Assembly (NCBI GenBank): GCA_002354735.1
Contig: DEMD01000006.1
Location: 34,840 to 98,839 of the forward strand
Source of the DNA: Gammaproteobacteria bacterium UBA2679
GTDB taxonomy: Bacteria; Pseudomonadota; Gammaproteobacteria; Pseudomonadales; Oleiphilaceae
Length of the DNA stretch: 64,000 nt
Reading direction: 5' to 3'
Both the position numbers and the translations under genes were made by a program. The notes under the pieces are model-generated. The model had not been told where the DNA came from. It was given only the letters and a program-made list of their open reading frames with translations, and did no database searches. Shown piece by piece: positions 1 to 64,000 of this stretch; the first letter of the stretch is position 1; every line of letters starts with the position of its first letter.

Positions 1-833
1 CAGGCTACTCGATACAGATAGTTGGATATCGTCATGCCACCCTGCGTGGCCTGCTCCAGCCCCCTGGTCAGCACGAATGACTCCTCGAACAGATTCATGT
101 TGCCGATGATGGTCATGGTGACCGCCACGAAGATGAACGGTCGCAACATGGGCAGAACGATGTACCAAAACTGCTGCCAGGCGTTGGCGCCGTCGATTCG
201 GGCAGCTGCATAGACATCCTTCGGAATCGTCATCAGGGCCGCAGTATAAATGAGAATATTGAAACCGACATACTTCCAGAACACCACGAATGATATCGAG
301 TACCGAATCAGGTAGTTATCCTGAATCCAGCGAATGGGCATTGCTTCCGGCACCCAACCGAAGGCCCAGCGCGTCAGGCTCATCTCTGATAGAACAAGGA
401 GTGTCTTGTTGATGATGCCGCTATTCGGTGAGTACATCAGGTAAAAGATCAGGGATACAGCGAGCGTGGAGCTTACGAAGGGCATGAAATAGGAGATGCT
501 CAGCCACCGCTGCGCCTTGGCTCCGAGTTTTACGAGCAGGTAGGCTGTGGGTAATGCCACGAGGTGCTGGGGGATACCTGACATCAACGCGATCAGTAGT
601 GTATTCCACAGGGACTGCCATAGCTGTGGATCGCTCAGGGCCAGCCTGTAATTACTGGCGCCGACCCAGGTCATGCTGCCAAGGCCTTCTGCGGGATTCC
701 AGATGTGAAAGGACAGATAAATCATGAACAGGACAGGAAACAGGCAGAAGATCGCGAATAGCAGATAGAATGGCGAGAGAAAAGCGTATGGGGCCCATCG
801 CCGCGTATCCCGCCCCTCAAATCCAAGGCTCAT
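1..833 (-). CDS. Sugar ABC transporter permease, MalF/UgpA type (partial)
   Basis: Inner-membrane permease subunit of a binding-protein-dependent sugar importer. Read on the minus strand from the ATG at 833, the frame stays open to the left edge (about 277 residues), so the C-terminus lies outside. Several hydrophobic segments are visible, the first at about residues 15-42. The cytoplasmic EAA loop that docks on the ATPase reads YAAARIDGANAWQQF, followed by the usual LPMLRP. The ATG overlaps the stop of the upstream binding-protein gene (ATGA), so the two are probably translationally coupled. The second permease would be expected just beyond position 1. The substrate is not shown by sequence; the neighbouring GH3 and GH16 genes suggest beta-glucan oligosaccharides. 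Confidence 0.9.
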   Translation of the reverse strand, partial: MSLGFEGRDTRRWAPYAFLSPFYLLFAIFCLFPVLFMIYLSFHIWNPAEGLGSMTWVGASNYRLALSDPQLWQSLWNTLLIALMSGIPQHLVALPTAYLLVKLGAKAQRWLSISYFMPFVSSTLAVSLIFYLMYSPNSGIINKTLLVLSEMSLTRWAFGWVPEAMPIRWIQDNYLIRYSISFVVFWKYVGFNILIYTAALMTIPKDVYAAARIDGANAWQQFWYIVLPMLRPFIFVAVTMTIIGNMNLFEESFVLTRGLEQATQGGMTISNYLYRVA

Positions 834-2059
834 GGTAGACGCAAGCGGCGTCTGACTTGCCGCTCGGCGTCCTCGAGCGCCACCTGTACATCCACATTCT
901 GATCCAGCACACGCCGCAGTGCCTCCAGCACCAGATCAGCGGCCACATGGTCACCACTGTGTGGCGTCACCGGCTCGATGTTGCGAGCGATGTCGGCAAA
1001 TACCCGTCGTGCGCGCTGGCCGCGCAGAAACGCAATAGGTTCATCAAACACTGGATCATCATAGGTGCTGATGTTGGCCGGGAAGGCTGCGATGTGCTTG
1101 AGGCCAGCCAGTTGAGTATCCCTGCTGATCATATGGCTGACGAGCTTCCAGGCTTCTGCCTTGTGTTGACTTTGCTCGGGGATCGCAAGGAAGGCACCGC
1201 CCCATGCGCCATAAGCCCCAGAAGGGAGATGGCTAACGCCCCATTGTCCGGCAGTCTCAGGTGCGATCCAGTTCTGCAGATGACCCAGTAACCAGGCGCC
1301 GGCCAGTTCAGTAGCGAACCTGCCGGTTCTGAAACCCTCATACCAGTCTTCACTCCAGGCACTGATACGGCCGTCCAGTCCCTCCTGACGAATGAGCCTG
1401 GCGATCTCGAATGCTTTGAAAAAGCGTTCGCTGGTGAGGAGCAATTCCCCTCCCCCGTCGAAGTAAAAGCCATCTCCTGGCGCGACTTCAGTAAAAATGA
1501 TTGTCAGAGCCACCGACTCGGCGTTGCCTATCAGCAGCACACCGTGAGTGTCGCGCAGCCATCGACCGTAGTCGATATAGCCCTTCCATGAGGCCATGGC
1601 TTCGCCAAGGCGATAGCCGGCGTCCTCCATGAAATCCCTGCGGTAGTAGGTCACACCAGGACCCAGATCCACTGGAACGGCATATTGCCTGCCGTCTGCC
1701 CCCTGCCCCTGATGAACTGCATAGGCGGGAAAGTCAGCCGCTACGTCCCTATAGCGATCGGTCAGGTCGGCGAAGGCAGCTTCGCTTACGAAGGTGCCAA
1801 TTCGGTTGACGTCCACAAGCACGACATCAGCAGCTCCCCGACCAGTCGCCAGCACAGTGGCAATACGGCGGTGATGATCAGCCCACTGATTCATCAGCAC
1901 ATCAACCTCAAGCCCTGTCCTGCTTTCGAATGCCGGCAGCACTCGAGCCATCAGGCTATCGTAATCCGGAAAGCCTTCGAAACGGATTTCGTCGGCCATC
2001 GGCGATGACGCGAGCATAATGAGCAGGAGTGCAGTGCAAAGACGACTTGTGAACGCCAT
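830..2059 (-). CDS. Extracellular sugar-binding protein (SBP family 1)
   Basis: Periplasmic solute-binding protein of a carbohydrate ABC importer, 409 residues, the usual length for the UgpB/MalE-like family. A Sec signal peptide covers about residues 1-22. The mature part has the family pattern of two lobes with many aromatic residues, for example GDGFYFDGGGELLL and ELAGAWLLGHLQNW. AAAGGA lies about 8 bases before the ATG. The stop overlaps the permease start by ATGA. Sugar specificity is inferred from the glucanase neighbours. Confidence 0.9.
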   Translation of the reverse strand: MAFTSRLCTALLLIMLASSPMADEIRFEGFPDYDSLMARVLPAFESRTGLEVDVLMNQWADHHRRIATVLATGRGAADVVLVDVNRIGTFVSEAAFADLTDRYRDVAADFPAYAVHQGQGADGRQYAVPVDLGPGVTYYRRDFMEDAGYRLGEAMASWKGYIDYGRWLRDTHGVLLIGNAESVALTIIFTEVAPGDGFYFDGGGELLLTSERFFKAFEIARLIRQEGLDGRISAWSEDWYEGFRTGRFATELAGAWLLGHLQNWIAPETAGQWGVSHLPSGAYGAWGGAFLAIPEQSQHKAEAWKLVSHMISRDTQLAGLKHIAAFPANISTYDDPVFDEPIAFLRGQRARRVFADIARNIEPVTPHSGDHVAADLVLEALRRVLDQNVDVQVALEDAERQVRRRLRLP

Positions 2060-2121
2060 CGGTGCATCCTTTCTTTAGTTATTGTTATCAGAAAGATACA
2101 CGAATCGGCGAGGCAAAGTCG

Positions 2122-4716
2122 CTAGCCATCGCAGGTATTCACACCATCATGCTGAGGCTCCCAGCGAATGTTCGCCAACTGCATCCGTAGCGCACCTTCG
2201 GTGAACATCAGGAAGGGAGTGTCGACCATGCTGAAATCGGTGCCGGCATTCGAGAAGCAATCCAGCGGCAGCGTGACCGAGTGCCATTCCCCATCAGCCC
2301 GTTCATTCAAGATGCCTGTAGCATCGATCTCACCGATACAGGGATAGACACAGTCCACTCTCAGGGCGACAGGGCTTTCGGGCGCCTGTAGAATGCGTAG
2401 ATCGAATACGAGCGCGCCATCACCATTGAGATATGCCGAAAGATCGGTTTCAGTTTCCGCCTGTATGTAAACCTGGGCAGTACTGCTTACCGTCGCCTCC
2501 ATGGCCGCCCACTGGATACCACCGGGACCGTCTACCGGTACGACACTGATATTCTCCAGGGCCGTTACGCTACTTGTAGAAGTCGCTACATTCACGCCGC
2601 CCCAATTGGATGGATCTCCGATCATGAAAGACCATGGTGCGTAGTTCTGGCCGTCGAACAGTGACAAGGGCGTGGTGGCACCGTCGCCGCCGCCGTCCGT
2701 CTCATCACGACCACAGCCAAGCTTGCGCTCCGGCTCGGGCAGGCTGCTTCCAAGCGTATCGCCTTCGCCATACGAAAGTCCGTAGCCGTAGGCGAACAGT
2801 GGCGCGTAGTTTTCGTCGCCCAGGTTCAGTGGTGTCGCGCAGGGCTCACCTGGCCAGCTGAAGCTCAAACGACCAGTCATATCGTGTGCAACATTATTAC
2901 CGCCATCTCGAAACAGAACGTCAGCGACCCCTCCGCCCTCGGTGCCGGGCAGCCAGGCTGCGACGAAGGCTTCGGACATGTTCAGTTCCGGATTCACATA
3001 TGCTGGACGACCGGACACAAACACGGTCACGACCGGCACACCAGCCTGCTGAATTCGCTCGATCAAGGCGCGATCTTCAGGATACCGACGAGCATGTTCC
3101 AATGTGTCGGCGGCACGAATATCGCCGATGCCCTCTGCATATGGTTTCTCGCCAATGACCACGATCGCGACATCATGCAACTGTGGGTTCACCGATTCGC
3201 CAGTCTCATCAAGTGTTGCGTTGGGGGCGATGGCACTGATGCCACTCCAGATGCTTTCCGCAACTGGGAAGTCATCATTGGTATTGTCCGTGCCCTGCCA
3301 GGTCAGCGACCAGCCGCCGGTCTGATTCTGCAGGTTATTAGCGGATTTGCCAGCGACCAGAACGCGTGTAGCTCGCTCGATTGGTAGTACACCGTTAGCG
3401 TTCTTGAGCAGCACCAGAGACTTGCGTACAGCTTCACGGGCCAGCGCGCGAGTTTCCGCAGAAGCCAGTTGCGCGGCGTTGCCGGCGTTGGTCCGTTGTG
3501 ACGGCGGTAGCGCCTGAAACAGACCGTAGCGGTGTTTGACCCGGAGCACCCGACTCACCGCGTCATCGATACGTGACTCCGGGATCAGACCATCACGAAC
3601 CTGTTGCACGGTTGTCGCTATGAAATCCTTCCACTCTGGCGCATAGGGCACCATGAAGACGTCGATACCTGCATTGACTGCCTGCGCACAATTGCTATTG
3701 GTGCAGCCAGTGACCTGACCATGTCCATTCCAGTCGGAGACGACGATGCCGTCGAATTTCAGCCTGCCCTTGAGCACATCCGTAATCAGATAGCGCTGCC
3801 CGTGCAGTTTCTCACCATTCCAGCTGTTGAAGGACACCATGACAGACTGCGCGCCAGCCTCAAGCGCTGAAAAGAATCCAGCGCCGTGGAGCTCGGCCAG
3901 CGTGGCTTCGTCCACTTCGGTATTGCCCTGGTCCACGCCGTCAGTGGTGCCACCGTCACCCAGAAAGTGCTTCACAGTAGCGATGACATTGCCAGGCTCT
4001 GCGAGGTTGCCCTGGAGGCCGCGAACCATATCATCCGCGTAGGCGCGAACGAGCTCAGGATCCTCCGAATAGGATTCATAGGTTCGGCCCCAACGGTCGT
4101 CACGTGCAACAGCGACCGTGGGCGCAAAATTCCAGTCCTGCCCGGTCACGCGCAGCTGGGCTCCGGTTGCGAGGCCGATTCGATACAGCAGTTCCTCGTC
4201 TCTCGCCGCACCGAGCCCGATGTTGTGCGGAAACAGCGTCGCCCCATAGACGTTGCTGTGCCCGTGCACCGCATCGGTCCCCCACAGCAGCGGTATGCCG
4301 CTGGTGGATGCCAGGGAGGCATTGAACAAGGCGTCAGCGAGGCTGAGCCAGTCGGCAACCCCCGCCTGCTTGTTCAGGCCTGGATATGAGCCGCCGCCAT
4401 TGAGCACGGAGCCGATATTGAAGTCGGCGATTTCCTGAGGGGTCACGTGCTGGATTTCAGGCATGACCATCTGCCCCACTTTTTCCTCGAGGGTCATTGC
4501 AGTAATCTGCGTGCTGATCTGCTCCTCAAGTCCGGATGGGTCCTGCACCGGCGGCGAAACGTTCAGCTGTGACCAGGGTGATGCATCGTCTTCTGGGACA
4601 TCAACACCGGGCTTGCGGTCGTCTGAGTCATTACACGCCGATAGCAGCAGGCTCGCCGCCAAGGTACCACCGGTGAGCCATGTTCTGAGGGCCCACCAAT
4701 TATTGCTTTCTGTCAT
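2122..4716 (-). CDS. GH3 beta-glucosidase / exo-glucanase lipoprotein
   Basis: Glycoside hydrolase family 3 enzyme that would release glucose from beta-glucan oligosaccharides. The 864-residue protein starts with a lipoprotein signal (LLLSAC, Cys28), placing it in an envelope membrane. The GH3 N-terminal barrel carries KHFLGDGGT (about 249-257) and the nucleophile loop VVSDWNG with Asp328. A C-terminal domain follows the GH3 C-domain from about residue 690 and resembles the galactose-binding-like extension of marine ExoP-type glucan glucohydrolases. A perfect 18-bp palindrome at 4760-4777 lies 44 bases upstream of the start and is the likely LacI operator. The exact linkage preference is inferred. 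Confidence 0.92.
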   Translation of the reverse strand: MTESNNWWALRTWLTGGTLAASLLLSACNDSDDRKPGVDVPEDDASPWSQLNVSPPVQDPSGLEEQISTQITAMTLEEKVGQMVMPEIQHVTPQEIADFNIGSVLNGGGSYPGLNKQAGVADWLSLADALFNASLASTSGIPLLWGTDAVHGHSNVYGATLFPHNIGLGAARDEELLYRIGLATGAQLRVTGQDWNFAPTVAVARDDRWGRTYESYSEDPELVRAYADDMVRGLQGNLAEPGNVIATVKHFLGDGGTTDGVDQGNTEVDEATLAELHGAGFFSALEAGAQSVMVSFNSWNGEKLHGQRYLITDVLKGRLKFDGIVVSDWNGHGQVTGCTNSNCAQAVNAGIDVFMVPYAPEWKDFIATTVQQVRDGLIPESRIDDAVSRVLRVKHRYGLFQALPPSQRTNAGNAAQLASAETRALAREAVRKSLVLLKNANGVLPIERATRVLVAGKSANNLQNQTGGWSLTWQGTDNTNDDFPVAESIWSGISAIAPNATLDETGESVNPQLHDVAIVVIGEKPYAEGIGDIRAADTLEHARRYPEDRALIERIQQAGVPVVTVFVSGRPAYVNPELNMSEAFVAAWLPGTEGGGVADVLFRDGGNNVAHDMTGRLSFSWPGEPCATPLNLGDENYAPLFAYGYGLSYGEGDTLGSSLPEPERKLGCGRDETDGGGDGATTPLSLFDGQNYAPWSFMIGDPSNWGGVNVATSTSSVTALENISVVPVDGPGGIQWAAMEATVSSTAQVYIQAETETDLSAYLNGDGALVFDLRILQAPESPVALRVDCVYPCIGEIDATGILNERADGEWHSVTLPLDCFSNAGTDFSMVDTPFLMFTEGALRMQLANIRWEPQHDGVNTCDG

Positions 4717-4759
4717 AACACCTTTCCTCGCTTGTTGTTGTTCTCCACCATGAACCGTG

Positions 4760-4777
4760 TGCGCAAACGTTTGCGCA
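4760..4777. promoter_or_regulatory. LacI-family operator upstream of the GH3 gene
   Basis: TGCGCAAACGTTTGCGCA is a perfect 18-bp palindrome with the central CG and AAACGTTT core typical of LacI/GalR operators. The identical sequence occurs at 7189-7206 in front of the GH16 gene. Binding by the LacI protein encoded between the two sites is inferred. Confidence 0.85.
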
Positions 4778-4821
4778 TCGGCTCAAAAATATCTGTTAAA
4801 ACCTGCTCAGTACCGCTCGTA

Positions 4822-5808
4822 TCAGGCGCTCTCGCGCACTACCAGGCTTGGGCGCAAAAATCGTTCTGGTTTCAGCCCAATCTCTCCCGTCAGCTGTCTC
4901 ACCAGCAGAGCCGCTGCTTCGCCCATGTCGGTAAAAGGACTATGGACGGTCGTGAGCGGCGGTACGAGATGCTCCGCAAGACGCGAGTCGTCATAGCCAA
5001 TCAGCGCGACATCATCAGGTATCCGCAGCCCATTCTCGCGAAACACCGCCATGGCACCGATGGCGGTGTCATCGTTCCCGCAGAATACCGCCGTAAAGTC
5101 ACGCCCGCTTGCCAGCAGCTCGGTGGCACCACGCCGCCCGCTTTCGACTGAATAGTCGCCCTCGACTACCCGCGACTCGGGCAAAGCCTGGCCTTCGTCC
5201 GCCAATGCCTGCAAGAAGCCCTTGTGTCGGCTTCTGGCGTCGGCAAGCGATTGGGGCCCAGTAATGGTCGCGATCTTCCTGTGCCCGCTCGTCATCAAAT
5301 GTCTCGCTGCCAGCGCGCCTCCCAATTCGTGATCGATCACCACGCACTGTGCCTCCAGACCTGGCACCAGGCGGTTGATGACCACCACAGGTCGGTCGGG
5401 CAGATTCAGCGCCAGCAATTCTTCATCCGTCATGTGCAGTGGATGCAGAATCAAGGCCCGTAGCTGCTGGTTGTTCAGAAAACTGCTGGCTTGCCGTTCA
5501 AGCTCCGGCAGGCTTTCGCCGTTGGCGACGATGAGCATCTGCCCGGCTTCACGCAAGGCTGCTTCAACCGCCGCCATGAGTGGCCCGTAATAGACGCCAT
5601 CGAAACCACCGACCAGCAGGCCGATACCGTGCCCCTGCCTGGTCACGAGTGAGCGAGCCAGCGAATTTGGCTGATAGCCAAGTTCGGCGGCCAGTGCAAT
5701 GACGCGCTCTCTCGTTCGTCGCTCAATCCGGCCCTGGTTATTCAGCGCTCGGGATACCGTTCCGGCAGAAACACCTGCCAGTTTTGCGATCTCCTTTATT
5801 GTGGTCAT
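4822..5808 (-). CDS. LacI-family transcriptional regulator of the glucan locus
   Basis: Sugar-responsive repressor with an N-terminal LacI helix-turn-helix (TTIKEIAKLAGVSAGTVSRAL) and a periplasmic-binding-protein-like effector domain. I use the ATG at 5808 because it places the helix-turn-helix at the N-terminus as in the family; an in-frame ATG at 5838 would add ten residues. An AGAGAGGA stretch lies about 13 bases before 5808, longer than ideal. The gene sits between the GH3 and GH16 genes, each preceded by the same palindrome, so local regulation is very likely. A degenerate palindrome at 5862-5874 could serve autoregulation. The effector is unknown, probably a glucan oligosaccharide or glucose. 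Confidence 0.92.
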   Translation of the reverse strand: MTTIKEIAKLAGVSAGTVSRALNNQGRIERRTRERVIALAAELGYQPNSLARSLVTRQGHGIGLLVGGFDGVYYGPLMAAVEAALREAGQMLIVANGESLPELERQASSFLNNQQLRALILHPLHMTDEELLALNLPDRPVVVINRLVPGLEAQCVVIDHELGGALAARHLMTSGHRKIATITGPQSLADARSRHKGFLQALADEGQALPESRVVEGDYSVESGRRGATELLASGRDFTAVFCGNDDTAIGAMAVFRENGLRIPDDVALIGYDDSRLAEHLVPPLTTVHSPFTDMGEAAALLVRQLTGEIGLKPERFLRPSLVVRESA

Positions 5809-5861
5809 TGGCGCTTTGGCGTCCTCTCTTCTCAGCATCGGGCATTGACTCGCAGACGATG

Positions 5862-5874
5862 GTAACGCTGTTAC
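5862..5874. promoter_or_regulatory. Possible LacI autoregulatory site
   Basis: GTAACGCTGTTAC is an inverted repeat (GTAAC, 3-base centre, GTTAC) 54-66 bases upstream of the preferred lacI-type start. It differs from the two perfect operators, so binding by the same protein is only a suggestion. Confidence 0.35.
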
Positions 5875-5925
5875 TTCGAATCGTCGCCTAAATGTCGTCC
5901 CATAAGATGAGAAGAGATGGAGGCT

Positions 5926-7140
<1,215 letters not shown>

Positions 7141-7188
7141 GACCTTGTTCCTTATTTTTATTGGATGCAGAGAAACTACAAGGCAAAA

Positions 7189-7206
7189 TGCGCAAACGTT
7201 TGCGCA
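7189..7206. promoter_or_regulatory. LacI-family operator upstream of the GH16 gene
   Basis: TGCGCAAACGTTTGCGCA, identical to the palindrome at 4760-4777. It lies 49 bases upstream of the GH16 start. Two exact copies in front of functionally linked genes strongly suggest a shared operator. Confidence 0.85.
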
Positions 7207-7293
7207 TGTGCCAAAGATCCACCTAACTTGCGCTGATGTCAAGCACTTCGGACGCGAAGGATGGAGGCAAGCGAACTCAAAGAACCTTGCCGA

Positions 7294-9024
7294 TCAGCTG
7301 CTACTTTGCCAGATCAACAGACACAGCAGGACGAAGGAAATTCCCTGCCAGACCAGGGTCGGATTCCGGTCAATGAGAGGCTGACGGGACTGATGGAGGT
7401 AGCGTGGATTGGGATGCTTGAGCTCGTAGATGAATTCGGATACCTCGCCGTAGCGTTTCAGAGGTTCGATGCTCACAGCCTTGCTGATCGCAAAATCGAG
7501 CCAACCTGGCACCGCCTTGTCCATGGTTGTGAGACTGCGATAGCTAAGACGCTGCTGCTCGCGCACAGTCCTCGCTCTAGACACCGCAACCCCATATGGC
7601 AACTCACCCGACAGCATCTGATAGGTCATCACCCCGAGTGAAAACACATCAGACTGGCTCGTGCCGGCGTACCCCAGGAAGTATTCGGGAGCGGTATATT
7701 GTGCCGTACCGACCAGGGTTTCGTTCTTGCTGATAATCTCGGATATCCCGGCCACCTTGGTCGCGCCAAAGTCGATGATCTTCACCGTGCCTGCGCCATC
7801 TATCATTACGTTATGGGGTCGCAGGTCCTGATGCACCATTTCCTGTCGATGAAAGGCCTGTAAGCCCTTCGAGATCTGGTCGACGATGGATCGAACCTCG
7901 TCGATGCCTGGCGACGGGTTGTCTATCATCCACTGAGCCAGCGTCTTGCCTTCCAGGTACTCCGTAACGGTGTAGAGGTAATTCCGCTTCCGCCGTGGTT
8001 CGATCGCCTTCAGCACATGTGCGTTATTGATCCGCTTGGCAATCCATTCTTCCATGAAGAAATTTTCGAGGTAGGCTTCGTTGCTGCGCATTTCTGCCGA
8101 GGGCGTCTTGATAACCACCGTCTCGCCAGACTCGCTATCCTGGGCCAGGAAAACGTGGCTACGGCTACTGATGTAAATTTCACGCAGAATCTCGAAGCCA
8201 TCGAACTGCATCCTGGGAGCCAGAGACGGCGGTGGAGGCAGCAGGGTCGCCTGCTGATGCAGCTCATTCAGATCCCGCTCGGGCAACTGCTCGATTCTGA
8301 CAATCTGCAGCGTGAGATTGTCATGGCTGCCTGCGTCATAGGCTGCCTGAACCAGGCGCCGCGCAAGGTCGTCCAGACTCTCGTCACTGTCCTCAGTGGC
8401 GGTCTGCACTATGGCATCGGCAATGACCGTTTCGCTGAGGTACTCGAGCAGTCCATCTGTAGCCAGAACAAAGGTGTCTCCAACTTCCACGGCATGCGCA
8501 CGATAGTCGAGTTCGAGATCGTCCTGAATGCCCAGACCACGAGTCAGGTAACTGGTCTCTGCGGAAACGATGCGACGGTGGTCGGTCGTGAGCTGCTCCA
8601 GACGCTTGTCTACCAGCCGGTAGATTCTGGAGTCGCCACTGTGAAAGAGATGAGCGGTGTTGGACTTGAGCACGATCGCACTGAAGGTGCAAATATAGCC
8701 CCGATCCAAGTTATAGCGGTAGGGGCCATTGCGTGTTTGCGAATACAACCACGAGTTTGTCGCTTTCAGGACCCGCTGCGCCGACGTTTTCACCGACCAC
8801 GCATCCGAGGTGCAGTAATAATCGGAAAGAAAGCCCTTGATCGCGGTTTCGCTGGCAACCTGACTTACATCGCTGCTGCTGATCCCGTCAGCGATCGCCA
8901 CCGCAATGCCCTTGGTCGATAGCAGGGGTTCAAGCGGGACAAGCAGGCCATGAAAGTCCTGATTGATCTGTTTCCGGCCTTTGCTGCTGAACTGACCGGC
9001 ACTTACCGAAAGCTGCTTCTTCAT
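7294..9024 (-). CDS. PP2C phosphatase-Ser/Thr protein kinase fusion
   Basis: One 576-residue polypeptide joins a PP2C-type phosphatase (about 1-250) to a Hanks-type kinase (about 270-545) and ends with one hydrophobic helix (about 556-573). PP2C metal-binding motifs are visible: NQDFHG, AIADGIS, SGDSRIY, LATDGLLEYL and SHDNLTL. The kinase has VVIKTP (Lys), HQDLRPHNV (HQD in place of HRD) and IIDFGATKV. In pseudomonads a kinase/phosphatase of this build lies among nitrate/nitrite assimilation genes. Here the upstream gene is a formate/nitrite-type channel, which fits. The start lies just after an intrinsic terminator. Targets are unknown. Confidence 0.9.
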   Translation of the reverse strand: MKKQLSVSAGQFSSKGRKQINQDFHGLLVPLEPLLSTKGIAVAIADGISSSDVSQVASETAIKGFLSDYYCTSDAWSVKTSAQRVLKATNSWLYSQTRNGPYRYNLDRGYICTFSAIVLKSNTAHLFHSGDSRIYRLVDKRLEQLTTDHRRIVSAETSYLTRGLGIQDDLELDYRAHAVEVGDTFVLATDGLLEYLSETVIADAIVQTATEDSDESLDDLARRLVQAAYDAGSHDNLTLQIVRIEQLPERDLNELHQQATLLPPPPSLAPRMQFDGFEILREIYISSRSHVFLAQDSESGETVVIKTPSAEMRSNEAYLENFFMEEWIAKRINNAHVLKAIEPRRKRNYLYTVTEYLEGKTLAQWMIDNPSPGIDEVRSIVDQISKGLQAFHRQEMVHQDLRPHNVMIDGAGTVKIIDFGATKVAGISEIISKNETLVGTAQYTAPEYFLGYAGTSQSDVFSLGVMTYQMLSGELPYGVAVSRARTVREQQRLSYRSLTTMDKAVPGWLDFAISKAVSIEPLKRYGEVSEFIYELKHPNPRYLHQSRQPLIDRNPTLVWQGISFVLLCLLIWQSSS

Positions 9025-9025
9025 A

Positions 9026-9060
9026 CAAAAAAAATCCCCGCCTTTTCAGGCTGGGGATTC
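9026..9060 (-). terminator. Intrinsic terminator after the formate/nitrite channel gene
   Basis: On the minus strand a G+C-rich hairpin (arms ATCCCC-GCC at 9034-9042 and GGCTGGGGAT at 9049-9058) is followed by eight T residues (9027-9034). It ends the channel transcript immediately before the kinase ATG at 9024, so the kinase depends on read-through or its own promoter. Confidence 0.85.
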
Positions 9061-9082
9061 CTCATAGATAGCGTAGTGATCG

Positions 9083-9925
9083 TTACGATACCAGACGGCC
9101 TTCAGTAGCGATCTTGGCCGCACGACGCTCCGGATTAGTCCTGACATGGGTCCAGTAGATTGGCAGACCCACCAGCAGCAGACCACCGAACAGATTACCT
9201 AGCACGGTAGGAATCTCGTTCCAGACTAGGTAGTCCATGATGGTGAACTCACCACCCATGATCATCGAGAATGGAAACAGGAACATATTGACAATTGAGT
9301 GCTCGAAACCCATGAAGAAGAAGAGCATGACCGGCATCCACATGGCTACAATCTTGCCAGTGGCCGAGGTGGAAATCATGGCACCTACAACACCCATCGA
9401 CACCATCCAGTTACACAGCATGCCGCGGATGAAGATGGTAAACCAGCCCGCCATACCGTGCTCCTGGTAGCCTAATGTCCGCGACTCACCAATCGAGCCG
9501 ACTTTCGCAGCCAGTTCGCCACCATCAGTGTTATAGCCGTATGTCAGGATGAAGGATGCGAAGAAGGCAACCGTGAGCGCACCGGCAAAATTGCCGACGA
9601 AAACTAGGCCCCAGTTTCTCAACACGTTGCTGGGTGTACAGCCTGGTCGCTTATCGAGCAGTGCCAGCGGCACCAGCGTAAATACGCCGGTGAGCAGATC
9701 AAATTTCATCAGGTACAGCATGATAAAGCCGACCGGGAACAACATGGCCCCCACAAGCAGACTACCGGTCTGAACGATTACGGTAATGGCGAAGAAAGCC
9801 GCCAGACCGAGGATGGCGCCAGCCATGAATGCCCTGACCAAAGTATCCTTGGTGGACATGAACAGTTTCTGCTCACCGGAGTCGACCATTTTGGTCGCAA
9901 ATTCATTGGGTTCTATATAAGCCAT
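9083..9925 (-). CDS. Formate/nitrite transporter family (FocA/NirC) channel
   Basis: Inner-membrane pentameric channel family for small monovalent anions, 280 residues. Six transmembrane segments can be followed from about residue 30 to 255. Family signatures include NWGLVFVGNFAGAL and MLCNWMVSMGV. A purine-rich GAAGAGA precedes the ATG. The associated kinase/phosphatase gene suggests nitrite rather than formate, but sequence alone does not decide this. Confidence 0.92.
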   Translation of the reverse strand: MAYIEPNEFATKMVDSGEQKLFMSTKDTLVRAFMAGAILGLAAFFAITVIVQTGSLLVGAMLFPVGFIMLYLMKFDLLTGVFTLVPLALLDKRPGCTPSNVLRNWGLVFVGNFAGALTVAFFASFILTYGYNTDGGELAAKVGSIGESRTLGYQEHGMAGWFTIFIRGMLCNWMVSMGVVGAMISTSATGKIVAMWMPVMLFFFMGFEHSIVNMFLFPFSMIMGGEFTIMDYLVWNEIPTVLGNLFGGLLLVGLPIYWTHVRTNPERRAAKIATEGRLVS

Positions 9926-10154
9926 GGAACGTTCTCTTCGGATTAGTGGGAAGGTATGACCGAGACAAGAGCATCAGCCATTCCGCCTTCCTAAATATCC
10001 TTTGAAAACATTGTGATAATCTTTGTGAACACTCAGCGACCTGAACGGAACGTGCGCCAGGCGCACTGTGAGGGTGCGGAGAGTGGGGTTAAAGCCGGAC
10101 CGTTTTGGTGCACCCAGGTACTGATGCACCACCGACGGACTACTTGCTCAGGCT

Positions 10155-10853
10155 TTAGCCGCCGAGGCCCAGATGCATGCTGTCCTGCTCGATGCACTGA
10201 TCCAGCAGTGCCAGATATTCAGCTTTCGCCTTCACCTTGGTCTGCTGATGCGCTCGCATATTCAGATTCTTGAACTGCTGAGCCACCGCGTTCGCCCGTT
10301 CAGTCAAAACACCTGCTGCAACGACTTCATCAAGAAAACCAGCCTCGACCGCACCCGCCGGACTATAGATTTCGCCATTGATGACGGAGCGATAAAAGTG
10401 TGGTGGTGTCAGCCGGTGACGTGCGATCTCGATGCCAGCGCGATGCATGGTCATGCCGATCAGCACTTCGTTCAGGCCGAGCTTGAAATTGCCCTCGATA
10501 CCTATCCGGTAATCAACTGACAAAAGAATAAAGGCGCCCTTGGCAATAGCGTGGCCGGTGCAGGCGCCGATCACTGGAAGTGGAAACGCAGACAGGCGTC
10601 TCGTCAGTTTTGATCCGACTGTGACCAGCGCCACAGCTTCCTTGGGCCCCTTCTGCATTTCCTTGAGATCGTATCCACCGGAGAAGATCCCTGCCTGCCC
10701 TGTCAGGATTACGATCGCCTTATCCTGTTCCGCCTGATCAAGTGCGCTGTTCAACGCCTCGAACACCTCATGACTGAGCGCGTTGGCCTTGCCATTGTTG
10801 ATCGTGATCGTCGCGATGCCATCGTTCAATTGATAATCTACAAGCTCAGTCAC
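10155..10853 (-). CDS. Crotonase / enoyl-CoA hydratase family protein
   Basis: Acyl-CoA processing enzyme of the crotonase fold, 232 residues. The oxyanion-hole segments are recognisable: FSGGYDLKEM near residue 58 and the region around IGACTGHAIAKGAF. It starts at GTG with GAGGG seven bases upstream. It is shorter than typical enoyl-CoA hydratases (about 260), and the usual catalytic Glu pair is not obvious, so the reaction (hydratase, isomerase or other) is not assigned. The upstream SDR gene is in the same direction. Confidence 0.88.
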   Translation of the reverse strand: MTELVDYQLNDGIATITINNGKANALSHEVFEALNSALDQAEQDKAIVILTGQAGIFSGGYDLKEMQKGPKEAVALVTVGSKLTRRLSAFPLPVIGACTGHAIAKGAFILLSVDYRIGIEGNFKLGLNEVLIGMTMHRAGIEIARHRLTPPHFYRSVINGEIYSPAGAVEAGFLDEVVAAGVLTERANAVAQQFKNLNMRAHQQTKVKAKAEYLALLDQCIEQDSMHLGLGG

Positions 10854-10975
10854 CTGGATACCCTCTTTACTGGTTTGAAGTCGAATGCGGACCGTTTCAG
10901 AGGATGCACTTTACCCGTGCTTGAGCCTCAGAAGAAGCTTTGCCTGACCAGAGACACCGATCAGGCAGCGATGGC

Positions 10976-11725
10976 CTAGAGTTCCTGCGCAGTAGGCCGC
11001 AGAATGATCTCATTGATATCGACATCATGTGGCTGCTCGATGGCAAACACGATGGCGCGCGCAACAGCATCCGGATCGATGGCCACCTTGTACATCTCGT
11101 CCGCTGCCCTGGCCGCCTTCGGATCAGTTATGGTGCTCGTTAGCTCAGTCGCTACAGCGCCAGGCGAGATGTTCGTACTACGAATCTCATCGCCAGCCTC
11201 CATTCTCAGCCCTTCCGACAAGGCCCTTACCGCATATTTAGTTGCGCAGTAGACTGCGGCGCCCTGGAACACCTTATGGCCTGCAACGGAAGACAGGTTG
11301 ATCACATGACCGCTGTGCTGCTCACGCATGGTCGGTAATACAGCGGCGATGCCGTACATCACACCCTTGATGTTGACGTCGATCATCTGCTCCCACTCAT
11401 CCACCTTGAGCTTGTCGAGCGGTGCCAGGGGCATGAGCCCGGCATTATTGACCAGAACGTCGATGCGACCGAATTTGTCTTTCGCAGCCTTCGCCAGGGA
11501 TTCGACCTGCTTGCGGTCAGTCACATCGGTCACCTGATAAATGACTTCTGCGTCCTTGGCGGTGAGTTCTTCTTGCAGGCTCTGCAGGCGCTCTTCACGG
11601 CGAGCTGCCAGTACCAGTCTGGCACCCCGTTCAGCCAGGCGGCGGGCGGTGGCTTCGCCGAGGCCGCTGCTGGCGCCAGTGATGATGACGACTTTACCCT
11701 TTATTGAATCTGTTACTTTGCTCAT
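10976..11725 (-). CDS. SDR-family NAD(P)-dependent oxidoreductase
   Basis: Classical short-chain dehydrogenase/reductase of 249 residues. The nucleotide-binding motif is [19 protein letters not shown] follows, and the catalytic Ser-Tyr-Lys set is INLSSVAG plus YCATKYAV. The ATG at 11725 has GGAG at seven bases; the frame extends further upstream but lacks the family start. It lies directly downstream of an Old Yellow Enzyme gene, so it may act on related carbonyl or enone substrates. Confidence 0.92.
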
Positions 11726-11756
11726 ATCAATACTCCTTGAATGGTTTTCGTGAGAA

Positions 11757-12878
11757 TCAGCTAGTGGCTTCAGCTTCTTCCAGTGCCGGATAATCGGTAT
11801 AGCCGCGCTCGTCGCCGCCATAGAAGGTGTCGCCATCCCAATCGTTCAACGGTGCGTTCTGACGGAAGCGCTCTGCAAGATCCGGATTCGAGATATAGAG
11901 ACGTCCGAAGGTGACGAGGTCGCAGCGACCAGCACTGATACGCTTGCGAGCTTCGTCGGCGCTGTAGTCGCCGTTGGCGATATAGGTGCCCTTGAAGCCG
12001 GCCTTGATCGCATCGATGACCTCCTCTGGGCGACCATCTGCATGATTACCCTGAAACGAATCCTCTACGACCTCGATATAGGCGATACCCATATCGTTCA
12101 ATTGCTTGGCAAATTCGCCGAAGGTTTCCAGCGGGTTTTCGTCGTACATGTCGTTGAAGCTACCGGTCGGGCTGACACGAATGCCGACCTTGTCCTTACC
12201 CCACACATCGACGACGGCTTGCACGACCATCAGTGGCAGGCGCAGGCGATTCTCGAGCGAGCCTCCGAACTCATCGGTGCGCTTGTTGCTGCCGCTCTTG
12301 AGAAACTGGTCCAGGAGATAGCCGTTGGCCCCATGAACTTCCACCCCATCGAACCCGGCCTCTTTGGCATTCTGCGCGCCCTTGCGGAACTGTTCGACGA
12401 TGTCCTGAATCTCCTCAGTCCTCAGCGCTCTCGGCTCTGGAATCTCAACCATGCCTGACTCCGCGCTGACGAAAGTTTTAGCACCTTCGGGCTTGATAGC
12501 TGAGGGTGCAACCGGTTGCGCACCGTCAGGCTGCAGGTCCGGATGCGAGATTCTACCCACGTGCCAGAGCTGCAGATGAATCCGACCGCCTGCCTTGTGC
12601 ACCGCGTCTGTAACCTTGCGCCAGCCCTGAATCTGATCCGAGGAATGGATGCCCGGCGTAAAAGCATAACCCTTGCCCTGTGGCGAAACCTGGGTGGCCT
12701 CACTGATGATCAGGCCAGCACCAGCGCGCTGCGCGTAGTAACGGGCATTCATGTCGTTGGGGACATCGCCCGGCTGAGATGCTCGTGACCGGGTTAGCGG
12801 TGACATGAGGACGCGATTTGGCAGCGTTAGTGAGCCGATGTCATATGACTGGAACAGGATGTCTTTTGAATCACTCAT
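11757..12878 (-). CDS. Old Yellow Enzyme family alkene reductase (NemA-like)
   Basis: FMN-dependent ene-reductase of 373 residues that reduces activated alkenes, nitro compounds and electrophilic quinones. Recognisable OYE segments are [27 protein letters not shown] and [15 protein letters not shown]. The ATG at 12878 has AAGGAG at a good distance. A palindrome TAGACCAGTCTA lies 44-55 bases upstream, and a related one lies in front of the neighbouring TetR gene, as in a NemR-NemA pair. The physiological substrate is not shown. Confidence 0.93.
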
Positions 12879-12921
12879 AAACAATCTCCTTCTGAATTCA
12901 CTTGATAAAACCAGCTTTGAT

Positions 12922-12933
12922 TAGACCAGTCTA
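12922..12933. promoter_or_regulatory. Candidate TetR operator at the Old Yellow Enzyme gene
   Basis: TAGACCAGTCTA is a near-perfect 12-bp inverted repeat in the promoter region of the ene-reductase gene. It shares TAGACC and GTCTA half-sites with 13555-13569. Recognition by the TetR protein encoded immediately upstream is inferred. Confidence 0.6.
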
Positions 12934-12955
12934 CTAGAAAGGTCGCGAAAAAAAT

Positions 12956-13543
12956 TTACCCAATGCCAAGGCACTGACGAAAGAAGACTCTGACGAAACG
13001 CTCCATCGGCTCAGGCGATTTCAGCACCTTGGCTCGCAGAATGGCGCCTTCCCACCCAGACAGCAGAAGGCTCGCAGCATCAGCCGCATTCACTGAAGCA
13101 TCTACGTCACCAGCCTGCTGAGCCTCTTCGATACATTGCTCGAAGCGCTTTTCCCAGCTATGAAACACTGTATCCAGCCGCTTTCGAAAGGCCTCGTTCT
13201 GCCCTGCCAGCTCCTGGCCCAGGTTGCCGATAAGGCAGCCACGAGTGAGCTCACAGCTGGCCATGGCTTCCAGTCCGATATCGAAATAGGCCTGCAGACG
13301 CTCGACACAAGAGCGAGTCGTGTCTTTCAGAATCGCCTCGAGCTTCGCATCGTACTCTTCCGCAAATGTATCTATTACGGCCAGCCCAAAATCATTCTTG
13401 CTGGCAAAGTAGTGATAGAACGATCCCTTTGGCACACCAGCGGCGGTGAGTACGGCATTGATGCCCGTGGACCCAAAGCCCTTCTGCCCGATAAGTTCGG
13501 CGCCGGTCTGAATGATGTGATTGCGGGTGTCGTTTGATGTCAT
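12956..13543 (-). CDS. TetR-family regulator (NemR-like position)
   Basis: Repressor of 195 residues with an N-terminal TetR helix-turn-helix (GINAVLTAAGVPKGSFYHYF). The frame opens at a GTG at 13594 overlapping the previous stop. The ATG at 13543 gives the family-like N-terminus and leaves the palindrome 13555-13569 in the promoter, so I choose it. Location between a GST and an OYE gene, plus shared palindromes, suggests control of electrophile detoxification. Two Cys residues (C95 and C101 when counted from this start) could sense electrophiles; this is inference. Confidence 0.9.
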   Translation of the reverse strand: MTSNDTRNHIIQTGAELIGQKGFGSTGINAVLTAAGVPKGSFYHYFASKNDFGLAVIDTFAEEYDAKLEAILKDTTRSCVERLQAYFDIGLEAMASCELTRGCLIGNLGQELAGQNEAFRKRLDTVFHSWEKRFEQCIEEAQQAGDVDASVNAADAASLLLSGWEGAILRAKVLKSPEPMERFVRVFFRQCLGIG

Positions 13544-13554
13544 GCGACACATAA

Positions 13555-13569
13555 TAGACCGGTCGTCTA
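13555..13569. promoter_or_regulatory. Candidate TetR operator at the tetR-type gene
   Basis: TAGACCGGTCGTCTA, with TAGAC and GTCTA arms, lies 12 bases before the regulator ATG. The match to 12922-12933 suggests autoregulation together with the ene-reductase gene. Confidence 0.55.
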
Positions 13570-13590
13570 CCAACTGCAAGTCTGGCAGAC

Positions 13591-14469
13591 TCACTGCTCC
13601 GCAGAAGCCCCGAGCTTATCCTGCGTTTTGGTCTCAAAGTCGCTGGCGTCGTGTCGCTCGTGCAGCTGCTCGGCAGGATCACCCCAGGTCCGGTTCACCA
13701 TGCGGCCGCGTTTCACAGCAGGCCTCTGCTCCAGCTCATGAGTCCAGCGCAGCACGTTCTTGTACTTGTGCGCCTCAAGGAATTCAGCAGCTTCATAGAC
13801 CTTGTTCGTGACCAGCGCGCCGTACCAGGGCCAGATGGCAATATCGGCGATACTATAGTCATCACCAGCGATATAACGATTTTCACCCAACTGCCGATCC
13901 AGCACATCCAACTGTCGCTTCACCTCCATTGTATAGCGGTTGATCGGATACGCGTATTTCTCTGGTGCATAGGCATAGAAATGGCCAAAGCCGCCACCGA
14001 GCATCGGCGCGCTGCCCATCTGCCAGAACAGCCAGCACAGACACTCAGTTCGCTTTGCAGGGTCGCTGGGAATGAAGGCCTGAAATTTCTCTGCCAGATA
14101 CAGCAATATTGAGCCAGATTCGAATATGCGCGTGGATGGGCTGGTGCTGTTGTCCAGCATTGCAGGAATTTTCGAGTTTGGATTTACGCCTACGAAGCCA
14201 CTGCCGAACTGGTCGCCTTCAGTGATCTTGATAAGGTGAGCGTCGTATTCAGCACCGGTCTTTCCCAGTGCCAGCAACTCCTCCAGCATGATGGTGACTT
14301 TAACGCCATTAGGAGTGGCGAGCGAGTACAGCTGTAATGGGTGTTGACCTACCGGGAGCTCTTTCTCATGTGTCGGACCGGCTACAGGACGATTGATCTT
14401 GGCGAAGGCGCCGCCGTTTTCCTGATCCCATTCCCAGACTTTTGGCGGTGTATAGATATCGTTGGACAT
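13591..14469 (-). CDS. yghU: Glutathione S-transferase family, YghU-like disulfide-bond oxidoreductase
   Basis: Glutathione-dependent oxidoreductase of 292 residues. The opening YTPPKVWEWDQENGG and the thioredoxin-like segment LYSLATPNGVKVTIMLEEL are characteristic of the YghU/YfcG group, which uses Thr/Asn rather than Cys at the active site. The C-terminal helical domain contains YSIADIAIWPWYG. It precedes the tetR-type gene on the same strand, fitting a thiol and electrophile stress group. Confidence 0.93.
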   Translation of the reverse strand: MSNDIYTPPKVWEWDQENGGAFAKINRPVAGPTHEKELPVGQHPLQLYSLATPNGVKVTIMLEELLALGKTGAEYDAHLIKITEGDQFGSGFVGVNPNSKIPAMLDNSTSPSTRIFESGSILLYLAEKFQAFIPSDPAKRTECLCWLFWQMGSAPMLGGGFGHFYAYAPEKYAYPINRYTMEVKRQLDVLDRQLGENRYIAGDDYSIADIAIWPWYGALVTNKVYEAAEFLEAHKYKNVLRWTHELEQRPAVKRGRMVNRTWGDPAEQLHERHDASDFETKTQDKLGASAEQ

Positions 14470-14712
14470 TGCTGATCCTTGGTCTTCTCATGTTATTGGA
14501 TAGTACGACAGCCTAAAGACTTACAGGGCAAATGACTGCATGCCAAGGCTTAAGGGCCGATGAAACAGACCGCGGATTCGATCCGTCCGGATCCGACTGC
14601 TGTGGCTGCGCTGGCTACGAGCCGATACATTTCTTAACATCTTTAATGTAGAACTCGAAGTGCAGGTCACTAGATTATTCAAAGATCGACCAGTCCACGA
14701 AGTATAAGAACA

Positions 14713-16575
14713 ATGGCATCGAATCGAAGTACGCTTCCTGAAATGACATCTAGTGAGCGGTTCAGTGTAGCCAGGTTACCGGTGGATGAAGACCAACGGC
14801 TCGAAGACCTGTATGCACTGAACATCCTGGATACGGCCCACGAAGAACGTTTCGACGACCTCACACGTCTGGCAGCGAGGATCTTCGATGTGCCATTCGT
14901 TCTTGTCAGCCTGATCGACGCCAACAGACAGTGGTTCAAGTCCTGCCAGGGCCTTGACGTCGACGAGACGCCTCGAGAAGTCTCGTTTTGTAGTCATGCC
15001 ATTCTGGAGGAGCGGCTGCTTGTCATCGAAGATGCGCTGCTCGATGCGAGATTCAGTCAAAACCCCTCTGTCGTTGGTGAACCTGGAATCCGCTTCTACG
15101 CCGGCGCCGTTCTGCGCAGTAGCAAGGGGCGTGCACTGGGCACACTTTGTATTGTGGACACAGTAGCCAGAGTACTGGAGGGCAAAGACCGCGAGTTACT
15201 TCTTCAACTCGCTTCGGTCGTCGAGCGGGAGTTGAATCATGATCTGCAGCTGCACGAACATCGAGAAATCATAGCTCGTGGTGCACTGTATGATCCCGCG
15301 ACGGGTCTTCCGAATCGGCGACTCTTCATAGATCGAGCGTCGGGTTATCTTGCGCAACACGGTACGGCAGTGGTCCTTGTTCTGGGACTCGACGAGTACT
15401 CCAGCGCTATCCTGAGCCTCACGCAGGCCGACCAGCTCAAGCTTGATACAGATATCGCAGAGCGCATCGGCGAGATATTCCAGACTGCGTTTTTCGTTGG
15501 TGCACTTGGCGAGGGTCGGTTCGCAGCCCTCTATCCATGGACACCTGATGGCACCGCCCTCGCGGTCACTGCGCACGCTGTGTATCAGGCCTTTATCGAG
15601 CCGTTGGCGCATGCGCGGCACCGCCTATTGCCAACCGTAGGCGTCAGCATGTCACAGGAAGGCGAAGCCGACATCACCCAGCTTCTAAGACAGGCAGAGC
15701 TTGCGCGCCCCCACCAGATTTCGTCGCCAGACCAGGCGCTCGGCTTGTATTCGTTCAAGATGGGAGAAAATCTCCAGCGCAGCTTTCAGCTCGGGAACCG
15801 CTTGCGCAGTGCGATCGAGGAAGATGCCCTGCGGCTGGTGTATCAGCCGAAGATAAACCTGGAGACAGGATCAATAGCTGGTTTTGAAGCCTTGCTACGT
15901 TGGACAGATGCTGCACTTGGCGAGGTATCTCCAGCGGAATTCATCCCGGCGGCAGAGCATTCCGAACTCATTCTTTCCCTGACCGACTGGGTTCTTCGAG
16001 CCGTATGTCAACAGCTCGTGGAATGGCGCTCCTGTGGCATTGCCATGCAGCCTGTTGCGGTGAACCTGACGGCACAAGACCTGCTTCGCCCTGAGTTCAC
16101 CCTATGGCTCCAGCGGATACTTGCCGAAACCAGGGTTACTGCTGCTGAGCTGGTACTGGAAATTACGGAACGCAGCCTTGTCGATGACGTCATTCAGGCG
16201 GCAGAAAATATGCAGGAGGCCTGCGATCTCGGCTTCAAGTTTCATGTCGATGATTTTGGTACCGGCTACTCATCACTCAGTCAGCTCCACCGCCTGCCGC
16301 TGGCAGCGCTGAAAGTTGATCAATCCTTTGTCAGAGAGCTCGGCAGCGGCAACGGTGGTGAGACTATCTGCCGAAGCATTGTGTCACTTGCGAAGAGTCT
16401 GGGGCTGCAAGTCATTGCGGAGGGCATCGAAACGCATCAGCAGCTGGCAGAGCTGAAGAAAATGAACTGCGATATCACCCAGGGCTTTCTGCTCAGTCGA
16501 CCGCTCGAAGTGAGCGCCGTGGCGCCCTTCATCGAATCCTTTCCTGTGACCTTCCGCAGCACTGCCGTGCACTGA
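14713..16575 (+). CDS. GAF-GGDEF(degenerate)-EAL cyclic-di-GMP signalling protein
   Basis: Cytoplasmic sensor-effector of 620 residues. An N-terminal GAF domain (about 25-165) precedes a GGDEF-like domain (about 195-340) and an EAL domain (about 365-610). The GGDEF signature is replaced by LGEGRF, so cyclase activity is unlikely. The EAL domain keeps GFEALLRW, LEITERS, VDDFGTGYSSL, LKVDQSFV and AEGIET, so c-di-GMP phosphodiesterase activity is expected. No strong ribosome site precedes the ATG; a second in-frame ATG lies ten codons later. The gene stands alone on the plus strand. Confidence 0.93.
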   Translation: MASNRSTLPEMTSSERFSVARLPVDEDQRLEDLYALNILDTAHEERFDDLTRLAARIFDVPFVLVSLIDANRQWFKSCQGLDVDETPREVSFCSHAILEERLLVIEDALLDARFSQNPSVVGEPGIRFYAGAVLRSSKGRALGTLCIVDTVARVLEGKDRELLLQLASVVERELNHDLQLHEHREIIARGALYDPATGLPNRRLFIDRASGYLAQHGTAVVLVLGLDEYSSAILSLTQADQLKLDTDIAERIGEIFQTAFFVGALGEGRFAALYPWTPDGTALAVTAHAVYQAFIEPLAHARHRLLPTVGVSMSQEGEADITQLLRQAELARPHQISSPDQALGLYSFKMGENLQRSFQLGNRLRSAIEEDALRLVYQPKINLETGSIAGFEALLRWTDAALGEVSPAEFIPAAEHSELILSLTDWVLRAVCQQLVEWRSCGIAMQPVAVNLTAQDLLRPEFTLWLQRILAETRVTAAELVLEITERSLVDDVIQAAENMQEACDLGFKFHVDDFGTGYSSLSQLHRLPLAALKVDQSFVRELGSGNGGETICRSIVSLAKSLGLQVIAEGIETHQQLAELKKMNCDITQGFLLSRPLEVSAVAPFIESFPVTFRSTAVH

Positions 16576-16583
16576 CCGAAACA

Positions 16584-16898
16584 CTAGCGTTGCTGTCGCC
16601 TATCAGGCTCGTACGTGTGCAGGAACCTGGTGAAGGTGTCGTTTGGTCTTGTGAGCCCGCAGGCATTTAGCAGCATTCCAATGTTACCGCGATGGTAGGC
16701 GCCGTGGATGATCAGGTGCTGCAGAATTTCTGCTCGGCTCATCGACCCGCCCTCACCGTCTGTGAACTCGAAAGCCAATATCTCACGCAATGACTCTGGC
16801 GCCAGATCACCGACGTAAGCAACGAACCATTCGTCCGAGGCTTGAATATCGGCGCGGAGATTTTTCAACGTAGGTGTCGCCACGGTATTGGTGCTCAC
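16584..16898 (-). pseudogene. C-terminal half of a DinB-family protein (probable remnant)
   Basis: 104 residues beginning at GTG, matching only the second half of DinB/YfiT-like four-helix proteins (the HLIIHGAYHRGNIGMLL segment with its metal-binding HxxxH). The N-terminal half with the first metal His is absent: the frame meets a stop about 15 codons upstream, and no matching segment is seen in other frames. A complete DinB gene lies 0.5 kb upstream on the same strand. It could be a real short protein, but a truncated remnant fits better. Confidence 0.6.
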
Positions 16899-16945
16899 GA
16901 ACGCATGCCCCCTGCCCTGTAGCGAATACCGGGTTCAGGAATTCC

Positions 16946-17413
16946 TCACGAAAATACTGGTTCACAGCGCACCTCACTCTTGACTGATGACGATATGAAG
17001 CATTCGGTATGCGCCTGATGATGCATCGCATTGATATCCGATTGGCTTGGCTGGTTCGTGCCTGAGAAAACCACGCAAGGCCGAAGGGTCACTTCAGTCA
17101 TCGCGAGCTTACCGTCGGCGTTCTTCGCCATCACGCCCGTAGCCTCATCGACGTAGCTGTCGACCACGAAGCCCTTGCTGACAACCATTGAAAGAAACCA
17201 GAGCATATGGCAGCTCGATAGAGAGGCGACGAAGGCCTCCTCAGGATCGACGGCGCTCGCATCTGATAGCGGCACGCGGACTACATGAGGTGAGCTCGAT
17301 GCTTGCACGATGAGTCCACCATCGAAATGCCACTGATGCTTTCGACTGTAGCGATTGTCCGTGAACTTAGCGCCGTCTCGGGTCCAGATTATCTTTGCAG
17401 TGTGCGCTGTCAT
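16946..17413 (-). CDS. OsmC-family protein
   Basis: Peroxide-reducing OsmC/Ohr-fold protein, 155 residues from the ATG at 17413, which overlaps the DinB stop by ATGA. The C-terminal family segment is SLSSCHMLWFLSMVVSKG, with the reactive Cys in SSCH. A second Cys occurs later in the TLRPCVVFSG segment, as in OsmC proteins. The frame continues upstream within the dinB-type gene and is not used. Role in organic hydroperoxide defence is inferred from the family. Confidence 0.9.
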   Translation of the reverse strand: MTAHTAKIIWTRDGAKFTDNRYSRKHQWHFDGGLIVQASSSPHVVRVPLSDASAVDPEEAFVASLSSCHMLWFLSMVVSKGFVVDSYVDEATGVMAKNADGKLAMTEVTLRPCVVFSGTNQPSQSDINAMHHQAHTECFISSSVKSEVRCEPVFS

Positions 17414-17943
17414 ACGGTTTCCTGCGGTATGAGTGTCAGTAAGTCCGTGACGCCAACATCCTGCCCCGCCTGGCTCAGGAGGGTTGTGGTTTGCCCTCGA
17501 TGGTGCGTCTGGTGATTGAAGAAATGCATGATGAGGAAGGCAAGACGCCTGCCTGAGGCAACACCTTTCATGTTTCGATAGCTGAGAACGAAATCCATGC
17601 TTTGGTCGTCTAACGCCCGAACCCATCTTATGATCTGCTCGTCCAACCATCTACGGTGCGCCTGCAGTTCACTGAAATTCTCGAACAGCATTTCGTCGAG
17701 ACTAGCGGGTGTCCGCAATTCGCTGACTTGTCTCAATGTTTCAGCACTCCCAGGATGTGTCGCGAAACGCTTCAACCAGATGGTGTCCCCAACCGCGATA
17801 TGGTTCAGCGTGCCAAGGATAGAGCCGAAAAAAGCGCCTCGAGCTTTGACGAGCTCAATAGTGCTGAGCTGGCTTGCGGCTCCAAAAAGCCTCTCATTCA
17901 TCCATTGGTTGTAAGTGGCCAGTAGCTCAAAATGTTGTTTCAT
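17410..17943 (-). CDS. DinB-family protein (full length)
   Basis: 177-residue four-helix metal-binding protein of the DinB/YfiT-like superfamily. Three expected metal ligands are visible: LNHIAVGD near residue 47, and HFFNHQTHHRGQ near 140-150. Members act in thiol-dependent detoxification, but the substrate is unknown here. It overlaps both neighbours by ATGA (17941-17943 and 17410-17413), forming a tightly coupled three-gene unit with the NTF2-like and OsmC genes. Confidence 0.92.
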   Translation of the reverse strand: MKQHFELLATYNQWMNERLFGAASQLSTIELVKARGAFFGSILGTLNHIAVGDTIWLKRFATHPGSAETLRQVSELRTPASLDEMLFENFSELQAHRRWLDEQIIRWVRALDDQSMDFVLSYRNMKGVASGRRLAFLIMHFFNHQTHHRGQTTTLLSQAGQDVGVTDLLTLIPQETV

Positions 17944-18386
17944 TCCTGAACCTGTTTTTCGTCCGTGTACACATAGCCGGGCGTGTCGTTTCCGGCCTTA
18001 TGATCAATTGTTGCGAAGGCGAGAACCAGATCTTCGACGATTGACAGCAAGTAGGACTCAGTCCATGCCATAACAGGTTCACCGGAGTCACCGAGCAGCG
18101 ACCAGCTCACCGTTGCGAGCGCGCTTTCCAATCCCAGCCAGTTCAGGTCTAGCTCTGAATAGCGGCACTCGTGACACCCTTTCGACCCATATTCATCGAG
18201 AAAGGCCTGAAAATAAGCGCTCAGCCTATCGCGCGTATCGAAGATTGTGCACGATCCATCAAGACTTTTAGCCATGAAAGGCAAGCTGAATTTGGCCGCC
18301 ACCCTGCTACCATCGAAGCTTGCGAACGCTTCCTGAAAGTCGTCAAAATATTCACGAATCAAGATGGTCTTATCCATGATAATCAC
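17940..18386 (-). CDS. NTF2/SnoaL-like protein
   Basis: 148-residue cytoplasmic protein. The pattern of an N-terminal helix (IREYFDDFQEAFASFD), then FSLPFM and a C-terminal beta-rich part (ATVSWSLLGDSGEPVMAWTESYLLS) resembles the NTF2-like fold seen in SnoaL-type proteins. No catalytic residue can be assigned. Its stop overlaps the dinB-type ATG (ATGA), so it opens the three-gene unit. ATG at 18386 is used; an ATG three codons later is equally possible. Confidence 0.75.
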   Translation of the reverse strand: MIIMDKTILIREYFDDFQEAFASFDGSRVAAKFSLPFMAKSLDGSCTIFDTRDRLSAYFQAFLDEYGSKGCHECRYSELDLNWLGLESALATVSWSLLGDSGEPVMAWTESYLLSIVEDLVLAFATIDHKAGNDTPGYVYTDEKQVQE

Positions 18387-18435
18387 CTTCCATGGGCTAG
18401 GAGCGTGTCACGCTAGCTCTATTCACGATAGCTGT

Positions 18436-19071
18436 TCACGCTCTCGGATGAAATTCGCCAGCTCTAGCCACAATAAAGACTGACCCTCTGTCTGGCTGCC
18501 ACTCATGCTCAATAGTGAAGCCCGCAGCTGTCAGCATGGCGATGAGCTCAACTTTATCGAAACGAGCAACGTAAGGCGCAAAGCCCAGCGTCTGCATAAC
18601 TGGAATCAGCAGCCGCCAGTGCAGCTTCATCATGGGTATCAGGCCAGTACTCGAAACGAATATCCCACCTGGCTTGAGCAACTGGCCCACCCTCGCTATC
18701 GCGCCTTCCACGTCCTCCAGAAGATGCAAAATGTTGAGACCTAACACTGCATCGAAGTGTTCGGGTTCGAACTTGAGGCTGTCGAGGGTACCTTGCTGAA
18801 ACTCTACATTTTCGATACCGGCATCGCGAGCCTTGCTGCGTGCAATTTCCAGCATCTTGCCCGAAATGTCGGTCGCGATAATTTCTCGAACATGGGGCGC
18901 GTGAATGAGTGCTGTGCTCCCGGTGCCACAGCCGAACTCCAGTACTGACCAATCAGGCTTGAAATAGCGCTGGGTGATCTTCAACTTCTTTCGATAAGTT
19001 TCTTCGTCGCTAATGGGACTCTTGGCATAGCGAGCCGCCGTCTTGTCCCAAAATGCTTGAGCGCTTTTCAT
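18436..19071 (-). CDS. Class I SAM-dependent methyltransferase
   Basis: 211 residues with the SAM-binding motif I VLEFGCGTGSTALIH, motif II-like IIATDISGKMLEIAR and a later FDAVLGLNILHLL. This is a methyltransf_11/25 type enzyme. The substrate cannot be told. AGGT precedes the ATG. It is separate from the NTF2-like gene by about 50 bases and could share its transcript. Confidence 0.9.
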   Translation of the reverse strand: MKSAQAFWDKTAARYAKSPISDEETYRKKLKITQRYFKPDWSVLEFGCGTGSTALIHAPHVREIIATDISGKMLEIARSKARDAGIENVEFQQGTLDSLKFEPEHFDAVLGLNILHLLEDVEGAIARVGQLLKPGGIFVSSTGLIPMMKLHWRLLIPVMQTLGFAPYVARFDKVELIAMLTAAGFTIEHEWQPDRGSVFIVARAGEFHPRA

Positions 19072-19192
19072 AATACACCTGCTGCGTAAGCGGCAGTCTC
19101 AGGGAAACCATCCTTTGGTCTTGCGCTGTTCATTGGCAGCTCCTGGCAAGCTTGCTGTGAGAATCACGAAGGAAGTCCACAGTATCAGACCT

Positions 19193-19639
19193 TTACCCTG
19201 CACCGGCAACACTTCTGTCGGCCCTGTTGGGCGATGACTTTTTTCTTGGTCCGAATGCCCCAGTGCCAGCGAGGCCAGCGAGACGCAAGAATTTCGGGCA
19301 CTCCATGTGGCTCGGCGCAGAACAGATGGCGGCATGTCGCAGCCCATCACGCATCGCCATCATTTTCTGAATGGTTCGATCAAGCTCATCCGCCTTGTCC
19401 GAAAGGCGCTGTCGATCGATCCGGGGTTGCCCGTCAGGGCCTAGCATCAGGCAGATCTCATCGAGCGAAAATCCCGCTGCTCGGCCAAGCGAGATGAGGG
19501 CCAGTCGCTCAAGAACACTAGCGGCGAACAACCGACGCAGACCTTGCCGGCCCACCGACTTGATCAGCCCCTTTTCTTCATAGTAGCGCAGAGTCGAGGG
19601 AGGCAGACCCGAGCTTTTGGCGACTTTACCGATATCCAT
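19193..19639 (-). CDS. MerR-family regulator
   Basis: 148 residues with an N-terminal MerR helix-turn-helix (GKVAKSSGLPPSTLRYYEEKG) and a coiled-coil dimerisation helix to about 105. Cys residues near the C-terminus (AAICSAPSHMECPKF) may bind a metal or redox signal. It is divergent from the DUF2938/DUF2798 pair; the space between contains a 19-bp-spacer promoter with a dyad, typical of MerR targets. The inducer is unknown. Confidence 0.9.
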   Translation of the reverse strand: MDIGKVAKSSGLPPSTLRYYEEKGLIKSVGRQGLRRLFAASVLERLALISLGRAAGFSLDEICLMLGPDGQPRIDRQRLSDKADELDRTIQKMMAMRDGLRHAAICSAPSHMECPKFLRLAGLAGTGAFGPRKKSSPNRADRSVAGAG

Positions 19640-19648
19640 AAATACACC

Positions 19649-19679
19649 TTGACCTCAAGTTGACTTGAAGTTGTACGCT
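19649..19679 (+). promoter_or_regulatory. MerR-type promoter for the DUF2938 gene
   Basis: A -35 element TTGACC (19649-19654) and a -10 element TACGCT (19674-19679) are separated by 19 bases. The spacer holds the dyad CCTCAAGTTGACTTGAAG (19653-19670). An overlong spacer with a central dyad is the hallmark of promoters that MerR proteins activate by DNA distortion. Confidence 0.65.
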
Positions 19680-19719
19680 GAGTTCGTGCCCAGATCAAGG
19701 GTGTTTATGGAGAGAAGAA

Positions 19720-20217
19720 ATGAACTATCTGATTTCAGCAATCCTTGTCGGACTCGGCGCTACCGTCGTGATGGATTTATGGGTCGCAGTACGTGGTTGG
19801 CTGTTTGGTATCGCGCCTCCGAATTACTGCTTCGTCGGACGATGGGTGGCGCACATGCCGCAGGGGCGTTTTCGTCATCAGCGCATTGCCAGCGCGACCC
19901 GAAAGCGTGGCGAGTGTGCCATCGGATGGACAGCGCACTATCTTATCGGCATCGCCTTCGCAGGCCTGCTTATTGGCTTCTCGGGGCTGGAGTGGATTCA
20001 GCGCCCGACACTTGCGCCAGCCCTCATTATTGGCATCGGCACCGTGTTAGCACCCTTCCTGCTCATGCAGCCCGGTATGGGTGCCGGCCTAGCAGCTTCG
20101 AAAATGCCCAACCCTGCCGCTGCCAGACTGCAAAGCCTCGTAACGCACTCTATTTTCGGACTCGGTCTTTATGCCTCCGCGTGGCTTGCCCAACCCTTAC
20201 TGCTCAAACTCAATTAG
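19720..20217 (+). CDS. DUF2938 membrane protein
   Basis: 165-residue inner-membrane protein with four or five hydrophobic segments. The pattern LGATVVMDLWVAVRGWLFG, FVGRWVAHMPQGRF and LLMQPGMGAGLAASKMPNP matches the DUF2938 family. No function is known. GAGAGAAG precedes the ATG. It is followed nine bases later by a DUF2798 gene, and both are probably controlled by the divergent MerR protein. Confidence 0.88.
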   Translation: MNYLISAILVGLGATVVMDLWVAVRGWLFGIAPPNYCFVGRWVAHMPQGRFRHQRIASATRKRGECAIGWTAHYLIGIAFAGLLIGFSGLEWIQRPTLAPALIIGIGTVLAPFLLMQPGMGAGLAASKMPNPAAARLQSLVTHSIFGLGLYASAWLAQPLLLKLN

Positions 20218-20226
20218 GAGACTTAC

Positions 20227-20451
20227 ATGCGTTTACCTGTCCGTTTTGCACCTATACTTTTTAGCGCCCTGCTCTCTGCCGTTATGGTTTGTATCGTCTC
20301 TGCCTTCGTGCTCATCGTGGCACAGGGCGTGCATCCGGGTCTGCCTGCTCAGTGGCTAAAAAGTTGTCTGACCACCTGGCCGATCGCCTTTCCGACGGTC
20401 GCGGTCGTTGCGCCATGGGTGCGAGGGCTCGTGGGCCGTATGACCGCATGA
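20227..20451 (+). CDS. DUF2798 small membrane protein
   Basis: 74 residues with two transmembrane helices, typical of DUF2798: LFSALLSAVMVCIVSAFVLI and a second helix after LKSCLTTWPIAFPTV. AGGAG precedes the ATG. It forms an apparent operon with the DUF2938 gene. No function is known. Confidence 0.85.
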   Translation: MRLPVRFAPILFSALLSAVMVCIVSAFVLIVAQGVHPGLPAQWLKSCLTTWPIAFPTVAVVAPWVRGLVGRMTA

Positions 20452-20541
20452 TTGCTGCATAAACCGCGGCACATCAATTTTGTTCAATATTGTGGCATGT
20501 CGTCACTGCACACTCCGAATCTGACCCTTCGGAGATAGACT

Positions 20542-21135
20542 ATGACACTTTCAATGCTACTACCCATGTCGGCGTTCGCCCTGGCGGCATCGATTTCGCC
20601 AGGACCAGTGAACCTCGTCTGCCTGAGCAGTGGCACTCGCTATCCGATCGCGCAAGGTTTGATCTTCGTAACGGGTGCCACATTTGGCTTCATCGCCCTG
20701 TTTGTGGCGGTGGGCCTTGGCCTCTATTCGCTACTATCGATGGTGCCTGCGTTGAAAGAGGCACTCACCCTGGCCGGCGTGGCTTTCCTGCTCTACTTGA
20801 GCTTTCAGCTCGCTCGTGATCGTGGGCGCCTTGAGGAGAGGTCTTCGGAAAAGGCTCCTGGCTTTATGAGCGGCGTGATCATGCAGTGGCTCAATCCCAA
20901 GGCCTGGTTGGCTGCCGCCTCCGGCATCGGCGCATTTACCAGCGGGAATGACCTGGAACCGATCCTTGTATTTGCTACAGTCTATCTCCCGATCTGTTGG
21001 CTATCACTGAGTAGTTGGGTCTACGCCGGCGCCTTTCTCCGAAGATATGTTCATCGTCCGATCGTGATGTTGACGATCAATCGCACGGTGGCGCTGCTAC
21101 TTGCTGCCAGTTGCGTTTATCTACTTGTTGATTGA
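20542..21135 (+). CDS. LysE/RhtB-family exporter
   Basis: 197-residue inner-membrane amino-acid or small-metabolite exporter with about six helices. The N-terminal signature SISPGPVNLVCLSSG and the mid-protein MQWLNPKAWLAAASG are typical of the family. GGAGA lies before the ATG. Its last 15 bases overlap the 3' end of the convergent AraC-type gene. The substrate is unknown. Confidence 0.92.
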   Translation: MTLSMLLPMSAFALAASISPGPVNLVCLSSGTRYPIAQGLIFVTGATFGFIALFVAVGLGLYSLLSMVPALKEALTLAGVAFLLYLSFQLARDRGRLEERSSEKAPGFMSGVIMQWLNPKAWLAAASGIGAFTSGNDLEPILVFATVYLPICWLSLSSWVYAGAFLRRYVHRPIVMLTINRTVALLLAASCVYLLVD

Positions 21136-21912
21136 GACGGAACGGTATTCGTTCGGCGTGGCAGCCACCAGGCGCTTGAAGGTACGCTGGAAGTGAGGCT
21201 GATCTGCAAAGCCAGCCGCGAGGGCAGCGTTGACGATAGGTGCACCGCTCTTGAGTGCGCATTGCCCGAACTGCACCCGTCGATTCACCAGATACGCATG
21301 CGGCGTCAGTCCAAAATATCGCTTGAAGGCGCGAATGAGATGGCCAGGACTAAGTCCGGACAATTCAGCGAGCGTCTCCAGGTCGACATCCTCTTCGCCG
21401 TGACCATCCAGATATGTTACCAGCTTGACCATGACCTCAGGGGTTTGTGGCAAAGCCTGAACAGGCTGTTTCGCCAGCTCATGCATCAGACCGAGCAAAA
21501 ATTTGACCAGCCGTGATTGCTTGTCCAGCAGATCATGCTCCGGGCCCAGAAGGCAGTCAGCAACCTGACAGTATTTCTCATACCATCCACTATCGGATAT
21601 AACGGCCGTCGATAGATCCTGCCAGTCATTTGTTGGTAATAAGCCGGCTTCGAACCGCAGCCTGGTGAGCCAGAGGGTATCGACGTATATCATGACGTAC
21701 GCCCAAGGCTGATCCTCAATGGGATTGCAGGCGTGCACCCAATCGGGATTTATAAGAACGAGATCGCCAGCTTTGATCAGTTGTTCTGCATCTCGACAGC
21801 GAAACGTGCTCATACCGTTGGTGATCGCGCCCAGCGACCATTGAGTATGGCTGTGGGGCGCGTAAGCGACCTGGCTCCCATCGTCGATCTTGCGGAGCTC
21901 GATGTACGGCAT
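21121..21912 (-). CDS. AraC-family regulator
   Basis: 263 residues from the ATG at 21912, with an N-terminal cupin-type ligand domain (HSHTQWSLGAITNG) and a C-terminal AraC double helix-turn-helix (ETLAELSGLSPGHLIRAFKRYFG and NAALAAGFADQPHFQRTFKR). The architecture is common among regulators placed tail-to-tail with LysE-type exporters. Control of the adjacent exporter is plausible. The frame extends 15 codons upstream; the chosen start is by family comparison. Confidence 0.9.
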   Translation of the reverse strand: MPYIELRKIDDGSQVAYAPHSHTQWSLGAITNGMSTFRCRDAEQLIKAGDLVLINPDWVHACNPIEDQPWAYVMIYVDTLWLTRLRFEAGLLPTNDWQDLSTAVISDSGWYEKYCQVADCLLGPEHDLLDKQSRLVKFLLGLMHELAKQPVQALPQTPEVMVKLVTYLDGHGEEDVDLETLAELSGLSPGHLIRAFKRYFGLTPHAYLVNRRVQFGQCALKSGAPIVNAALAAGFADQPHFQRTFKRLVAATPNEYRSVSINK

Positions 21913-22043
21913 GAGAGGGTCGCGCCAGAAGACCGGTTTCGAATTGAGACGGTTCAACGAGCTATCTTGACCTCGCTTTGGAAAGAATCCGCGATACGCC
22001 TACATCAAAACTCTGAAATGGCCGTTCGACGCGCGCAATGCGG

Positions 22044-24923
22044 CTAGTTCATCGCGGGATTGGCCTCATGAAAATCTTCTACCGAGCCGATATTGCTGGA
22101 TCGAGTAGACTTATTCAGAGCAACTCTGTGTTTCTGGCCTTCGACGAGAATTGATATCATACCAGCTTCTGTGATGAAGCGACGATGTAGCCAGTCGATA
22201 TATTGTTTCAATGTCAGTGTCTTGAGTGTTTCCACCTGGCGCTCTCGATCATCCAGGCCAACGGCGCCGGAATGGATAGGGAACCAGACGCGCTCTGCCT
22301 TGGTTTGTGCTGAGCTGGCAGGTATGCCAAGGCGATCGACGAGACTATCAACATAGTTTTTGAAGCGGGCATCGTCCATTGATGACAGTTTTCCCCCGAA
22401 GCTATGGAAAAATGTGAGCATGTGTGTCTCTAACAGATCAGCGGAGACGTAAGGCGATTGCACAGCTAGCCTGAGTCCGGGCACACCACCGAAATCAAGC
22501 CGGCTCGTGTTGACCACATACCCCAGCTGAGCCTCAGTGCGAAGGGTAGAAAAGAACTCGCTCGAAGCCAGCGACTCAGTCAATGCAAAAAATGCCCGCT
22601 CGCTCGGCTGACTCTGGTCACCCTGGATATACAAGAGCGCATAAGAGTCATCATAGGGCGTCTGAAGAAGCAGCCGCTGCAAGCCCGGCCTGAGACGGGT
22701 GACTGCAGGGCTAAACACTGCTCTTCTGCCGTCGCCATCCATGTGCTTCGAGATCATTTCATTCCAGAGTCGAACTTTGGCTTCAGGAATCATGCCGAAG
22801 GCCAGTGTGGTCACCGACATCGTCTCACGCCAATCCTGCAGCATGGGGTGAAGCCTCGCATAGGAGGCATCACGGATTCCGGAGATAAGATCCTCATAGC
22901 TATAGGCCGGCTTCTGCATGAGTTTTGCCAGAACCCTGGAAGCATGGTCTTCGGCGCCGTCATCCTCGCGTCTGTCATACCAGTGTTCCCATCCGCGTTG
23001 ATAGCCTCTAAATTCACGAGGCTTCACTGAAAAGCCGCCAATTCGCTCAAGTGTCTTTGTTAAAAGACGCTCAATGCTATCGGGATACCCGGAGAACTCC
23101 AGCATAATGCCGTTAGTAACATGATCGATGGATAGCGCCGCATCGGCATCTGACGCCGTAGCGACCATCGCTGTCAGCTGTTCATTCAGCAGCGAAACGA
23201 AAAGGTTGGCCTGCGCCGCGTTCCGCTTACTCTCATCAAGCACCGATGATCGAAGCATGATGTTGAATGTTGCAAGTGAACTGCGATCATCCTTGGCATT
23301 CCCGTACCACGCCTCAATGCCAGACCTTACTTTCAGGCGGCGCAGGAAGTCGCCCGTCGAAACAGCATTTTCGTCGAAGGCCTTGGCCACGAAAGGATTG
23401 GCAGCAGGCAACTTGAGATAGTAACGAGCACTGGTCTCCTGATCGGCTTTGAAGTGCTCTACATCGCTGTCTGCGAGCTTTTCAAAGGCATAAGGCGCAC
23501 CAAACCACGGCGTCGAGGAAAAACTGCTGAAATCTGGATCAGCCAAGACCAACAACATATTCTCTGGTCGGATCGCGTTCGCCAGCTGACTCAATTTACC
23601 GGCATCCAACCCGCCTACTCCCGCGCTCTCGCTGAGCGCCAGCGCAGCACCGGAACGTTCGTATTGTTCAGCAATATCCTCTATATCCTGAGCATCCCTG
23701 CACCATCGCTGCGCCTGGAGCAGCATGTACTCGTCACTCCGCCACTGCTCCATTGGGCTCGATGCTATCAGATCTGCGTAAACGAATAATCGGCGCAATA
23801 TCTCCCAATACGAGCGCCCGCCAGCATGGAACATGTCGAAATTCAGGAGCAGATACGGCGAGTTAGGATCTTCGAACCCCAGGGTAATAGTAAGGCCGTC
23901 AGCATACTCGTAGCCACGCAAAGCGTTCATGAGGGTGCCAGGACTGTTCTGGGTGAGCAGGTGAGCAAGCAGCTGGGCGCTGGATCCGCTTTGCCAGTCC
24001 ACTCCGGCGTTCAATGGAAACATAACGCTCATGTCGTAGGCGTTGGGAGAGACGCTGGTTCGCACGAAGCCTGGAACCGCTGGACTGACATCCAGTGCCG
24101 GCGGAAAATAGCTTTTGAAGTCCTTGCGCGATGGTATGGCGGCGAATCGATCTTCGACTGCACGCTGTAAGGACTCGATAGACTGTGACGACCGCACCAC
24201 AAGGCGCATGCCGCTGGCATGGTAATTCAGCGCCCACCATTTTTGCAGCAGATCGGAAAGCGCTTCCGCCGACATATGACCGAGCGTTTTCTGATTGCCG
24301 ATGGAGAATCTCAACATCGGGTGAAGATCACCAGGCTTCGCTTGATCAGCTTGATCACCGGCCAGAGCCATGTTCAGCGAATCCGAAATCCGCCAGCCGG
24401 AATGGTCCTTGCGATACTCATATTCAGCATGAACCGCTAAACGTTCCTGCTCTACATATTTGACATCGAACCGTGGCGCTACAAATTGCGATGCGAAGCG
24501 ATCCAGGGCTCCTTCCAGCCCCTCAGGACGGACAGTGAAAAAATAGTTCGTGATGTTGTATGCCGTAGTGGCATTGCTACGGCCACCGTAGCGACTGAGA
24601 TAGCTGGCATACTCATGAGCGCCCGGATACTTGTCGGAGCCCAGAAAAAGCATGTGCTCGAGGAAGTGAGCGAGGCCAAGCGCATAGCGGGGATCGTCTT
24701 TGCTGCCCGCCTGTACCACCATGGCCACGCTTGACTCTTCGAGATCAGGATCACTGACGAGCAATGCGCGCAGCCCGTTGTCGAGGACCATCTCGCGCAC
24801 CTCAACCTCATAGCTGCACGCTTGCGGCAATGACAAAGCCGGTGTTGTGATTGAAGTGGCAGCATGCAGCTGGCCAGTCAGGAGAAAGGCCATAAGGCAC
24901 GCGCGGCTCGTGAACAGGCGCAT
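22044..24923 (-). CDS. Pitrilysin-type M16 zinc peptidase
   Basis: 959-residue secreted or periplasmic metallopeptidase. A signal peptide (about 1-21) precedes the M16 catalytic domain with the inverted zinc motif HFLEH (86-90) and a distal Glu in the AVHAEYEYR region. The length and the four-domain layout match protease III/insulinase-like enzymes, which degrade peptides inside a closed chamber. It appears monocistronic. The C-terminal half is more divergent, as usual. Confidence 0.93.
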   Translation of the reverse strand: MRLFTSRACLMAFLLTGQLHAATSITTPALSLPQACSYEVEVREMVLDNGLRALLVSDPDLEESSVAMVVQAGSKDDPRYALGLAHFLEHMLFLGSDKYPGAHEYASYLSRYGGRSNATTAYNITNYFFTVRPEGLEGALDRFASQFVAPRFDVKYVEQERLAVHAEYEYRKDHSGWRISDSLNMALAGDQADQAKPGDLHPMLRFSIGNQKTLGHMSAEALSDLLQKWWALNYHASGMRLVVRSSQSIESLQRAVEDRFAAIPSRKDFKSYFPPALDVSPAVPGFVRTSVSPNAYDMSVMFPLNAGVDWQSGSSAQLLAHLLTQNSPGTLMNALRGYEYADGLTITLGFEDPNSPYLLLNFDMFHAGGRSYWEILRRLFVYADLIASSPMEQWRSDEYMLLQAQRWCRDAQDIEDIAEQYERSGAALALSESAGVGGLDAGKLSQLANAIRPENMLLVLADPDFSSFSSTPWFGAPYAFEKLADSDVEHFKADQETSARYYLKLPAANPFVAKAFDENAVSTGDFLRRLKVRSGIEAWYGNAKDDRSSLATFNIMLRSSVLDESKRNAAQANLFVSLLNEQLTAMVATASDADAALSIDHVTNGIMLEFSGYPDSIERLLTKTLERIGGFSVKPREFRGYQRGWEHWYDRREDDGAEDHASRVLAKLMQKPAYSYEDLISGIRDASYARLHPMLQDWRETMSVTTLAFGMIPEAKVRLWNEMISKHMDGDGRRAVFSPAVTRLRPGLQRLLLQTPYDDSYALLYIQGDQSQPSERAFFALTESLASSEFFSTLRTEAQLGYVVNTSRLDFGGVPGLRLAVQSPYVSADLLETHMLTFFHSFGGKLSSMDDARFKNYVDSLVDRLGIPASSAQTKAERVWFPIHSGAVGLDDRERQVETLKTLTLKQYIDWLHRRFITEAGMISILVEGQKHRVALNKSTRSSNIGSVEDFHEANPAMN

Positions 24924-25052
24924 GAGTTTAGTGCTCCAGAGGTCGAAGGCGCCAAACTCTATAGATGTAGGGACTTATGCAGAAGTGCGCGCAGAGTAAT
25001 TTGACAATTGATTACAATCGCTACCGTGCTGAAAGCATTCAGGTCAACGCAT

Positions 25053-25514
25053 TTAAATCCACCGCCGCACTTTTCTACAATAATCAGCAAATATATGACC
25101 GAATATCTCTTCCAGCGCCCGCTCTTCAGGCTGGATCTGAAACCGGTCGAGGTAGACGACAAAAGCGCCCACGATCAGCAGCGACCATGGAGAGGACAGC
25201 CAGGCGGCCCAGGCAAGAAGAATCGATGTGAACCCTACGTACATAGGATTTCTGGTAACTGAATATATGCCGGACGTCACAAGGGACGAAGACGCCTCCG
25301 GCTTGCGTGGATCGACTGAGGTTCGGGCACGGCTGAACTCCACTACGCCTGCCAAGCAGACACCGTCCCCTGCAACGAGCAGAATCATGGCGGTCAACAG
25401 TCGCAGCGCATTTGGCAGGGCGAACCCAGGCAAAACCATCGACAAGCCCCACATGCCAGCTGCTGCGGCCCCGAGCAAAACTAGTGGCGGTATCTTTTTA
25501 TCTAGCGCGGCCAT
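25053..25514 (-). CDS. Isoprenylcysteine methyltransferase-like membrane protein
   Basis: 153 residues with four hydrophobic helices. The C-terminal SAM-binding pattern GIYSVTRNPMYVGF and the later QPEERALEEIFGHIFADYCRK (only residues shared by the ICMT/PEMT family) are clear. Bacterial members methylate unknown lipids or small molecules. It lies downstream of the GFA gene, 12 bases apart, probably co-transcribed. Confidence 0.88.
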   Translation of the reverse strand: MAALDKKIPPLVLLGAAAAGMWGLSMVLPGFALPNALRLLTAMILLVAGDGVCLAGVVEFSRARTSVDPRKPEASSSLVTSGIYSVTRNPMYVGFTSILLAWAAWLSSPWSLLIVGAFVVYLDRFQIQPEERALEEIFGHIFADYCRKVRRWI

Positions 25515-25526
25515 GCTGCCGGTCCC

Positions 25527-25916
25527 CTACGAGTGCTGCGGAAGATCATCTGTAATGTCGAACCACGGCGCCTTGTTGCCGACATACATGTGACGCTGCG
25601 GCTTTACGCCGGGGTCGGTATCCAGCGTGCCCAATGGGAAACCATAGACCTCAGGCTGAGCGTCGAATCTGGTGTATAGGCTGGAGCCACATTTAGAGCA
25701 GAACGCCTTGTGCTCCCCCGGGGAGGACTCGTAGAATTTCAGCAGCGCTTGCCCTTCGAGCGTCGTCCAGTCTACCGCACGCACCCTCGCCCGTGTGCGG
25801 AATGCGGCAGCATGAAGCTTGCGGCACATCGTACAGTGGCAGTTGAGTACGTCGCTAAGCGGGCCGTTGATTTCGTATTGCACACCGCCGCAGAGACAGC
25901 TTCCTGTTAGCTTCAT
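25527..25916 (-). CDS. GFA (CENP-V/glutathione-dependent formaldehyde-activating) family protein
   Basis: 129-residue zinc-binding protein. The Cys clusters GSCLCGGVQY, CHCTMCRK and CSKCGSSLY are the standard two-zinc arrangement. Despite the family name, most members have no proven formaldehyde activity. It is probably cotranscribed with the ICMT-like gene. Confidence 0.92.
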   Translation of the reverse strand: MKLTGSCLCGGVQYEINGPLSDVLNCHCTMCRKLHAAAFRTRARVRAVDWTTLEGQALLKFYESSPGEHKAFCSKCGSSLYTRFDAQPEVYGFPLGTLDTDPGVKPQRHMYVGNKAPWFDITDDLPQHS

Positions 25917-25931
25917 GGCTCCGTTCCTTCA

Positions 25932-26747
25932 CTAACGACAAACATTGATGTCCTTCTCCGATAGAGGCGCAATGCCTGGTGCGGTTCGCGGCGCGTGACT
26001 TTCCTGGAGACTCTCATTCAAAACATGTGTAACGATGCGATCGAAACACCCGTCCGCCTTGGCTCCTTTGAGTGCAGCAGCCAGCTCGTCAGCAAAAAAC
26101 CGATGACGACTGTTAAGTACATGGTAAACCGTGAAGGGGAAAATCGGCTCTTTGAAAAGCTTAAGATCATCGAATTGCAGCAGAAAAGCGGCAGCATCCC
26201 ACTCCCCGATGGCAATAAGGTCGACCCGCTTTCGGCGGAGCAGATTCAACAACTGATCGTAACCACCCTGAGCGGCTATCGTATCAGCCTTGCTGAACTG
26301 CTCCTGAAGCTGTTGAATGCCATGAATATAGCCCACCGAATACCCTTCAAGCTTTGCATCTAGCGCTTCAGACGAGAAGCCCTTGAGTGCCATAAGTTTG
26401 AAATTCATTGTTGGGAAAGGTTCAGGGATGCGAATGAGGCTATCATCGTCATCCACCGTCCTGCTCGTCATGAGGAGCCCATCCAGAGAGCCTGTACTTA
26501 CTTCTTTCGCGGCGCGGGGGACAGGCATCTGGTGATAGACCACACGGGGTCCAACTCGGGCATAAGCTTCTTTCAGCAGTAGCTGATAAATACGAACCGT
26601 GGGCGCCTGGGTATAGGTCGCAATTTCAAGCTGCTGTGGACCGGGCTTTGCGTCATCTGCCTGCACCTGCAACCCGAGAATAAGCAACGTCACCATAAGC
26701 AAGCTTTCGAAAGCAGGTTTCTGAACAGCATCGTCTAGATACGTCAT
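25932..26747 (-). CDS. Periplasmic substrate-binding-like protein (SBP family 3 type)
   Basis: 271 residues with a hydrophobic N-terminus (either ATG at 26747 or a second Met 17 codons later gives a better signal peptide). The mature part reads like an amino-acid-type binding fold: IATYTQAPTVRIYQLLLKEAYARVG, where only the general pattern is family-like. No transporter genes lie nearby, so it is an orphan that may act as a sensor or scavenger. Confidence 0.78.
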   Translation of the reverse strand: MTYLDDAVQKPAFESLLMVTLLILGLQVQADDAKPGPQQLEIATYTQAPTVRIYQLLLKEAYARVGPRVVYHQMPVPRAAKEVSTGSLDGLLMTSRTVDDDDSLIRIPEPFPTMNFKLMALKGFSSEALDAKLEGYSVGYIHGIQQLQEQFSKADTIAAQGGYDQLLNLLRRKRVDLIAIGEWDAAAFLLQFDDLKLFKEPIFPFTVYHVLNSRHRFFADELAAALKGAKADGCFDRIVTHVLNESLQESHAPRTAPGIAPLSEKDINVCR

Positions 26748-26836
26748 CGTAGTTTGGCCTGCCTTTCTATGTTAAGGGTATGGTGTGCAAGAACCACTTG
26801 GCTAGCGAACTACCCGGATGCCGCGAGTCGATCGCC

Positions 26837-27166
26837 TTAGTCAACGATGAACAGCTTGGCTCCTGTTACAGTCGACGAACGATGCGGCTCGGCGTTGTCG
26901 GCAACCTGATAGCTAACCCCGGGGGTGAGCACGAACTTTCGTCCATCCGCCAATTCGGTAAGCAACTCTCCCGCAAGGCACAACAGAACATGCCCCTTGG
27001 TGCACCAGTGGTCTGCGAGGTATCCGGGTGTGTATTCGACCATACGTACGCGTATGCTACCGAACGACTGAGTTTGCCAGAAGGCCTTACCCTGCTCCCC
27101 TTTGTGCTCGCTCCTTGCCACCTTCGACCAGTCAGTAAGACCAAAGGGTAAATCAGTTATCTGCAT
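26837..27166 (-). CDS. DHCW-motif cupin-fold protein
   Basis: 109 residues from the ATG at 27166. The protein has the small cupin pattern, with YLADHWCTKGHVLLCLAGE and PGVSYQVADNAEPHRSS, matching proteins annotated as DHCW-motif cupins. Function is unknown. The frame continues to 27253 and would overlap the lifO gene end; the shorter start matches the family N-terminus. Confidence 0.88.
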   Translation of the reverse strand: MQITDLPFGLTDWSKVARSEHKGEQGKAFWQTQSFGSIRVRMVEYTPGYLADHWCTKGHVLLCLAGELLTELADGRKFVLTPGVSYQVADNAEPHRSSTVTGAKLFIVD

Positions 27167-27206
27167 GTGATTCTTCCTTGAAAACGAATGTGCAAAGCCC
27201 CCGTGT

Positions 27207-28274
27207 TCAGTTATCAGGGGACGGAACCGCCACTTGATCGTATACCCGTGCACGATCTAGTTCGGGACCTGCGAAATATTGCGCGCGTATTTGCTTCAGT
27301 GCGGCTTCCCTGTCGATCGCGCTGAGGCCAGGCGTCTGGTTGATCTGCTGCCGTTGCTCGCTGTACTGCGCGTAGCGGCGCTCCCAGTCTGCATTCTCCG
27401 CGTCGATCCTAGCAAGTCGTTGAGCTTCCTCAGCACCTACCTGCTGCTCTCGATACTGAAGTATGTCCGTTTCTGTAGCCCCACGCACCCGCATTTCTTC
27501 AACCGTCTGCTCCATCATGACAAAGCCCGTTGTGCGATGCTTGACCTCCCTGATCTCCACCGGCGCATTGGTGGCCAGTTCGGCAAGACGTCGCGCCTTT
27601 TCATCAGCAGCGAGATCACCGTCTGATGCAATTCTCATTCGCTCCAGTGCGTACGCACCATAGGCCTGCTCCACCCCGAAGAGAGCCTGCGACTGCTCCG
27701 GCGAGAAATGCTGTTGCCGCAAAGCGATAAGTTGGTCAAGAACGCGATCCAGTGTGTCGACATACTCGTCATTTTCCTGCTGACTCATGTCCTGATGCAG
27801 GTAGTCCTGTTCAGCCACTTTGTAAGCAACATAGTCCTCGAGCAGGACGATAGCCTGGGCCGCCGCATCAGGTGGTAGCCGCTGAGCCGCGTACTGACGA
27901 ATTTCTTCGAGAATGGCTTCGAGTGAGCGTTCGCCCGAGGTCGAGAGGAAGTAGTCGAACAGGTCGCGTGTACCTCTGGTTACTACCAGATTACCGTCTT
28001 CGTCAACTTTGAGTTCGCCATCGACATCAGTACCGGTGAGCGAAGGCGCGAAATATCCGCGTTCAGTTTGTGGTTCTCCTGGAGCATCCTCAATGGGCAT
28101 TCCGGAAGAAGCCGGGGGCGTAGTTGTCGGGGCGGCAGGAACTTGCGTAACCGTACTCTGAGAAGCCTGAGAAGGCGGCGGAGCAGGCGGACTGTCAACA
28201 TCGTCGCTGGTATTCAGAATTAGGGTAATGCCAAGGACGACCAACAAGCCGGCGTACGCAATTTTTCTGTTCAT
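27207..28274 (-). CDS. lifO: Lipase-specific foldase LifO
   Basis: Membrane-anchored periplasmic chaperone of 355 residues for folding the lipase encoded upstream. It has an N-terminal anchor helix (about 5-20), a Pro/Ala/Thr-rich linker (about 28-60) and the foldase signature RDLFDYFLSTSGE at 103-115 (RxxFDY motif essential in the family). The long alpha-helical remainder ends with RARVYDQ. The ATG at 28274 follows a terminator placed between lipase and foldase, which should lower foldase expression relative to lipase. Confidence 0.93.
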   Translation of the reverse strand: MNRKIAYAGLLVVLGITLILNTSDDVDSPPAPPPSQASQSTVTQVPAAPTTTPPASSGMPIEDAPGEPQTERGYFAPSLTGTDVDGELKVDEDGNLVVTRGTRDLFDYFLSTSGERSLEAILEEIRQYAAQRLPPDAAAQAIVLLEDYVAYKVAEQDYLHQDMSQQENDEYVDTLDRVLDQLIALRQQHFSPEQSQALFGVEQAYGAYALERMRIASDGDLAADEKARRLAELATNAPVEIREVKHRTTGFVMMEQTVEEMRVRGATETDILQYREQQVGAEEAQRLARIDAENADWERRYAQYSEQRQQINQTPGLSAIDREAALKQIRAQYFAGPELDRARVYDQVAVPSPDN

Positions 28275-28298
28275 GTTTCTGCCTTGGATATCGTTCAG

Positions 28299-28327
28299 AA
28301 AAAAAAGCCAGCCTCCCGGGCTGGCTT
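28299..28327 (-). terminator. Terminator/attenuator between lipase and lifO
   Basis: On the minus strand, AGCCAGCC (28319-28326) and GGCTGGCT (28306-28313) form an 8-bp hairpin with a short loop, followed by eight T residues (28299-28306). It lies after the lipase stop and before the lifO start, so lifO is expressed by read-through or its own promoter. Confidence 0.85.
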
Positions 28328-28343
28328 GCATCAGGACGACTGG

Positions 28344-29711
28344 CTACAGACCATCATTCTTCAGACGGTTGGCATGCTGCCGGTACACGCTTACGGGATC
28401 AGTCCAGCCTCGAAGCCCGAACAGATGGTTCATTGAATCCACATGGTTGAGGTCATAGTCATCGCGAATGACTTGACCGAAAGCTGCGCTGCAGCGATCC
28501 ACCATACCATCGTTCGGTATCTCAAAGACTTTGCCCGTGAAGTGCAGAAGGGGATCGGTAATGTCCGCCCAATGCGTAGACTGGGCCGTACCAGTCCAGG
28601 AGTAATACCGGATGTAGTGCGCCCTACCCCAGGGATCATGAGACCAGGCACCATGCTCTCCACCACCAGCACAGTAGGACGAGTTGTTCATGCCTCTGGG
28701 ATACCTGTGATTGAAGCCGTTCATCATCTCGGGACTGGAGAGGGAAATGAGCGCCGCGAGGGAATTCTGATCATGCCAAGAGCCGGTCAGCACGTTGACG
28801 ATCTTGCCCACTCGATTGACTAAATCAGCCGTGTTGCCCTCGAAATTTGATCCCGGTCGGATGATGCCCCGCAGCACATCGGCGACTCTCGAACCTTTAT
28901 TGACCCCGTTAACGGACGTAACAGAGGCGACAAGATCAGGACGTTTGGCCGCTGCATATCGTGCCGTAGGCGCTCCCTGGCTATGTCCGATCAGGTTGAC
29001 CTTGTGAAAGCCCCAGCCATAAATCTGTTGCAACAACTCTTCGCCCCGCTGCTCGGAACTGTTGAATGCCGAAACGCTGGCGATGCGAACGGTCGCGTGA
29101 CTTCGTTCCAGCTGATAAGGAATGGTGAAGAAGTAGTTGAAGAATCCGCCAATCTTGTTGAAGCCGGAGACGCCGTGCACCAGCACGATGGGGTTGCGCG
29201 TCTGGGTATAGTTATTGAAGTTGTTGACTCTGAAGCGCTGATTTGGACCACCATGACAATCCCACTGATGGATGTTCGCACCGTTATTGGTGGAGGGTCC
29301 GTTAACGTCCAGGCACTTTCCGCTGAGCTCGGATCTTAGCAGGTAAAATCCACCCCCAGCATAATCCAGATGCCAGTTCTGATTGGGCGCGCCGGTGCAG
29401 CTCCATTGATGGACGTTACCGCCGTTGTGGGTTGCATGATTGTTGACGTCGAGACACTTGCCACTGTGTTCGCTTACGAGTCGGTGATAGCCATCTCGTG
29501 TCGGCTCGAGACGCCATTTCTGATTGCTGCGACCAGTGCACTCCCACTGATGTACGTTACCGCCATCTGATTTTGAGTTTGCTGAGACGTCGATGCATTT
29601 GTTGCTGTGCTGGGCAACAAATTCATTGTCGGCGTGAGCCTGAGAATGAACGATGGAGAGTAGAAAAGCGGAGCAAAGCCAGCTCGCAGCTGTGCGGCTT
29701 CTTATTTTCAT
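28344..29711 (-). CDS. Secreted triacylglycerol lipase with N-terminal ricin-type lectin domain
   Basis: 455-residue secreted lipase. A signal peptide (about 1-27) is followed by a ricin B-type beta-trefoil (about 30-155, three repeats with KCLDVN and QxW-type motifs such as NQKWRL and NQNWHL) and a true-lipase domain. The lipase has the oxyanion segment IVLVHGVSGF and nucleophile elbow LIGHSQGAPTARY. It is a family I lipase dependent on the LifO encoded downstream. The ATG at 29711 is chosen over 29753 because it begins the signal peptide. The lectin fusion may anchor the enzyme on glycans. Confidence 0.93.
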   Translation of the reverse strand: MKIRSRTAASWLCSAFLLSIVHSQAHADNEFVAQHSNKCIDVSANSKSDGGNVHQWECTGRSNQKWRLEPTRDGYHRLVSEHSGKCLDVNNHATHNGGNVHQWSCTGAPNQNWHLDYAGGGFYLLRSELSGKCLDVNGPSTNNGANIHQWDCHGGPNQRFRVNNFNNYTQTRNPIVLVHGVSGFNKIGGFFNYFFTIPYQLERSHATVRIASVSAFNSSEQRGEELLQQIYGWGFHKVNLIGHSQGAPTARYAAAKRPDLVASVTSVNGVNKGSRVADVLRGIIRPGSNFEGNTADLVNRVGKIVNVLTGSWHDQNSLAALISLSSPEMMNGFNHRYPRGMNNSSYCAGGGEHGAWSHDPWGRAHYIRYYSWTGTAQSTHWADITDPLLHFTGKVFEIPNDGMVDRCSAAFGQVIRDDYDLNHVDSMNHLFGLRGWTDPVSVYRQHANRLKNDGL

Positions 29712-30145
29712 ACGATACTGCCTTTTAATCGTATTGTTGTTTTGCCAGCCCACCAGACATTCTGGGCGCGCTAGGCCATTCGGCCAGCATTAGCATTGAT
29801 TGTGCCAGAACCAAACCCTGCATGTACGCCCCATAATCCAAGCATTAACATTGGTTTAGGATCTTTCTGGTAACGCAGAACTCGTCACCCGTCGTAACAG
29901 TGCGACACCTCCTGTTACTTTTTGTTTCAGATAACGCCCATTTAAAGGGTCTCCGCCCAAGCTCCAGGTAAGTCCGACGCCCGTCACACAATCCGAAGAA
30001 ATAAAGACGACGCGCCTACTCCTCGTCGGTTCCGACGATGACGCCGCTGAAGTTCGTCCGCTAGAGTTCGTCCGCTAGAGTTCGCTTCAGCGGCAACCTC
30101 CTTCGGCAGGCTGCGCACTGCCCATAAGAAACAGGAGAGAAAGGT
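29712..30145. other. Divergent intergenic region with repeats
   Basis: Between the divergent lipase and ricin-GH16 genes. It contains two imperfect direct repeats, AGCATTAGCATTGATT (29786-29801) and AGCATTAACATTGGTT (29841-29856), 55 bases apart. Near the GH16 start there is a 14-base tandem duplication (30051-30064 and 30065-30078) enclosed by 10-bp inverted arms (30043-30052 and 30085-30094). No coding sequence was found. Confidence 0.6.
30043..30094 (+). repeat. Tandem 14-mer within an inverted repeat, 5' of the ricin-GH16 gene
   Basis: AGTTCGTCCGCTAG is present twice in tandem (30051-30078) followed by a partial third copy. The block is flanked by GCCGCTGAAG and CTTCAGCGGC, which could close a long stem-loop in the 5' leader, about 50 bases before the ATG at 30146. 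Confidence 0.6.
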
Positions 30146-31864
30146 ATGCAGTTCCAGAGACTTCTGGTCCCCTTCAAGTTCGTATGCGGTGGCCTGTTCG
30201 TTTTAGCGACCAGTCTCCCCGCACTTGCTGGCACCACCTTCACCGGTAGCTATTACCTGGTGAACGTCCATTCAGACAAAGCGCTCGATGTCGCCGATAA
30301 CGCTCGATCGGCAGGTGCAAACGTGCACCAGTGGGCCTACGGCAATGGTGGCAATCAACAGTGGGAGCTGCAGTCGGCCGGCAGCGGCGTCTTCTTCCTG
30401 AAGAATCGTAACAGTGGGCTCTATCTTGATGTGGCCTGGGGCGCGGCTCATGACGGCGCTAATGTTCAGCAGGCGAACTATAACGGTGGCAACGCCCAGA
30501 AGTTCCGAATCGTCGAAATGGAAAAGGGTATCTATCGTCTGGAGAGTGTTGCCAGTGGCAAGGTACTCGACGTGGCGGCCTGGAATCAGAACAACGGCGC
30601 CAACGTACATCAGTGGACCTGGGGCAACCACAATAATCAGAAGTGGAAGATCATCCCGGTCGGGGCGGCGACCAATCTCTCGGGAACTGTGCGCATAGAC
30701 TCCGTCCATAGCGGCAAGGCTCTCGACGTTGCCAATGTTTCGACATCTCCAGGCGCCAATATTCACCAGTGGGGCTACGGTGGCGGCGCGAACCAGCAGT
30801 GGAATCTGATCAATACCGGCAACGGCTATTACAAAATTCAGTCACGTCATAGCGGTCATATGCTGGATGTTGCTGGCGCTTCAACCGCTAATACCGCCAA
30901 CATTCAGCAGTGGAGTGACAACGGCAACGATGCACAGCTCTTCTCCTTCATCAGTGTCGGCAACAATGAGTATCAGATACGCAATAAGCACAGTGGCAAG
31001 GTTGTGGATGTAGCTGACTGGGCCGCTTACGACGGCGGTAACGTTCAGCAGCATCAGTACCAGGGCCAGGCCAACCAGAAATGGCGAGTCGCGGGCGTCA
31101 CTGGCACGCCCGGGGGCGGGGGTGGCGGCACATGTACAGCGGCCACGGTGTGGTCAGACGAATTCAACTACAGCGGCCTGCCTGATCCCAGCAAGTGGAG
31201 CTTCGAAGTGCAGCGTCCTGGCTGGGTCAACGATGAATGGCAGAACTACACTGGCAACCGCACGGAAAATGCCCGCGTCGGTAATGGTGTCCTGACGATT
31301 GAAGCACGCCGCGATTGGTTCGGCGGCCATGAGATCTCGTCGGCGAGACTGAAGAGTCATGGCAAAGGTGACTGGCTCAATGGCCGCATCGAGGTCCGTG
31401 CCAAGCTTCCAAAAGGCCGCGGCACCTGGCCCGCGATCTGGATGATGCCGAGTGATTCGGAATATGGTGGCTGGCCGAATAGCGGCGAAATCGACATCAT
31501 GGAAAATGTGGGCTTCGATCCCTGGACCGTCCATGGTTCGATCCATTCCAACGGTCGCAACCATATGCTGGGTAATAACTTTACGGTAACGACGAAGAAT
31601 AACGTGACGGTACAGGATCAGTTTCACGTCTATTCGGTCGACTGGAACCAGAGTCGCATCCAGTTCATGATGGACGGCCGCGTCTATGGCACCTACACCA
31701 ATCCCCGCCAGGGCTGGACAACATGGCCATTCGACAAGCGCTTCCACCTTATTCTTAACGTTGCTATTGGTGGCATGTGGGGCGGACAGCAGGGGGTTGA
31801 TATGGGCATCTTCCCCGCGAAGATGGAGGTAGACTGGGTGCGGGTATATCGCAGCTGCAACTAG
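30146..31864 (+). CDS. Ricin-lectin (two beta-trefoils)-GH16 beta-glucanase
   Basis: Secreted 572-residue enzyme. A signal peptide (about 1-28) precedes two ricin B-type trefoils (about 32-172 and 178-320, with repeated ALDV, VLDV and QKW/QQW motifs). A Gly-rich linker (about 323-330) leads to a GH16 domain with GEIDIMENVG as catalytic motif. GGAGAGAAAGG precedes the ATG. The likely substrate is beta-1,3-glucan. It is the second GH16 enzyme of the window but has a different binding module and no operator palindrome. Confidence 0.93.
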   Translation: MQFQRLLVPFKFVCGGLFVLATSLPALAGTTFTGSYYLVNVHSDKALDVADNARSAGANVHQWAYGNGGNQQWELQSAGSGVFFLKNRNSGLYLDVAWGAAHDGANVQQANYNGGNAQKFRIVEMEKGIYRLESVASGKVLDVAAWNQNNGANVHQWTWGNHNNQKWKIIPVGAATNLSGTVRIDSVHSGKALDVANVSTSPGANIHQWGYGGGANQQWNLINTGNGYYKIQSRHSGHMLDVAGASTANTANIQQWSDNGNDAQLFSFISVGNNEYQIRNKHSGKVVDVADWAAYDGGNVQQHQYQGQANQKWRVAGVTGTPGGGGGGTCTAATVWSDEFNYSGLPDPSKWSFEVQRPGWVNDEWQNYTGNRTENARVGNGVLTIEARRDWFGGHEISSARLKSHGKGDWLNGRIEVRAKLPKGRGTWPAIWMMPSDSEYGGWPNSGEIDIMENVGFDPWTVHGSIHSNGRNHMLGNNFTVTTKNNVTVQDQFHVYSVDWNQSRIQFMMDGRVYGTYTNPRQGWTTWPFDKRFHLILNVAIGGMWGGQQGVDMGIFPAKMEVDWVRVYRSCN

Positions 31865-31872
31865 ACGCTGAA

Positions 31873-31902
31873 GCAGCCTCTCTGGCGCTAGCGAGAGGCT
31901 GC
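31873..31902 (+). terminator. Hairpin after the ricin-GH16 gene
   Basis: GCAGCCTCTC and GAGAGGCTGC form a 10-bp stem with a 10-base loop, starting nine bases after the stop. No clear T-tract follows, so it may be a weak or bidirectional terminator. Confidence 0.5.
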
Positions 31903-31945
31903 CGAAGATAATCTTGAACGGTCCCGAGCTGGCGACCGACCAAGG

Positions 31946-32833
31946 CTATTTACCTGAACGAACGCTCAAGGCCGTCACGGTAACCAAAACTATCGTCATG
32001 CCCAGCAGCTGCAAGGGTGCCAGGTGCTCGCCCAACACGGTGACGCCGAATAACGAAGCGGTAACCGGCTCAACCATCGCCACAATTGAAGCAACCGCTG
32101 GCGCAGTGTGATTGAGACCAACAATATAAAGTATGAACGAAACGCCTGCACCAAACACCCCCAGTGCCAGGAACCATGGCCAGGCCGGCGTCTTCAGTAT
32201 TTCAAGGACCTGCCCCGCTTCAGCAGGCCATACAAGGACGACAGCGAGCACCGATAACGCGATGGAGAGGATGGCCTGCGGACTACCGTGTGGTGCTGCA
32301 AACTTGAAACCGAATATGAAGACCGCGTAGCACAAGCCGGATAAAAGTCCGGCAATGGCGCCGATGGCTGTCACGCCACCAGCGCCACCCTCATAGACGC
32401 CTGTCAGTAGAACGATACCGAGTATCACAGTCGCCATCGCACACCACTTGAACAAATCGGGTCGTTCAAGTTTGAGTGCGAATGAGACGAGGAAGACGAA
32501 GACGGGAGCGCAGTACATGAGTGTCGCGGCAACCGAGACGCTGCCATTGGCGATGCTGAGAAAATAGAAGCTGAAATTACCGGCCACGCCCAGCCCGGCA
32601 ACCGATGACCAGAGCCATAATCGGCTACTCGACAATCCGCTGTTCTCAGAACGCAAAGCGAGCCAGGCGAGAACGACAAGAAGCCCGATAGCCCCTCGAC
32701 AGAAAGACACCACGAAGGGGTCCCAGCCATCGTCAATCAGCATCCCGCCGATACCGCCTGCCAGGCCCCAGATGAGCGCTGCAAGGACCACGAAGATGAT
32801 ACCGAGGCTCGCCGTTTTACGGGATGACTTCAC
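31946..32833 (-). CDS. EamA-family (DMT) transporter
   Basis: 295-residue drug/metabolite transporter with ten predicted helices in two EamA repeats. It starts at GTG, overlapping the stop of a 33-codon membrane peptide frame (GTGA). Internal repeat features include VFVFLVSFALKLERPDLFKW and GVSFILYIVGLNHTAPAVAS, which match known EamA patterns in general form. The substrate is unknown. Confidence 0.9.
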   Translation of the reverse strand: MKSSRKTASLGIIFVVLAALIWGLAGGIGGMLIDDGWDPFVVSFCRGAIGLLVVLAWLALRSENSGLSSSRLWLWSSVAGLGVAGNFSFYFLSIANGSVSVAATLMYCAPVFVFLVSFALKLERPDLFKWCAMATVILGIVLLTGVYEGGAGGVTAIGAIAGLLSGLCYAVFIFGFKFAAPHGSPQAILSIALSVLAVVLVWPAEAGQVLEILKTPAWPWFLALGVFGAGVSFILYIVGLNHTAPAVASIVAMVEPVTASLFGVTVLGEHLAPLQLLGMTIVLVTVTALSVRSGK

Positions 32834-32931
32834 GTGAGCTCCGCCCCGTTCAAGCCCGCGCCGAAGACGACAAGCAGCAGGAATACCGCCAGGACAGGCA
32901 TCAGTGCCGTAATGAGTTGCAAATAAGCCAT
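32830..32931 (-). CDS. Possible 33-residue membrane peptide coupled to the EamA gene
   Basis: An ATG at 32931 opens a 33-codon frame encoding one strongly hydrophobic segment (LQLITALMPVLAVFLLLVVF). Its TGA overlaps the GTG start of the EamA gene. AAAGGA lies about 11 bases upstream. It could be a leader peptide that couples translation or a small membrane protein. It resembles no family known to me, and small size makes this uncertain. Confidence 0.45.
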   Translation of the reverse strand: MAYLQLITALMPVLAVFLLLVVFGAGLNGAELT

Positions 32932-33142
32932 GGGGCGCGGGTCCTTTATGTCAGGCATCTACCTCAGGCATACGATAGCCAACAGTCACCCGGGTGAGCC
33001 AGTATCTATAGAAACCGATCGTAAAGGACGCCGCTGATAATCAACGAAGATATTGAAGGCGATGACCTGGCACCTGGTGCGGCCAAAACACGCGCAATCA
33101 CCCAAGCTGGCTGCGTGTCCCTGGCCTGCCGCAGGCTCGCCT

Positions 33143-34606
33143 TCAGTCCGCGCGAATAAGTCGAAACATCTGGTTTTCGCTGTTTGCCGTGCAAGGCCAC
33201 TGTACGAGGTTGGCACCATTCTCTCGTGATCGGGCTGAGACATCCAAACATTGCCCACTATGTCGACTGACAATCCGCCACCGCTCCGCACCAGCTGATT
33301 GGAAACGGAACTGCTGATTGGCGCCGCCTGTGAAGCCCCAGAGCAAGACATTCGCCGCGTCTTCCATCGAGGCACCAGCCACATCGAGCACTTTACCAAC
33401 AGCGTTCACCGAGGCGATGCGATGCCATTCACCCTCGACAGGCTGTATTTCGAATTTCTGGCAGCTGTTATCGAGCCAGTCCCACTGCTGGATATTGACG
33501 CCGTTAGTGCGACCGCATTGAGCCACGTCCAGTGCCATACCGCTGTGAACAGGCGCAATTCGGTAAGTCCCATGAATCTGATCGGGTCGAACAGGAGAAC
33601 CTCCGCCAAGAGACTCACAGCCAGCTACCTGCACGCTGGATGATGCAGTACGAACCAACTGACAGTTTGGTCGGCCATAGGCTACGGAGCCTGACAACAC
33701 ATAGGTATCTCTGGCATCCTCCAGGAAGATCCCCTGGGAGGTCGAATCTGCAATGTCCACCTCTTCTATCGTGGTGCCATGGCTACCACTGACACTGAAG
33801 AACCCGCGACCGGAGTTGCGAGAGCGGACACTCTTCACATGCACGTTGGGACCGTTTGTATTCGCTACACGGAAGGTGGCATAGCCACCGCCCCTGTTAT
33901 TGCGGTCGCCAACGATCCGACCGACCGTGCCGTTGCGGGAGTCGTTCAGAAGCAAACCGGCCCCACCGGAATTGTTGATCTGCACATCGCCAATGGTAAA
34001 ACCATCCACGCCATAGGTCTCGATACCATGGCCATGGCTACCATTGATCACCGTCCGGCCACGAATAACCAGATTGTTAGCTGGGCCAGTCGAGGCGTCG
34101 ACACGAATGCCGAGTCCGACATAACTGTGGGCACTCAGATCCATGGAGACATTCTCGAGAACCACATCCGAGCAGCCTCGGAACCACACACCGTACCGCG
34201 GACTGCCGGTAACCCGCAGGTTCTTCACGGTAATGTTATCCCGGCGGTCACAGTAGATCGGTACAATGAGATCTCCGCCACTGGCGTGAATCTGGTGCCC
34301 ATGGAAGTCCAGCGTCTGGTTCGGCTGTGGGCGAATTGCATGAATTCTGCCACCATCCGGGCCACTGTTGCCTGAGTTGCGGATATTGATGGTGCCTGGC
34401 CCCATGCTGTTGATAGCGGCATTCACCGCATCGAAATATCGGCCACCCTGATACACCGTGCCGCCATCGACTCGTGACAGCCAGCTGCCACTGCTGTTGC
34501 GTGTTACTTCAGCGTTAGCCCCATAGCCATAGGCGGTGGCAGGCAGCTGACCGACGATCGTCATGAATCCCGCGAGCCAGGCGACTCGTACAATGCGGCA
34601 CTTCAT
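33143..34606 (-). CDS. Secreted right-handed beta-helix protein with C-terminal ricin-type lectin domain
   Basis: 487 residues. A signal peptide (about 1-26) is followed by a repetitive region (about 50-335) of short beta-helix rungs (for example NITVKNLRVTG, NLVIRGRTVING, GFTIGDVQINN), and a ricin B-type trefoil (about 348-485, with ALDVAQC, VLDVAG and CLDVSA repeats). Such beta-helices occur in polysaccharide lyases and depolymerases, but no catalytic motif can be assigned. The lectin resembles those of the neighbouring lipase and GH16 enzyme. Confidence 0.85.
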   Translation of the reverse strand: MKCRIVRVAWLAGFMTIVGQLPATAYGYGANAEVTRNSSGSWLSRVDGGTVYQGGRYFDAVNAAINSMGPGTINIRNSGNSGPDGGRIHAIRPQPNQTLDFHGHQIHASGGDLIVPIYCDRRDNITVKNLRVTGSPRYGVWFRGCSDVVLENVSMDLSAHSYVGLGIRVDASTGPANNLVIRGRTVINGSHGHGIETYGVDGFTIGDVQINNSGGAGLLLNDSRNGTVGRIVGDRNNRGGGYATFRVANTNGPNVHVKSVRSRNSGRGFFSVSGSHGTTIEEVDIADSTSQGIFLEDARDTYVLSGSVAYGRPNCQLVRTASSSVQVAGCESLGGGSPVRPDQIHGTYRIAPVHSGMALDVAQCGRTNGVNIQQWDWLDNSCQKFEIQPVEGEWHRIASVNAVGKVLDVAGASMEDAANVLLWGFTGGANQQFRFQSAGAERWRIVSRHSGQCLDVSARSRENGANLVQWPCTANSENQMFRLIRAD

Positions 34607-34776
34607 AGCGCTTCTCCGATATCATGAGTTTGAGTTCAGGGCTCAATGATGCCTCGAAGATTCGCTGTGGTGGGTGGATTTCTGGTTTAGAAGCGTAGCT
34701 TTGAGATCTTGTTCAGACAGTCCGGGAGTAAGGCGTCACAACTCCACAACTGCTCGACTGCATAAGAGGTGTTCAC

Positions 34777-36375
34777 ATGACGCATCGCAGGCGCTGGCCC
34801 AAGGTTGTTTTTGCCTATGTGGTCGCGCTACTGCTGGGGACAATACTCGGCAGTATCATTCAGACGCAGCTCAATCTGCTGGCGCTCAGCCGCCTTGGCG
34901 CTGACTTTGATTCGACCACTCGCTTGGTGGTGACAATGCAGGACCTGGTGCATTTCGGACCAATATACGGCGCCATCCTCGGCGTCAGCCTTGCAATATC
35001 TCAGGCATTTGCTGTCGCCTTGGCAAAGCGTGCCGGAAGGCGCTGGACAAGCTTACTGTGTGCGCTCGGAGCTGGCCTCGGTTTATGGGCTGCGGTGCGG
35101 CTGGTGGACGCCCTGGCGCCTATGCCAACCTTCATCGCCGCCACTAGAAGCACAATGGGCATGTTGGCCATGGCCGCGAGCGCGGCGCTGGCGGGATGGA
35201 CTTTTAGTGGACTGCTCGCCGGAAGCCGTTTGCGCTCTAATGCCTCTGCGGCTCTTCCTCTGATCGGTCTGTTTTCACTCTCCAGCCTGATGCTGTCGGC
35301 TGACGCACGGGCTGAGAAGATTTATGAGCTGGAGACCGTGGCTGAAGGTCTGGTGCACCCGTGGTCAGTGGCGTTTCTCCCTGACGGTCGTAAACTTGTG
35401 ACCGAACGACCAGGGCGTCTGCGGGTAATCAGTGCTGATGACAAGCTCATGGCGAAACCTGTTGAAGGACTACCGTCACGGATATTCGCCCAAGGTCAGA
35501 CCGGGTTACTGGAAGTGTTAGCTGCGAAGGACTTCGCTCAAAGCCAGTACGTGTTTCTCAGCTACGCCTGCGGCGATGTCGAGGCGAATCACCTCTGCCT
35601 GGCGCGAGGTCGGCTGTTGGGGAATCAGGCGGAAGAGACTGAGCTGGTAGAGGTGGAGGAAATTTTCCGCACTCAACCTGCCAAAGCCGGTGCAGCGCAT
35701 TTTGGTGGCCGAATGGCCTGGCTGTCGGACGACACCTTGATCCTGACTTTTGGCGATGGATTCGACTATCGTGAGCAGGCACAAAATCCCGCGAATCACC
35801 TAGGCAGCATCTTCCGCCTCAACCGGGATGGCAGTGTTCCTGAGAACAATCCCTTCATAGGCCAGCCCGGCATCAGGCCAGAGATATACAGCTATGGTCA
35901 TCGCAACGTTCAGGGTCTGATCTATGACGAGTCCGGTAGCCGACTCTTTGCCCATGAACATGGTCCCCGCGGCGGCGATGAGATCAATCTCATACGGCCT
36001 GGTGAAAACTATGGCTGGCCCATTGCAACACATGGACTGGACTATACATGGGCACGCGTAACGCCCTATCAGGCATACCCAGGCACCGTTCAGCCCGTTC
36101 TTCACTGGACCCCGTCGATCGCGCCATCTGGTATGACGTTTTATCAGGGCGAGATGTTTCCAGAATGGCAAGACACGCTGCTCGTTGGGGCACTGGTGAC
36201 CAGGCGCGTCCATCGCGTAAAGCTTGTAGATGGCCAGCCAGTTGAGCAGACACCCCTGTTCGAGGAGTTGAATGAGCGCATCAGGGATGTCAGAACAGGT
36301 CCCGATGGCGCCGTCTACTTACTGACTGATGCGCCTGATGGTCGGCTGCTACGAGCTGTCAGGCCAGGCAAGTAG
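34777..36375 (+). CDS. PQQ-dependent aldose sugar dehydrogenase with N-terminal membrane domain
   Basis: 532 residues. The first about 180 contain four or five hydrophobic helices, ending near SSLMLSADARA. The rest is a YliI/Asd-type soluble aldose dehydrogenase beta-propeller. Recognised segments are GLVHPWSVAFLPDG, TERPGRLRVI, YSYGHRNVQGLIYD, HEHGPRGGDE and GENYGWP, including the PQQ and calcium loop region. The enzyme should oxidise aldoses in the periplasm. Most homologues have just a signal peptide, so the multi-helix anchor is unusual and may deliver electrons to quinone. Confidence 0.88.
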   Translation: MTHRRRWPKVVFAYVVALLLGTILGSIIQTQLNLLALSRLGADFDSTTRLVVTMQDLVHFGPIYGAILGVSLAISQAFAVALAKRAGRRWTSLLCALGAGLGLWAAVRLVDALAPMPTFIAATRSTMGMLAMAASAALAGWTFSGLLAGSRLRSNASAALPLIGLFSLSSLMLSADARAEKIYELETVAEGLVHPWSVAFLPDGRKLVTERPGRLRVISADDKLMAKPVEGLPSRIFAQGQTGLLEVLAAKDFAQSQYVFLSYACGDVEANHLCLARGRLLGNQAEETELVEVEEIFRTQPAKAGAAHFGGRMAWLSDDTLILTFGDGFDYREQAQNPANHLGSIFRLNRDGSVPENNPFIGQPGIRPEIYSYGHRNVQGLIYDESGSRLFAHEHGPRGGDEINLIRPGENYGWPIATHGLDYTWARVTPYQAYPGTVQPVLHWTPSIAPSGMTFYQGEMFPEWQDTLLVGALVTRRVHRVKLVDGQPVEQTPLFEELNERIRDVRTGPDGAVYLLTDAPDGRLLRAVRPGK

Positions 36376-36404
36376 AACCATTTTCCGAGAGATGATGGCG
36401 GCGC

Positions 36405-37358
36405 CTAACGCTGCTCATTCTTCGCCTGATCATACGCCCTTGCAGCCTCGACTTCCTGCGGAGGGTAGTGCTGCCGCAAAAGGGCTTCGATCTGTCTGTC
36501 TTTTTCACTCTGGTCCAGGCCCGCTTCGCTGATGACCTGTTTGTCAGATAGGAATTTCTGGTAACGCGCCTCCCATCCGTCTTCGATACCGGCAAGTTCA
36601 GCCTGCTTTTGTTCCTGCGCTTCCGGCAGAGCCTGTGCTTTTCCCGCAGCGCCTGAGTCGTTGGATACGAGCGGTTCAGCGGTATCATCCGACTGCGAAA
36701 AGAGCAAGGCAGCCAGCTCGGGCCCAAATCGCTCTTCACGTAGCCGTGAAAGTTTCTGCTGGGCCTCCAGTTGGTCTGCCATGGTTGCGACCGGCTCCTC
36801 GCTCATGAGCCGAGCTTCTTCCTGCTCCAGCCTGTAGAGCTGGGTTATGATAAACGCGAGCTCCTCGGCGTCAGCAGCTGGAAGCTGCGCCTTGATAATG
36901 GCAGAGATGGCATCCAGATCTTGATCCCCGAGATTATCCGGCATGCTGGCAACGAACACGTCGATAGCCGCACGACCATCACGATCCAGCTGAAAGCCAT
37001 TCTGGAAGGAAGGATAGACACTATTCAGAAACACATCGCCGAGATGATCGAGCTCGGCCTTCTGTAGCCGCAAATCGGCTGGCGCAGGCGCATTCGCTTC
37101 TGCCCCGAGTGCGTCACTCTCTTCTTGGTCAGCCATGGGAACAGGTGCATCAGGCGCCTTCATCGGCTCTCCACCCTCTGCCCTCTCGAGACCAGTTGGT
37201 TCTGCAGGTTGAGACACATCTGCGGCTGGGCTTTCCTCTAACGCAACGCCGTCAACCGAGGCAGAAAAATAATAGGCGAGAAACGAAGCCAAGGTCAGTC
37301 CAAGCAGGAGCACTACAGCGCCGAGGATCTTGTTCCTGGACTGGTTGTTCGTTGGCAT
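36405..37358 (-). CDS. Divergent lipase-foldase (LifO-like) protein
   Basis: 317 residues with an N-terminal anchor helix (about 11-30), an acidic linker and an alpha-helical domain matching LifO in order and in its C-terminal part (WEARYQKFLSDKQVI, ending AARAYDQAKNEQR). At the place of the RxxFDY signature there is RAAIDVF (129-135), so the usual motif is lost. It lies seven bases after a parvulin-type gene and downstream of a second lipase gene, so a dedicated folding role for that lipase is likely. It may instead be a steric chaperone for another protein. Confidence 0.75.
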   Translation of the reverse strand: MPTNNQSRNKILGAVVLLLGLTLASFLAYYFSASVDGVALEESPAADVSQPAEPTGLERAEGGEPMKAPDAPVPMADQEESDALGAEANAPAPADLRLQKAELDHLGDVFLNSVYPSFQNGFQLDRDGRAAIDVFVASMPDNLGDQDLDAISAIIKAQLPAADAEELAFIITQLYRLEQEEARLMSEEPVATMADQLEAQQKLSRLREERFGPELAALLFSQSDDTAEPLVSNDSGAAGKAQALPEAQEQKQAELAGIEDGWEARYQKFLSDKQVISEAGLDQSEKDRQIEALLRQHYPPQEVEAARAYDQAKNEQR

Positions 37359-37365
37359 CGTCCGC

Positions 37366-38202
37366 TCAATTCACCTGTTGGGAAACGCGCTGCTCATTGA
37401 AAACGATAGATGCCTGCTCAGCAAGGCTTTCCAGCTTCTCGTCCAGTTTGAGCCGCGCCAACTCGGCCTTGATGATTTCCCGTTCTTCATCATAGCTTTG
37501 CTTCGCCATGACGTTCTTGTCGATGACCTGCACAAGCTTCCAGAAGCCATCCTGGAAAACGGGTCGTTCCGCAAAATCGTTTGGGGCGAGCCCGCGCACC
37601 AGTGCATTCACTTCCGGTGCAATATCGACATCTCGCAACCAGGGTGTCTCTATAACATCGCTAAGGTTTACCTCGCGACCGGCCTTTAGTGCTTTCAAGA
37701 CAGTCCGAGCCTTGGCCTCTTCCGGCGTGCGCCAGATCATGAAGCGATACATGGCCTGGTCCTGTTGTTGTTGTTCGTAATATTTTCGAATCTCGGCTTC
37801 GTCGATTTCGATCGAATCCATCAGCTGTTTTACGAAAAGTTGTGCGAGGAGAGTCTTCTCAGCCATCGCCATCTCGACTTTGACCAGTTCTGTTTCATGC
37901 ATACCGAGTCGGGTGGCCTGTTGTGCCAGAACTTCGGTCATCACCAGATCCTTTGCGGTTTGCTGGCGATTCATTGCGGCATCGAATCCCTCATCCTGAG
38001 CCTGTCGTTCAAGACTTTCCTGCTCTCGGGAGCCCAAGAGGAAATGGTAAAGATTCAGACCCAATGGTGTGCCGTTTACAGTAGCGAAGACATCCGGATC
38101 GTTTTCTACGGCTTTGCTGCGAGAGAGATCCTCCTGAGCATGGGTGGTACCGACAGACATCACCAAGGAGGCGAAAAACAGCATTAATAACGGACTTTTC
38201 AT
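37366..38202 (-). CDS. SurA/PpiC-like peptidylprolyl isomerase
   Basis: 278-residue periplasmic protein with a signal peptide (about 1-22). An N-terminal helical SurA-like part (FDAAMNRQQTAKDLVMTEVLAQQA) leads into a parvulin-like region (MYRFMIWRTPEEAKARTVLKALKAG and NDFAERPVFQDGFWKLVQVID). Key parvulin residues cannot be confirmed, so it could be a chaperone without isomerase activity. It sits between a lipase and a LifO-like gene in one orientation, suggesting a folding module. Confidence 0.8.
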   Translation of the reverse strand: MKSPLLMLFFASLVMSVGTTHAQEDLSRSKAVENDPDVFATVNGTPLGLNLYHFLLGSREQESLERQAQDEGFDAAMNRQQTAKDLVMTEVLAQQATRLGMHETELVKVEMAMAEKTLLAQLFVKQLMDSIEIDEAEIRKYYEQQQQDQAMYRFMIWRTPEEAKARTVLKALKAGREVNLSDVIETPWLRDVDIAPEVNALVRGLAPNDFAERPVFQDGFWKLVQVIDKNVMAKQSYDEEREIIKAELARLKLDEKLESLAEQASIVFNEQRVSQQVN

Positions 38203-38247
38203 TCATCGTCTCGACTGGAAAGTAACCTTCATCACATTCATCGAAAA

Positions 38248-38275
38248 TGAGCAAGTCAGCTGACTGACTTGCTCA
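38248..38275 (-). terminator. Terminator/attenuator between the second lipase and the PPIase gene
   Basis: TGAGCAAGTCAG and CTGACTTGCTCA form a perfect 12-bp stem with a four-base loop. On the minus strand TTTT follows. The location after a lipase gene and before its folding helpers parallels the hairpin at 28299-28327. Confidence 0.8.
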
Positions 38276-38322
38276 CCCAGGAATCCCTATCCTGCATCAC
38301 ACTGAGCAGAGCGCATCAGTAA

Positions 38323-38961
38323 TTATAGATAGCGTCTAACGTCGTTGTAGACGTCTTTCCAGACCATCAGCGTGAGATGGCCGACGCTTGATGTCCGGCG
38401 GCTGTTGCCACACTGGGCGTTGGTCTGCGGAATAACGATTTCGTCGAGGGCTGACCACAGGGAGACATCACAGCCGCGCCCAGCAAGTGACTGCAGAAAT
38501 GACGAGTTGTAACGCATCTCCGAGCACGCAGGACTGAAGCAGGCATAGGCCCAGGAGGTGCCCTTGTGAGGCGTTCCCAGTGTAACGAGTCGATCGGTCG
38601 CTGAGCTTCCACCTTCAAACACACGGTACCAGCGCGAAACCAGGCCGCCATTGGAATGGGCGATGATCTTGGCCTGACGGTTGCCATGATTGGGCCTGAT
38701 GTTATTGATGAAGGATCTGAGTTCCTTGGCGCTGGTCTTGTTGCTTTGGCCCAGGCTGTTGTAGCCAAACTTGTAGAGTGCACAAGCTGGCGTACCGTCG
38801 TCCTTGAAGCGATTGATCATGACGTCGAACTGGGATTTCCAGCCGGAATAGCCGTGGATAAAGACGATGGGACTTGCATTGCAGGCTGCGTGGGCAGCAC
38901 CGGTGAAAAGGACTGATGCCAGTAAAGCCAGCAGGGATGATTTTCGAACGGAGTATTTCAT
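38323..38961 (-). CDS. Small secreted lipase/esterase (alpha/beta hydrolase)
   Basis: 212 residues: a signal peptide (about 1-25) and a compact lipase domain. PIVFIHGYSGWKSQFD carries the oxyanion loop. The nucleophile elbow is IIAHSNGGLVSRW, with Asp in the ALDEIVIP segment and His in SVGHLTL. It is near in size to Bacillus-type family I.4 lipases and to the class 2 lipase group. The downstream terminator, PPIase and LifO-like genes suggest assisted folding, unusual for such a small lipase. Confidence 0.88.
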   Translation of the reverse strand: MKYSVRKSSLLALLASVLFTGAAHAACNASPIVFIHGYSGWKSQFDVMINRFKDDGTPACALYKFGYNSLGQSNKTSAKELRSFINNIRPNHGNRQAKIIAHSNGGLVSRWYRVFEGGSSATDRLVTLGTPHKGTSWAYACFSPACSEMRYNSSFLQSLAGRGCDVSLWSALDEIVIPQTNAQCGNSRRTSSVGHLTLMVWKDVYNDVRRYL

Positions 38962-39080
38962 AGGGGTTATCCTTTTTTATATTTATTGTTTAGCTCGGTG
39001 TGCACCGCGGAGGTTGGTCGACCAGAACGCCATCACAACCTGCCGCTTGGTCAAAATTAGACCGACGGCCGCTTTTCTAG

Positions 39081-39097
39081 CTACTCCCCGAATGGGG
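39081..39097. promoter_or_regulatory. Shared palindromic element A, copy 1
   Basis: CTACTCCCCGAATGGGG, containing CCCC-GAAT-GGGG dyad, is identical at 43384-43400. It lies 120-136 bases upstream of the second lipase start. Likely binding site of a common regulator; the protein is unknown. Confidence 0.6.
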
Positions 39098-39172
39098 GAA
39101 CTAGCGAAAACCGTGACGGGCGTCACAGAGGTCCAGCGGCGGCTGCTTGTCAGGATGAGGTAATCGTTTTTA

Positions 39173-39189
39173 TGAAGCGGCCTGAAATG
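39173..39189. promoter_or_regulatory. Shared element B, copy 1
   Basis: TGAAGCGGCCTGAAATG is identical at 43500-43516. It lies further upstream than element A at both loci. Confidence 0.55.
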
Positions 39190-39271
39190 CAATCAAGGCC
39201 TGCTAGCTTTTGAAGCTAGTGAAGGACAAAGAAAAGCTGCAGCGAGCTGCAAAGATATAGTCGCGCTCTGG

Positions 39272-39808
39272 TCAACTGGACTTGTTTCGCCAGTGTGCCC
39301 ATGGGTCAACGTTACCGGGGATTGAAGCGTTCGAACCATTGCCAGTTCTATTCGTATCCTTTCGAGTGCCGTAGGTTTTGGCAGACCCTGAGCCAGCTCT
39401 TGAATCAGGACGAGAACGACCGGATGCATTTTCACGCCGTTCGGCTGCTTTCTTGGCACGCTTTTCCCGCAGACGTTCAGCATCTTCAAGGCTCAGATGC
39501 GCTGGCTCGCCAGGTTTCTGATTCTCCGGCACGATGCGGTCTCTAGGCGGCAGCTCGAATTGCTCTGCAGAGGCCCGTGGCAGGTTCTTGAACTGATACA
39601 GGTAGAACGCCTCCACCTTTTCGCGCGCCCAATCGGTCTTCTTGAGGAACTTCACGCTGGAATCAATGCTGGGCTTGTTCTTGAACGAATTGATCTCGAG
39701 GTAGGCGTAAAGAATCTCATACCCATAGTGGTCGACCAGTTCGGTCACTAGCGTTTTCAGGCTGACGCCGTGCAGCGGGTTATTCTGATAGTTGATGTCG
39801 TCAGTCAT
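39272..39808 (-). CDS. VF530-family putative DNA-binding protein
   Basis: 178 residues. The N-terminal about 70 residues match the VF530 family: [23 protein letters not shown] and the closing [17 protein letters not shown]. The C-terminal half is charged and low-complexity (about 110-170, rich in Arg, Ser, Gly), probably disordered and nucleic-acid binding. Function is unknown. The stop is 310 bases from the upstream region of the lipase. Confidence 0.85.
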
Positions 39809-40052
39809 GCAGTGTCCAGCGCCGGTAAGAGTGTTTAGGCATTATATCTCCCTCCGAGATTATTTTTCTGTTGCTGTCGATTTGCAGTCCGCTGATCGAC
39901 GTTTCGAAGATCGAGTCGGCCTACCGAGCTCGTTAGCCAAAGATCCACTGGTGGATCGTTCTACCAGGCGCCAGGGTGCCTAGACCAGCGCCAATGACGC
40001 CGTAGAACGCACCCACCGCGAAAGCGCGATGCCGACTGCCATGGTGTTCTAC

Positions 40053-40505
40053 TCAGTCCTTCACACGCTTGGTGTATTTCTCGACAGCCAGTCCGTATGA
40101 CTCACTCAGCAGTGGCTGCAAACCCTGCCACATCACCAGGTCCGGATTGAGGACGCATACCCAGGCCATCCACCCATAAACGGGGTGCGGCATGAGCGTG
40201 TTCAACTGGGTGAAATCGTGACCCGTGTCCACCACCCCACCAGCAGCGGGTCTCGCAGGTCTCGCGCCGAGCACTTTTTCGTATGCAGACTTACTGATAC
40301 CGAAATTGAAGCGGAAAACACCGGCGCGTCCGAGTTGAGATGCCTTGTCGTTATCGCCATCCTTGCTCTTGAGCGTTGCGAAATAGACGCCCCGCGGAAG
40401 ACGACCTTCGGGGTTATAGAAAAACGATTGTTCGCCCCAGGCGTCTACCGCAACGAGGCCGTGATATTGCTCGAGAATGAGCTTTGAGATTTCCGATTGC
40501 TGCAC
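40053..40505 (-). CDS. DUF6194-family protein
   Basis: 150 residues. The pattern DAWGEQSFFYNPEGRLPRGVYFATL, FRFNFGISK and MPHPVYGWMAWVCVLNP is that of DUF6194, small cytoplasmic proteins of unknown role. The start is a few bases downstream of the oxidoreductase stop at 40513, so the two may share a transcript. Confidence 0.85.
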   Translation of the reverse strand: MQQSEISKLILEQYHGLVAVDAWGEQSFFYNPEGRLPRGVYFATLKSKDGDNDKASQLGRAGVFRFNFGISKSAYEKVLGARPARPAAGGVVDTGHDFTQLNTLMPHPVYGWMAWVCVLNPDLVMWQGLQPLLSESYGLAVEKYTKRVKD

Positions 40506-40512
40506 TTTGCTT

Positions 40513-41091
40513 TTAAATCCTTGCTGCGAGACGACGAGCTTTGTTCAACCAGGCCTCTCTCTTCGCTGCGGTCGAGTTGAGTACAGGCCCGACCGCCAGC
40601 GTGCGGACCGGCCGAACGCCACAGAACTCCAGCGTCGTCTTCTTCATCTGATGTATTGCCGGTGCACGATAAGCCCACTGAAAATACCACGGCGGCGTAT
40701 CCATGGTAATCAACAAATGGGCGGAACGGCCTTTCAGCAACTGTTTTGGAAACATTTTGCCCGGCATATATTTGAATGCAAAACCTGGCAGGAACGTGCG
40801 ATCAAGGAAGCCCTTCATCAAGGCGGGAATGCTGCCCCACCAGACGGGATAGACAAACACCAGGTGCTCAGCCCAAAGAATATCCGCCTGTGACGACTGC
40901 AGATCTGGTTCAAGGGCCTGAACCATCCTGTAACCCTTACGCAGGACGGGATCGAAGATGAGTTGATCCAGCCGGATCACCCTCACCTCGTGGCCCTTTC
41001 GTTCAGCTTCCGCCACGTAGGCTTCTGCCAGGGCGTGGCCGAAGCTTCCGCTGGGCGGATGCGCCACCACCAGAACACGCTTGCTGTTCAT
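40513..41091 (-). CDS. Flavodoxin-like NAD(P)H oxidoreductase (quinone reductase type)
   Basis: 192-residue FMN/FAD-binding reductase of the MdaB/KefF group. The flavin-binding opening is VLVVAHPPSGSFGHALAEAY; YPVWWGSIPALMKGFLDR and a later MDTPPWYFQWAY are typical. GAGGAG precedes the ATG. The promoter between 41119 and 41149 has a 19-bp spacer and belongs with the upstream MerR gene. Role in quinone or electrophile reduction is inferred. Confidence 0.92.
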   Translation of the reverse strand: MNSKRVLVVAHPPSGSFGHALAEAYVAEAERKGHEVRVIRLDQLIFDPVLRKGYRMVQALEPDLQSSQADILWAEHLVFVYPVWWGSIPALMKGFLDRTFLPGFAFKYMPGKMFPKQLLKGRSAHLLITMDTPPWYFQWAYRAPAIHQMKKTTLEFCGVRPVRTLAVGPVLNSTAAKREAWLNKARRLAARI

Positions 41092-41118
41092 ATCGTAACT
41101 CCTCTGAGAATCAGAGAA

Positions 41119-41149
41119 GTCTAAGGCTTGCCCCTAGGGGCAGAGTCAA
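41119..41149 (-). promoter_or_regulatory. MerR-type promoter for the oxidoreductase gene
   Basis: On the minus strand TTGACT (41144-41149) and TTAGAC (41119-41124) are separated by 19 bases containing the dyad GCCCCTAGGGGC (41130-41141). This is a typical MerR-activated layout. It overlaps the 3' end of the merR-type gene. Confidence 0.7.
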
Positions 41150-41565
41150 GCGAGTCTGCTCTGGCTTGCTAGTGCTGGCCTCCTCGTGTCTTCGCAGGCA
41201 GCAACATCCGGAGATGGCATTTCCACAAGGCAGGTTTGGAGCTCCATCTGTACCTGCGCAATCTGCGCTTCGAGCTGCGCCAGTGACCGCATCTCTTCAC
41301 GAATGCTCGCTCGCTTGTCATCCAGCTGCTGCAGAACCTTTTCCCAATCAGGCTCGCTTTGCTCATTGGCCAACGAACCAAACTCGGACAGGCTAAAACC
41401 AAGAGCCTGTGCTTGACGAATCAACCGTACCTGCTGGAAGTGCTCCTCAGTATAAACGCGATACGCGCCCTGTCGGCTGACGCGCGAAAGCAGCCCACGA
41501 GCCTCATAGAGACGAATAGCTTTTGGAGAGGCGCCGGTCCGTTTAGCGAGATCACCAATGAGCAT
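41146..41565 (-). CDS. MerR-family regulator
   Basis: 139 residues with the MerR helix-turn-helix (LAKRTGASPKAIRLYEARGLL) and a dimerisation helix (about 80-115). A Cys-containing tail follows (TCLVEMPSPDVAACED). It lies between a YciI-like and an oxidoreductase gene on the same strand. The promoter with a 19-bp spacer just downstream suggests it activates the oxidoreductase gene in response to a redox or quinone signal. Confidence 0.92.
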   Translation of the reverse strand: MLIGDLAKRTGASPKAIRLYEARGLLSRVSRQGAYRVYTEEHFQQVRLIRQAQALGFSLSEFGSLANEQSEPDWEKVLQQLDDKRASIREEMRSLAQLEAQIAQVQMELQTCLVEMPSPDVAACEDTRRPALASQSRLA

Positions 41566-41817
41566 TTACACGGCATCCCACTCATAAACAGTCAGTACAG
41601 AGGAACCACTCGTGTGAATCGGGTCTTCGAAAGCAATCGCTCGTGCCGACTCGAGGTCTTTTGCGCTGATGAGGTACGCGCCGCCGGACTTGTCGGTGAA
41701 TGGCCCGGTCAGCTCCAGCAAACCTTGCTGCTTGAGCTGAGCCAGGTAGGCCTTGTGTGGTTCAATGGCTGATTGTTGAAACTTGGCGGTACGCATCGCC
41801 AGAATCAGGTATCGCAT
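41566..41817 (-). CDS. YciI-family protein
   Basis: 83 residues from the ATG at 41817. The YciI fold pattern includes HKAYLAQLKQQGLLELTGPF and AYLISAKDLESARAIAFEDP. Members have a ferredoxin-like fold; the function is mostly unknown. It is immediately followed by the merR-type ATG, so it opens a three-gene unit. Confidence 0.88.
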   Translation of the reverse strand: MRYLILAMRTAKFQQSAIEPHKAYLAQLKQQGLLELTGPFTDKSGGAYLISAKDLESARAIAFEDPIHTSGSSVLTVYEWDAV

Positions 41818-41881
41818 GAGAACTCCTGTAGTCGAATTATCGCGCCCTGGCGCGGCATTTGGTGCATCAGCATAGGGCAGC

Positions 41882-42340
41882 TTATTTGCTCGCCGCCTCA
41901 CCAGTTGCGATCGCAGCTATCTTTTCCTGGTCTATATAACGCGCGTAACCCGCCAGGGCTTCGGCCGTCGCCTTATTCGTCATGATTTCCTGCATGGCCA
42001 CCTGCCCGACAAACTCGAAACCGCGTTGAATAGCCAGTGAATCGGTCTTGTTGGCCGCACGCAGCTCAGACGGGCAATTCTCGGTGAGCAGACGGGTTAC
42101 CAGTTCCCCAATGCGTTGATCGATCTGTTCCCTGTCTTCGTCGCTCGACTTAGAGTAAGACTGCAGCGTGGGGTGAACCGACATCGACAGGTATATCCAT
42201 TTTGCCAACTCCTTGCGCTCCTTGCCGTTAAGCGAGTCAGCCAGACAGTTAGCAAAAACCTGGGTGTTATCCTGCGAATAGGCGGGCAGTGATAAAATGG
42301 AGACGAGTGCAAATGCCGTAATCTTCAGTAGCTTGGTCAT
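41882..42340 (-). CDS. Secreted hypothetical protein
   Basis: 152 residues from the ATG at 42340, with a signal peptide ending near AYSQ (about residue 22). The mature protein is helical, with two Cys residues (ANCLADS and TENCPSEL) that may form a disulfide. No family was recognised. It resembles periplasmic proteins of unknown role in its composition. The longer frame to 42376 would put charged residues before the signal. Confidence 0.7.
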   Translation of the reverse strand: MTKLLKITAFALVSILSLPAYSQDNTQVFANCLADSLNGKERKELAKWIYLSMSVHPTLQSYSKSSDEDREQIDQRIGELVTRLLTENCPSELRAANKTDSLAIQRGFEFVGQVAMQEIMTNKATAEALAGYARYIDQEKIAAIATGEAASK

Positions 42341-42396
42341 GATCTTCCTTGATAGTGCTGTGAGTGCGCCGCTCACAATATCAGATTCATGCGCGC

Positions 42397-42465
42397 GTGG
42401 CAGGCTTGGTGTTGCCTGCCACTAATTGTACTTCAGTAGCCTCCGGCGGAAATGCCGGTGGCTAC
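42397..42465 (-). terminator. Two hairpins after the NLP gene
   Basis: GTGGCAGGC/GCCTGCCAC (42397-42405 and 42414-42422) and GTAGCC-CCGGC/GCCGG-GGCTAC (42436-42447 and 42454-42465) form strong stems between the NLP stop and the next gene. No long T-tract is visible. Probably termination or mRNA-end structures. Confidence 0.5.
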
Positions 42466-42492
42466 CCTTTCCCTGCCTTTTGATCAAATGTG

Positions 42493-43299
42493 TCAGTTCG
42501 AGGCATTCACATCGGCAGATGAAAACACGGGATAGTTTGACGGCTTTCCATTGTTGATATTATTCAGAAAGTTGCTGTCCTTCACCGGCAGATTCGCTGA
42601 GCCGTAGTCGAAGCTGTTGAGTCTCCAGCGCATGTCCTGATTAGACAGGCCATCCCCTACCATCTGATACCAACTCACGATGGTCGGGGTCAGGAATGAG
42701 CCGTAAGGGTTTTCTGCATACTCGTTACTTTTCGCGAAGCGAAATGCGTGCGTGGTAACACCATCCTTGTGATACACGATCTTCAGGTGACCGTTTTCGA
42801 AAGGCAGTTCTGACGCGGGTTTTGTCGTCTGATTGCCGTGCGAGCTATACGTGCCGTGAGTCACCACACCGTTGGTTGTCCACACCGCGGCGTGCTCCCA
42901 GTCATGGCGATGACCGCCACCGAACCAGTCGAAGAGCTGGTCCTTTTCAAAGTACAGCGCATAGATGTGGCCGCAATACTGGTTGCCACCAGCTATCTTG
43001 CACACATAGCGGTGCACGGTATTGGAGGTGATGAGGAAGTTGCCTGAACGACAATCACCGGTAATCCTCCCCGAGGTCTTGAGTCCCGGATTCTGTTGAC
43101 CCCAGCGGCTAATGCCTGCGCTGGGCAAACAGCCGTCGCCATCAAAATCAAAGACGGGTTGTTTGTTGTTGATTATGCCATTGGGTGGCAGTGCTTCATC
43201 CAGTATCGCAAAGTCGCTGGCGTGGGCGAGTCCGGAAGTGATGAGCAAGGTCAGAGAGGTCGTCAGTATCGAAACTTTCAAAGGCGTCTTTTCAAGCAT
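42493..43299 (-). CDS. NPP1-family necrosis- and ethylene-inducing-like protein (NLP)
   Basis: Secreted protein of 268 residues. A signal peptide covers about 1-27. The NLP hallmark GHRHDWEH is at 129-136, with Asp/His residues that coordinate calcium in the family. Conserved Cys residues (100, 109) sit near YVCKIAGGNQYCGHIY. NLPs damage plant and other eukaryotic membranes through sphingolipid binding. Bacterial members occur in Bacillus, Pectobacterium and marine taxa. The target here is unknown. Two 17-base elements shared with the second lipase gene lie upstream. Confidence 0.92.
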   Translation of the reverse strand: MLEKTPLKVSILTTSLTLLITSGLAHASDFAILDEALPPNGIINNKQPVFDFDGDGCLPSAGISRWGQQNPGLKTSGRITGDCRSGNFLITSNTVHRYVCKIAGGNQYCGHIYALYFEKDQLFDWFGGGHRHDWEHAAVWTTNGVVTHGTYSSHGNQTTKPASELPFENGHLKIVYHKDGVTTHAFRFAKSNEYAENPYGSFLTPTIVSWYQMVGDGLSNQDMRWRLNSFDYGSANLPVKDSNFLNNINNGKPSNYPVFSSADVNASN

Positions 43300-43383
43300 G
43301 CTGGCATGTCCATTTTCTGTTGTTTTTGTAGATAAGCAGTGGTTGAGGCATGCCCAAAGCGTGGCATGCGGGGTTTGCAAAGA

Positions 43384-43400
43384 CTACTCCCCGAATGGGG
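43384..43400. promoter_or_regulatory. Shared palindromic element A, copy 2
   Basis: CTACTCCCCGAATGGGG, exact copy of 39081-39097, 85-101 bases upstream of the NLP start. Element B lies 99 bases further on. Confidence 0.6.
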
Positions 43401-43499
43401 CTGGGCTAACGATTTGTGAACCTGTTCTGGATTCCTGGTGCCAAACGCCAACGATGCCAGAGCTGCATACTGAATGCCTCCACCAGATCTCCACTGCCT

Positions 43500-43516
43500 T
43501 GAAGCGGCCTGAAATG
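43500..43516. promoter_or_regulatory. Shared element B, copy 2
   Basis: TGAAGCGGCCTGAAATG, exact copy of 39173-39189. Confidence 0.55.
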
Positions 43517-43690
43517 TAGCATAATTACATCAGAACCCACTTAAACCTCTGAAAATGACAGAATTTTGCCCACATCAAAGCATTGATCGATAAGACACGT
43601 TGTTATATAACTACATAGCCTTCCATTGGAACATGAGTAGTAGAGCAAATGGACGCGTCTAGACACTCAACTGGGATTATCGGAGATTTT

Positions 43691-44197
43691 ATGAAGGCTC
43701 GTACGACCGACGCTAGCAGTATAGGAAATGCTTTAGGGGCAGCACTGCTGTGCTCGCTTTTCTTTGGGTTCTCCAGCACCAGTTCTGCGGCAGAAGTAGC
43801 AGTCAGAGGCCAGGGCAGCTGGGATGTATCGACAGGCACCACCCCGGAATACTGGGCGGAGAAAGGTTTTTGGCTAGATGTCACTGTTCAGAATATTGCG
43901 TATCGGAAGGCAGTCAGTGTTCTCTGGACCGATGACGCCTGGGCGACTTCTCAGGTGTCCGATCTGAAGTACAAGTACCAACTGCCAAACGGCTACGAAG
44001 TGTGGGGAACCGAGTTCGCGCCCCTGGGGCGACTCGACTCATACTACATAGGGGGCTGGACCAATTACGTGACGGGCCAGACTCGGGCCGGCGGTCAAAG
44101 CGTTACCATAGAATATGCCGTCCAATATGAAGTCAACGGCATGACCTATTGGGATAACAATAGTGGCCAGAACTACCGGCTGAATATCGAGCTTTAA
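43691..44197 (+). CDS. Secreted stand-alone CBM21-like carbohydrate-binding protein
   Basis: 168 residues from the ATG at 43691, with GGAGA five bases upstream. A signal peptide (about 1-33) is followed by one beta-sandwich domain. The ending YWDNNSGQNYRLNIEL matches the WDNN-G-NY signature of CBM21/CBM53 starch-binding modules, and WTDDAWATSQ is also in line with that family. No catalytic domain is attached. It could bind starch or glycogen on the outside, or be a secreted adhesin; the ligand is not proven. Confidence 0.75.
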   Translation: MKARTTDASSIGNALGAALLCSLFFGFSSTSSAAEVAVRGQGSWDVSTGTTPEYWAEKGFWLDVTVQNIAYRKAVSVLWTDDAWATSQVSDLKYKYQLPNGYEVWGTEFAPLGRLDSYYIGGWTNYVTGQTRAGGQSVTIEYAVQYEVNGMTYWDNNSGQNYRLNIEL

Positions 44198-44296
44198 GGC
44201 TCCAAAATTTCAGCATCCAAATAAGCGTGCCTGAAGCAGTGGCACGCTCATAACGCAGTCAACTGGCGGCTGGTGTGTCCAGCTCCATTGGGCCTT

Positions 44297-45394
44297 TTAA
44301 ACTCGCTGCACAGCCTCCAGGGCCTGCTTCAGAATCAGCCCCTGCCCTGCCGCATGCTCGGCCATCTCGGCACTATCCGTAGTACTTATCACCTCACACT
44401 CGATTCCCGCCTCCTGGGCCAGGTTCAGAATAGCTTCTGAGCGTGCGGGGTCCAGGCTGACATCGCGGATGTAGATGGCAAGAATCCGCCCGGGATGCTC
44501 CTTCACAATACGGGTATAGGTTTCCGGATCATGCTGGCCGGAATCTCCCACAAGTACGAATGGCATGGTGTCGTACAAATCGAGCACATGGCGGATAGCG
44601 GCCAGCTTATGATCGCGAGCCCGCCTGGGCAGAAGGCTGCCACGCTTCATACCCCACTCTCGCAAAATCAGAATGGGGCCATTCGGAATCTGATGCATCT
44701 GGAACATGGTCGCAAGCACTTGATAGATGCTCCAGGGCGCTCGGGATACATACACGAGGGGATTGCCGTCCTCGCCGCTGCGCCCCCCATAGAAACCCTG
44801 ATACAGTTCGGGCACGCCTGGAAAAATGACCCGACTATCCGAGTCCATCGCAAACAGACGCCACATCATCTTTGCCGTATTGGCGACACCGGTGTAGACA
44901 ACCGTGTCATCAATATCGCTAATAACGCCGTAGGTAGCGGTATGTGTTGGCGTGAAGAATTGTCCAGTGGTTGTGGCACGCTCATCGACAGGCTCGTCCA
45001 GCGACAGGCCGACAGAGTGCCAGGTGACGTCTGAAGGCATCGCTCCGAGTTTCATATCCACGCGGAAAAAACCATGCCGATCTGTTTCGACCACTGTCGC
45101 AGTATCCTTGTACTTCACCCGGACCCGAGCACCTACGATTGGCTTGCGCAGCAACCTGCGGAGCAGGTCGATCAGATCCCGTTTCAGCCGGCGCTCGTTC
45201 AAGGATGAACCAAAGCCTGGCTGATGGAATACCCGTCCCATCAGGAATACACGGCCTCTGGAGCCATAACCCAGGTATGGCTGAATGAATAATCCACCGC
45301 GACCACTGTCTCCCTTGACGGGCGCTGCGAGCACACGGAGCCCCCGGCGCAGGGCAACCAACAAGTCTCGGAACCGTTTACGCCACCACATCAA
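44297..45394 (-). CDS. App1-type phosphatidate phosphatase domain protein (DUF2183)
   Basis: 365 residues. The catalytic motif is VISDIDDTVVYTG (DxDxT, Asp160/162) and a later segment FVLVGDSGQHDPETY. An N-terminal region includes AFVRVKYKDTATVVETDRHGFF-like beta-strands, the App1 N-terminal layout. Fungal App1 dephosphorylates phosphatidic acid; bacterial members are presumed lipid or phospho-ester phosphatases. The N-terminus is basic, with possible membrane association. It appears monocistronic. Confidence 0.9.
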   Translation of the reverse strand: MMWWRKRFRDLLVALRRGLRVLAAPVKGDSGRGGLFIQPYLGYGSRGRVFLMGRVFHQPGFGSSLNERRLKRDLIDLLRRLLRKPIVGARVRVKYKDTATVVETDRHGFFRVDMKLGAMPSDVTWHSVGLSLDEPVDERATTTGQFFTPTHTATYGVISDIDDTVVYTGVANTAKMMWRLFAMDSDSRVIFPGVPELYQGFYGGRSGEDGNPLVYVSRAPWSIYQVLATMFQMHQIPNGPILILREWGMKRGSLLPRRARDHKLAAIRHVLDLYDTMPFVLVGDSGQHDPETYTRIVKEHPGRILAIYIRDVSLDPARSEAILNLAQEAGIECEVISTTDSAEMAEHAAGQGLILKQALEAVQRV

Positions 45395-45422
45395 GTCCTC
45401 TCATTCGATAGCAGGGTTATTA

Positions 45423-46361
45423 TCATGAGCGTATCCCGCCAGCAGTCGGATCCAGAAGGGGGTACAGGTGCCGGTCAGCTTCCTGCACGATCGACTGCCG
45501 TAGCGCGACCATCACCTGACTTTCAGTCTGCCAGTGATGCCAGTACAGGGGTGTGTCGAGCACGTATCCTGGTTCAATGTCGATAAGCCGGCCGGCGCTC
45601 AGGTGTTGATGAATCTGCAACTCCGGCATCATGCCGTAACCAAGACCCGCAAGCGCTGACTGTACAAAGCCCTCGGACGATGGACACAGATGGATACGAC
45701 GAGGCTCAGCATTCGCGACCTCCGCCAGGAACCAGTGTTGTAGTGGATCGTCCCGGTTGAACACCAGGCACGGTGCCTGGGCGAGCCGCTCACTGTGAGT
45801 CGTGCTCCCCTTCCCCTGCGCGACTTCGCCCTCACGTAGACGAAGCCCATGACGCGCGATGAAATCAGGCGTGGCGACAGCTCGATATCGCATCTTGCCC
45901 AAAGCGACGACCGCGGCCCCATTGAGGCGCTCGGCACTCGCGCAAAGACAAGCCATCACTTCACCCTGTTTCATCTGTCGCAGACCTACCGTCTGGTCGT
46001 CTACAGAGATGTTGAACCGCAGCGAGGTATGCTCAGGTAGCACCAGCGCTGACGGCAACCAGGTGGCGAGTGAATCTGCATTGACAGTCATACGAATGGT
46101 CATCGCCTCCGAAGCACCACTCAAACCTAGCTCCGCTTCGAGCTGCTGCACTTGCTGCATATGGTTATATAGCCGCAAGCCCACGACCGTGGCGCGCGGC
46201 GGGGTGCTCCTTACCAGAACCGGCTGCCCGAGTTGAGCCTCCAGCTGTCTGATACGCTGGCTGACCGCCGATTGCGTGAGGAACAGGTATTGTGCCGCCC
46301 GCTCGAATCCACCTTGATCGAGCACTGCGCTGAGCGCCTGAAGCAGTCGATAATCGATCAT
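45423..46361 (-). CDS. argP: ArgP-like LysR-family regulator
   Basis: 312 residues. The N-terminal LysR helix-turn-helix is YRLLQALSAVLDQGGFERAA, and the flanking sequence (FLTQSAVSQRIRQLE) is as in ArgP/IciA, which activates the arginine exporter gene in response to arginine or lysine. It is divergent from a LysE-type gene 98 bases away, the classical argP-argO arrangement. Confidence 0.93.
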   Translation of the reverse strand: MIDYRLLQALSAVLDQGGFERAAQYLFLTQSAVSQRIRQLEAQLGQPVLVRSTPPRATVVGLRLYNHMQQVQQLEAELGLSGASEAMTIRMTVNADSLATWLPSALVLPEHTSLRFNISVDDQTVGLRQMKQGEVMACLCASAERLNGAAVVALGKMRYRAVATPDFIARHGLRLREGEVAQGKGSTTHSERLAQAPCLVFNRDDPLQHWFLAEVANAEPRRIHLCPSSEGFVQSALAGLGYGMMPELQIHQHLSAGRLIDIEPGYVLDTPLYWHHWQTESQVMVALRQSIVQEADRHLYPLLDPTAGGIRS

Positions 46362-46459
46362 AAGCCTGGCTAATGCATCAGTAGAATTAGTCGTTAGCCT
46401 AATGCTATCTGCTGCGACATGCTATGCCTACTTTTACAGGGCGATTGGAGATTAGTGTT

Positions 46460-47071
46460 ATGGGATCGTTGTCGACCGGCTTCGTCGTCGGACTCGGCCT
46501 TATCGTGGCGATTGGCGCACAAAATGCGTGGGTACTGAGTCAGAGCATGCGAGGGAACCATCGCGGCGTTATCGCAACCGTGTGCATCGTCTGTGACGCC
46601 GGACTCATCTTCCTCGGCGTTTTTGGCATCGCCCAGATTCAGGCACGGCTACCACCGCTGATACCTGTGCTCACATGGCTCGGCGTCGGCCTGCTACTTT
46701 GGCTGGCAGCAAAGGCCGCACTGCGAGCGTACAAGGGCTCATCGGCACTGCAAGCCTCCGATGCAAATGCGACGAGCGCAAAAGACAGCATGTGGAAGAC
46801 AGGCGCCACCGCCCTGGCGATCACCCTTCTCAATCCACATGTCTATCTTGATACTGTTGTACTCATCGGCAGCGTCGGTGCGCAACAAGCAGCTCCGCTG
46901 TGGTTCGCGGCAGGCGCGTGCTTGGCATCCTTCTGCTGGTTCACTGCCCTTACCCAGCTGGCGCCAAAGCTTCGCATCTGGCTGCGATCACCTCTTCACT
47001 GGCGCCTGTTCGATAGCGGCATGGCCGGCTTGCTCTTTGTAGTGGCCGTGTCGTTGGTACCGCTAAGCTGA
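46460..47071 (+). CDS. argO: LysE/ArgO-type amino-acid exporter
   Basis: 203-residue inner-membrane exporter from the ATG at 46460. The family start GLGLIVAIGAQNAWVLSQS and the LNPHVYLDTVVLIG motif are diagnostic for the LysE/ArgO branch. The frame extends to 46424 but the later ATG starts the first helix correctly. Divergent argP-type gene upstream supports arginine/lysine export. Confidence 0.93.
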   Translation: MGSLSTGFVVGLGLIVAIGAQNAWVLSQSMRGNHRGVIATVCIVCDAGLIFLGVFGIAQIQARLPPLIPVLTWLGVGLLLWLAAKAALRAYKGSSALQASDANATSAKDSMWKTGATALAITLLNPHVYLDTVVLIGSVGAQQAAPLWFAAGACLASFCWFTALTQLAPKLRIWLRSPLHWRLFDSGMAGLLFVVAVSLVPLS

Positions 47072-47145
47072 TCCCGCCTCGCGGTCCGGCAGCGTCTGCT
47101 GCGGTATCAATTTTAACGGCAAATTTCATCGTGATTGCCGCATGA

Positions 47146-47628
47146 TCAACCATGGATGGCTCGGTGGTAGACGTGGAACTGTTCATCCCGCTTCCACCCA
47201 GCAGACTCGTATAAGGCTTGCGCTTGCTCGTTGCTAGTAGCGGTCGAAAGGGTGACACGGATTGCGCCTACGCTAGCAGCAAACGCCTCCACTGTTTGCA
47301 ATAATCTCTTCGCCGCGCCCTGACCACGAGCTTCGGGACAGACGTACAAGTCGTTGAGAATAAAAGTACGTGCCATGGAGACAGACGAAAAGGCAGGATA
47401 CAACTGTGCGAAGCCGATGGCTTGCCCACTGACCCGGGCCAGGAAAATAACAGACTCATGATGTCTGAGGCGTTCTGACAAAAAGGTCGCGGCCGCATCT
47501 AAATCGCTGGGCTGACCATAGAATTGGCGGTATCCATCGAAGAGTCTGGCCGCAGTATCGAGATCAGTCAGGTCAGCTTGGTGTACTGAAATATCAGTCT
47601 TATTCGAAGAAATAATCGTCATCTCCAT
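47146..47628 (-). CDS. GNAT-family acetyltransferase
   Basis: 160 residues. The acetyl-CoA motif region is LNDLYVCPEARGQGAAKRLL, followed by STATSNEQAQALYESAGWKRDE, typical of GNAT N-acetyltransferases. The substrate is unknown. The stop lies near the argO-type gene end (convergent). An ATG two codons in is equally likely as the start. Confidence 0.92.
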   Translation of the reverse strand: MEMTIISSNKTDISVHQADLTDLDTAARLFDGYRQFYGQPSDLDAAATFLSERLRHHESVIFLARVSGQAIGFAQLYPAFSSVSMARTFILNDLYVCPEARGQGAAKRLLQTVEAFAASVGAIRVTLSTATSNEQAQALYESAGWKRDEQFHVYHRAIHG

Positions 47629-47635
47629 CCGTGTC

Positions 47636-48532
47636 TTACCCTATCCCATCATTCAGTTGGAGCGAATCTTTCAGGGCGTTGACAAGCGCTCGTAATCTCG
47701 TCGACATCAGACGGCCGCCTGGATAAACCAGGTGTACCGGCAAGGGCTCCGGCTCGAATGCTTCGAGCACTCTTCGCAGCCTCTTCTCCCTGATGAGTTG
47801 CTGGACCTGGTAGGAGAGGAATTGTCCGAAACCAAGCCCTTCAGTGCAAGCGGTAACGCCTGCCGCAATATGGTTACAGCTGAATCGTCCCCCCACCCTG
47901 ATGGTGATATCACGCCCGCGATCGCAGTACGGCCAGACGCTAGTGGGTGCGTTTCGCAACTGTATACATGGCAGCCCAGTTAGTGCTCGTGGATGGTCAG
48001 GAACACCTGTGCGGTCAAGCAACTCCGGGCTGGCACACACTATTCGACGAACTTCGCCGATACGGACCGCGATCATCGTAGAGTCGGCCAGCGGGCCAAT
48101 GCGCAACGCCAGATCGATGCCTTCTTCAACAAGGTCGACGATACGGTCGAGCAGCAGCAGGTCGACGTGCACCTGTTGGTAGCGCGTGAGAAAGTCGGAG
48201 AGTGCCGGCACCAGGTGTAATTGTCCGAACTGCACAGGCGCCGTGATACGAAGCCCGCCGTACGGCTCGCCCTCTGCCTGCCCGAGCGCGAGTTCGGCAT
48301 CATTCACGTCCGCAAGAATGCGACGGCAGCGTTCAAGGTAGTCGCGGCCTTCCGGCGTCAGGGACATACGGCGTGTCGTACGTCGAAGCAGCCGGGTTCC
48401 GAGGTGCGTCTCGAGCGCGGCAAGCGTCCGCACTACGGCGGGTTGGGAGCGGTCCAGCGATTCTGCCGCAGCGGTCAGGCTTCCGCGGTCCACAATCTCT
48501 ATGAACACCCGCATAGCGCTTAGTTTATCCAC
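47636..48532 (-). CDS. LysR-family regulator
   Basis: 298 residues with the N-terminal LysR helix-turn-helix (MRVFIEIVDRGSLTAAAESL, then SQPAVVRTLAALETHLG) and the effector domain. It belongs to the branch with TTRRMSLTPEGRDYLE. It is divergent from the VOC/FNR genes, so it may regulate them. The GNAT gene follows seven bases after it on the same strand. Confidence 0.93.
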   Translation of the reverse strand: MDKLSAMRVFIEIVDRGSLTAAAESLDRSQPAVVRTLAALETHLGTRLLRRTTRRMSLTPEGRDYLERCRRILADVNDAELALGQAEGEPYGGLRITAPVQFGQLHLVPALSDFLTRYQQVHVDLLLLDRIVDLVEEGIDLALRIGPLADSTMIAVRIGEVRRIVCASPELLDRTGVPDHPRALTGLPCIQLRNAPTSVWPYCDRGRDITIRVGGRFSCNHIAAGVTACTEGLGFGQFLSYQVQQLIREKRLRRVLEAFEPEPLPVHLVYPGGRLMSTRLRALVNALKDSLQLNDGIG

Positions 48533-48644
48533 TATCGATTACTCCACTAAATGAAGTAAAGATATCAGATTTGCTGCATTTATCAGCCACCCTATTCTCC
48601 TTACAGTTGAACCTTCAGCGAACAATTCGATCCGAGAGAAGACG

Positions 48645-49052
48645 ATGAATGAACAACAAGCCAGAACACAGGGCGTGCACCACGTCGCCCTCACAGTGCC
48701 GAACCTCGCGCCTGCTGGCACCTTCTTTGTGGAGGCGCTCGGTTTTCAGCAAGTCGGAGAGGTCGCAGAGTATCCGGCGGTTTTCTTGAGCGACGCCGCG
48801 ACCATGATCACGCTGTGGCAAGCGGAAGACCCGGCCAGTGCCACGCCCTTCGACCGGCGCGCCAATATTGGATTGCATCACTTTGCGCTGCGTGTGCGGG
48901 ACCGTTCGGATCTTGAGCAGCTGTATGCGGAGTTCCAAAAGCGGGACGATGTGAAGATCGAATTCGAGCCTGAGGGCCTGGGTAGCTCAGAGATGCGCCA
49001 CATGATGTGCCGAATACCGGGCAACATCCGACTCGAATTGATCGCAGGCTAA
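48645..49052 (+). CDS. VOC/glyoxalase-fold protein
   Basis: 135 residues of the vicinal-oxygen-chelate fold: GVHHVALTVPNLAPAGTFFVEALGFQQ at the start (first metal His), and a second HHFALRVRD. The closing MCRIPGNIRLELIAG fits. The substrate is unknown. It lies three bases before the PNPOx-FNR gene, so one operon is likely. Confidence 0.9.
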   Translation: MNEQQARTQGVHHVALTVPNLAPAGTFFVEALGFQQVGEVAEYPAVFLSDAATMITLWQAEDPASATPFDRRANIGLHHFALRVRDRSDLEQLYAEFQKRDDVKIEFEPEGLGSSEMRHMMCRIPGNIRLELIAG

Positions 49053-49055
49053 CCA

Positions 49056-50717
49056 ATGAGGACTGAACTGACTCCCGCACCCCGCTCGAAGCTCGTTGGC
49101 ACATCACCTTTCCATATCGGGGAGCAGGCAGTGCAGACGCGACTTGGTGTTCGTGACGTCATCGAGCCTTGGGCGCGTCAGGTGGTCCGGCCTTTTCTAC
49201 CAGAACAGCATCGGGCGTTTTTCCGGCAGCTGCCCTTTGTTGTTGCCGCTGCACGAGATGCGACCGGTCGACCATGGGTGACCCTGCTTGCTGGTAAACC
49301 CGGCTTCATAAGCTCTTCGGACCCTGTGAGTCTGCAGATTGCTGCCGATGTACTGCCGGGAGATGCATTACAAGGCTCACTGACTGCGGGCGCAGAACTC
49401 GGTCTGCTCGGCATCGAGCTTGAGACGAGGCGACGCAATCGTGTGAACGGCACGATTAGCGCGGCGGCTGGAAACAATCTCAAATTCAGGGTTGGCCAGT
49501 CGTTCGGTAACTGCCCGCAGTACATCACCGCGCGGCGCTGCCGTGAAATTGAAGTCAGGCCGATGGACAGGTCTGCAAGCAGATACAAGCGCCTCACCGA
49601 GAGGATGCGGAGATGGATCGGGTCGGCTACTACCCTGTTCATCGCCAGCGGCTACCGGGGCGTGGGCCAACATCCGGCATACGGGATGGATGCGTCCCAC
49701 CGCGGTGGCGCAGCAGGCTTCGTTATGGTTAAGGACGACACCCGGCTGATCCTGCCGGACTATTCAGGCAACAACTACTTCAACACCATCGGCAACCTTG
49801 TTGCGGACCCCCGGGTGGCATTGTTATTCGTAGACTTCGAATCAGGCAGCCTGCTGCAGCTCAGTGGCGAGGCAACCATCGACTGGGGTTCCGCCGAAGT
49901 GGCGAGGCATCACGGCGCGCAGCGGCTGATATTGATCGACATCCAGCAGATTGTGCAGCTCGACGGCGGGCTGCCGTTGCGATGGGGCGAGCCCGAGCCT
50001 CATCTGCCCCTCCAGCTGGTCAGGAAGACAAAGGAGAGCGATGACGTAACATCATTTGAATTTGAAGGCTTGGACGATGCAGCGCTCCCGGCCTTCAAAC
50101 CCGGTCAATACTTGCCTATCGAGTTGCAGATCGAGAATGCTACACAGCCCGTCAAGCGGACCTATTCGTTGTCCAATGCACCAGGTGACGCGGGATACCG
50201 AATCAGTGTGAAGCGCGAACCACAGGGCAGCGTTTCTCGATTCCTGCACGACGAACTCGCTGTGGGCGACGTCGTCAATGCACTGAAACCCGACGGTAAC
50301 TTCGTGCTCACCCAGGGCGATCGTCCGGTCGCATTGATCAGCGCGGGAATCGGCGTAACACCTATGATCAGCATGCTGCGGGCCCTCGTTCGCGAGCCAG
50401 CCCGCCGATCGGTGTATTTCGTCCACGGCGCCCGAAACGGCCATCACCACGCTTTTGCTGGTGAAGCTCGCGCACTAGCGGAGCGCAATAATAATGTCCG
50501 GTTCTGCGCCGTCTACAGTCAACCGTGCGACAGCGATAATCAAGGGGAAGATTACGATCACCAAGGACGGATTGATATTGACTTGCTCAAGGACCTTATC
50601 CCGGCACTTGATGCCGACTTTTACCTGTGTGGCCCGGGCGACTTTTTAGCGGGCATCATCGCCGACCTCAGCGAGCGCGGTGTCATGCCGGATCGTATCC
50701 ATACCGAGACGTTTTGA
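49056..50717 (+). CDS. PNPOx-like domain fused to ferredoxin reductase-type domain
   Basis: 553 residues. An N-terminal flavin-binding pyridoxamine-5'-phosphate-oxidase-like region (about 40-300; FFRQLPFVVAAARDATGRPWVTLLAG, FIASGYRG, LILPDYSGNNYFNTIGNLV) is joined to an FNR-type reductase (about 320-553; KRTYSLSNAPG for flavin, LISAGIGVTPMISMLR for NAD(P)H, FYLCGPGDF). No 2Fe-2S domain follows at the C-terminus. This fusion occurs in Proteobacteria annotated as FAD-binding oxidoreductases. A role in electron transfer to a nitro or quinone substrate is inferred. Confidence 0.88.
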   Translation: MRTELTPAPRSKLVGTSPFHIGEQAVQTRLGVRDVIEPWARQVVRPFLPEQHRAFFRQLPFVVAAARDATGRPWVTLLAGKPGFISSSDPVSLQIAADVLPGDALQGSLTAGAELGLLGIELETRRRNRVNGTISAAAGNNLKFRVGQSFGNCPQYITARRCREIEVRPMDRSASRYKRLTERMRRWIGSATTLFIASGYRGVGQHPAYGMDASHRGGAAGFVMVKDDTRLILPDYSGNNYFNTIGNLVADPRVALLFVDFESGSLLQLSGEATIDWGSAEVARHHGAQRLILIDIQQIVQLDGGLPLRWGEPEPHLPLQLVRKTKESDDVTSFEFEGLDDAALPAFKPGQYLPIELQIENATQPVKRTYSLSNAPGDAGYRISVKREPQGSVSRFLHDELAVGDVVNALKPDGNFVLTQGDRPVALISAGIGVTPMISMLRALVREPARRSVYFVHGARNGHHHAFAGEARALAERNNNVRFCAVYSQPCDSDNQGEDYDHQGRIDIDLLKDLIPALDADFYLCGPGDFLAGIIADLSERGVMPDRIHTETF

Positions 50718-50755
50718 TGCGACGGCTCAGAGCCATCGCTCGAAAAGCAGGTCGT

Positions 50756-53700
50756 TCATTCCATTGCAGGTTCGACCAATTCCGGAACCTCGTCCAGGTA
50801 CATCTCCTCGTCCCAGATTTCAACGGGGAAGGCAGCTTCTGGAATTGGAACCTCGATCGCCGCTGCGCGTTGGATATACGGCTCTATGATCGGCGCCATA
50901 CCTTTCAGCACTTGTGCAGGCAGCGCTGAAGTGAATCGGAATTGCCCAGCCTCATCACCGACAACGAACGCAGTCAGCGTGCCGAAATGATTGTCTCCGA
51001 GATAGAACACCAGCGTAGCGGTGCGGCTCAGTGCGCGACCGGTGACGCGCTGGCCGCCTGCGGTTGAGACCAGGCGGTTATCGCCCGTCCCTGTTTTTCC
51101 GCCCATGTTCAGGTCGCTACCATCCGTTCGCTTGAAGGCTCCCAGCAGGCGACGGCCCGTGCCTTTGTTGACCACATCGGCGAGGGCGATTTTCATGGCG
51201 CGAGCCACCTCTACATGCATCACCTGATCCGCCATTGCCAGCGGTTGGCTCAAGTGGGTTTCATAGGGAGTATCGGCCGCAAACACTAGCCGATTGATAC
51301 GACGGGGCGAGATACGCGCGCCTTCGTTCATCGTGATGCCCATAAACTCCGCCAAGGCTGCGGGTCGATCCCCGGAACTGCCCAGTGCCGTGGCGAGGGA
51401 CGGTACCAAATGGTCGAAGGGAAAGCCCATGCGGCGCCAGCGCCGGTGCAGTTCGGCAAAGGCTTCGACTTCCAGCATCGTGCGTACGCGGCTATCGCGT
51501 GCGCTGCTGGCGCGGGTACGGCTGAGCCAGCGGTAGACCTCTTGCCGCTGATTGGTGCTGGCCGTCAATACCTCAGAAAAGGTGGACTTGTCGTTTTGCA
51601 GCAGATAACCCACCAACCATAATTCCAGCGGATGCACCTTGGCGAGGTAACCCAGATCTTGCAAATTAAAGAGCTTGGGATCGTAGCGCTCATACAAACG
51701 CGCCAAGGTAGCGGCATCTGGTGCCCGAACCAACTGCTCCGTTACAAACTGGCTGAAACTGTCCAGATCCGCCGACGGATACAGGTATCGGTAAATTACC
51801 GCGGCCCGCACCGGCGTTAGCTGCAGCCCGGAGAGTAAAGCACTTACGCGCTCGTCGGGGCCTTTGTTGAGGTACTTGCCCCAGAAGCGGGACAGGAACT
51901 GGGTCCCTTCCCGATCCGCAAAGCGCGCCAATACCGTGGGACGACGGGGGTCATCATCATTCTTCATCACTGCGCGCAGGTCTTGCCACTGCTGCTCAGT
52001 GAGATAGCTGATCACATCCCGCAACATCCGCACGAAGGGCAAGTTGATGGATTCATTGAGTGCTTCGCGTACGGTCGGATTGCGACCGTTGTCCTCGCGC
52101 CGGAAGTTGCTGAAGGTATGTTTGCCACCGCCAGTGAAAAACGACTCAGCCGGGCTGGCGGAATAGCGCCGATCCATGGCCGCGGCCAGCATCTGCTCCA
52201 GGGTGATCTCGGGTTGAGCAAGAAATTGCCCCAATACCCAGCGGGTTAGCGAGTCGGTATCGTCCGGCTGCGCTGCGCGTGGCAGCGGGGCATAGCGCTC
52301 GTAAAGCTCGGCAATGATCTCCAGATAGGAGGCCAGCACTCGCAGTTTGGCCGTAGAGCCCAACTCCAGCTTACTGCCTTCATTGATGTCGAAGGGAATG
52401 TCGGTGTTGTCTGTTTGCACCCGTACCTGATTACCCAGATCGCTACGTTCGAACAGTGTGAAACTGTAACGCAGGCTTGCCGCCTGACCGGGACGAAGCA
52501 GATATTCACCAACCAGACCGTTGGATTCAGCCACAGCGGGATCACGCAAACTGCGCAGATGTGCGGTGACCTGCTCTTGCAAGCTCCGATCCAGCGTGGT
52601 GGTGACCATCAGGTCCATTCGGTCGAGCTGATACAGAGAGACATCAAGCAGGTTGCTCAAGCGGTTGCGCACCATATTGACGCCTTTGTTAGTTTCCCCC
52701 TGTATCACCGCTGGCTGCTCACGGAAGTTACGAAATACAAGTTCCTGCTCGAGTCCGGCCTTGGCGAGCGCCGGACTGATCCGGCCACCGGCACGTAGCA
52801 GACGCAGATGAGCGTCCGCCAACTCTCCGAGCTCGGTTCTATTCTGCAATAAATAATACGATGGCCGCCGGTGGGCAATCATCAGCGCCAGCACCTGGCG
52901 CAACGCAAAGCCTTGCAGTCTTAAGTCATCTTCCTCAGGATTTTTGAGTGCGAGCAAGCGATTCACCTCCGCGGGGTCCGCCGCGAACCAGACGCGAAGC
53001 CCGTCACCAATGCCATTGACCTCTCCATAGCCCGGTGCCGCCGCAAGGGGTACTGTGTTCAGGTAATCCAGAACCAGTTGCCGACGCGCTGGCATGGTGT
53101 CGTCTCCATGCTGGTAAACCCGCACACTGGCCGACACCATCTGCCTCAGCTTCTCCATGATCGAACCAGTCACGCCATCATCTGAATGGCGAAACTTTTC
53201 GATCTGCGTAGCTAGCGTGCTTCCGCCCATCGACGGCGTATTCAGATTCATAGCCTCGCCAGCTTTGAATATAGCGGCCTTGAGGAACCGACCCCAGTTC
53301 ACCGTCGGGTTCATGTGCTGGCGATTGCCGGAAAGCAGGCGGCGATCCTCAATAAACAGGAGCGAGTCGATCATCAAGGGTGGAATGTCTTCGAAGCGCT
53401 CGAAGATACGACGGGGATAGCCAAACTCGAACATAAGCTGTTGATCCACATCGTGCACCGACAACCCCGCTTGATTTTTTTCACGATACGGCGGGTAAAA
53501 GCCGGCTTCTACGAAGGTAAGCAGTGGCGGCGAGAAACGTACTTGACGATCGATGTAGTAGCCATTGGCTTGCAACTGGTCGAGCATCGCAGGCAAGTGT
53601 GCATAACCCAAACGCTGGTCAAAGGGACCCTGCACCGGAAAGCGGATGCTCTGGCTCGGCCCCTCCTCAAGGTCATACGACAGCGAACGAGCGTAGTCCG

Positions 53701-53914
53701 GAAGCAACCGCGCTTGCAGCCAGGAGGTGCGCGCCTCAAACCATGCGAGCCCGGCAATCGCCACGAACAGCAGCGCAGCGGACAGCAACAACCAGCGCCA
53801 ATACCTTCGCTTGGCTGGCTTTGGTTGAGGCTGCGTCGCCAGAACCGAATCATTTTCAGTAAGGGACGCATCAGTCATCGGTTGCACGTGAGAATCTTGC
53901 GGAGAACGTCGCAT
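50756..53914 (-). CDS. Bifunctional penicillin-binding protein (GT51 + transpeptidase)
   Basis: 1052 residues with a membrane anchor (about 40-60). The GT51 glycosyltransferase region carries SLLFIEDRRLL and GGSTLATQIEKFRH. The transpeptidase has SxxK in ELGSTAKL and the KTG box in GGKTGTGDN. It is longer than PBP1a/1b (about 800-850) with an insert between the domains. Peptidoglycan synthesis in the periplasm is expected. It is divergent from pbpG. A later start (ATG at 53878) is possible. Confidence 0.9.
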   Translation of the reverse strand: MRRSPQDSHVQPMTDASLTENDSVLATQPQPKPAKRRYWRWLLLSAALLFVAIAGLAWFEARTSWLQARLLPDYARSLSYDLEEGPSQSIRFPVQGPFDQRLGYAHLPAMLDQLQANGYYIDRQVRFSPPLLTFVEAGFYPPYREKNQAGLSVHDVDQQLMFEFGYPRRIFERFEDIPPLMIDSLLFIEDRRLLSGNRQHMNPTVNWGRFLKAAIFKAGEAMNLNTPSMGGSTLATQIEKFRHSDDGVTGSIMEKLRQMVSASVRVYQHGDDTMPARRQLVLDYLNTVPLAAAPGYGEVNGIGDGLRVWFAADPAEVNRLLALKNPEEDDLRLQGFALRQVLALMIAHRRPSYYLLQNRTELGELADAHLRLLRAGGRISPALAKAGLEQELVFRNFREQPAVIQGETNKGVNMVRNRLSNLLDVSLYQLDRMDLMVTTTLDRSLQEQVTAHLRSLRDPAVAESNGLVGEYLLRPGQAASLRYSFTLFERSDLGNQVRVQTDNTDIPFDINEGSKLELGSTAKLRVLASYLEIIAELYERYAPLPRAAQPDDTDSLTRWVLGQFLAQPEITLEQMLAAAMDRRYSASPAESFFTGGGKHTFSNFRREDNGRNPTVREALNESINLPFVRMLRDVISYLTEQQWQDLRAVMKNDDDPRRPTVLARFADREGTQFLSRFWGKYLNKGPDERVSALLSGLQLTPVRAAVIYRYLYPSADLDSFSQFVTEQLVRAPDAATLARLYERYDPKLFNLQDLGYLAKVHPLELWLVGYLLQNDKSTFSEVLTASTNQRQEVYRWLSRTRASSARDSRVRTMLEVEAFAELHRRWRRMGFPFDHLVPSLATALGSSGDRPAALAEFMGITMNEGARISPRRINRLVFAADTPYETHLSQPLAMADQVMHVEVARAMKIALADVVNKGTGRRLLGAFKRTDGSDLNMGGKTGTGDNRLVSTAGGQRVTGRALSRTATLVFYLGDNHFGTLTAFVVGDEAGQFRFTSALPAQVLKGMAPIIEPYIQRAAAIEVPIPEAAFPVEIWDEEMYLDEVPELVEPAME

Positions 53915-54015
53915 ATTTTTTTAGTACTACTCTATAAAGCACACTAGACTAAAAGGGTTACACCAAAAGTAGTCCAACTGCTGCGCCTTATTCCATTATA
54001 TTTCGAGATATTTTT

Positions 54016-54927
54016 GTGCGGACTTTTTTCGTTCTGGTCGTCTTGTCGCTGTTTGCCTCCACTTTCGTTCACGCACAAACTGTTACACCGGATCCTGCGA
54101 AGCTGCAGTTGGCTTCGGTGAATGCATTGATCATGGACCTGAACACCAATGAGGTTCTGTACTCACGTAATCCCGATGCGGTTGTACCCATTGCCTCGGT
54201 AACCAAGATGATGACTGCGTTGGTTGTACTGGATGATCTGGACAAGGCCTCACTTGATGAATGGATTACGGTTGACGTCGCGCAGACTGCAGAAATGAAG
54301 AACGTCTTTTCCCATGTGCGCATCGGTAGCCAATTACAGCGCCGTGACATGCTGCTACTGGCGCTGATGGCGTCTGAAAATCGCGCGGCCGCCACTTTGG
54401 CGCACCGATACAGCGGTGGTTACGACGCTTTTATTAAAGCCATGAATGTTAAAGCCGCGGCGCTGGGCATGCGGAACAGTCACTTCGTTGAGCCAACCGG
54501 TTTAGCCGCCGGCAACGTGTCCACGCCACGTGATCTAGCTTTGCTGATCCAGGCATCCGCAAATAATCCTTTAATTTCAGCGCTCAGCATTACCCCAAAG
54601 AAAGACTTCCATTTCCGCTCTCCGCGGCATGTGCGTGCCTTCTACAATACCAACCCCCTTGTTCGGGCGTCGAATTGGCGCATCGATGCGAGCAAGACTG
54701 GCTTCACGAATCCGGCAGGCCGTTGCCTCTTACTACAAGCCGAAATCCAGAAACGCCGCTTGGCTATAGTGCTATTGGACTCGTTCGGCAAACGTTCGCA
54801 CATCGGCGATGCTGATCGCGTGCGTCGCTGGCTTGAAACCGGCAGCAGCGGTGCAGTGCACGCCTCTGCTCTGGCATATGTGCAACGCCGCCAGAGTGTG
54901 ATCTTGGCGAGCAAGGGCGCTTTGTAA
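54016..54927 (+). CDS. pbpG: D-alanyl-D-alanine endopeptidase (PBP7/8)
   Basis: 303 residues from a GTG at 54016, with a signal peptide (about 1-21). Serine-hydrolase motifs are VASVTKMM region (SxxK), MASENRAA (SxN) and DASKTGFTN (KTG). It hydrolyses peptide cross-links and fits PbpG. It is divergent from the large PBP, an arrangement consistent with wall remodelling. Confidence 0.93.
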   Translation: MRTFFVLVVLSLFASTFVHAQTVTPDPAKLQLASVNALIMDLNTNEVLYSRNPDAVVPIASVTKMMTALVVLDDLDKASLDEWITVDVAQTAEMKNVFSHVRIGSQLQRRDMLLLALMASENRAAATLAHRYSGGYDAFIKAMNVKAAALGMRNSHFVEPTGLAAGNVSTPRDLALLIQASANNPLISALSITPKKDFHFRSPRHVRAFYNTNPLVRASNWRIDASKTGFTNPAGRCLLLQAEIQKRRLAIVLLDSFGKRSHIGDADRVRRWLETGSSGAVHASALAYVQRRQSVILASKGAL

Positions 54928-54947
54928 TCAGTACGCTGCGCTGTGGA

Positions 54948-55280
54948 CTACTTCAGCATCTTGTCGATTTGCCTGATCGCGTTCTGATCCTCGGAAGCAC
55001 GCAGGCTCAGCATCGCTCGCTTGTCATTCAACTGTTGCCTGAACTCGGGACACAACTTACCCAGTTTTTCGTACTGCTCGTATCCCCTTTTTATTTCAGC
55101 AAGGGTGAAGCCGATGGCCTTGCCACGTTCGATGAAGGCCAACTCCTGGATGTGCGCCTTTCCATAGCGTCTATAGCCGTTCGTTGATCGCTCGGGGCGG
55201 CTCAGCAGTCCGATCTTCTCGTAATAGCGCAGGGTGTCACGTGACACCCCAGCCACCCTCTCAAACTCAGCAATTTTCAT
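54948..55280 (-). CDS. MerR-family regulator
   Basis: 110 residues from ATG at 55280: MKIAEFERVAGVSRDTLRYY is the MerR helix-turn-helix, followed by a dimerisation helix. It has a Cys in KLCPEFRQQLN. It is divergent from an MBL-fold gene; the region between has a 19-bp-spacer promoter. The frame extends to 55352 and would cover the promoter, so the shorter start is chosen. Confidence 0.9.
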   Translation of the reverse strand: MKIAEFERVAGVSRDTLRYYEKIGLLSRPERSTNGYRRYGKAHIQELAFIERGKAIGFTLAEIKRGYEQYEKLGKLCPEFRQQLNDKRAMLSLRASEDQNAIRQIDKMLK

Positions 55281-55321
55281 CTGTAGCGCCTCCGGGTTTT
55301 CTGCAGCGTGAACGGCAGGCA

Positions 55322-55352
55322 TTGACTGTGGAGTTAATCCATACTTTACCAT
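55322..55352 (+). promoter_or_regulatory. MerR-type promoter for the MBL-fold gene
   Basis: TTGACT (55322-55327) and TACCAT (55347-55352) are 19 bases apart. TGGA-GTTAA-TCCA in the spacer forms a dyad. Consistent with control by the divergent MerR protein. Confidence 0.65.
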
Positions 55353-55375
55353 GGTTTCATCGCTAAGGAGATCCG

Positions 55376-56245
55376 ATGAAAATCACCCAAATCAGAAGTG
55401 CCACCCTGATCATTGAAACCCGAGACTTTCATATTCTGGTAGACCCCATGCTCGCCAGACAATCCACCCTGCCCAAGCTCCGCTACTTCAAGAGCAATCA
55501 GCGAAATCCGCTGGTCGAACTGCCTGAGACCTTTCATGACTTGAAGCAGCAGGTCGATTACGCGCTGATCACCCACTGTCAGAAGAGGCACTTCGACCAT
55601 CTCGACAGAGCCGGCGTGCACTGGCTGCGCAAGCACAGCATTACCACTTTTTGCACGACTCATGATGCAGGCTACCTGCAAAAAAAGGGCATTCCCGCAC
55701 AGGCGCTGAAAGACAAAGTGAGCACCTTTTTCACCGGCACCATCGAGCAGATCCCCGCCAGGCACACGACGGGCTGGCTCACGCCCTTCATGGAGCATGG
55801 AGTTGGCTACTTCATTCAGCTGGAGAATGAGCCAAGCCTCTATCTCATGGGCGACACGATTCTGACGGATGTAATACGGGAGTTTGTCAGCAGACAACAG
55901 CCCGACTACATCGTTGCTCCGACTGGGAAGGCACAGTTCGACGTGGGCGTGCCGCTGCTTTTGAACGAGGAAGAGATTATCGAACTGGCATCGCTGAGTA
56001 CGGGGAAGATTATCGCCAATCACATGAATGCGCTGGATCATTGCCGGATCACGCGCAGGGACCTTACACAGCTATTAGTTGAACATAGTCTGACTGATCG
56101 CTTCATCATCCCGGAAGATGGTGAGACTATAGCGCTTGATCTTCGTCAGTCTCCGGCATCCACGCGCGCACCCGGGGGCAGCAGTTCTGGCGAGACTGCT
56201 CGCCAGTCCGTCGTCTCCAACCGAAATCAAGGTGTCTTGCCATGA
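55376..56245 (+). CDS. MBL-fold metallo-hydrolase
   Basis: 289 residues of the UlaG-like beta-lactamase fold. DYALITHCQKRHFDHLDRAG resembles the HxHxDH motif with one change (TH-CQKRHFDHLD), so metal ligands are partly altered. LMGDTILT and ANHMNALDHC provide further ligands. It overlaps the cupin gene by ATGA. The substrate is unknown. Confidence 0.85.
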   Translation: MKITQIRSATLIIETRDFHILVDPMLARQSTLPKLRYFKSNQRNPLVELPETFHDLKQQVDYALITHCQKRHFDHLDRAGVHWLRKHSITTFCTTHDAGYLQKKGIPAQALKDKVSTFFTGTIEQIPARHTTGWLTPFMEHGVGYFIQLENEPSLYLMGDTILTDVIREFVSRQQPDYIVAPTGKAQFDVGVPLLLNEEEIIELASLSTGKIIANHMNALDHCRITRRDLTQLLVEHSLTDRFIIPEDGETIALDLRQSPASTRAPGGSSSGETARQSVVSNRNQGVLP

Positions 56246-56910
56246 CTACATTTATCAATGCGGACTTCGAACAGCGCATCGTGATCAGGCCCGATGAATA
56301 CCGTTGGGTTGAATCACCAATGAAGGGTGTAGAGCGCATGATGCTGGACAGGATCGGCGATGAAGTTGCACGAGCGACTTCGATCGTTCGCTACGAGCCT
56401 TACAGTGAATTCTCATCGCACACCCACGAAGGTGGTGAAGAATTTCTTGTTCTCGAAGGTGTCTTCGCTGATGAGCATCAGTCCTACGCAAGAGGCACTT
56501 ATGTCCGCAATCCGATCGGCTCATCTCACACACCAAAAATCGGCAAGGAGGGCGCCACCATATTCGTGAAATTGCGCCAGTTCAGCCCATCCGACACACA
56601 GCAGAGGGTGATCGACACTACCACTCAGCCCTGGTTACAAGGCTCTGTAGCAGGCCTTACAGTCATGCCGCTGCATGAGTTCGAGACTGAGCATGTGGCG
56701 TTGGTGAAATGGGCACCGAACACTCAGTTCAATGCGCACCGCCATTGGGGTGGTGAGGAAATACTGGTGCTGGACGGCGTGTTCCATGATGAGCATGGCA
56801 GCTACCCCAGGGGTTCGTGGTTACGCAACCCGCACCTGAGCCAGCATCGCCCCTTCACCATGGAGGAGGGCGCGGTTATTTATGTCAAGACAGGGCACCT
56901 TCTTGGCTGA
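56242..56910 (+). CDS. Double-cupin (ChrR-like) protein
   Basis: 222 residues with two related cupin domains (about 40-110 and 140-215): SHTHEGGEEFLVLEG and NAHRHWGGEEILVLDG give the metal-ligand sets. The fold is that of the ChrR C-terminal cupin. It is translationally coupled to the MBL gene (ATGA). Function may be redox or metal-linked, but the substrate is not known. It is the last chromosomal-type gene before the cassette array. Confidence 0.88.
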   Translation: MTTFINADFEQRIVIRPDEYRWVESPMKGVERMMLDRIGDEVARATSIVRYEPYSEFSSHTHEGGEEFLVLEGVFADEHQSYARGTYVRNPIGSSHTPKIGKEGATIFVKLRQFSPSDTQQRVIDTTTQPWLQGSVAGLTVMPLHEFETEHVALVKWAPNTQFNAHRHWGGEEILVLDGVFHDEHGSYPRGSWLRNPHLSQHRPFTMEEGAVIYVKTGHLLG

Positions 56911-56979
56911 CTCCGTTAGTGCGAGAGTGCTGTCCATTCTCACGTGAGGCAGCTGCGTTTAGCGGTTATTCTTCTACCT

Positions 56980-57149
56980 CGTTAACGGTGTAGCTCGTAC
57001 CTCGGCAACGATTTGCCCGTAATGAATGTATTTAGTTGCAGTTGTACTGTTTATTTCAGTCTCCTCAGGACAATCACCGCAATGCCTGTGTGCTTGACGC
57101 ACGTCTCAGCGCGCAACGTATATAGCGGCACTGCAGGCGCTGGTTATGC
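56980..57149 (-). other. attC-like site, end of the cassette array (left limit uncertain)
   Basis: The right core GTTATGC (57143-57149) overlaps the TAA stop of the next gene (57144-57146), as in the other cassettes. A left core CGTTAAC at 56980-56986 is proposed, but the two arms are poorly complementary, so the left limit is uncertain. It would be the distal end of the array. Confidence 0.45.
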
Positions 57150-57476
57150 GAGTACTGCAATAATGATTCCTCCTCCCACGAAAAAGATCCAAGGGAGTAA
57201 CAGGATTGCAAATTGACGTATAGGGATGATTAGGTAAAGCAACGCGCCCAACATACCAGCAGCAGCTCCAGCGAAAGTGTTGAAATCCGCCGCTGCGTCG
57301 GCTTGGTAGAACAGCAAGTCAGCGTACCATTGCCGAAATTCATTGTGGTGAGCCAGAACAAGCTGAAATACTACCGTTATCAAGCAGACATAGAAAAAGG
57401 TCCCGCAAAGGGCCCGTAAGACGTTCGCAAGCAGGTATCCGCCGACCTCATCGAGCCGTTTGAAGAGTCTAGGCAT
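57144..57476 (-). CDS. Cassette: small membrane protein
   Basis: 110 residues with three predicted helices (LANVLRALCGTFFYVCLITVVF, a middle FAGAAAGMLGALLYLIIP and a last ILLLPWIFFVGGGIIIAVLA). No family was recognised. Its stop is in a core site, and it is the last small gene before the ordinary chromosome. Typical anonymous cassette ORF. Confidence 0.65.
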   Translation of the reverse strand: MPRLFKRLDEVGGYLLANVLRALCGTFFYVCLITVVFQLVLAHHNEFRQWYADLLFYQADAAADFNTFAGAAAGMLGALLYLIIPIRQFAILLLPWIFFVGGGIIIAVLA

Positions 57477-57485
57477 GATCTAACC

Positions 57486-57736
57486 GCATAACGTTTCGCT
57501 AAACAGGAGACAGGCGCAGCTTCGACTGTCTGGTGGAGGACCAAAGGGCCGGAAAGCATTCAAGCGACTTGATACGTGCTGCGCCTCACTAAAGCCGAAT
57601 GTGCTTCGACACCCGAATCTCTAATAGCCGCACAAGCTCCGGATCCATGCATTCATAGTTGTCGGGAAGATGCCCAGGCCTTGCGGCGCACCGGAGCGCT
57701 AGCGTAGTTGCGTCCGACAACAGCCGCTTGTTACGT
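57486..57736 (-). other. attC-like site, unusually long
   Basis: A left core GCATAAC (57486-57492) and a right core GTTACGT (57730-57736) enclose 251 bases. The arms near the cores are roughly complementary, with CGCT and AGCG elements. It is about twice as long as the longest nearby attC sites. It may be a very long site, or a site plus a gene-less mini-cassette. The right core overlaps the VOC gene stop (57731-57733). Confidence 0.55.
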
Positions 57737-58099
57737 ATCATAATTACTGGAAACTAGGTGAATAATGTTCGATGGGCTAGAAATCCAGAATGCCTTAAGC
57801 CCATCTGGAAGCGGCTCAATCTCATCCCGACGATGACAGCCTTGCTCTTTAAGGTATTCAGCAGCCTTGCCGATATCACTAGCGACGACTTCTAACCATA
57901 TTTCAGACTGACTCAAGCTCGACACACGATCTAGCCAAAGCACTTTATCGCCAAACTCAAATTTCGAGGTGTCGTGCGCGCCACTTCCAGCAATTTCTTT
58001 AAACCGCAAAACTTCTCGGTAGAAACGTACGGTATCTTCGTACTCGTGCGCAGGGATTTTCATTGCAATGTTCTGGCCTGGCTCAAATTCCAAATCCAT
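57731..58099 (-). CDS. Cassette: VOC/glyoxalase-like protein
   Basis: 122 residues from ATG at 58099, with GAGGAT before it. The VOC pattern is AMKIPAHEYEDTVRFYREVLRF with later EIWLEVVASDIGKAAEYLKEQGC. The first metal His is replaced by IPAHE, so metal binding is uncertain. An in-frame ATG at 58141 lies inside the neighbouring attC-like site and is not used. The stop overlaps the right core of 57486-57736. Confidence 0.85.
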   Translation of the reverse strand: MDLEFEPGQNIAMKIPAHEYEDTVRFYREVLRFKEIAGSGAHDTSKFEFGDKVLWLDRVSSLSQSEIWLEVVASDIGKAAEYLKEQGCHRRDEIEPLPDGLKAFWISSPSNIIHLVSSNYDT

Positions 58100-58123
58100 G
58101 GTCAGATCCTCGCCTAGGTGAAT

Positions 58124-58204
58124 ACTTAACGCCGCGAACATGCGCAGCTTGTAGTGAAGGCGCAGCCAAAACGAAAGGCTGTCGCTTGCTTCGCCTTGTC
58201 AGGG
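58124..58204 (-). other. attC-like site
   Basis: Left core ACTTAAC (58124-58130) and right core GTCAGGG (58198-58204), 81 bases. Internal sequence (GCGCAGCTTGTAGTG, GGCTGTCGCT) closely matches the site at 62640-62723. The right core overlaps the stop of the lipoprotein gene (58199-58201). Confidence 0.75.
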
Positions 58205-58525
58205 CTGAACCTTCTCGCGCTTCTGTAAACCATGATCATGAAGACATCTATAGAACTCCAGAATGATTTCGCCCGCAGCCATATTGAAAGCTTTCGATTG
58301 AGTCTTAACATATTTGGACTCCGATGGGGCTACAGACAAAGCTTTACTATAGTAATTGTCTGCTTCTCTCATCTTGGCATCATACTGACACTCAGCCTTT
58401 GCTTCAGTAACCTCACTGCTACTAGCAAGCGTGCCATCGTGGAAGACATATTCGTACTCGATTCTCGGCCTCGGTGCGCATGCACAAAGCACGAGCAGAA
58501 CGCTATAAATAGTGGGAATCTTCAC
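58199..58525 (-). CDS. Cassette: small lipoprotein
   Basis: 108 residues from a GTG at 58525 with GGAGA just upstream. The first residues carry a lipoprotein signal with a Cys at VLCACAP. The mature part is mixed helix with no recognised family. The frame opens to 58573 inside the next attC-like site, so the GTG start is preferred. Confidence 0.6.
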   Translation of the reverse strand: MKIPTIYSVLLVLCACAPRPRIEYEYVFHDGTLASSSEVTEAKAECQYDAKMREADNYYSKALSVAPSESKYVKTQSKAFNMAAGEIILEFYRCLHDHGLQKREKVQP

Positions 58526-58557
58526 CCAATCTCCTACAGTAGCTGGACGTTCCTCCG

Positions 58558-58605
58558 CCCTAACGCCCGCCATCAGGCCTTTGTCCTTGGAGGCGCTTGT
58601 TAGGG
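58558..58605 (-). other. attC-like site (short)
   Basis: CCCTAAC (58558-58564) and GTTAGGG (58599-58605) are perfect complements separated by 34 bases, total 48. The right core overlaps the stop codon of the membrane-protein gene (58600-58602). It is the shortest clear site in the array. Confidence 0.75.
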
Positions 58606-59079
58606 CCGCCTGTCCCCGGCTTTGCTAATTAGCAGCGTAACACTGGCTACAAAAACTACTGCTGGTGCCGAAAGCCAGAAAAAATAGCCCCTTTGCACTT
58701 GAACGGCCTCCTCGGCCAAGCCTCCCCCTACCCTCTCGGTTGGGAAAGCTGAAGGTTCTATCGCATAGAAAAGCATGCAAACAGCAGCCAAAAAGGAAAA
58801 AACCGTTGCCCTCCTGTCCAGCCCGCGCATGAAGTGAACTGTAGCGACAACAAATAGCAGGTTACCGAACCATGGCAGGCAGCGCCAGATTGCCCCAAAA
58901 TCCAAAGTGACGATGCCCATTATTGACAGCAAGAGCCCTTGCACGAACAAATCCCAGCCCGGCAAAAAAACCTTGAAACTCTGCTGGTACTGATGGGAGT
59001 AGCTTACAGCCGGTGATACAAGGCTTGTAAGAAAGAATACCCCTGCGATCGAAGTGAGCACTTTCCTATGCAAAGTCAT
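58600..59079 (-). CDS. Cassette: hypothetical membrane protein
   Basis: 159 residues with four predicted helices (signal-like start LTSIAGVFFLTSLVSP, then LFVQGLLLSIMGIVTLDF, FGNLLFVVATVHFMRG, LSAPAVVFVASVTLLI). No family recognised. The stop is inside the attC-like site to its left. Confidence 0.7.
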   Translation of the reverse strand: MTLHRKVLTSIAGVFFLTSLVSPAVSYSHQYQQSFKVFLPGWDLFVQGLLLSIMGIVTLDFGAIWRCLPWFGNLLFVVATVHFMRGLDRRATVFSFLAAVCMLFYAIEPSAFPTERVGGGLAEEAVQVQRGYFFWLSAPAVVFVASVTLLISKAGDRRP

Positions 59080-59081
59080 AG

Positions 59082-59142
59082 CCCTAACGCTTGTCTCAAG
59101 AGCGGCCGCGAAGCGGCTGTCTCGCGAAGAAACTTGCTAGCC
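59082..59142 (-). other. attC-like site
   Basis: CCCTAAC (59082-59088) is paired with a degenerate right core GCTAGCC (59136-59142), 61 bases. An internal GGCCGCGAAGCGGC forms the top of the hairpin. The stop of the antitoxin gene (59137-59139) lies in the right core. Confidence 0.6.
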
Positions 59143-59442
59143 CCTAAGTCCGAGGTCTTCTCGGATAACCTCGGGATGGCGGAAAGCAATCTCGATAAGT
59201 GCTTGGGCTGGCCCCGATGGTTTGCGACGACCCTGCTCCCATTCTTGCAATGTGCGTGGAGAAATATGAAGCACCTCAGCAAATTGAAGCTGTGTCAGAC
59301 CAGTCTTACTACGAGCCTCTGCCACTTCATTCGGCTCTACAAGACTAACTCGTGCAGACTTACCAGCTTTCATCTCTTTGACTGATTGGAGCAACTTGTT
59401 GCCAAGCTCCTCGGCAGTCATGGCGTCATTACTCATTTTCAA
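59137..59442 (-). CDS. Cassette: XRE antitoxin (NadS/HigA-like)
   Basis: 101 residues with a DNA-binding region EARSKTGLTQLQFAEVLHISPRTLQEWEQGRR, an XRE helix-turn-helix. This form is annotated as NadS-family. It follows a RelE/HigB-type toxin gene, overlapping by 14 bases, and its stop lies in the attC-like site. Role: neutralise the toxin and repress the operon. Confidence 0.88.
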   Translation of the reverse strand: MKMSNDAMTAEELGNKLLQSVKEMKAGKSARVSLVEPNEVAEARSKTGLTQLQFAEVLHISPRTLQEWEQGRRKPSGPAQALIEIAFRHPEVIREDLGLRG

Positions 59443-59752
59443 GCACCTCTCGAATCGACTTCAGGATATGTGCGGGTATGTTTTCCTTAACAGCTTTCTT
59501 GTAGATGACGAGCAGCCAAATTTTACCACTAGCTAACTTAGTGAAATAGATAACTCGAGCCCCACCACGTTTCCCAGAACCCGCAACTGACCACCGAACT
59601 TTTCTGCACCCGCCGCTACCAGGAATCGGATCGCCAACCTCTGGATTAGCTGCAAGCCAAGAAAAGAAGCTATTGCGCTCATCCTCCGACCAGATTTTGT
59701 CGACATCTGCTTTGAATGTAGGTGTTTCGATGATCGTATACATAAGCGCCAT
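59429..59752 (-). CDS. Cassette: RelE/HigB-like toxin
   Basis: 107 residues. Motifs typical of RelE-type nucleases are VRWSVAGSGKRGGARVIYF and WLLVIYKKAVKENIP. These toxins cleave mRNA on the ribosome. A second ATG three codons on (59743) is as good a start. It shares one cassette with the antitoxin gene that overlaps its 3' end, the toxin-first order seen in HigBA-type systems. Confidence 0.88.
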   Translation of the reverse strand: MALMYTIIETPTFKADVDKIWSEDERNSFFSWLAANPEVGDPIPGSGGCRKVRWSVAGSGKRGGARVIYFTKLASGKIWLLVIYKKAVKENIPAHILKSIREVLENE

Positions 59753-59793
59753 AATACGTCATTGACGTACCTATGTGCAAAGATTTTCCAAAG

Positions 59794-59910
59794 GGTTAAC
59801 GCCTTGCTCAGCCGCATGCGCGCTGGTGCGGATCTTGCGCGACAATGGCGCGAAGCGACATGCGCAAAACTCGTGGAAGCGCGTATGTCGGTTGCAGTAA
59901 CTGATTAGTG
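59794..59910 (-). other. attC-like site
   Basis: GGTTAAC (59794-59800) on the left; a right end GATTAGT around 59903-59909 corresponds to GTTATGT of the sister site at 60450-60566, to which it is very similar (GCCTTGCTCAGCCGCAT shared). Length 117. The core G is mutated to A, so recombination may be weak. The brnA stop overlaps it. Confidence 0.75.
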
Positions 59911-60129
59911 CTTCTGAGCCCAGGAAATGTCGATCTTTCGCTGCTGGGCGACGCAGTCACGCAAGTACAGATTGATGAGGCTTTGATAAGGCACGCCTGA
60001 TTCCTCGGACATACCCTTGAAGTACTCTATGACTTCCTCGCTCAGCCGCATTGTCACTGGCTTCTTTAGACGAGCAGCGTATGGGTTTGGGCGGGACTTC
60101 ATCTTCGAAAAATCGTAGCTATCTTTCAT
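59905..60129 (-). CDS. brnA: Cassette: BrnA antitoxin
   Basis: 74 residues with the ribbon-helix-helix segment KKPVTMRLSEEVIEYFKGMSEESG, fitting the BrnA/CopG-type antitoxin. Its ATG overlaps the original brnT stop (ATGA at 60126-60129), as in intact brnTA operons. Stop lies in the attC-like site. Confidence 0.88.
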   Translation of the reverse strand: MKDSYDFSKMKSRPNPYAARLKKPVTMRLSEEVIEYFKGMSEESGVPYQSLINLYLRDCVAQQRKIDISWAQKH

Positions 60130-60413
60130 TTCTTCGACCCTCGGTAGAATTTGCTCTCAGATCCGGTTGCCTTCCTGGCCGATATGATTCAAACCGTGTG
60201 ACCGGAGTTTCTTTCGCAATGACAAACAACGAGAATCCTCGACTCAAGGCTCATGCCCAAGAGAATGAACCTGTCCTCAGTATCCGAATGCTCCTCATCG
60301 AAGAATTGAGTAGCCATTTCATCGAAAAACACGGATTTAGCCTCGCCAAAGGATACTCCATGCTTCTTCAAATTCGCCTTGGCCTTAGCCTGGTCCCACT
60401 CGAAATCTATCAT
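60126..60413 (-). pseudogene. brnT: Cassette: brnT toxin gene with in-frame premature stop
   Basis: BrnT-family RNase toxin. Residues 1-74 (start 60413) match the family: IDFEWDQAKAKANLKKHGVSF and RILVVCHCER. A TGA at 60189-60191 replaces the Arg codon of the conserved RIISAR. Reading on gives IISARKATGSESKFYRG to a TGA at 60126-60128 that overlaps brnA as ATGA. A single C-to-T change in CGA would explain it. The active-site Arg and the C-terminal part are lost, so the toxin is probably dead unless TGA is read through. Confidence 0.85.
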
Positions 60414-60449
60414 ATGTACATTGTATGTACAAAACGTCCGGTGTCAGTG

Positions 60450-60566
60450 CACTAACGCCTTGCTCAGCCGCATACGCGGTGGAGCGGAATTTGCGCAACG
60501 ATGGCGCAAAGCGACATGCACAAAGTCCGTGGAAGCGCGTACGTCGGTTGCAGCAACTGGTTATGT
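60450..60566 (-). other. attC-like site
   Basis: CACTAAC (60450-60456) and GTTATGT (60560-60566), 117 bases, near-identical in build to 59794-59910. Internal GCGCAACGATGGCGCAAAGCG forms the hairpin top. It is the attC of the HigBA cassette. Confidence 0.85.
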
Positions 60567-60573
60567 GATGCGA

Positions 60574-60861
60574 CTACGCTGCTACCAGCCTCTTCACAGA
60601 CAACTCGTGCCGATGCTGCTCGGCGTGCCACAACTCATACTGTGTTTGCTGGTTTAACCAAGTCTCAGCAGATGTGCCAAATGCAATGGAAAGCCGCACC
60701 GCCATCTCCGGCCTGATACCAGCTTTACCGTTAAGCAAAGCACTGAGGGTTTTCCTGCTAACGCCAAGCGCCTCTGCTGCTGCTGTGACAGATAGCTCAA
60801 GAGGCTCTAAGCAGAGCTCTCGAATAATTTCACCTGGATGGGGAGGGTTATGCATCATCAT
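60574..60861 (-). CDS. higA: Cassette: HigA-like XRE antitoxin
   Basis: 95 residues, [29 protein letters not shown] at the start and [28 protein letters not shown] next, the typical HigA helix-turn-helix protein. It follows higB by nine bases, the usual toxin-first order. It is intact, unlike its toxin. Confidence 0.92.
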
Positions 60862-60870
60862 AGGTAGGCC

Positions 60871-61134
60871 TCAATGGTAGTCCTCGTAATTCACGATTTC
60901 AGCATCGCCGTCTTCGAACCGAAAGGTAACCCGCCAGTTACCGCTTACAGTGACAGACCAGACGCCTGATCGATTGCCCACGAGCTGATGAAGACGGAGC
61001 CCCGGCAAATCCATGTCCTTAACAGCACTGCATGCATGGCTCCTCTCTCGAGAGACCGGTAACAAGTGCGAGCGTTGCATGACTCTTAAAGCGATAACTC
61101 GAACAGTCATCGGGGCCTCGAGCCCGTATAGCAA
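60871..61134 (-). pseudogene. higB: Cassette: higB toxin gene with replaced 5' end
   Basis: The C-terminal part (from about residue 38: VKDMDLPGLRLHQL and SGNWRVTFRFEDGDA, ending VNYEDYH) is HigB/RelE-like. The first about 37 residues of this frame do not resemble HigB, and no other frame supplies the missing N-terminus. The neighbouring IS110-type element probably cut off the first 40 or so codons. Whether a truncated toxin is made is doubtful. If the frame starts at an internal Met, the toxin core is incomplete. Confidence 0.7.
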
Positions 61135-62133
61135 GGCAGAGTCAGCTTATTCTGAACACACCAGAAAACCAAATTGAACTCAACGTTGGCATTGATGTCG
61201 GAAAAGCCCAACTTGATATCGTGCTCCATCCTTTCAACGAATGCTATTCGATTGCCAACTCCGAAAAGGCTATCGTGGCATTCGTCAAGACACTCATGGG
61301 CCAACCAGTTGCCCGCATCGTTGTTGAAGCCACTGGTCGCTACGAAAGCGCCCTGGTCGCTGCCTGTCACAAGGCACAACTCCCCATCATTGTCGTCAAC
61401 CCAATCAGTGTCAGACGCTTTGCTCAGGTCATTGGTGTACTAGCCAAAACCGACAAGCTCGATGCCGGGGTAATCGCTAGATACGCAGCAACAATTAAAC
61501 CGGAGTTCAAGCCCGCAGCAGACCAAAACTCTCAACTCATCAAGGACCTACTCGTCAGACGCAGTCAACTTCTGGAAATGGCAACGATGGAAAAGAATCG
61601 GCTACAGATCCTGCCGAAATCACTGCACCGCTCTATCAATACCCTTCTAAAATCACTTGAGACCCAGATCAAAACAATTACTCAGCAGCTTGATCAGGAA
61701 GTCGCAAAAGTTGAGCAGTGGCGAAGCAAAACCGAACTCCTCACCAGCGTACCTGGGGTGGGCAAAGTCCTCGCCTACACGAATACTCAGTGACCTCCCA
61801 GAGCTCGGCTCACTCAACCGGAAAGAGATCGCAGCCCTGGTCGGTGTGGCGCCAATAAACAAAGATAGTGGGACGTTCAGTGGCAAGCGCAGAACCAGAG
61901 GCGGACGGCCGAAAATCCGAACGGTCATGTTCATGGCCATGCTCTCCTCCATCCAATGCAATCCTGTGTTCAAACGCTTTTACGAGCATCTGAAAGCCCA
62001 GGGCAAGCTACCGAAAGTTGCTGTGGTTGCCTGCATGCGTAAGCTCATCGTGGTGCTGAATACGATGGTGAAAAACGGTGAGCCATGGCGTGCTGTGGCT
62101 GCTTAATATTAAGATTTGACACCACAGTCACTT
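61025..62133 (+). mobile_element. IS110-family element (approximate limits)
   Basis: Left limit is estimated where higB homology stops (about 61025), the right where the attC core begins (62134). IS110 elements have no long inverted repeats, so ends are not defined by sequence here. The roughly 125-base non-coding stretch before the transposase could hold the guide (bridge) RNA described in the IS110 family; not proven. Confidence 0.55.
61149..62106 (+). pseudogene. IS110-family transposase, frameshifted
   Basis: Two frames together give one IS110 transposase. The first runs from about 61149 (no ATG before the GIDVGKAQLDIV motif; ATT at 61149 or CTG at 61152 are the only near starts) to a stop at 61791, and the second continues to 62106. 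One extra base near 61780 shifts the frame. DEDD catalytic residues are seen in GIDVGK, VVEATG and KTDKLDAG; the C-terminal Ser region is ALVGVAPINKDSGTF. This places it in the IS110 family; inactive unless the frame is corrected. Confidence 0.9.
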
Positions 62134-62140
62134 GTTAGGC
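62134..62140 (-). other. Right core of an attC site cut by the IS element
   Basis: GTTAGGC matches the GTTRRRY consensus exactly and overlaps the TAA stop of the DUF4279 gene (62135-62137). The rest of the site, expected to its left, is missing: the transposase gene ends 28 bases away. It is probably a remnant left after IS insertion or deletion. Confidence 0.7.
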
Positions 62141-62614
62141 ATCGGGCTCATCCAAGGACAAGAATGGTTCGATCATCAGAGGGAGGCCACGGTTTGCAAG
62201 CTCTACAATCGCAGTTGGCGAAACCACGAAATCGGCATTCCATTGATCAGTGTAGCCAATGAGGCGAACCCGCACGGTGAACCTTTCTTGAATGATTGTC
62301 CAAGCCGCTTTTTCAACCGGGAGTGATTGGACCCATTTTTCGAACTCAGCCTCCCCAGTCCCACCATTCGACAGTAATACTTCGCCGGACTGCAAATCCC
62401 AGCCACCGGTTTTATAGTACTGGGACCCTCTTGGCCTCTCATCATCTTTTCGGTAACACAAGTCCGGGACCACACCCAAAATCTCGGTTATCTCATCTGG
62501 GTCTAGATCGTCACCAGATATATTCAGTTCGAAGAACAACCTGTTGAACGGCCCTCCCATACGGGCGAATAATCTCAGGTTATGATTCTTTCTAGCATGA
62601 TCCAAGGGAAGCAC
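62135..62614 (-). CDS. Cassette: DUF4279-family protein
   Basis: 159 residues starting from GTG at 62614 (an ATG at 62560 is an alternative). The pattern FELNISGDDLDPDEITEILG, GGWDLQSGEVLL and YTDQWNADFVVSP is the DUF4279 family, common among contact-dependent or immunity-like proteins of unknown role. The stop is in the core site at 62134-62140. Confidence 0.85.
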   Translation of the reverse strand: MLPLDHARKNHNLRLFARMGGPFNRLFFELNISGDDLDPDEITEILGVVPDLCYRKDDERPRGSQYYKTGGWDLQSGEVLLSNGGTGEAEFEKWVQSLPVEKAAWTIIQERFTVRVRLIGYTDQWNADFVVSPTAIVELANRGLPLMIEPFLSLDEPDA

Positions 62615-62639
62615 CGCTCCGAGTTGAACGTGATTCTTT

Positions 62640-62723
62640 GCCTAACGCCGCCAACACGCGCAGCTTTGTAGTGGAGGCGGAGCCGAAACGGAAAAGCTGT
62701 CGCTGTGCTTGGCCTGGTTAGGC
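62640..62723 (-). other. attC-like site
   Basis: GCCTAAC (62640-62646) and GTTAGGC (62717-62723) are perfect complements, 84 bases apart end to end. Internal GCGCAGCTTTGTAGTGGAG matches the site at 58124-58204. The right core overlaps the stop of the next gene (62718-62720). Confidence 0.9.
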
Positions 62724-63086
62724 ATTGTCGATATGCGGTGGTTCGCCATAACACTCCTCGTAGGTAAGCCAGCCTTCAGCTACCGACTTCCTCACCCATT
62801 TAGAAGCACAACATTGCGGGGGAGAAAAACTGTACCATGGCCAGCAAATCACGCCCTCTGGCTCCTTTACGTCATTAGTAGCCCCGAGCAATACCGCAGA
62901 GTGTGTAAACATCTCAACTTTCCTGCCTTCTTCGGTCCGTTTAGGCAGCCGGCTCAAAAGCGGGTCGGCTAAGTCGCTCGCTCTCTCTAGGCTACTCGCT
63001 CGAACTATCAGGTGAGTGTCATTGCTTGAGTCAGGGCCGTCATCTTCCTCTCCGTTACCCCACCTCGTTAGAAAATATATATTCAT
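62718..63086 (-). CDS. Cassette: hypothetical protein
   Basis: 122 residues, acidic N-terminus (GNGEEDDGPDSSND), three Cys (ICWPWY, QCCASKW) and WLTYEECYGEPPHI at the end. No family was recognised. It occupies one cassette with the attC-like site on its left. Confidence 0.7.
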   Translation of the reverse strand: MNIYFLTRWGNGEEDDGPDSSNDTHLIVRASSLERASDLADPLLSRLPKRTEEGRKVEMFTHSAVLLGATNDVKEPEGVICWPWYSFSPPQCCASKWVRKSVAEGWLTYEECYGEPPHIDNA

Positions 63087-63095
63087 CGCTTGTGT

Positions 63096-63209
63096 GCCTA
63101 ACGCCGCCCTTTGCGGCCGGAATGGAGTGAACAGCCTTGTGGTAAAGTGGCGAAGCCACTCACAAGGCTGTTCACGGAATGCAGGTCCGACAACAGGGCC
63201 TTGTTATAT
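63096..63209 (-). other. attC-like site
   Basis: GCCTAAC (63096-63102) and GTTATAT (63203-63209), 114 bases. It contains a long internal inverted repeat: GTGAACAGCCTTGTG pairs with CACAAGGCTGTTCAC across the centre (about 63127-63175), an unusually strong hairpin. Confidence 0.85.
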
Positions 63210-63225
63210 TCCCACACCGCGGCCC

Positions 63226-63837
63226 CTATTTGTTCGCGAAGTAGAGAGGTATATCAGCGTCCCTAGCAAGCTTCGTCACGTTGGGGACTTTCTCTTCAGC
63301 AACTAGTATTAGTGCATAAGCATCAGAGTCTTCATTGATGGCCAACAGTTTATAGCCGATTCCACTTATACAGTCGAACAAGGAAGGGCCGTAGCCTGGG
63401 GCTTCGAGAAAGGCGCTGAGACCATATTCTGTTTCGGAATAATGCTTTTCCAGCTCTTTGTAGCATACGCTCTGCCCCAGGCTTCCTTCAGACAGTTCGT
63501 TCAGCCAGACCAAGGTGTCGGCAGGATCGGAGCTGTGATCTTGATACACCAGCATTTTAGTTCTCACTAAGGCGTCCACCAACGCTACTTCCGGGGAGAC
63601 CTCCTCTGAGCTTTCGATGCCTCTCTGATATAGCTCATCTTCAAAGCGGTTAAAATACTCCTGCCTATTAGACAGAAAGAGCTGTAGCTCTCCTAAGGCC
63701 TGCTCGCTACCACCTGACAACTCTTGAGTGAGCGTAAGCAGTGGCTGGCTTTCCTGATTGGTGTCTCGGTTATGCGCAGTACATGACAGAATCGCTAAGG
63801 CCAACACGGCAATTATGATGAGATAAATCATCTTCAA
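63226..63837 (-). CDS. Cassette: DUF6630-like lipoprotein
   Basis: 203 residues. The start has a lipoprotein signal (LALAILSCTA, Cys19). The C-terminal part (GIGYKLLAINEDSDAYALILVAEE and LARDADIPLYF) resembles the DUF6630 family. The role is unknown. It is the rightmost complete gene of the window and part of the cassette array. Confidence 0.75.
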   Translation of the reverse strand: MKMIYLIIIAVLALAILSCTAHNRDTNQESQPLLTLTQELSGGSEQALGELQLFLSNRQEYFNRFEDELYQRGIESSEEVSPEVALVDALVRTKMLVYQDHSSDPADTLVWLNELSEGSLGQSVCYKELEKHYSETEYGLSAFLEAPGYGPSLFDCISGIGYKLLAINEDSDAYALILVAEEKVPNVTKLARDADIPLYFANK

Positions 63838-63875
63838 TCTAGCTACCTCCCACCTGGTGATCGATTACTCTTTGA

Positions 63876-63990
63876 ATATAACGCTTTGCTCAGCTGCACA
63901 GCGGTTGTAGTGGATTTTTGTGCAACAATGAGCGAAGCGAATGCACAAAAAGGAGCGTAAACCGCTGTGTCAGTTGGAGCAACTTGATAC
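63876..63990 (-). other. attC-like site, degenerate, belonging to a cassette beyond the window
   Basis: ATATAAC (63876-63882) opens a stretch similar to 60450-60566 (GCTTTGCTCAGCTGCA, GAGCGAAGCGAATGC). The right core is unclear near 63984-63990 (GATACTG in place of GTTATGT). Its gene lies to the right, outside the window. Confidence 0.6.
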
Positions 63991-64000
63991 TGATTGAGCC

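Follow-up and report, generated by a model that had tools for sequence, protein, structure and literature searches.

The right-hand end of the window, which is the whole 64,000-nucleotide stretch of gammaproteobacterial DNA analysed here (nearest named relative: Allohahella), carries ten gene units on the minus strand that run leftwards, with a single insertion sequence (IS) as the exception. This raises the question if the region is an integron cassette array and what the IS is doing in it. The covariance-model search that the original prediction of an array had proposed was performed with a model (R1) trained on 26 attC sites from related genomes, excluding the window sequence, and covered the full 64 kb on both strands (E<=10; E-values are rough). 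It returned four matches, which all fall on the minus strand at 58.1-62.7 kb, with none outside the array; the top match (62640-62723) is favoured by the ~86% identity of one training site, L112, to it. An 18-pair attC scan added 63096-63209 (16/18 pairs, score 19); outside the array the score nowhere reached 18, and at its lowest score the scan gave 62 chance matches in the remainder of the window. Weaker attC sites were spread over 57.0-64.0 kb; a 10-kb model search with filters off, which misses long-loop sites, was used for these weak sites only. Scans for loose R''/R' patterns, combined with folding, lacked specificity and were dropped, and the sole Rfam match on 50-64 kb, a sub-threshold microRNA, was taken as chance.

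Read from right to left on the minus strand, the array enters the window with the attC site of a cassette that runs off its end (63876-64000; R' GTTATAT, degenerate R''; matched by the 114-117 bp family at 75% over 40 nt, the rest by eye, no model match). It is followed by a gene for a DUF6630 protein of 203 aa (63226-63837; PF20335, E 4.8e-18) with its 114 bp attC site at 63096-63209, which R1 did not report, and by a gene of 122 aa without assigned function (62718-63086; at the limits used, Pfam, NCBIfam and PADLOC gave no match). The 84 bp attC site at 62640-62723 (R1 44.8 bits, E 9.6e-9) resembles a site on the Marinobacter record NZ_CP092287.1 (86% mean identity in two pieces). A DUF4279 protein gene of 159 aa (62135-62614; PF14106, E 6.7e-10) ends at the R'' core GCCTAAC (62134-62140, read directly from the sequence), the remnant of its attC site and the insertion point of the IS. 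Beyond the IS remnant, and joined to it, lies a higB fragment that lacks about its first 37 codons (60871-61029), and then the higA antitoxin gene (60574-60861; TIGR02607, 108 bits, above cut-off), a 117 bp attC site (60450-60566; R1 22.8 bits, E 0.0033), the brnT toxin gene (60189-60413; PF04365, E 1.1e-21), the brnA antitoxin gene (59905-60129; PF14384, E 1.6e-8) and a further 117 bp attC site (59794-59910; 86% identity to 60450-60566 over 111 nt, no model match). A RelE-like toxin (59429-59752; PF06296, under its cut-off) and an HTH antitoxin (59137-59442; HTH_3) precede a short degenerate attC site that matched weakly (59082-59142; 8.5 bits, E 1.9 in the 10-kb search). The remainder comprises a gene of 159 aa without assigned function (58600-59079; no Pfam, NCBIfam or PADLOC family match), a short attC site of 48 bp (58558-58605; R1 31.1 bits, E 2.7e-5), a gene of 124 aa, likewise unassigned (58199-58573; no Pfam or PADLOC match), an 81 bp attC site (58124-58204; R1 23.2 bits, E 0.0026), a glyoxalase-like gene (57731-58141; PF00903, E 0.0064, under cut-off), degenerate attC remains drawn by eye without a model match (57486-57736; R'' ACGTAAC 57730-57736, R' GTTATGC 57486-57492), the last cassette gene, which encodes 110 aa and has no assigned function (57144-57476; no Pfam or PADLOC match), and a terminal degenerate attC site (56980-57149; weak, with 9.1 bits and E 1.4 for 57092-57149 in the 10-kb search; left limit by eye). 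Ordinary genes start at 56.9 kb.

The cassette-type contents (toxin-antitoxin pairs, DUFs), together with the externally built attC model, bear out the predicted array, and its division into an 81/84 bp and a 114/117 bp family of sites was recovered. Three Marinobacter-family genomes show the polarity that had been assumed: behind their integrase genes, the fetched stretches contain 10, 27 and 22 attC matches on the same strand; some of these sites belonged to the R1 training set. The stop codon lies inside the R'' core at eight of the ten gene-unit ends, the exceptions being 63226 and 60574, and the ten gene units are on the minus strand. Other parts of the prediction needed correction. One unit is an IS110-type element on the plus strand (~61030-62135), beside which most of one attC site and the start of a higB are missing, and some sites matched the model weakly (59082-59142, 57092-57149) or were drawn by eye with no model match (57486-57736, 63876-64000). 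The IS110-type element had not been mentioned.

By itself the array is ordinary. As in the sedentary chromosomal integrons known from Vibrio and Marinobacter, its cassettes lie on one strand, carry attC 3' of the gene and include toxin-antitoxin pairs, and the attC model transfers; the array differs in its host lineage, in having no integrase within the window and in a degenerate distal end with an IS remnant. The window protein P0001 (50756-53914) is listed on a contig of 4,665,952 bases; the array is therefore chromosomal, as had been predicted, and a plasmid origin was ruled out. Left of 57 kb R1 found no attC match, which together with the ordinary genes there agrees with a distal end. As predicted, the window yielded no integrase: two IntI queries gave a best E of 0.78, compared with E 0.0 in the control stretch L199. 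Among the best 120 of 7889 matches of an integrase protein search, none was listed on the 4,665,952-base contig, and the 80 loci listed by a ChrR-cupin genome scan yielded no syntenic relative. The lack of an integrase in the window, the degeneration of several left-hand attC sites and the decay indicated by an IS insertion and a deletion would also fit a CALIN, an attC cluster without integrase stranded in the chromosome. However, the array runs off the right end of the window, so that its proximal side, where an intI gene and attI would be expected, lies beyond, and terminal cassettes of working chromosomal integrons are often degenerate too. We regard a CALIN as unlikely. We favour, at a probability of roughly 85%, the reading that this region of an Allohahella-like gammaproteobacterium is where the cassette array of a chromosomal integron ends distally, and that an IS110-type element entered one of its attC sites.

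The IS remnant (~61030-62135, plus strand; ends approximate) was delimited by comparison with relatives and has lost about the first 80 bp of its left end. It sits in the attC site of the DUF4279 cassette, at the R'' core. The 3' part of an upstream noncoding region (61030-61151, aligned with the regions of 25 relatives) precedes a decayed transposase gene (61152-62106), which, compared with relatives, has CTG where these start and a frame change at ~61756-61781. The transposase pieces matched PF01548 (DEDD; E 8.8e-19) and PF02371 (Transposase_20; E 2.3e-12), and reached 103.6 and 70.8 bits with NF033542 (cut-off 140), compared with 219.9 bits for the complete relative L136. Within the noncoding region, on the plus strand, a candidate right target guide with its extension, TAACAAGTG (61060-61068), is the exact complement of 62129-62137 (right end plus R''), and a candidate left donor guide, CAGTCA (61104-61109), is identical to the right end at 62125-62130. 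An IS110-type element entered the attC site at the R'' core; most simply, one later deletion would have taken the left end of the IS, the rest of that attC site and the start of higB in the next cassette, while the transposase gene decayed.

Of 196 Vibrio-genus genomes, 61 contain related elements, as do 23 of 163 from the Marinobacter family. For 44 of 50 distinct copies both ends were testable and the insertion site was restored; in 34 of these 44 the insertion point fell in the R'' core of a site resembling attC (R' GCGTTR, ACGTTA or TCGTTA at a distance of 45-150 nt from R'', with one or more pairs formed by the arms; only the orientation that R'' implies was covered), compared with 214 of 3000 random flanks. 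At least 13 of 18 attC pairs were present in 23/44 restored sites, against 3.65% of 4000, whereas 21/44 fell under 13 pairs and 10/44 were without such an R'; L186 and L181 look like non-attC targets. Among ten class-wide relatives, both junctions were of the same kind in five, the right junction alone in one and neither in four. The latter four separate in the tree from the attC rows, four of those six attC-kind relatives being included. The relatives constitute an IS110 clade whose members mostly occupy attC.

The copies share a common build. In 44/44 measured copies the noncoding region comprises 200-234 nt upstream of tnp and ~26-32 nt downstream, and the longest exact inverted repeat between the ends is 4-6 nt in 42/44 and 7 and 8 nt in the other two (shuffled means 4.7-5.2). 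In the upstream RNA structure 98.8% of cells were paired, 13 pairs carried double changes and 0/500 shuffles were as good on each of five measures, as counted on 38 Vibrio-like rows; the Marinobacter rows were left out because a mixed Vibrio and Marinobacter consensus fold shifted their target-loop stem by one column. In 46 of 47 copies the donor guide, present in five variants, repeats the right end exactly, and in 44 of 47 relatives the right guide extension complements the right end, with the change next to the core matched. The left guide fitted its own flank better than any of 5000 shuffles, for all 44 usable copies as well as for 31 Vibrio-like ones, although kinship among copies inflates such tests and the window copy, whose left end is lost, was excluded; within 13 Marinobacter-family copies, the group nearest to the window copy, the fit was not significant (p 0.20). 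Taken together, the upstream region is predicted from sequence covariation to encode a bridge-RNA-like RNA with target and donor guides.

The attC-targeting elements that were found in print are IS1111-type and of other build. ISKpn4 and ISPst6 are described as attC-targeting (PMC11187229) and as RNA-guided (PMC11187229, PMC11616780); the abstract of PMC11616780 states that IS110 disrupts attC sites, and its text gives the element as ISPa21 of the IS1111 group. These elements share with the window clade DEDD transposases that insert in attC (PMC11187229, PMC11616780), which might suggest that the IS belongs to this group and not to a separate IS110-type clade. In contrast to the window clade, the noncoding region of IS1111 types lies downstream and their subterminal inverted repeats are long (PMC11187229, PMC11208160). 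IS1111 membership was rejected on the upstream position of the noncoding region in all 44 measured copies and the absence of long end repeats, those present being near the shuffled means; we consider it very improbable. Similarly little weight is given to the explanation that attC is shared by vertical spread inside arrays or carriage as cassettes and not by targeting. Arrays are shared within genera and shuffles leave relatedness in place, but the same nucleotide junction occurs across attC sites unlike in sequence and length, diverged transposases share it (L201-L205, 47-55% identity to P0128), and the guides co-vary with the element ends.

The separate IS110-type clade resembles IS621/ISEc21 (PMC11208160, PMC11208158): an upstream noncoding RNA has its target loop ahead of the donor loop, left guides read as the top strand, right guides complement it, and the extension pairs with partner DNA as IS621 handshake guides do. 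In contrast to IS621/ISEc21, its target is the attC R'' core and its core dinucleotide is apparently GT, not CT; compared with IS621, the extension seems to have about three bases instead of two. The Marinobacter relative P0221, 70% identical to the first transposase piece of the window, carries the source label ISCps7, which in the open-licence literature was named in passing in one paper, with no target found. No description of IS110-type attC targeting was found in the accessible parts of the open-licence literature (including PMC11187229, PMC11208160, PMC11208158, PMC9229058, PMC11616780 and PMC2536512), and the clade appears to be new.

In the mechanism proposed from this covariation, the region upstream of tnp would make a bridge RNA. 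Its target loop would pair with both sides of the R'' junction, the variable left guide contacting the attC body and the TAAC right guide the conserved GTTA of R''; its donor loop would pair with the right end of the element. A circular copy would be inserted by the transposase at the shared GT, leaving tnp in antiparallel orientation to the cassettes. Since such an insertion splits attC, neighbouring cassettes should be frozen. We infer that, probably, a bridge-RNA-guided IS110-type clade specialised on the attC R'' separately from the IS1111-attC group and spread among marine Gammaproteobacteria in their chromosomal integrons, with a variable left target guide that follows the attC families of the hosts, as a parasite that tracks, splits and freezes cassettes.

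The element in the window indicates that RNA-guided mobile elements with the integron recombination site as their home are widespread, and suggests that the targeting of attC by an RNA-guided transposase arose a second time. The clade offers many natural guide-target pairs for learning the rules of IS110 targeting at a conserved but variable site, and a testable reason for why some chromosomal cassettes stop moving.

The minus strand of 56980-64000 carries ten gene units that follow one another and run leftwards. From right to left they encode a DUF6630 protein, an unknown protein, a DUF4279 protein, a truncated higB with higA, brnT-brnA, a RelE-like protein with an HTH antitoxin, two unknown proteins, a weakly glyoxalase-like protein and a last unknown. 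At 8 of the 10 gene-unit ends the stop codon is contained in R'', which with R' forms the core sites at the two ends of attC, and the serial arrangement with stop codons in the core is as originally predicted. A covariance model was built from 26 attC sites of other genomes (Vibrio, the Marinobacter family and related records), containing no letters of the window. By three measures out of five its 18 pairs outscored every one of 500 shuffles; by the remaining two, 60 and 142 shuffles scored as high. The original prediction had called for such a run, and over the entire window and both strands the model matched at 4 places with E<=10, each of them inside the array and in minus-strand orientation. 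A pair-count scan, which at lower scores also picks up chance matches, added a site at 63096-63209. A roughly 250-bp stretch (57486-57736) that lacks a clear gene and is bounded by R''-like and R'-like cores perhaps represents two fused, decayed attC sites.

The region is a normal distal integron end. Its left flank is ordinary (ChrR cupin, metallo-hydrolase fold, MerR, D-Ala carboxypeptidase), and a chromosomal location, as predicted, is borne out by the PBP-like protein at 50756-53914, which lies on a contig of 4,665,952 bases and has its best other match, 89% identical, in Allohahella marinimesophila. The predicted lack of an integrase in the window also held, as two IntI queries reached a best E of 0.78, compared with 0.0 in the control stretch L199. 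Among the best 120 of 7889 matches to a further integrase query, none was on a contig of 4,665,952 bases, a result that carries little weight. In a Marinobacter-family control (seven stretches, four genomes), 61 matches at E<=0.1 were obtained, one of them counted twice where two stretches overlap; the control is partly circular because some of the sites, seen via L109, L176 and L185, had trained the model. Three genomes held 10, 27 and 22 different sites and the fourth 1, and in these three all sites were on one strand, leading away from an opposite-strand integrase gene. Separately, a circular 1,983-bp Marinobacter 'plasmid' (L112 1-1983, NZ_CP092287.1) is annotated with four genes, for two antitoxins, a YoeB-like toxin and a cupin, and with no replication gene in a possibly incomplete gene table. 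It has two model matches, of which site 1184-1267 belonged to the training set, and appears to be a ring of integron cassettes that was sequenced after its excision.

Between the DUF4279 cassette and higA, a plus-strand unit (about 61030-62135) codes for pieces of an IS110 transposase. The closest protein, P0121, shares 90% identity with the first piece; aligned to it, the window encodes residues 1-210 in a single frame and continues in a different frame for the later part. The start is CTG where relatives have ATG. The right end adjoins R'' (GCCTAAC) of the DUF4279 attC. At the join with higB the left end is absent and higB lacks about 37 first codons, losses that a single deletion would explain.

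To date, attC targeting by insertion sequences is known from ISKpn4 and ISPst6 (PMC11187229) and ISPa21 (PMC11616780), the cases named in the available text of these sources all being of the IS1111 type. The available part of a Shewanella survey describes IS110-family elements in integron arrays and no detected IS interrupting attC (PMC9229058). In the copies analysed here the transposase gene is preceded by 200-234 nt and followed by about 26-32 nt, and exact repeats between their ends measure 4-6 nt in 42/44 copies (7 and 8 nt in two). The long upstream and short downstream regions with short end repeats therefore indicate an IS110 build; the IS1111 type is improbable in view of the upstream region and the short end repeats. 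One relative is labelled ISCps7, so that part of the clade is already catalogued; no published target of ISCps7 was found in a literature search.

DNA searches detected related elements, many as partial matches, in 61/196 genomes of a Vibrio-genus sample (E<=1e-60) and 23/163 Marinobacter-family genomes (E<=1e-15); a class-wide protein search gave 10/369. By tblastn, 52 full-length copies with 50 distinct flanks were obtained. Most copies have the left junction ...TTGT/ATGGATAAT and the right junction ...TTGT (or TGGT)/TARRY. When the flanks were rejoined, an R' of set form lay 45-150 nt from R'' in 34/44 sites (214/3000 random flanks), at least 8 arm pairs formed in 26/44 (107/3000 random), and in a stricter gap-free test 23/44 sites had at least 13/18 pairs (3.65% of 4000). 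L186 and L181 are examples of copies that are probably inserted outside attC. On a Vibrio alginolyticus plasmid (L137 1073-5825, NZ_CP099958.1), an IS110 copy is flanked by two copies of one three-cassette block with identical protein accessions on either side, which suggests a block duplication linked to the element.

The region upstream of the transposase gene holds the guides of a putative bridge RNA. Among 47 readable copies (3/50 were unreadable), a noncoding hexamer, [CT]A[GC]TCN in five variants, equals the right end in 46, the exception being L150. In 44/47, the trinucleotide that follows TAAC is complementary to the right end next to the junction (AAG-CTT, AAA-TTT, CAG-CTG; exceptions L150, L157 and L174), and the complement extends through GTTA of R'' in 43/47, L179 failing there; copies were grouped by this complement from printed tables. 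Copies L140, L158, L172 and L173 have TACTC instead of TAGTC, matched in noncoding region and right end. L150 combines guides of one type with a right end of another and is possibly a recombinant between two element types. In addition, a variable segment preceding GG[CT]TCC is similar to the attC sequence that flanks the same copy: 0/5000 shuffles were as good for all 44 usable copies and likewise for the 31 Vibrio-like ones, kinship among copies still being present in this statistic. For the 13 Marinobacter-family copies the resemblance was not significant (p 0.20).

For 38 Vibrio-like noncoding regions, the predicted structure comprises a hairpin and a long stem that surrounds both target guides, together with an inner hairpin that is invariant and therefore uninformative. 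Pairing holds in 98.8% of cells, 13 pairs are changed on both sides, and by none of five measures did any of 500 shuffles score as high; with the partner shifted one to three columns, pairing fell to <=44.2%. Three copies folded individually had z-scores of -3.4, -2.4 and -1.5. The order of parts, target loop then donor loop, is that described for IS621, as is a target loop whose 5' side resembles the top strand and whose 3' side is its complement (PMC11208160, available text), and the guide part pairing with partner DNA recalls the handshake guides in the accessible portion of PMC11208158. Judged by the covariation, the noncoding region would produce an RNA, which may direct insertion of these IS110-type elements into attC, and insertion may freeze the cassette.

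The window remnant keeps both the right target guide and the donor guide: positions 61060-61068 complement 62129-62137 without a mismatch, both sequences being unique on the plus strand of the window, and CAGTCA is found at 61104 and 62125, as well as at 61562 inside the transposase gene. One attC site was occupied by a probably RNA-guided attC specialist that afterwards decayed together with its neighbour.

Among the ten class-wide relatives, both junctions were present in L201-L205 and the right one only in L208; L206, L207, L209 and L210 have other junctions. These four split from all other rows at 100/100 in a 60-row transposase tree made without L203, L208 and any IS1111 sequence, a split at which the tree program warns of long branches. 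Comparison with these distant transposases could reveal how the guide turned to attC.
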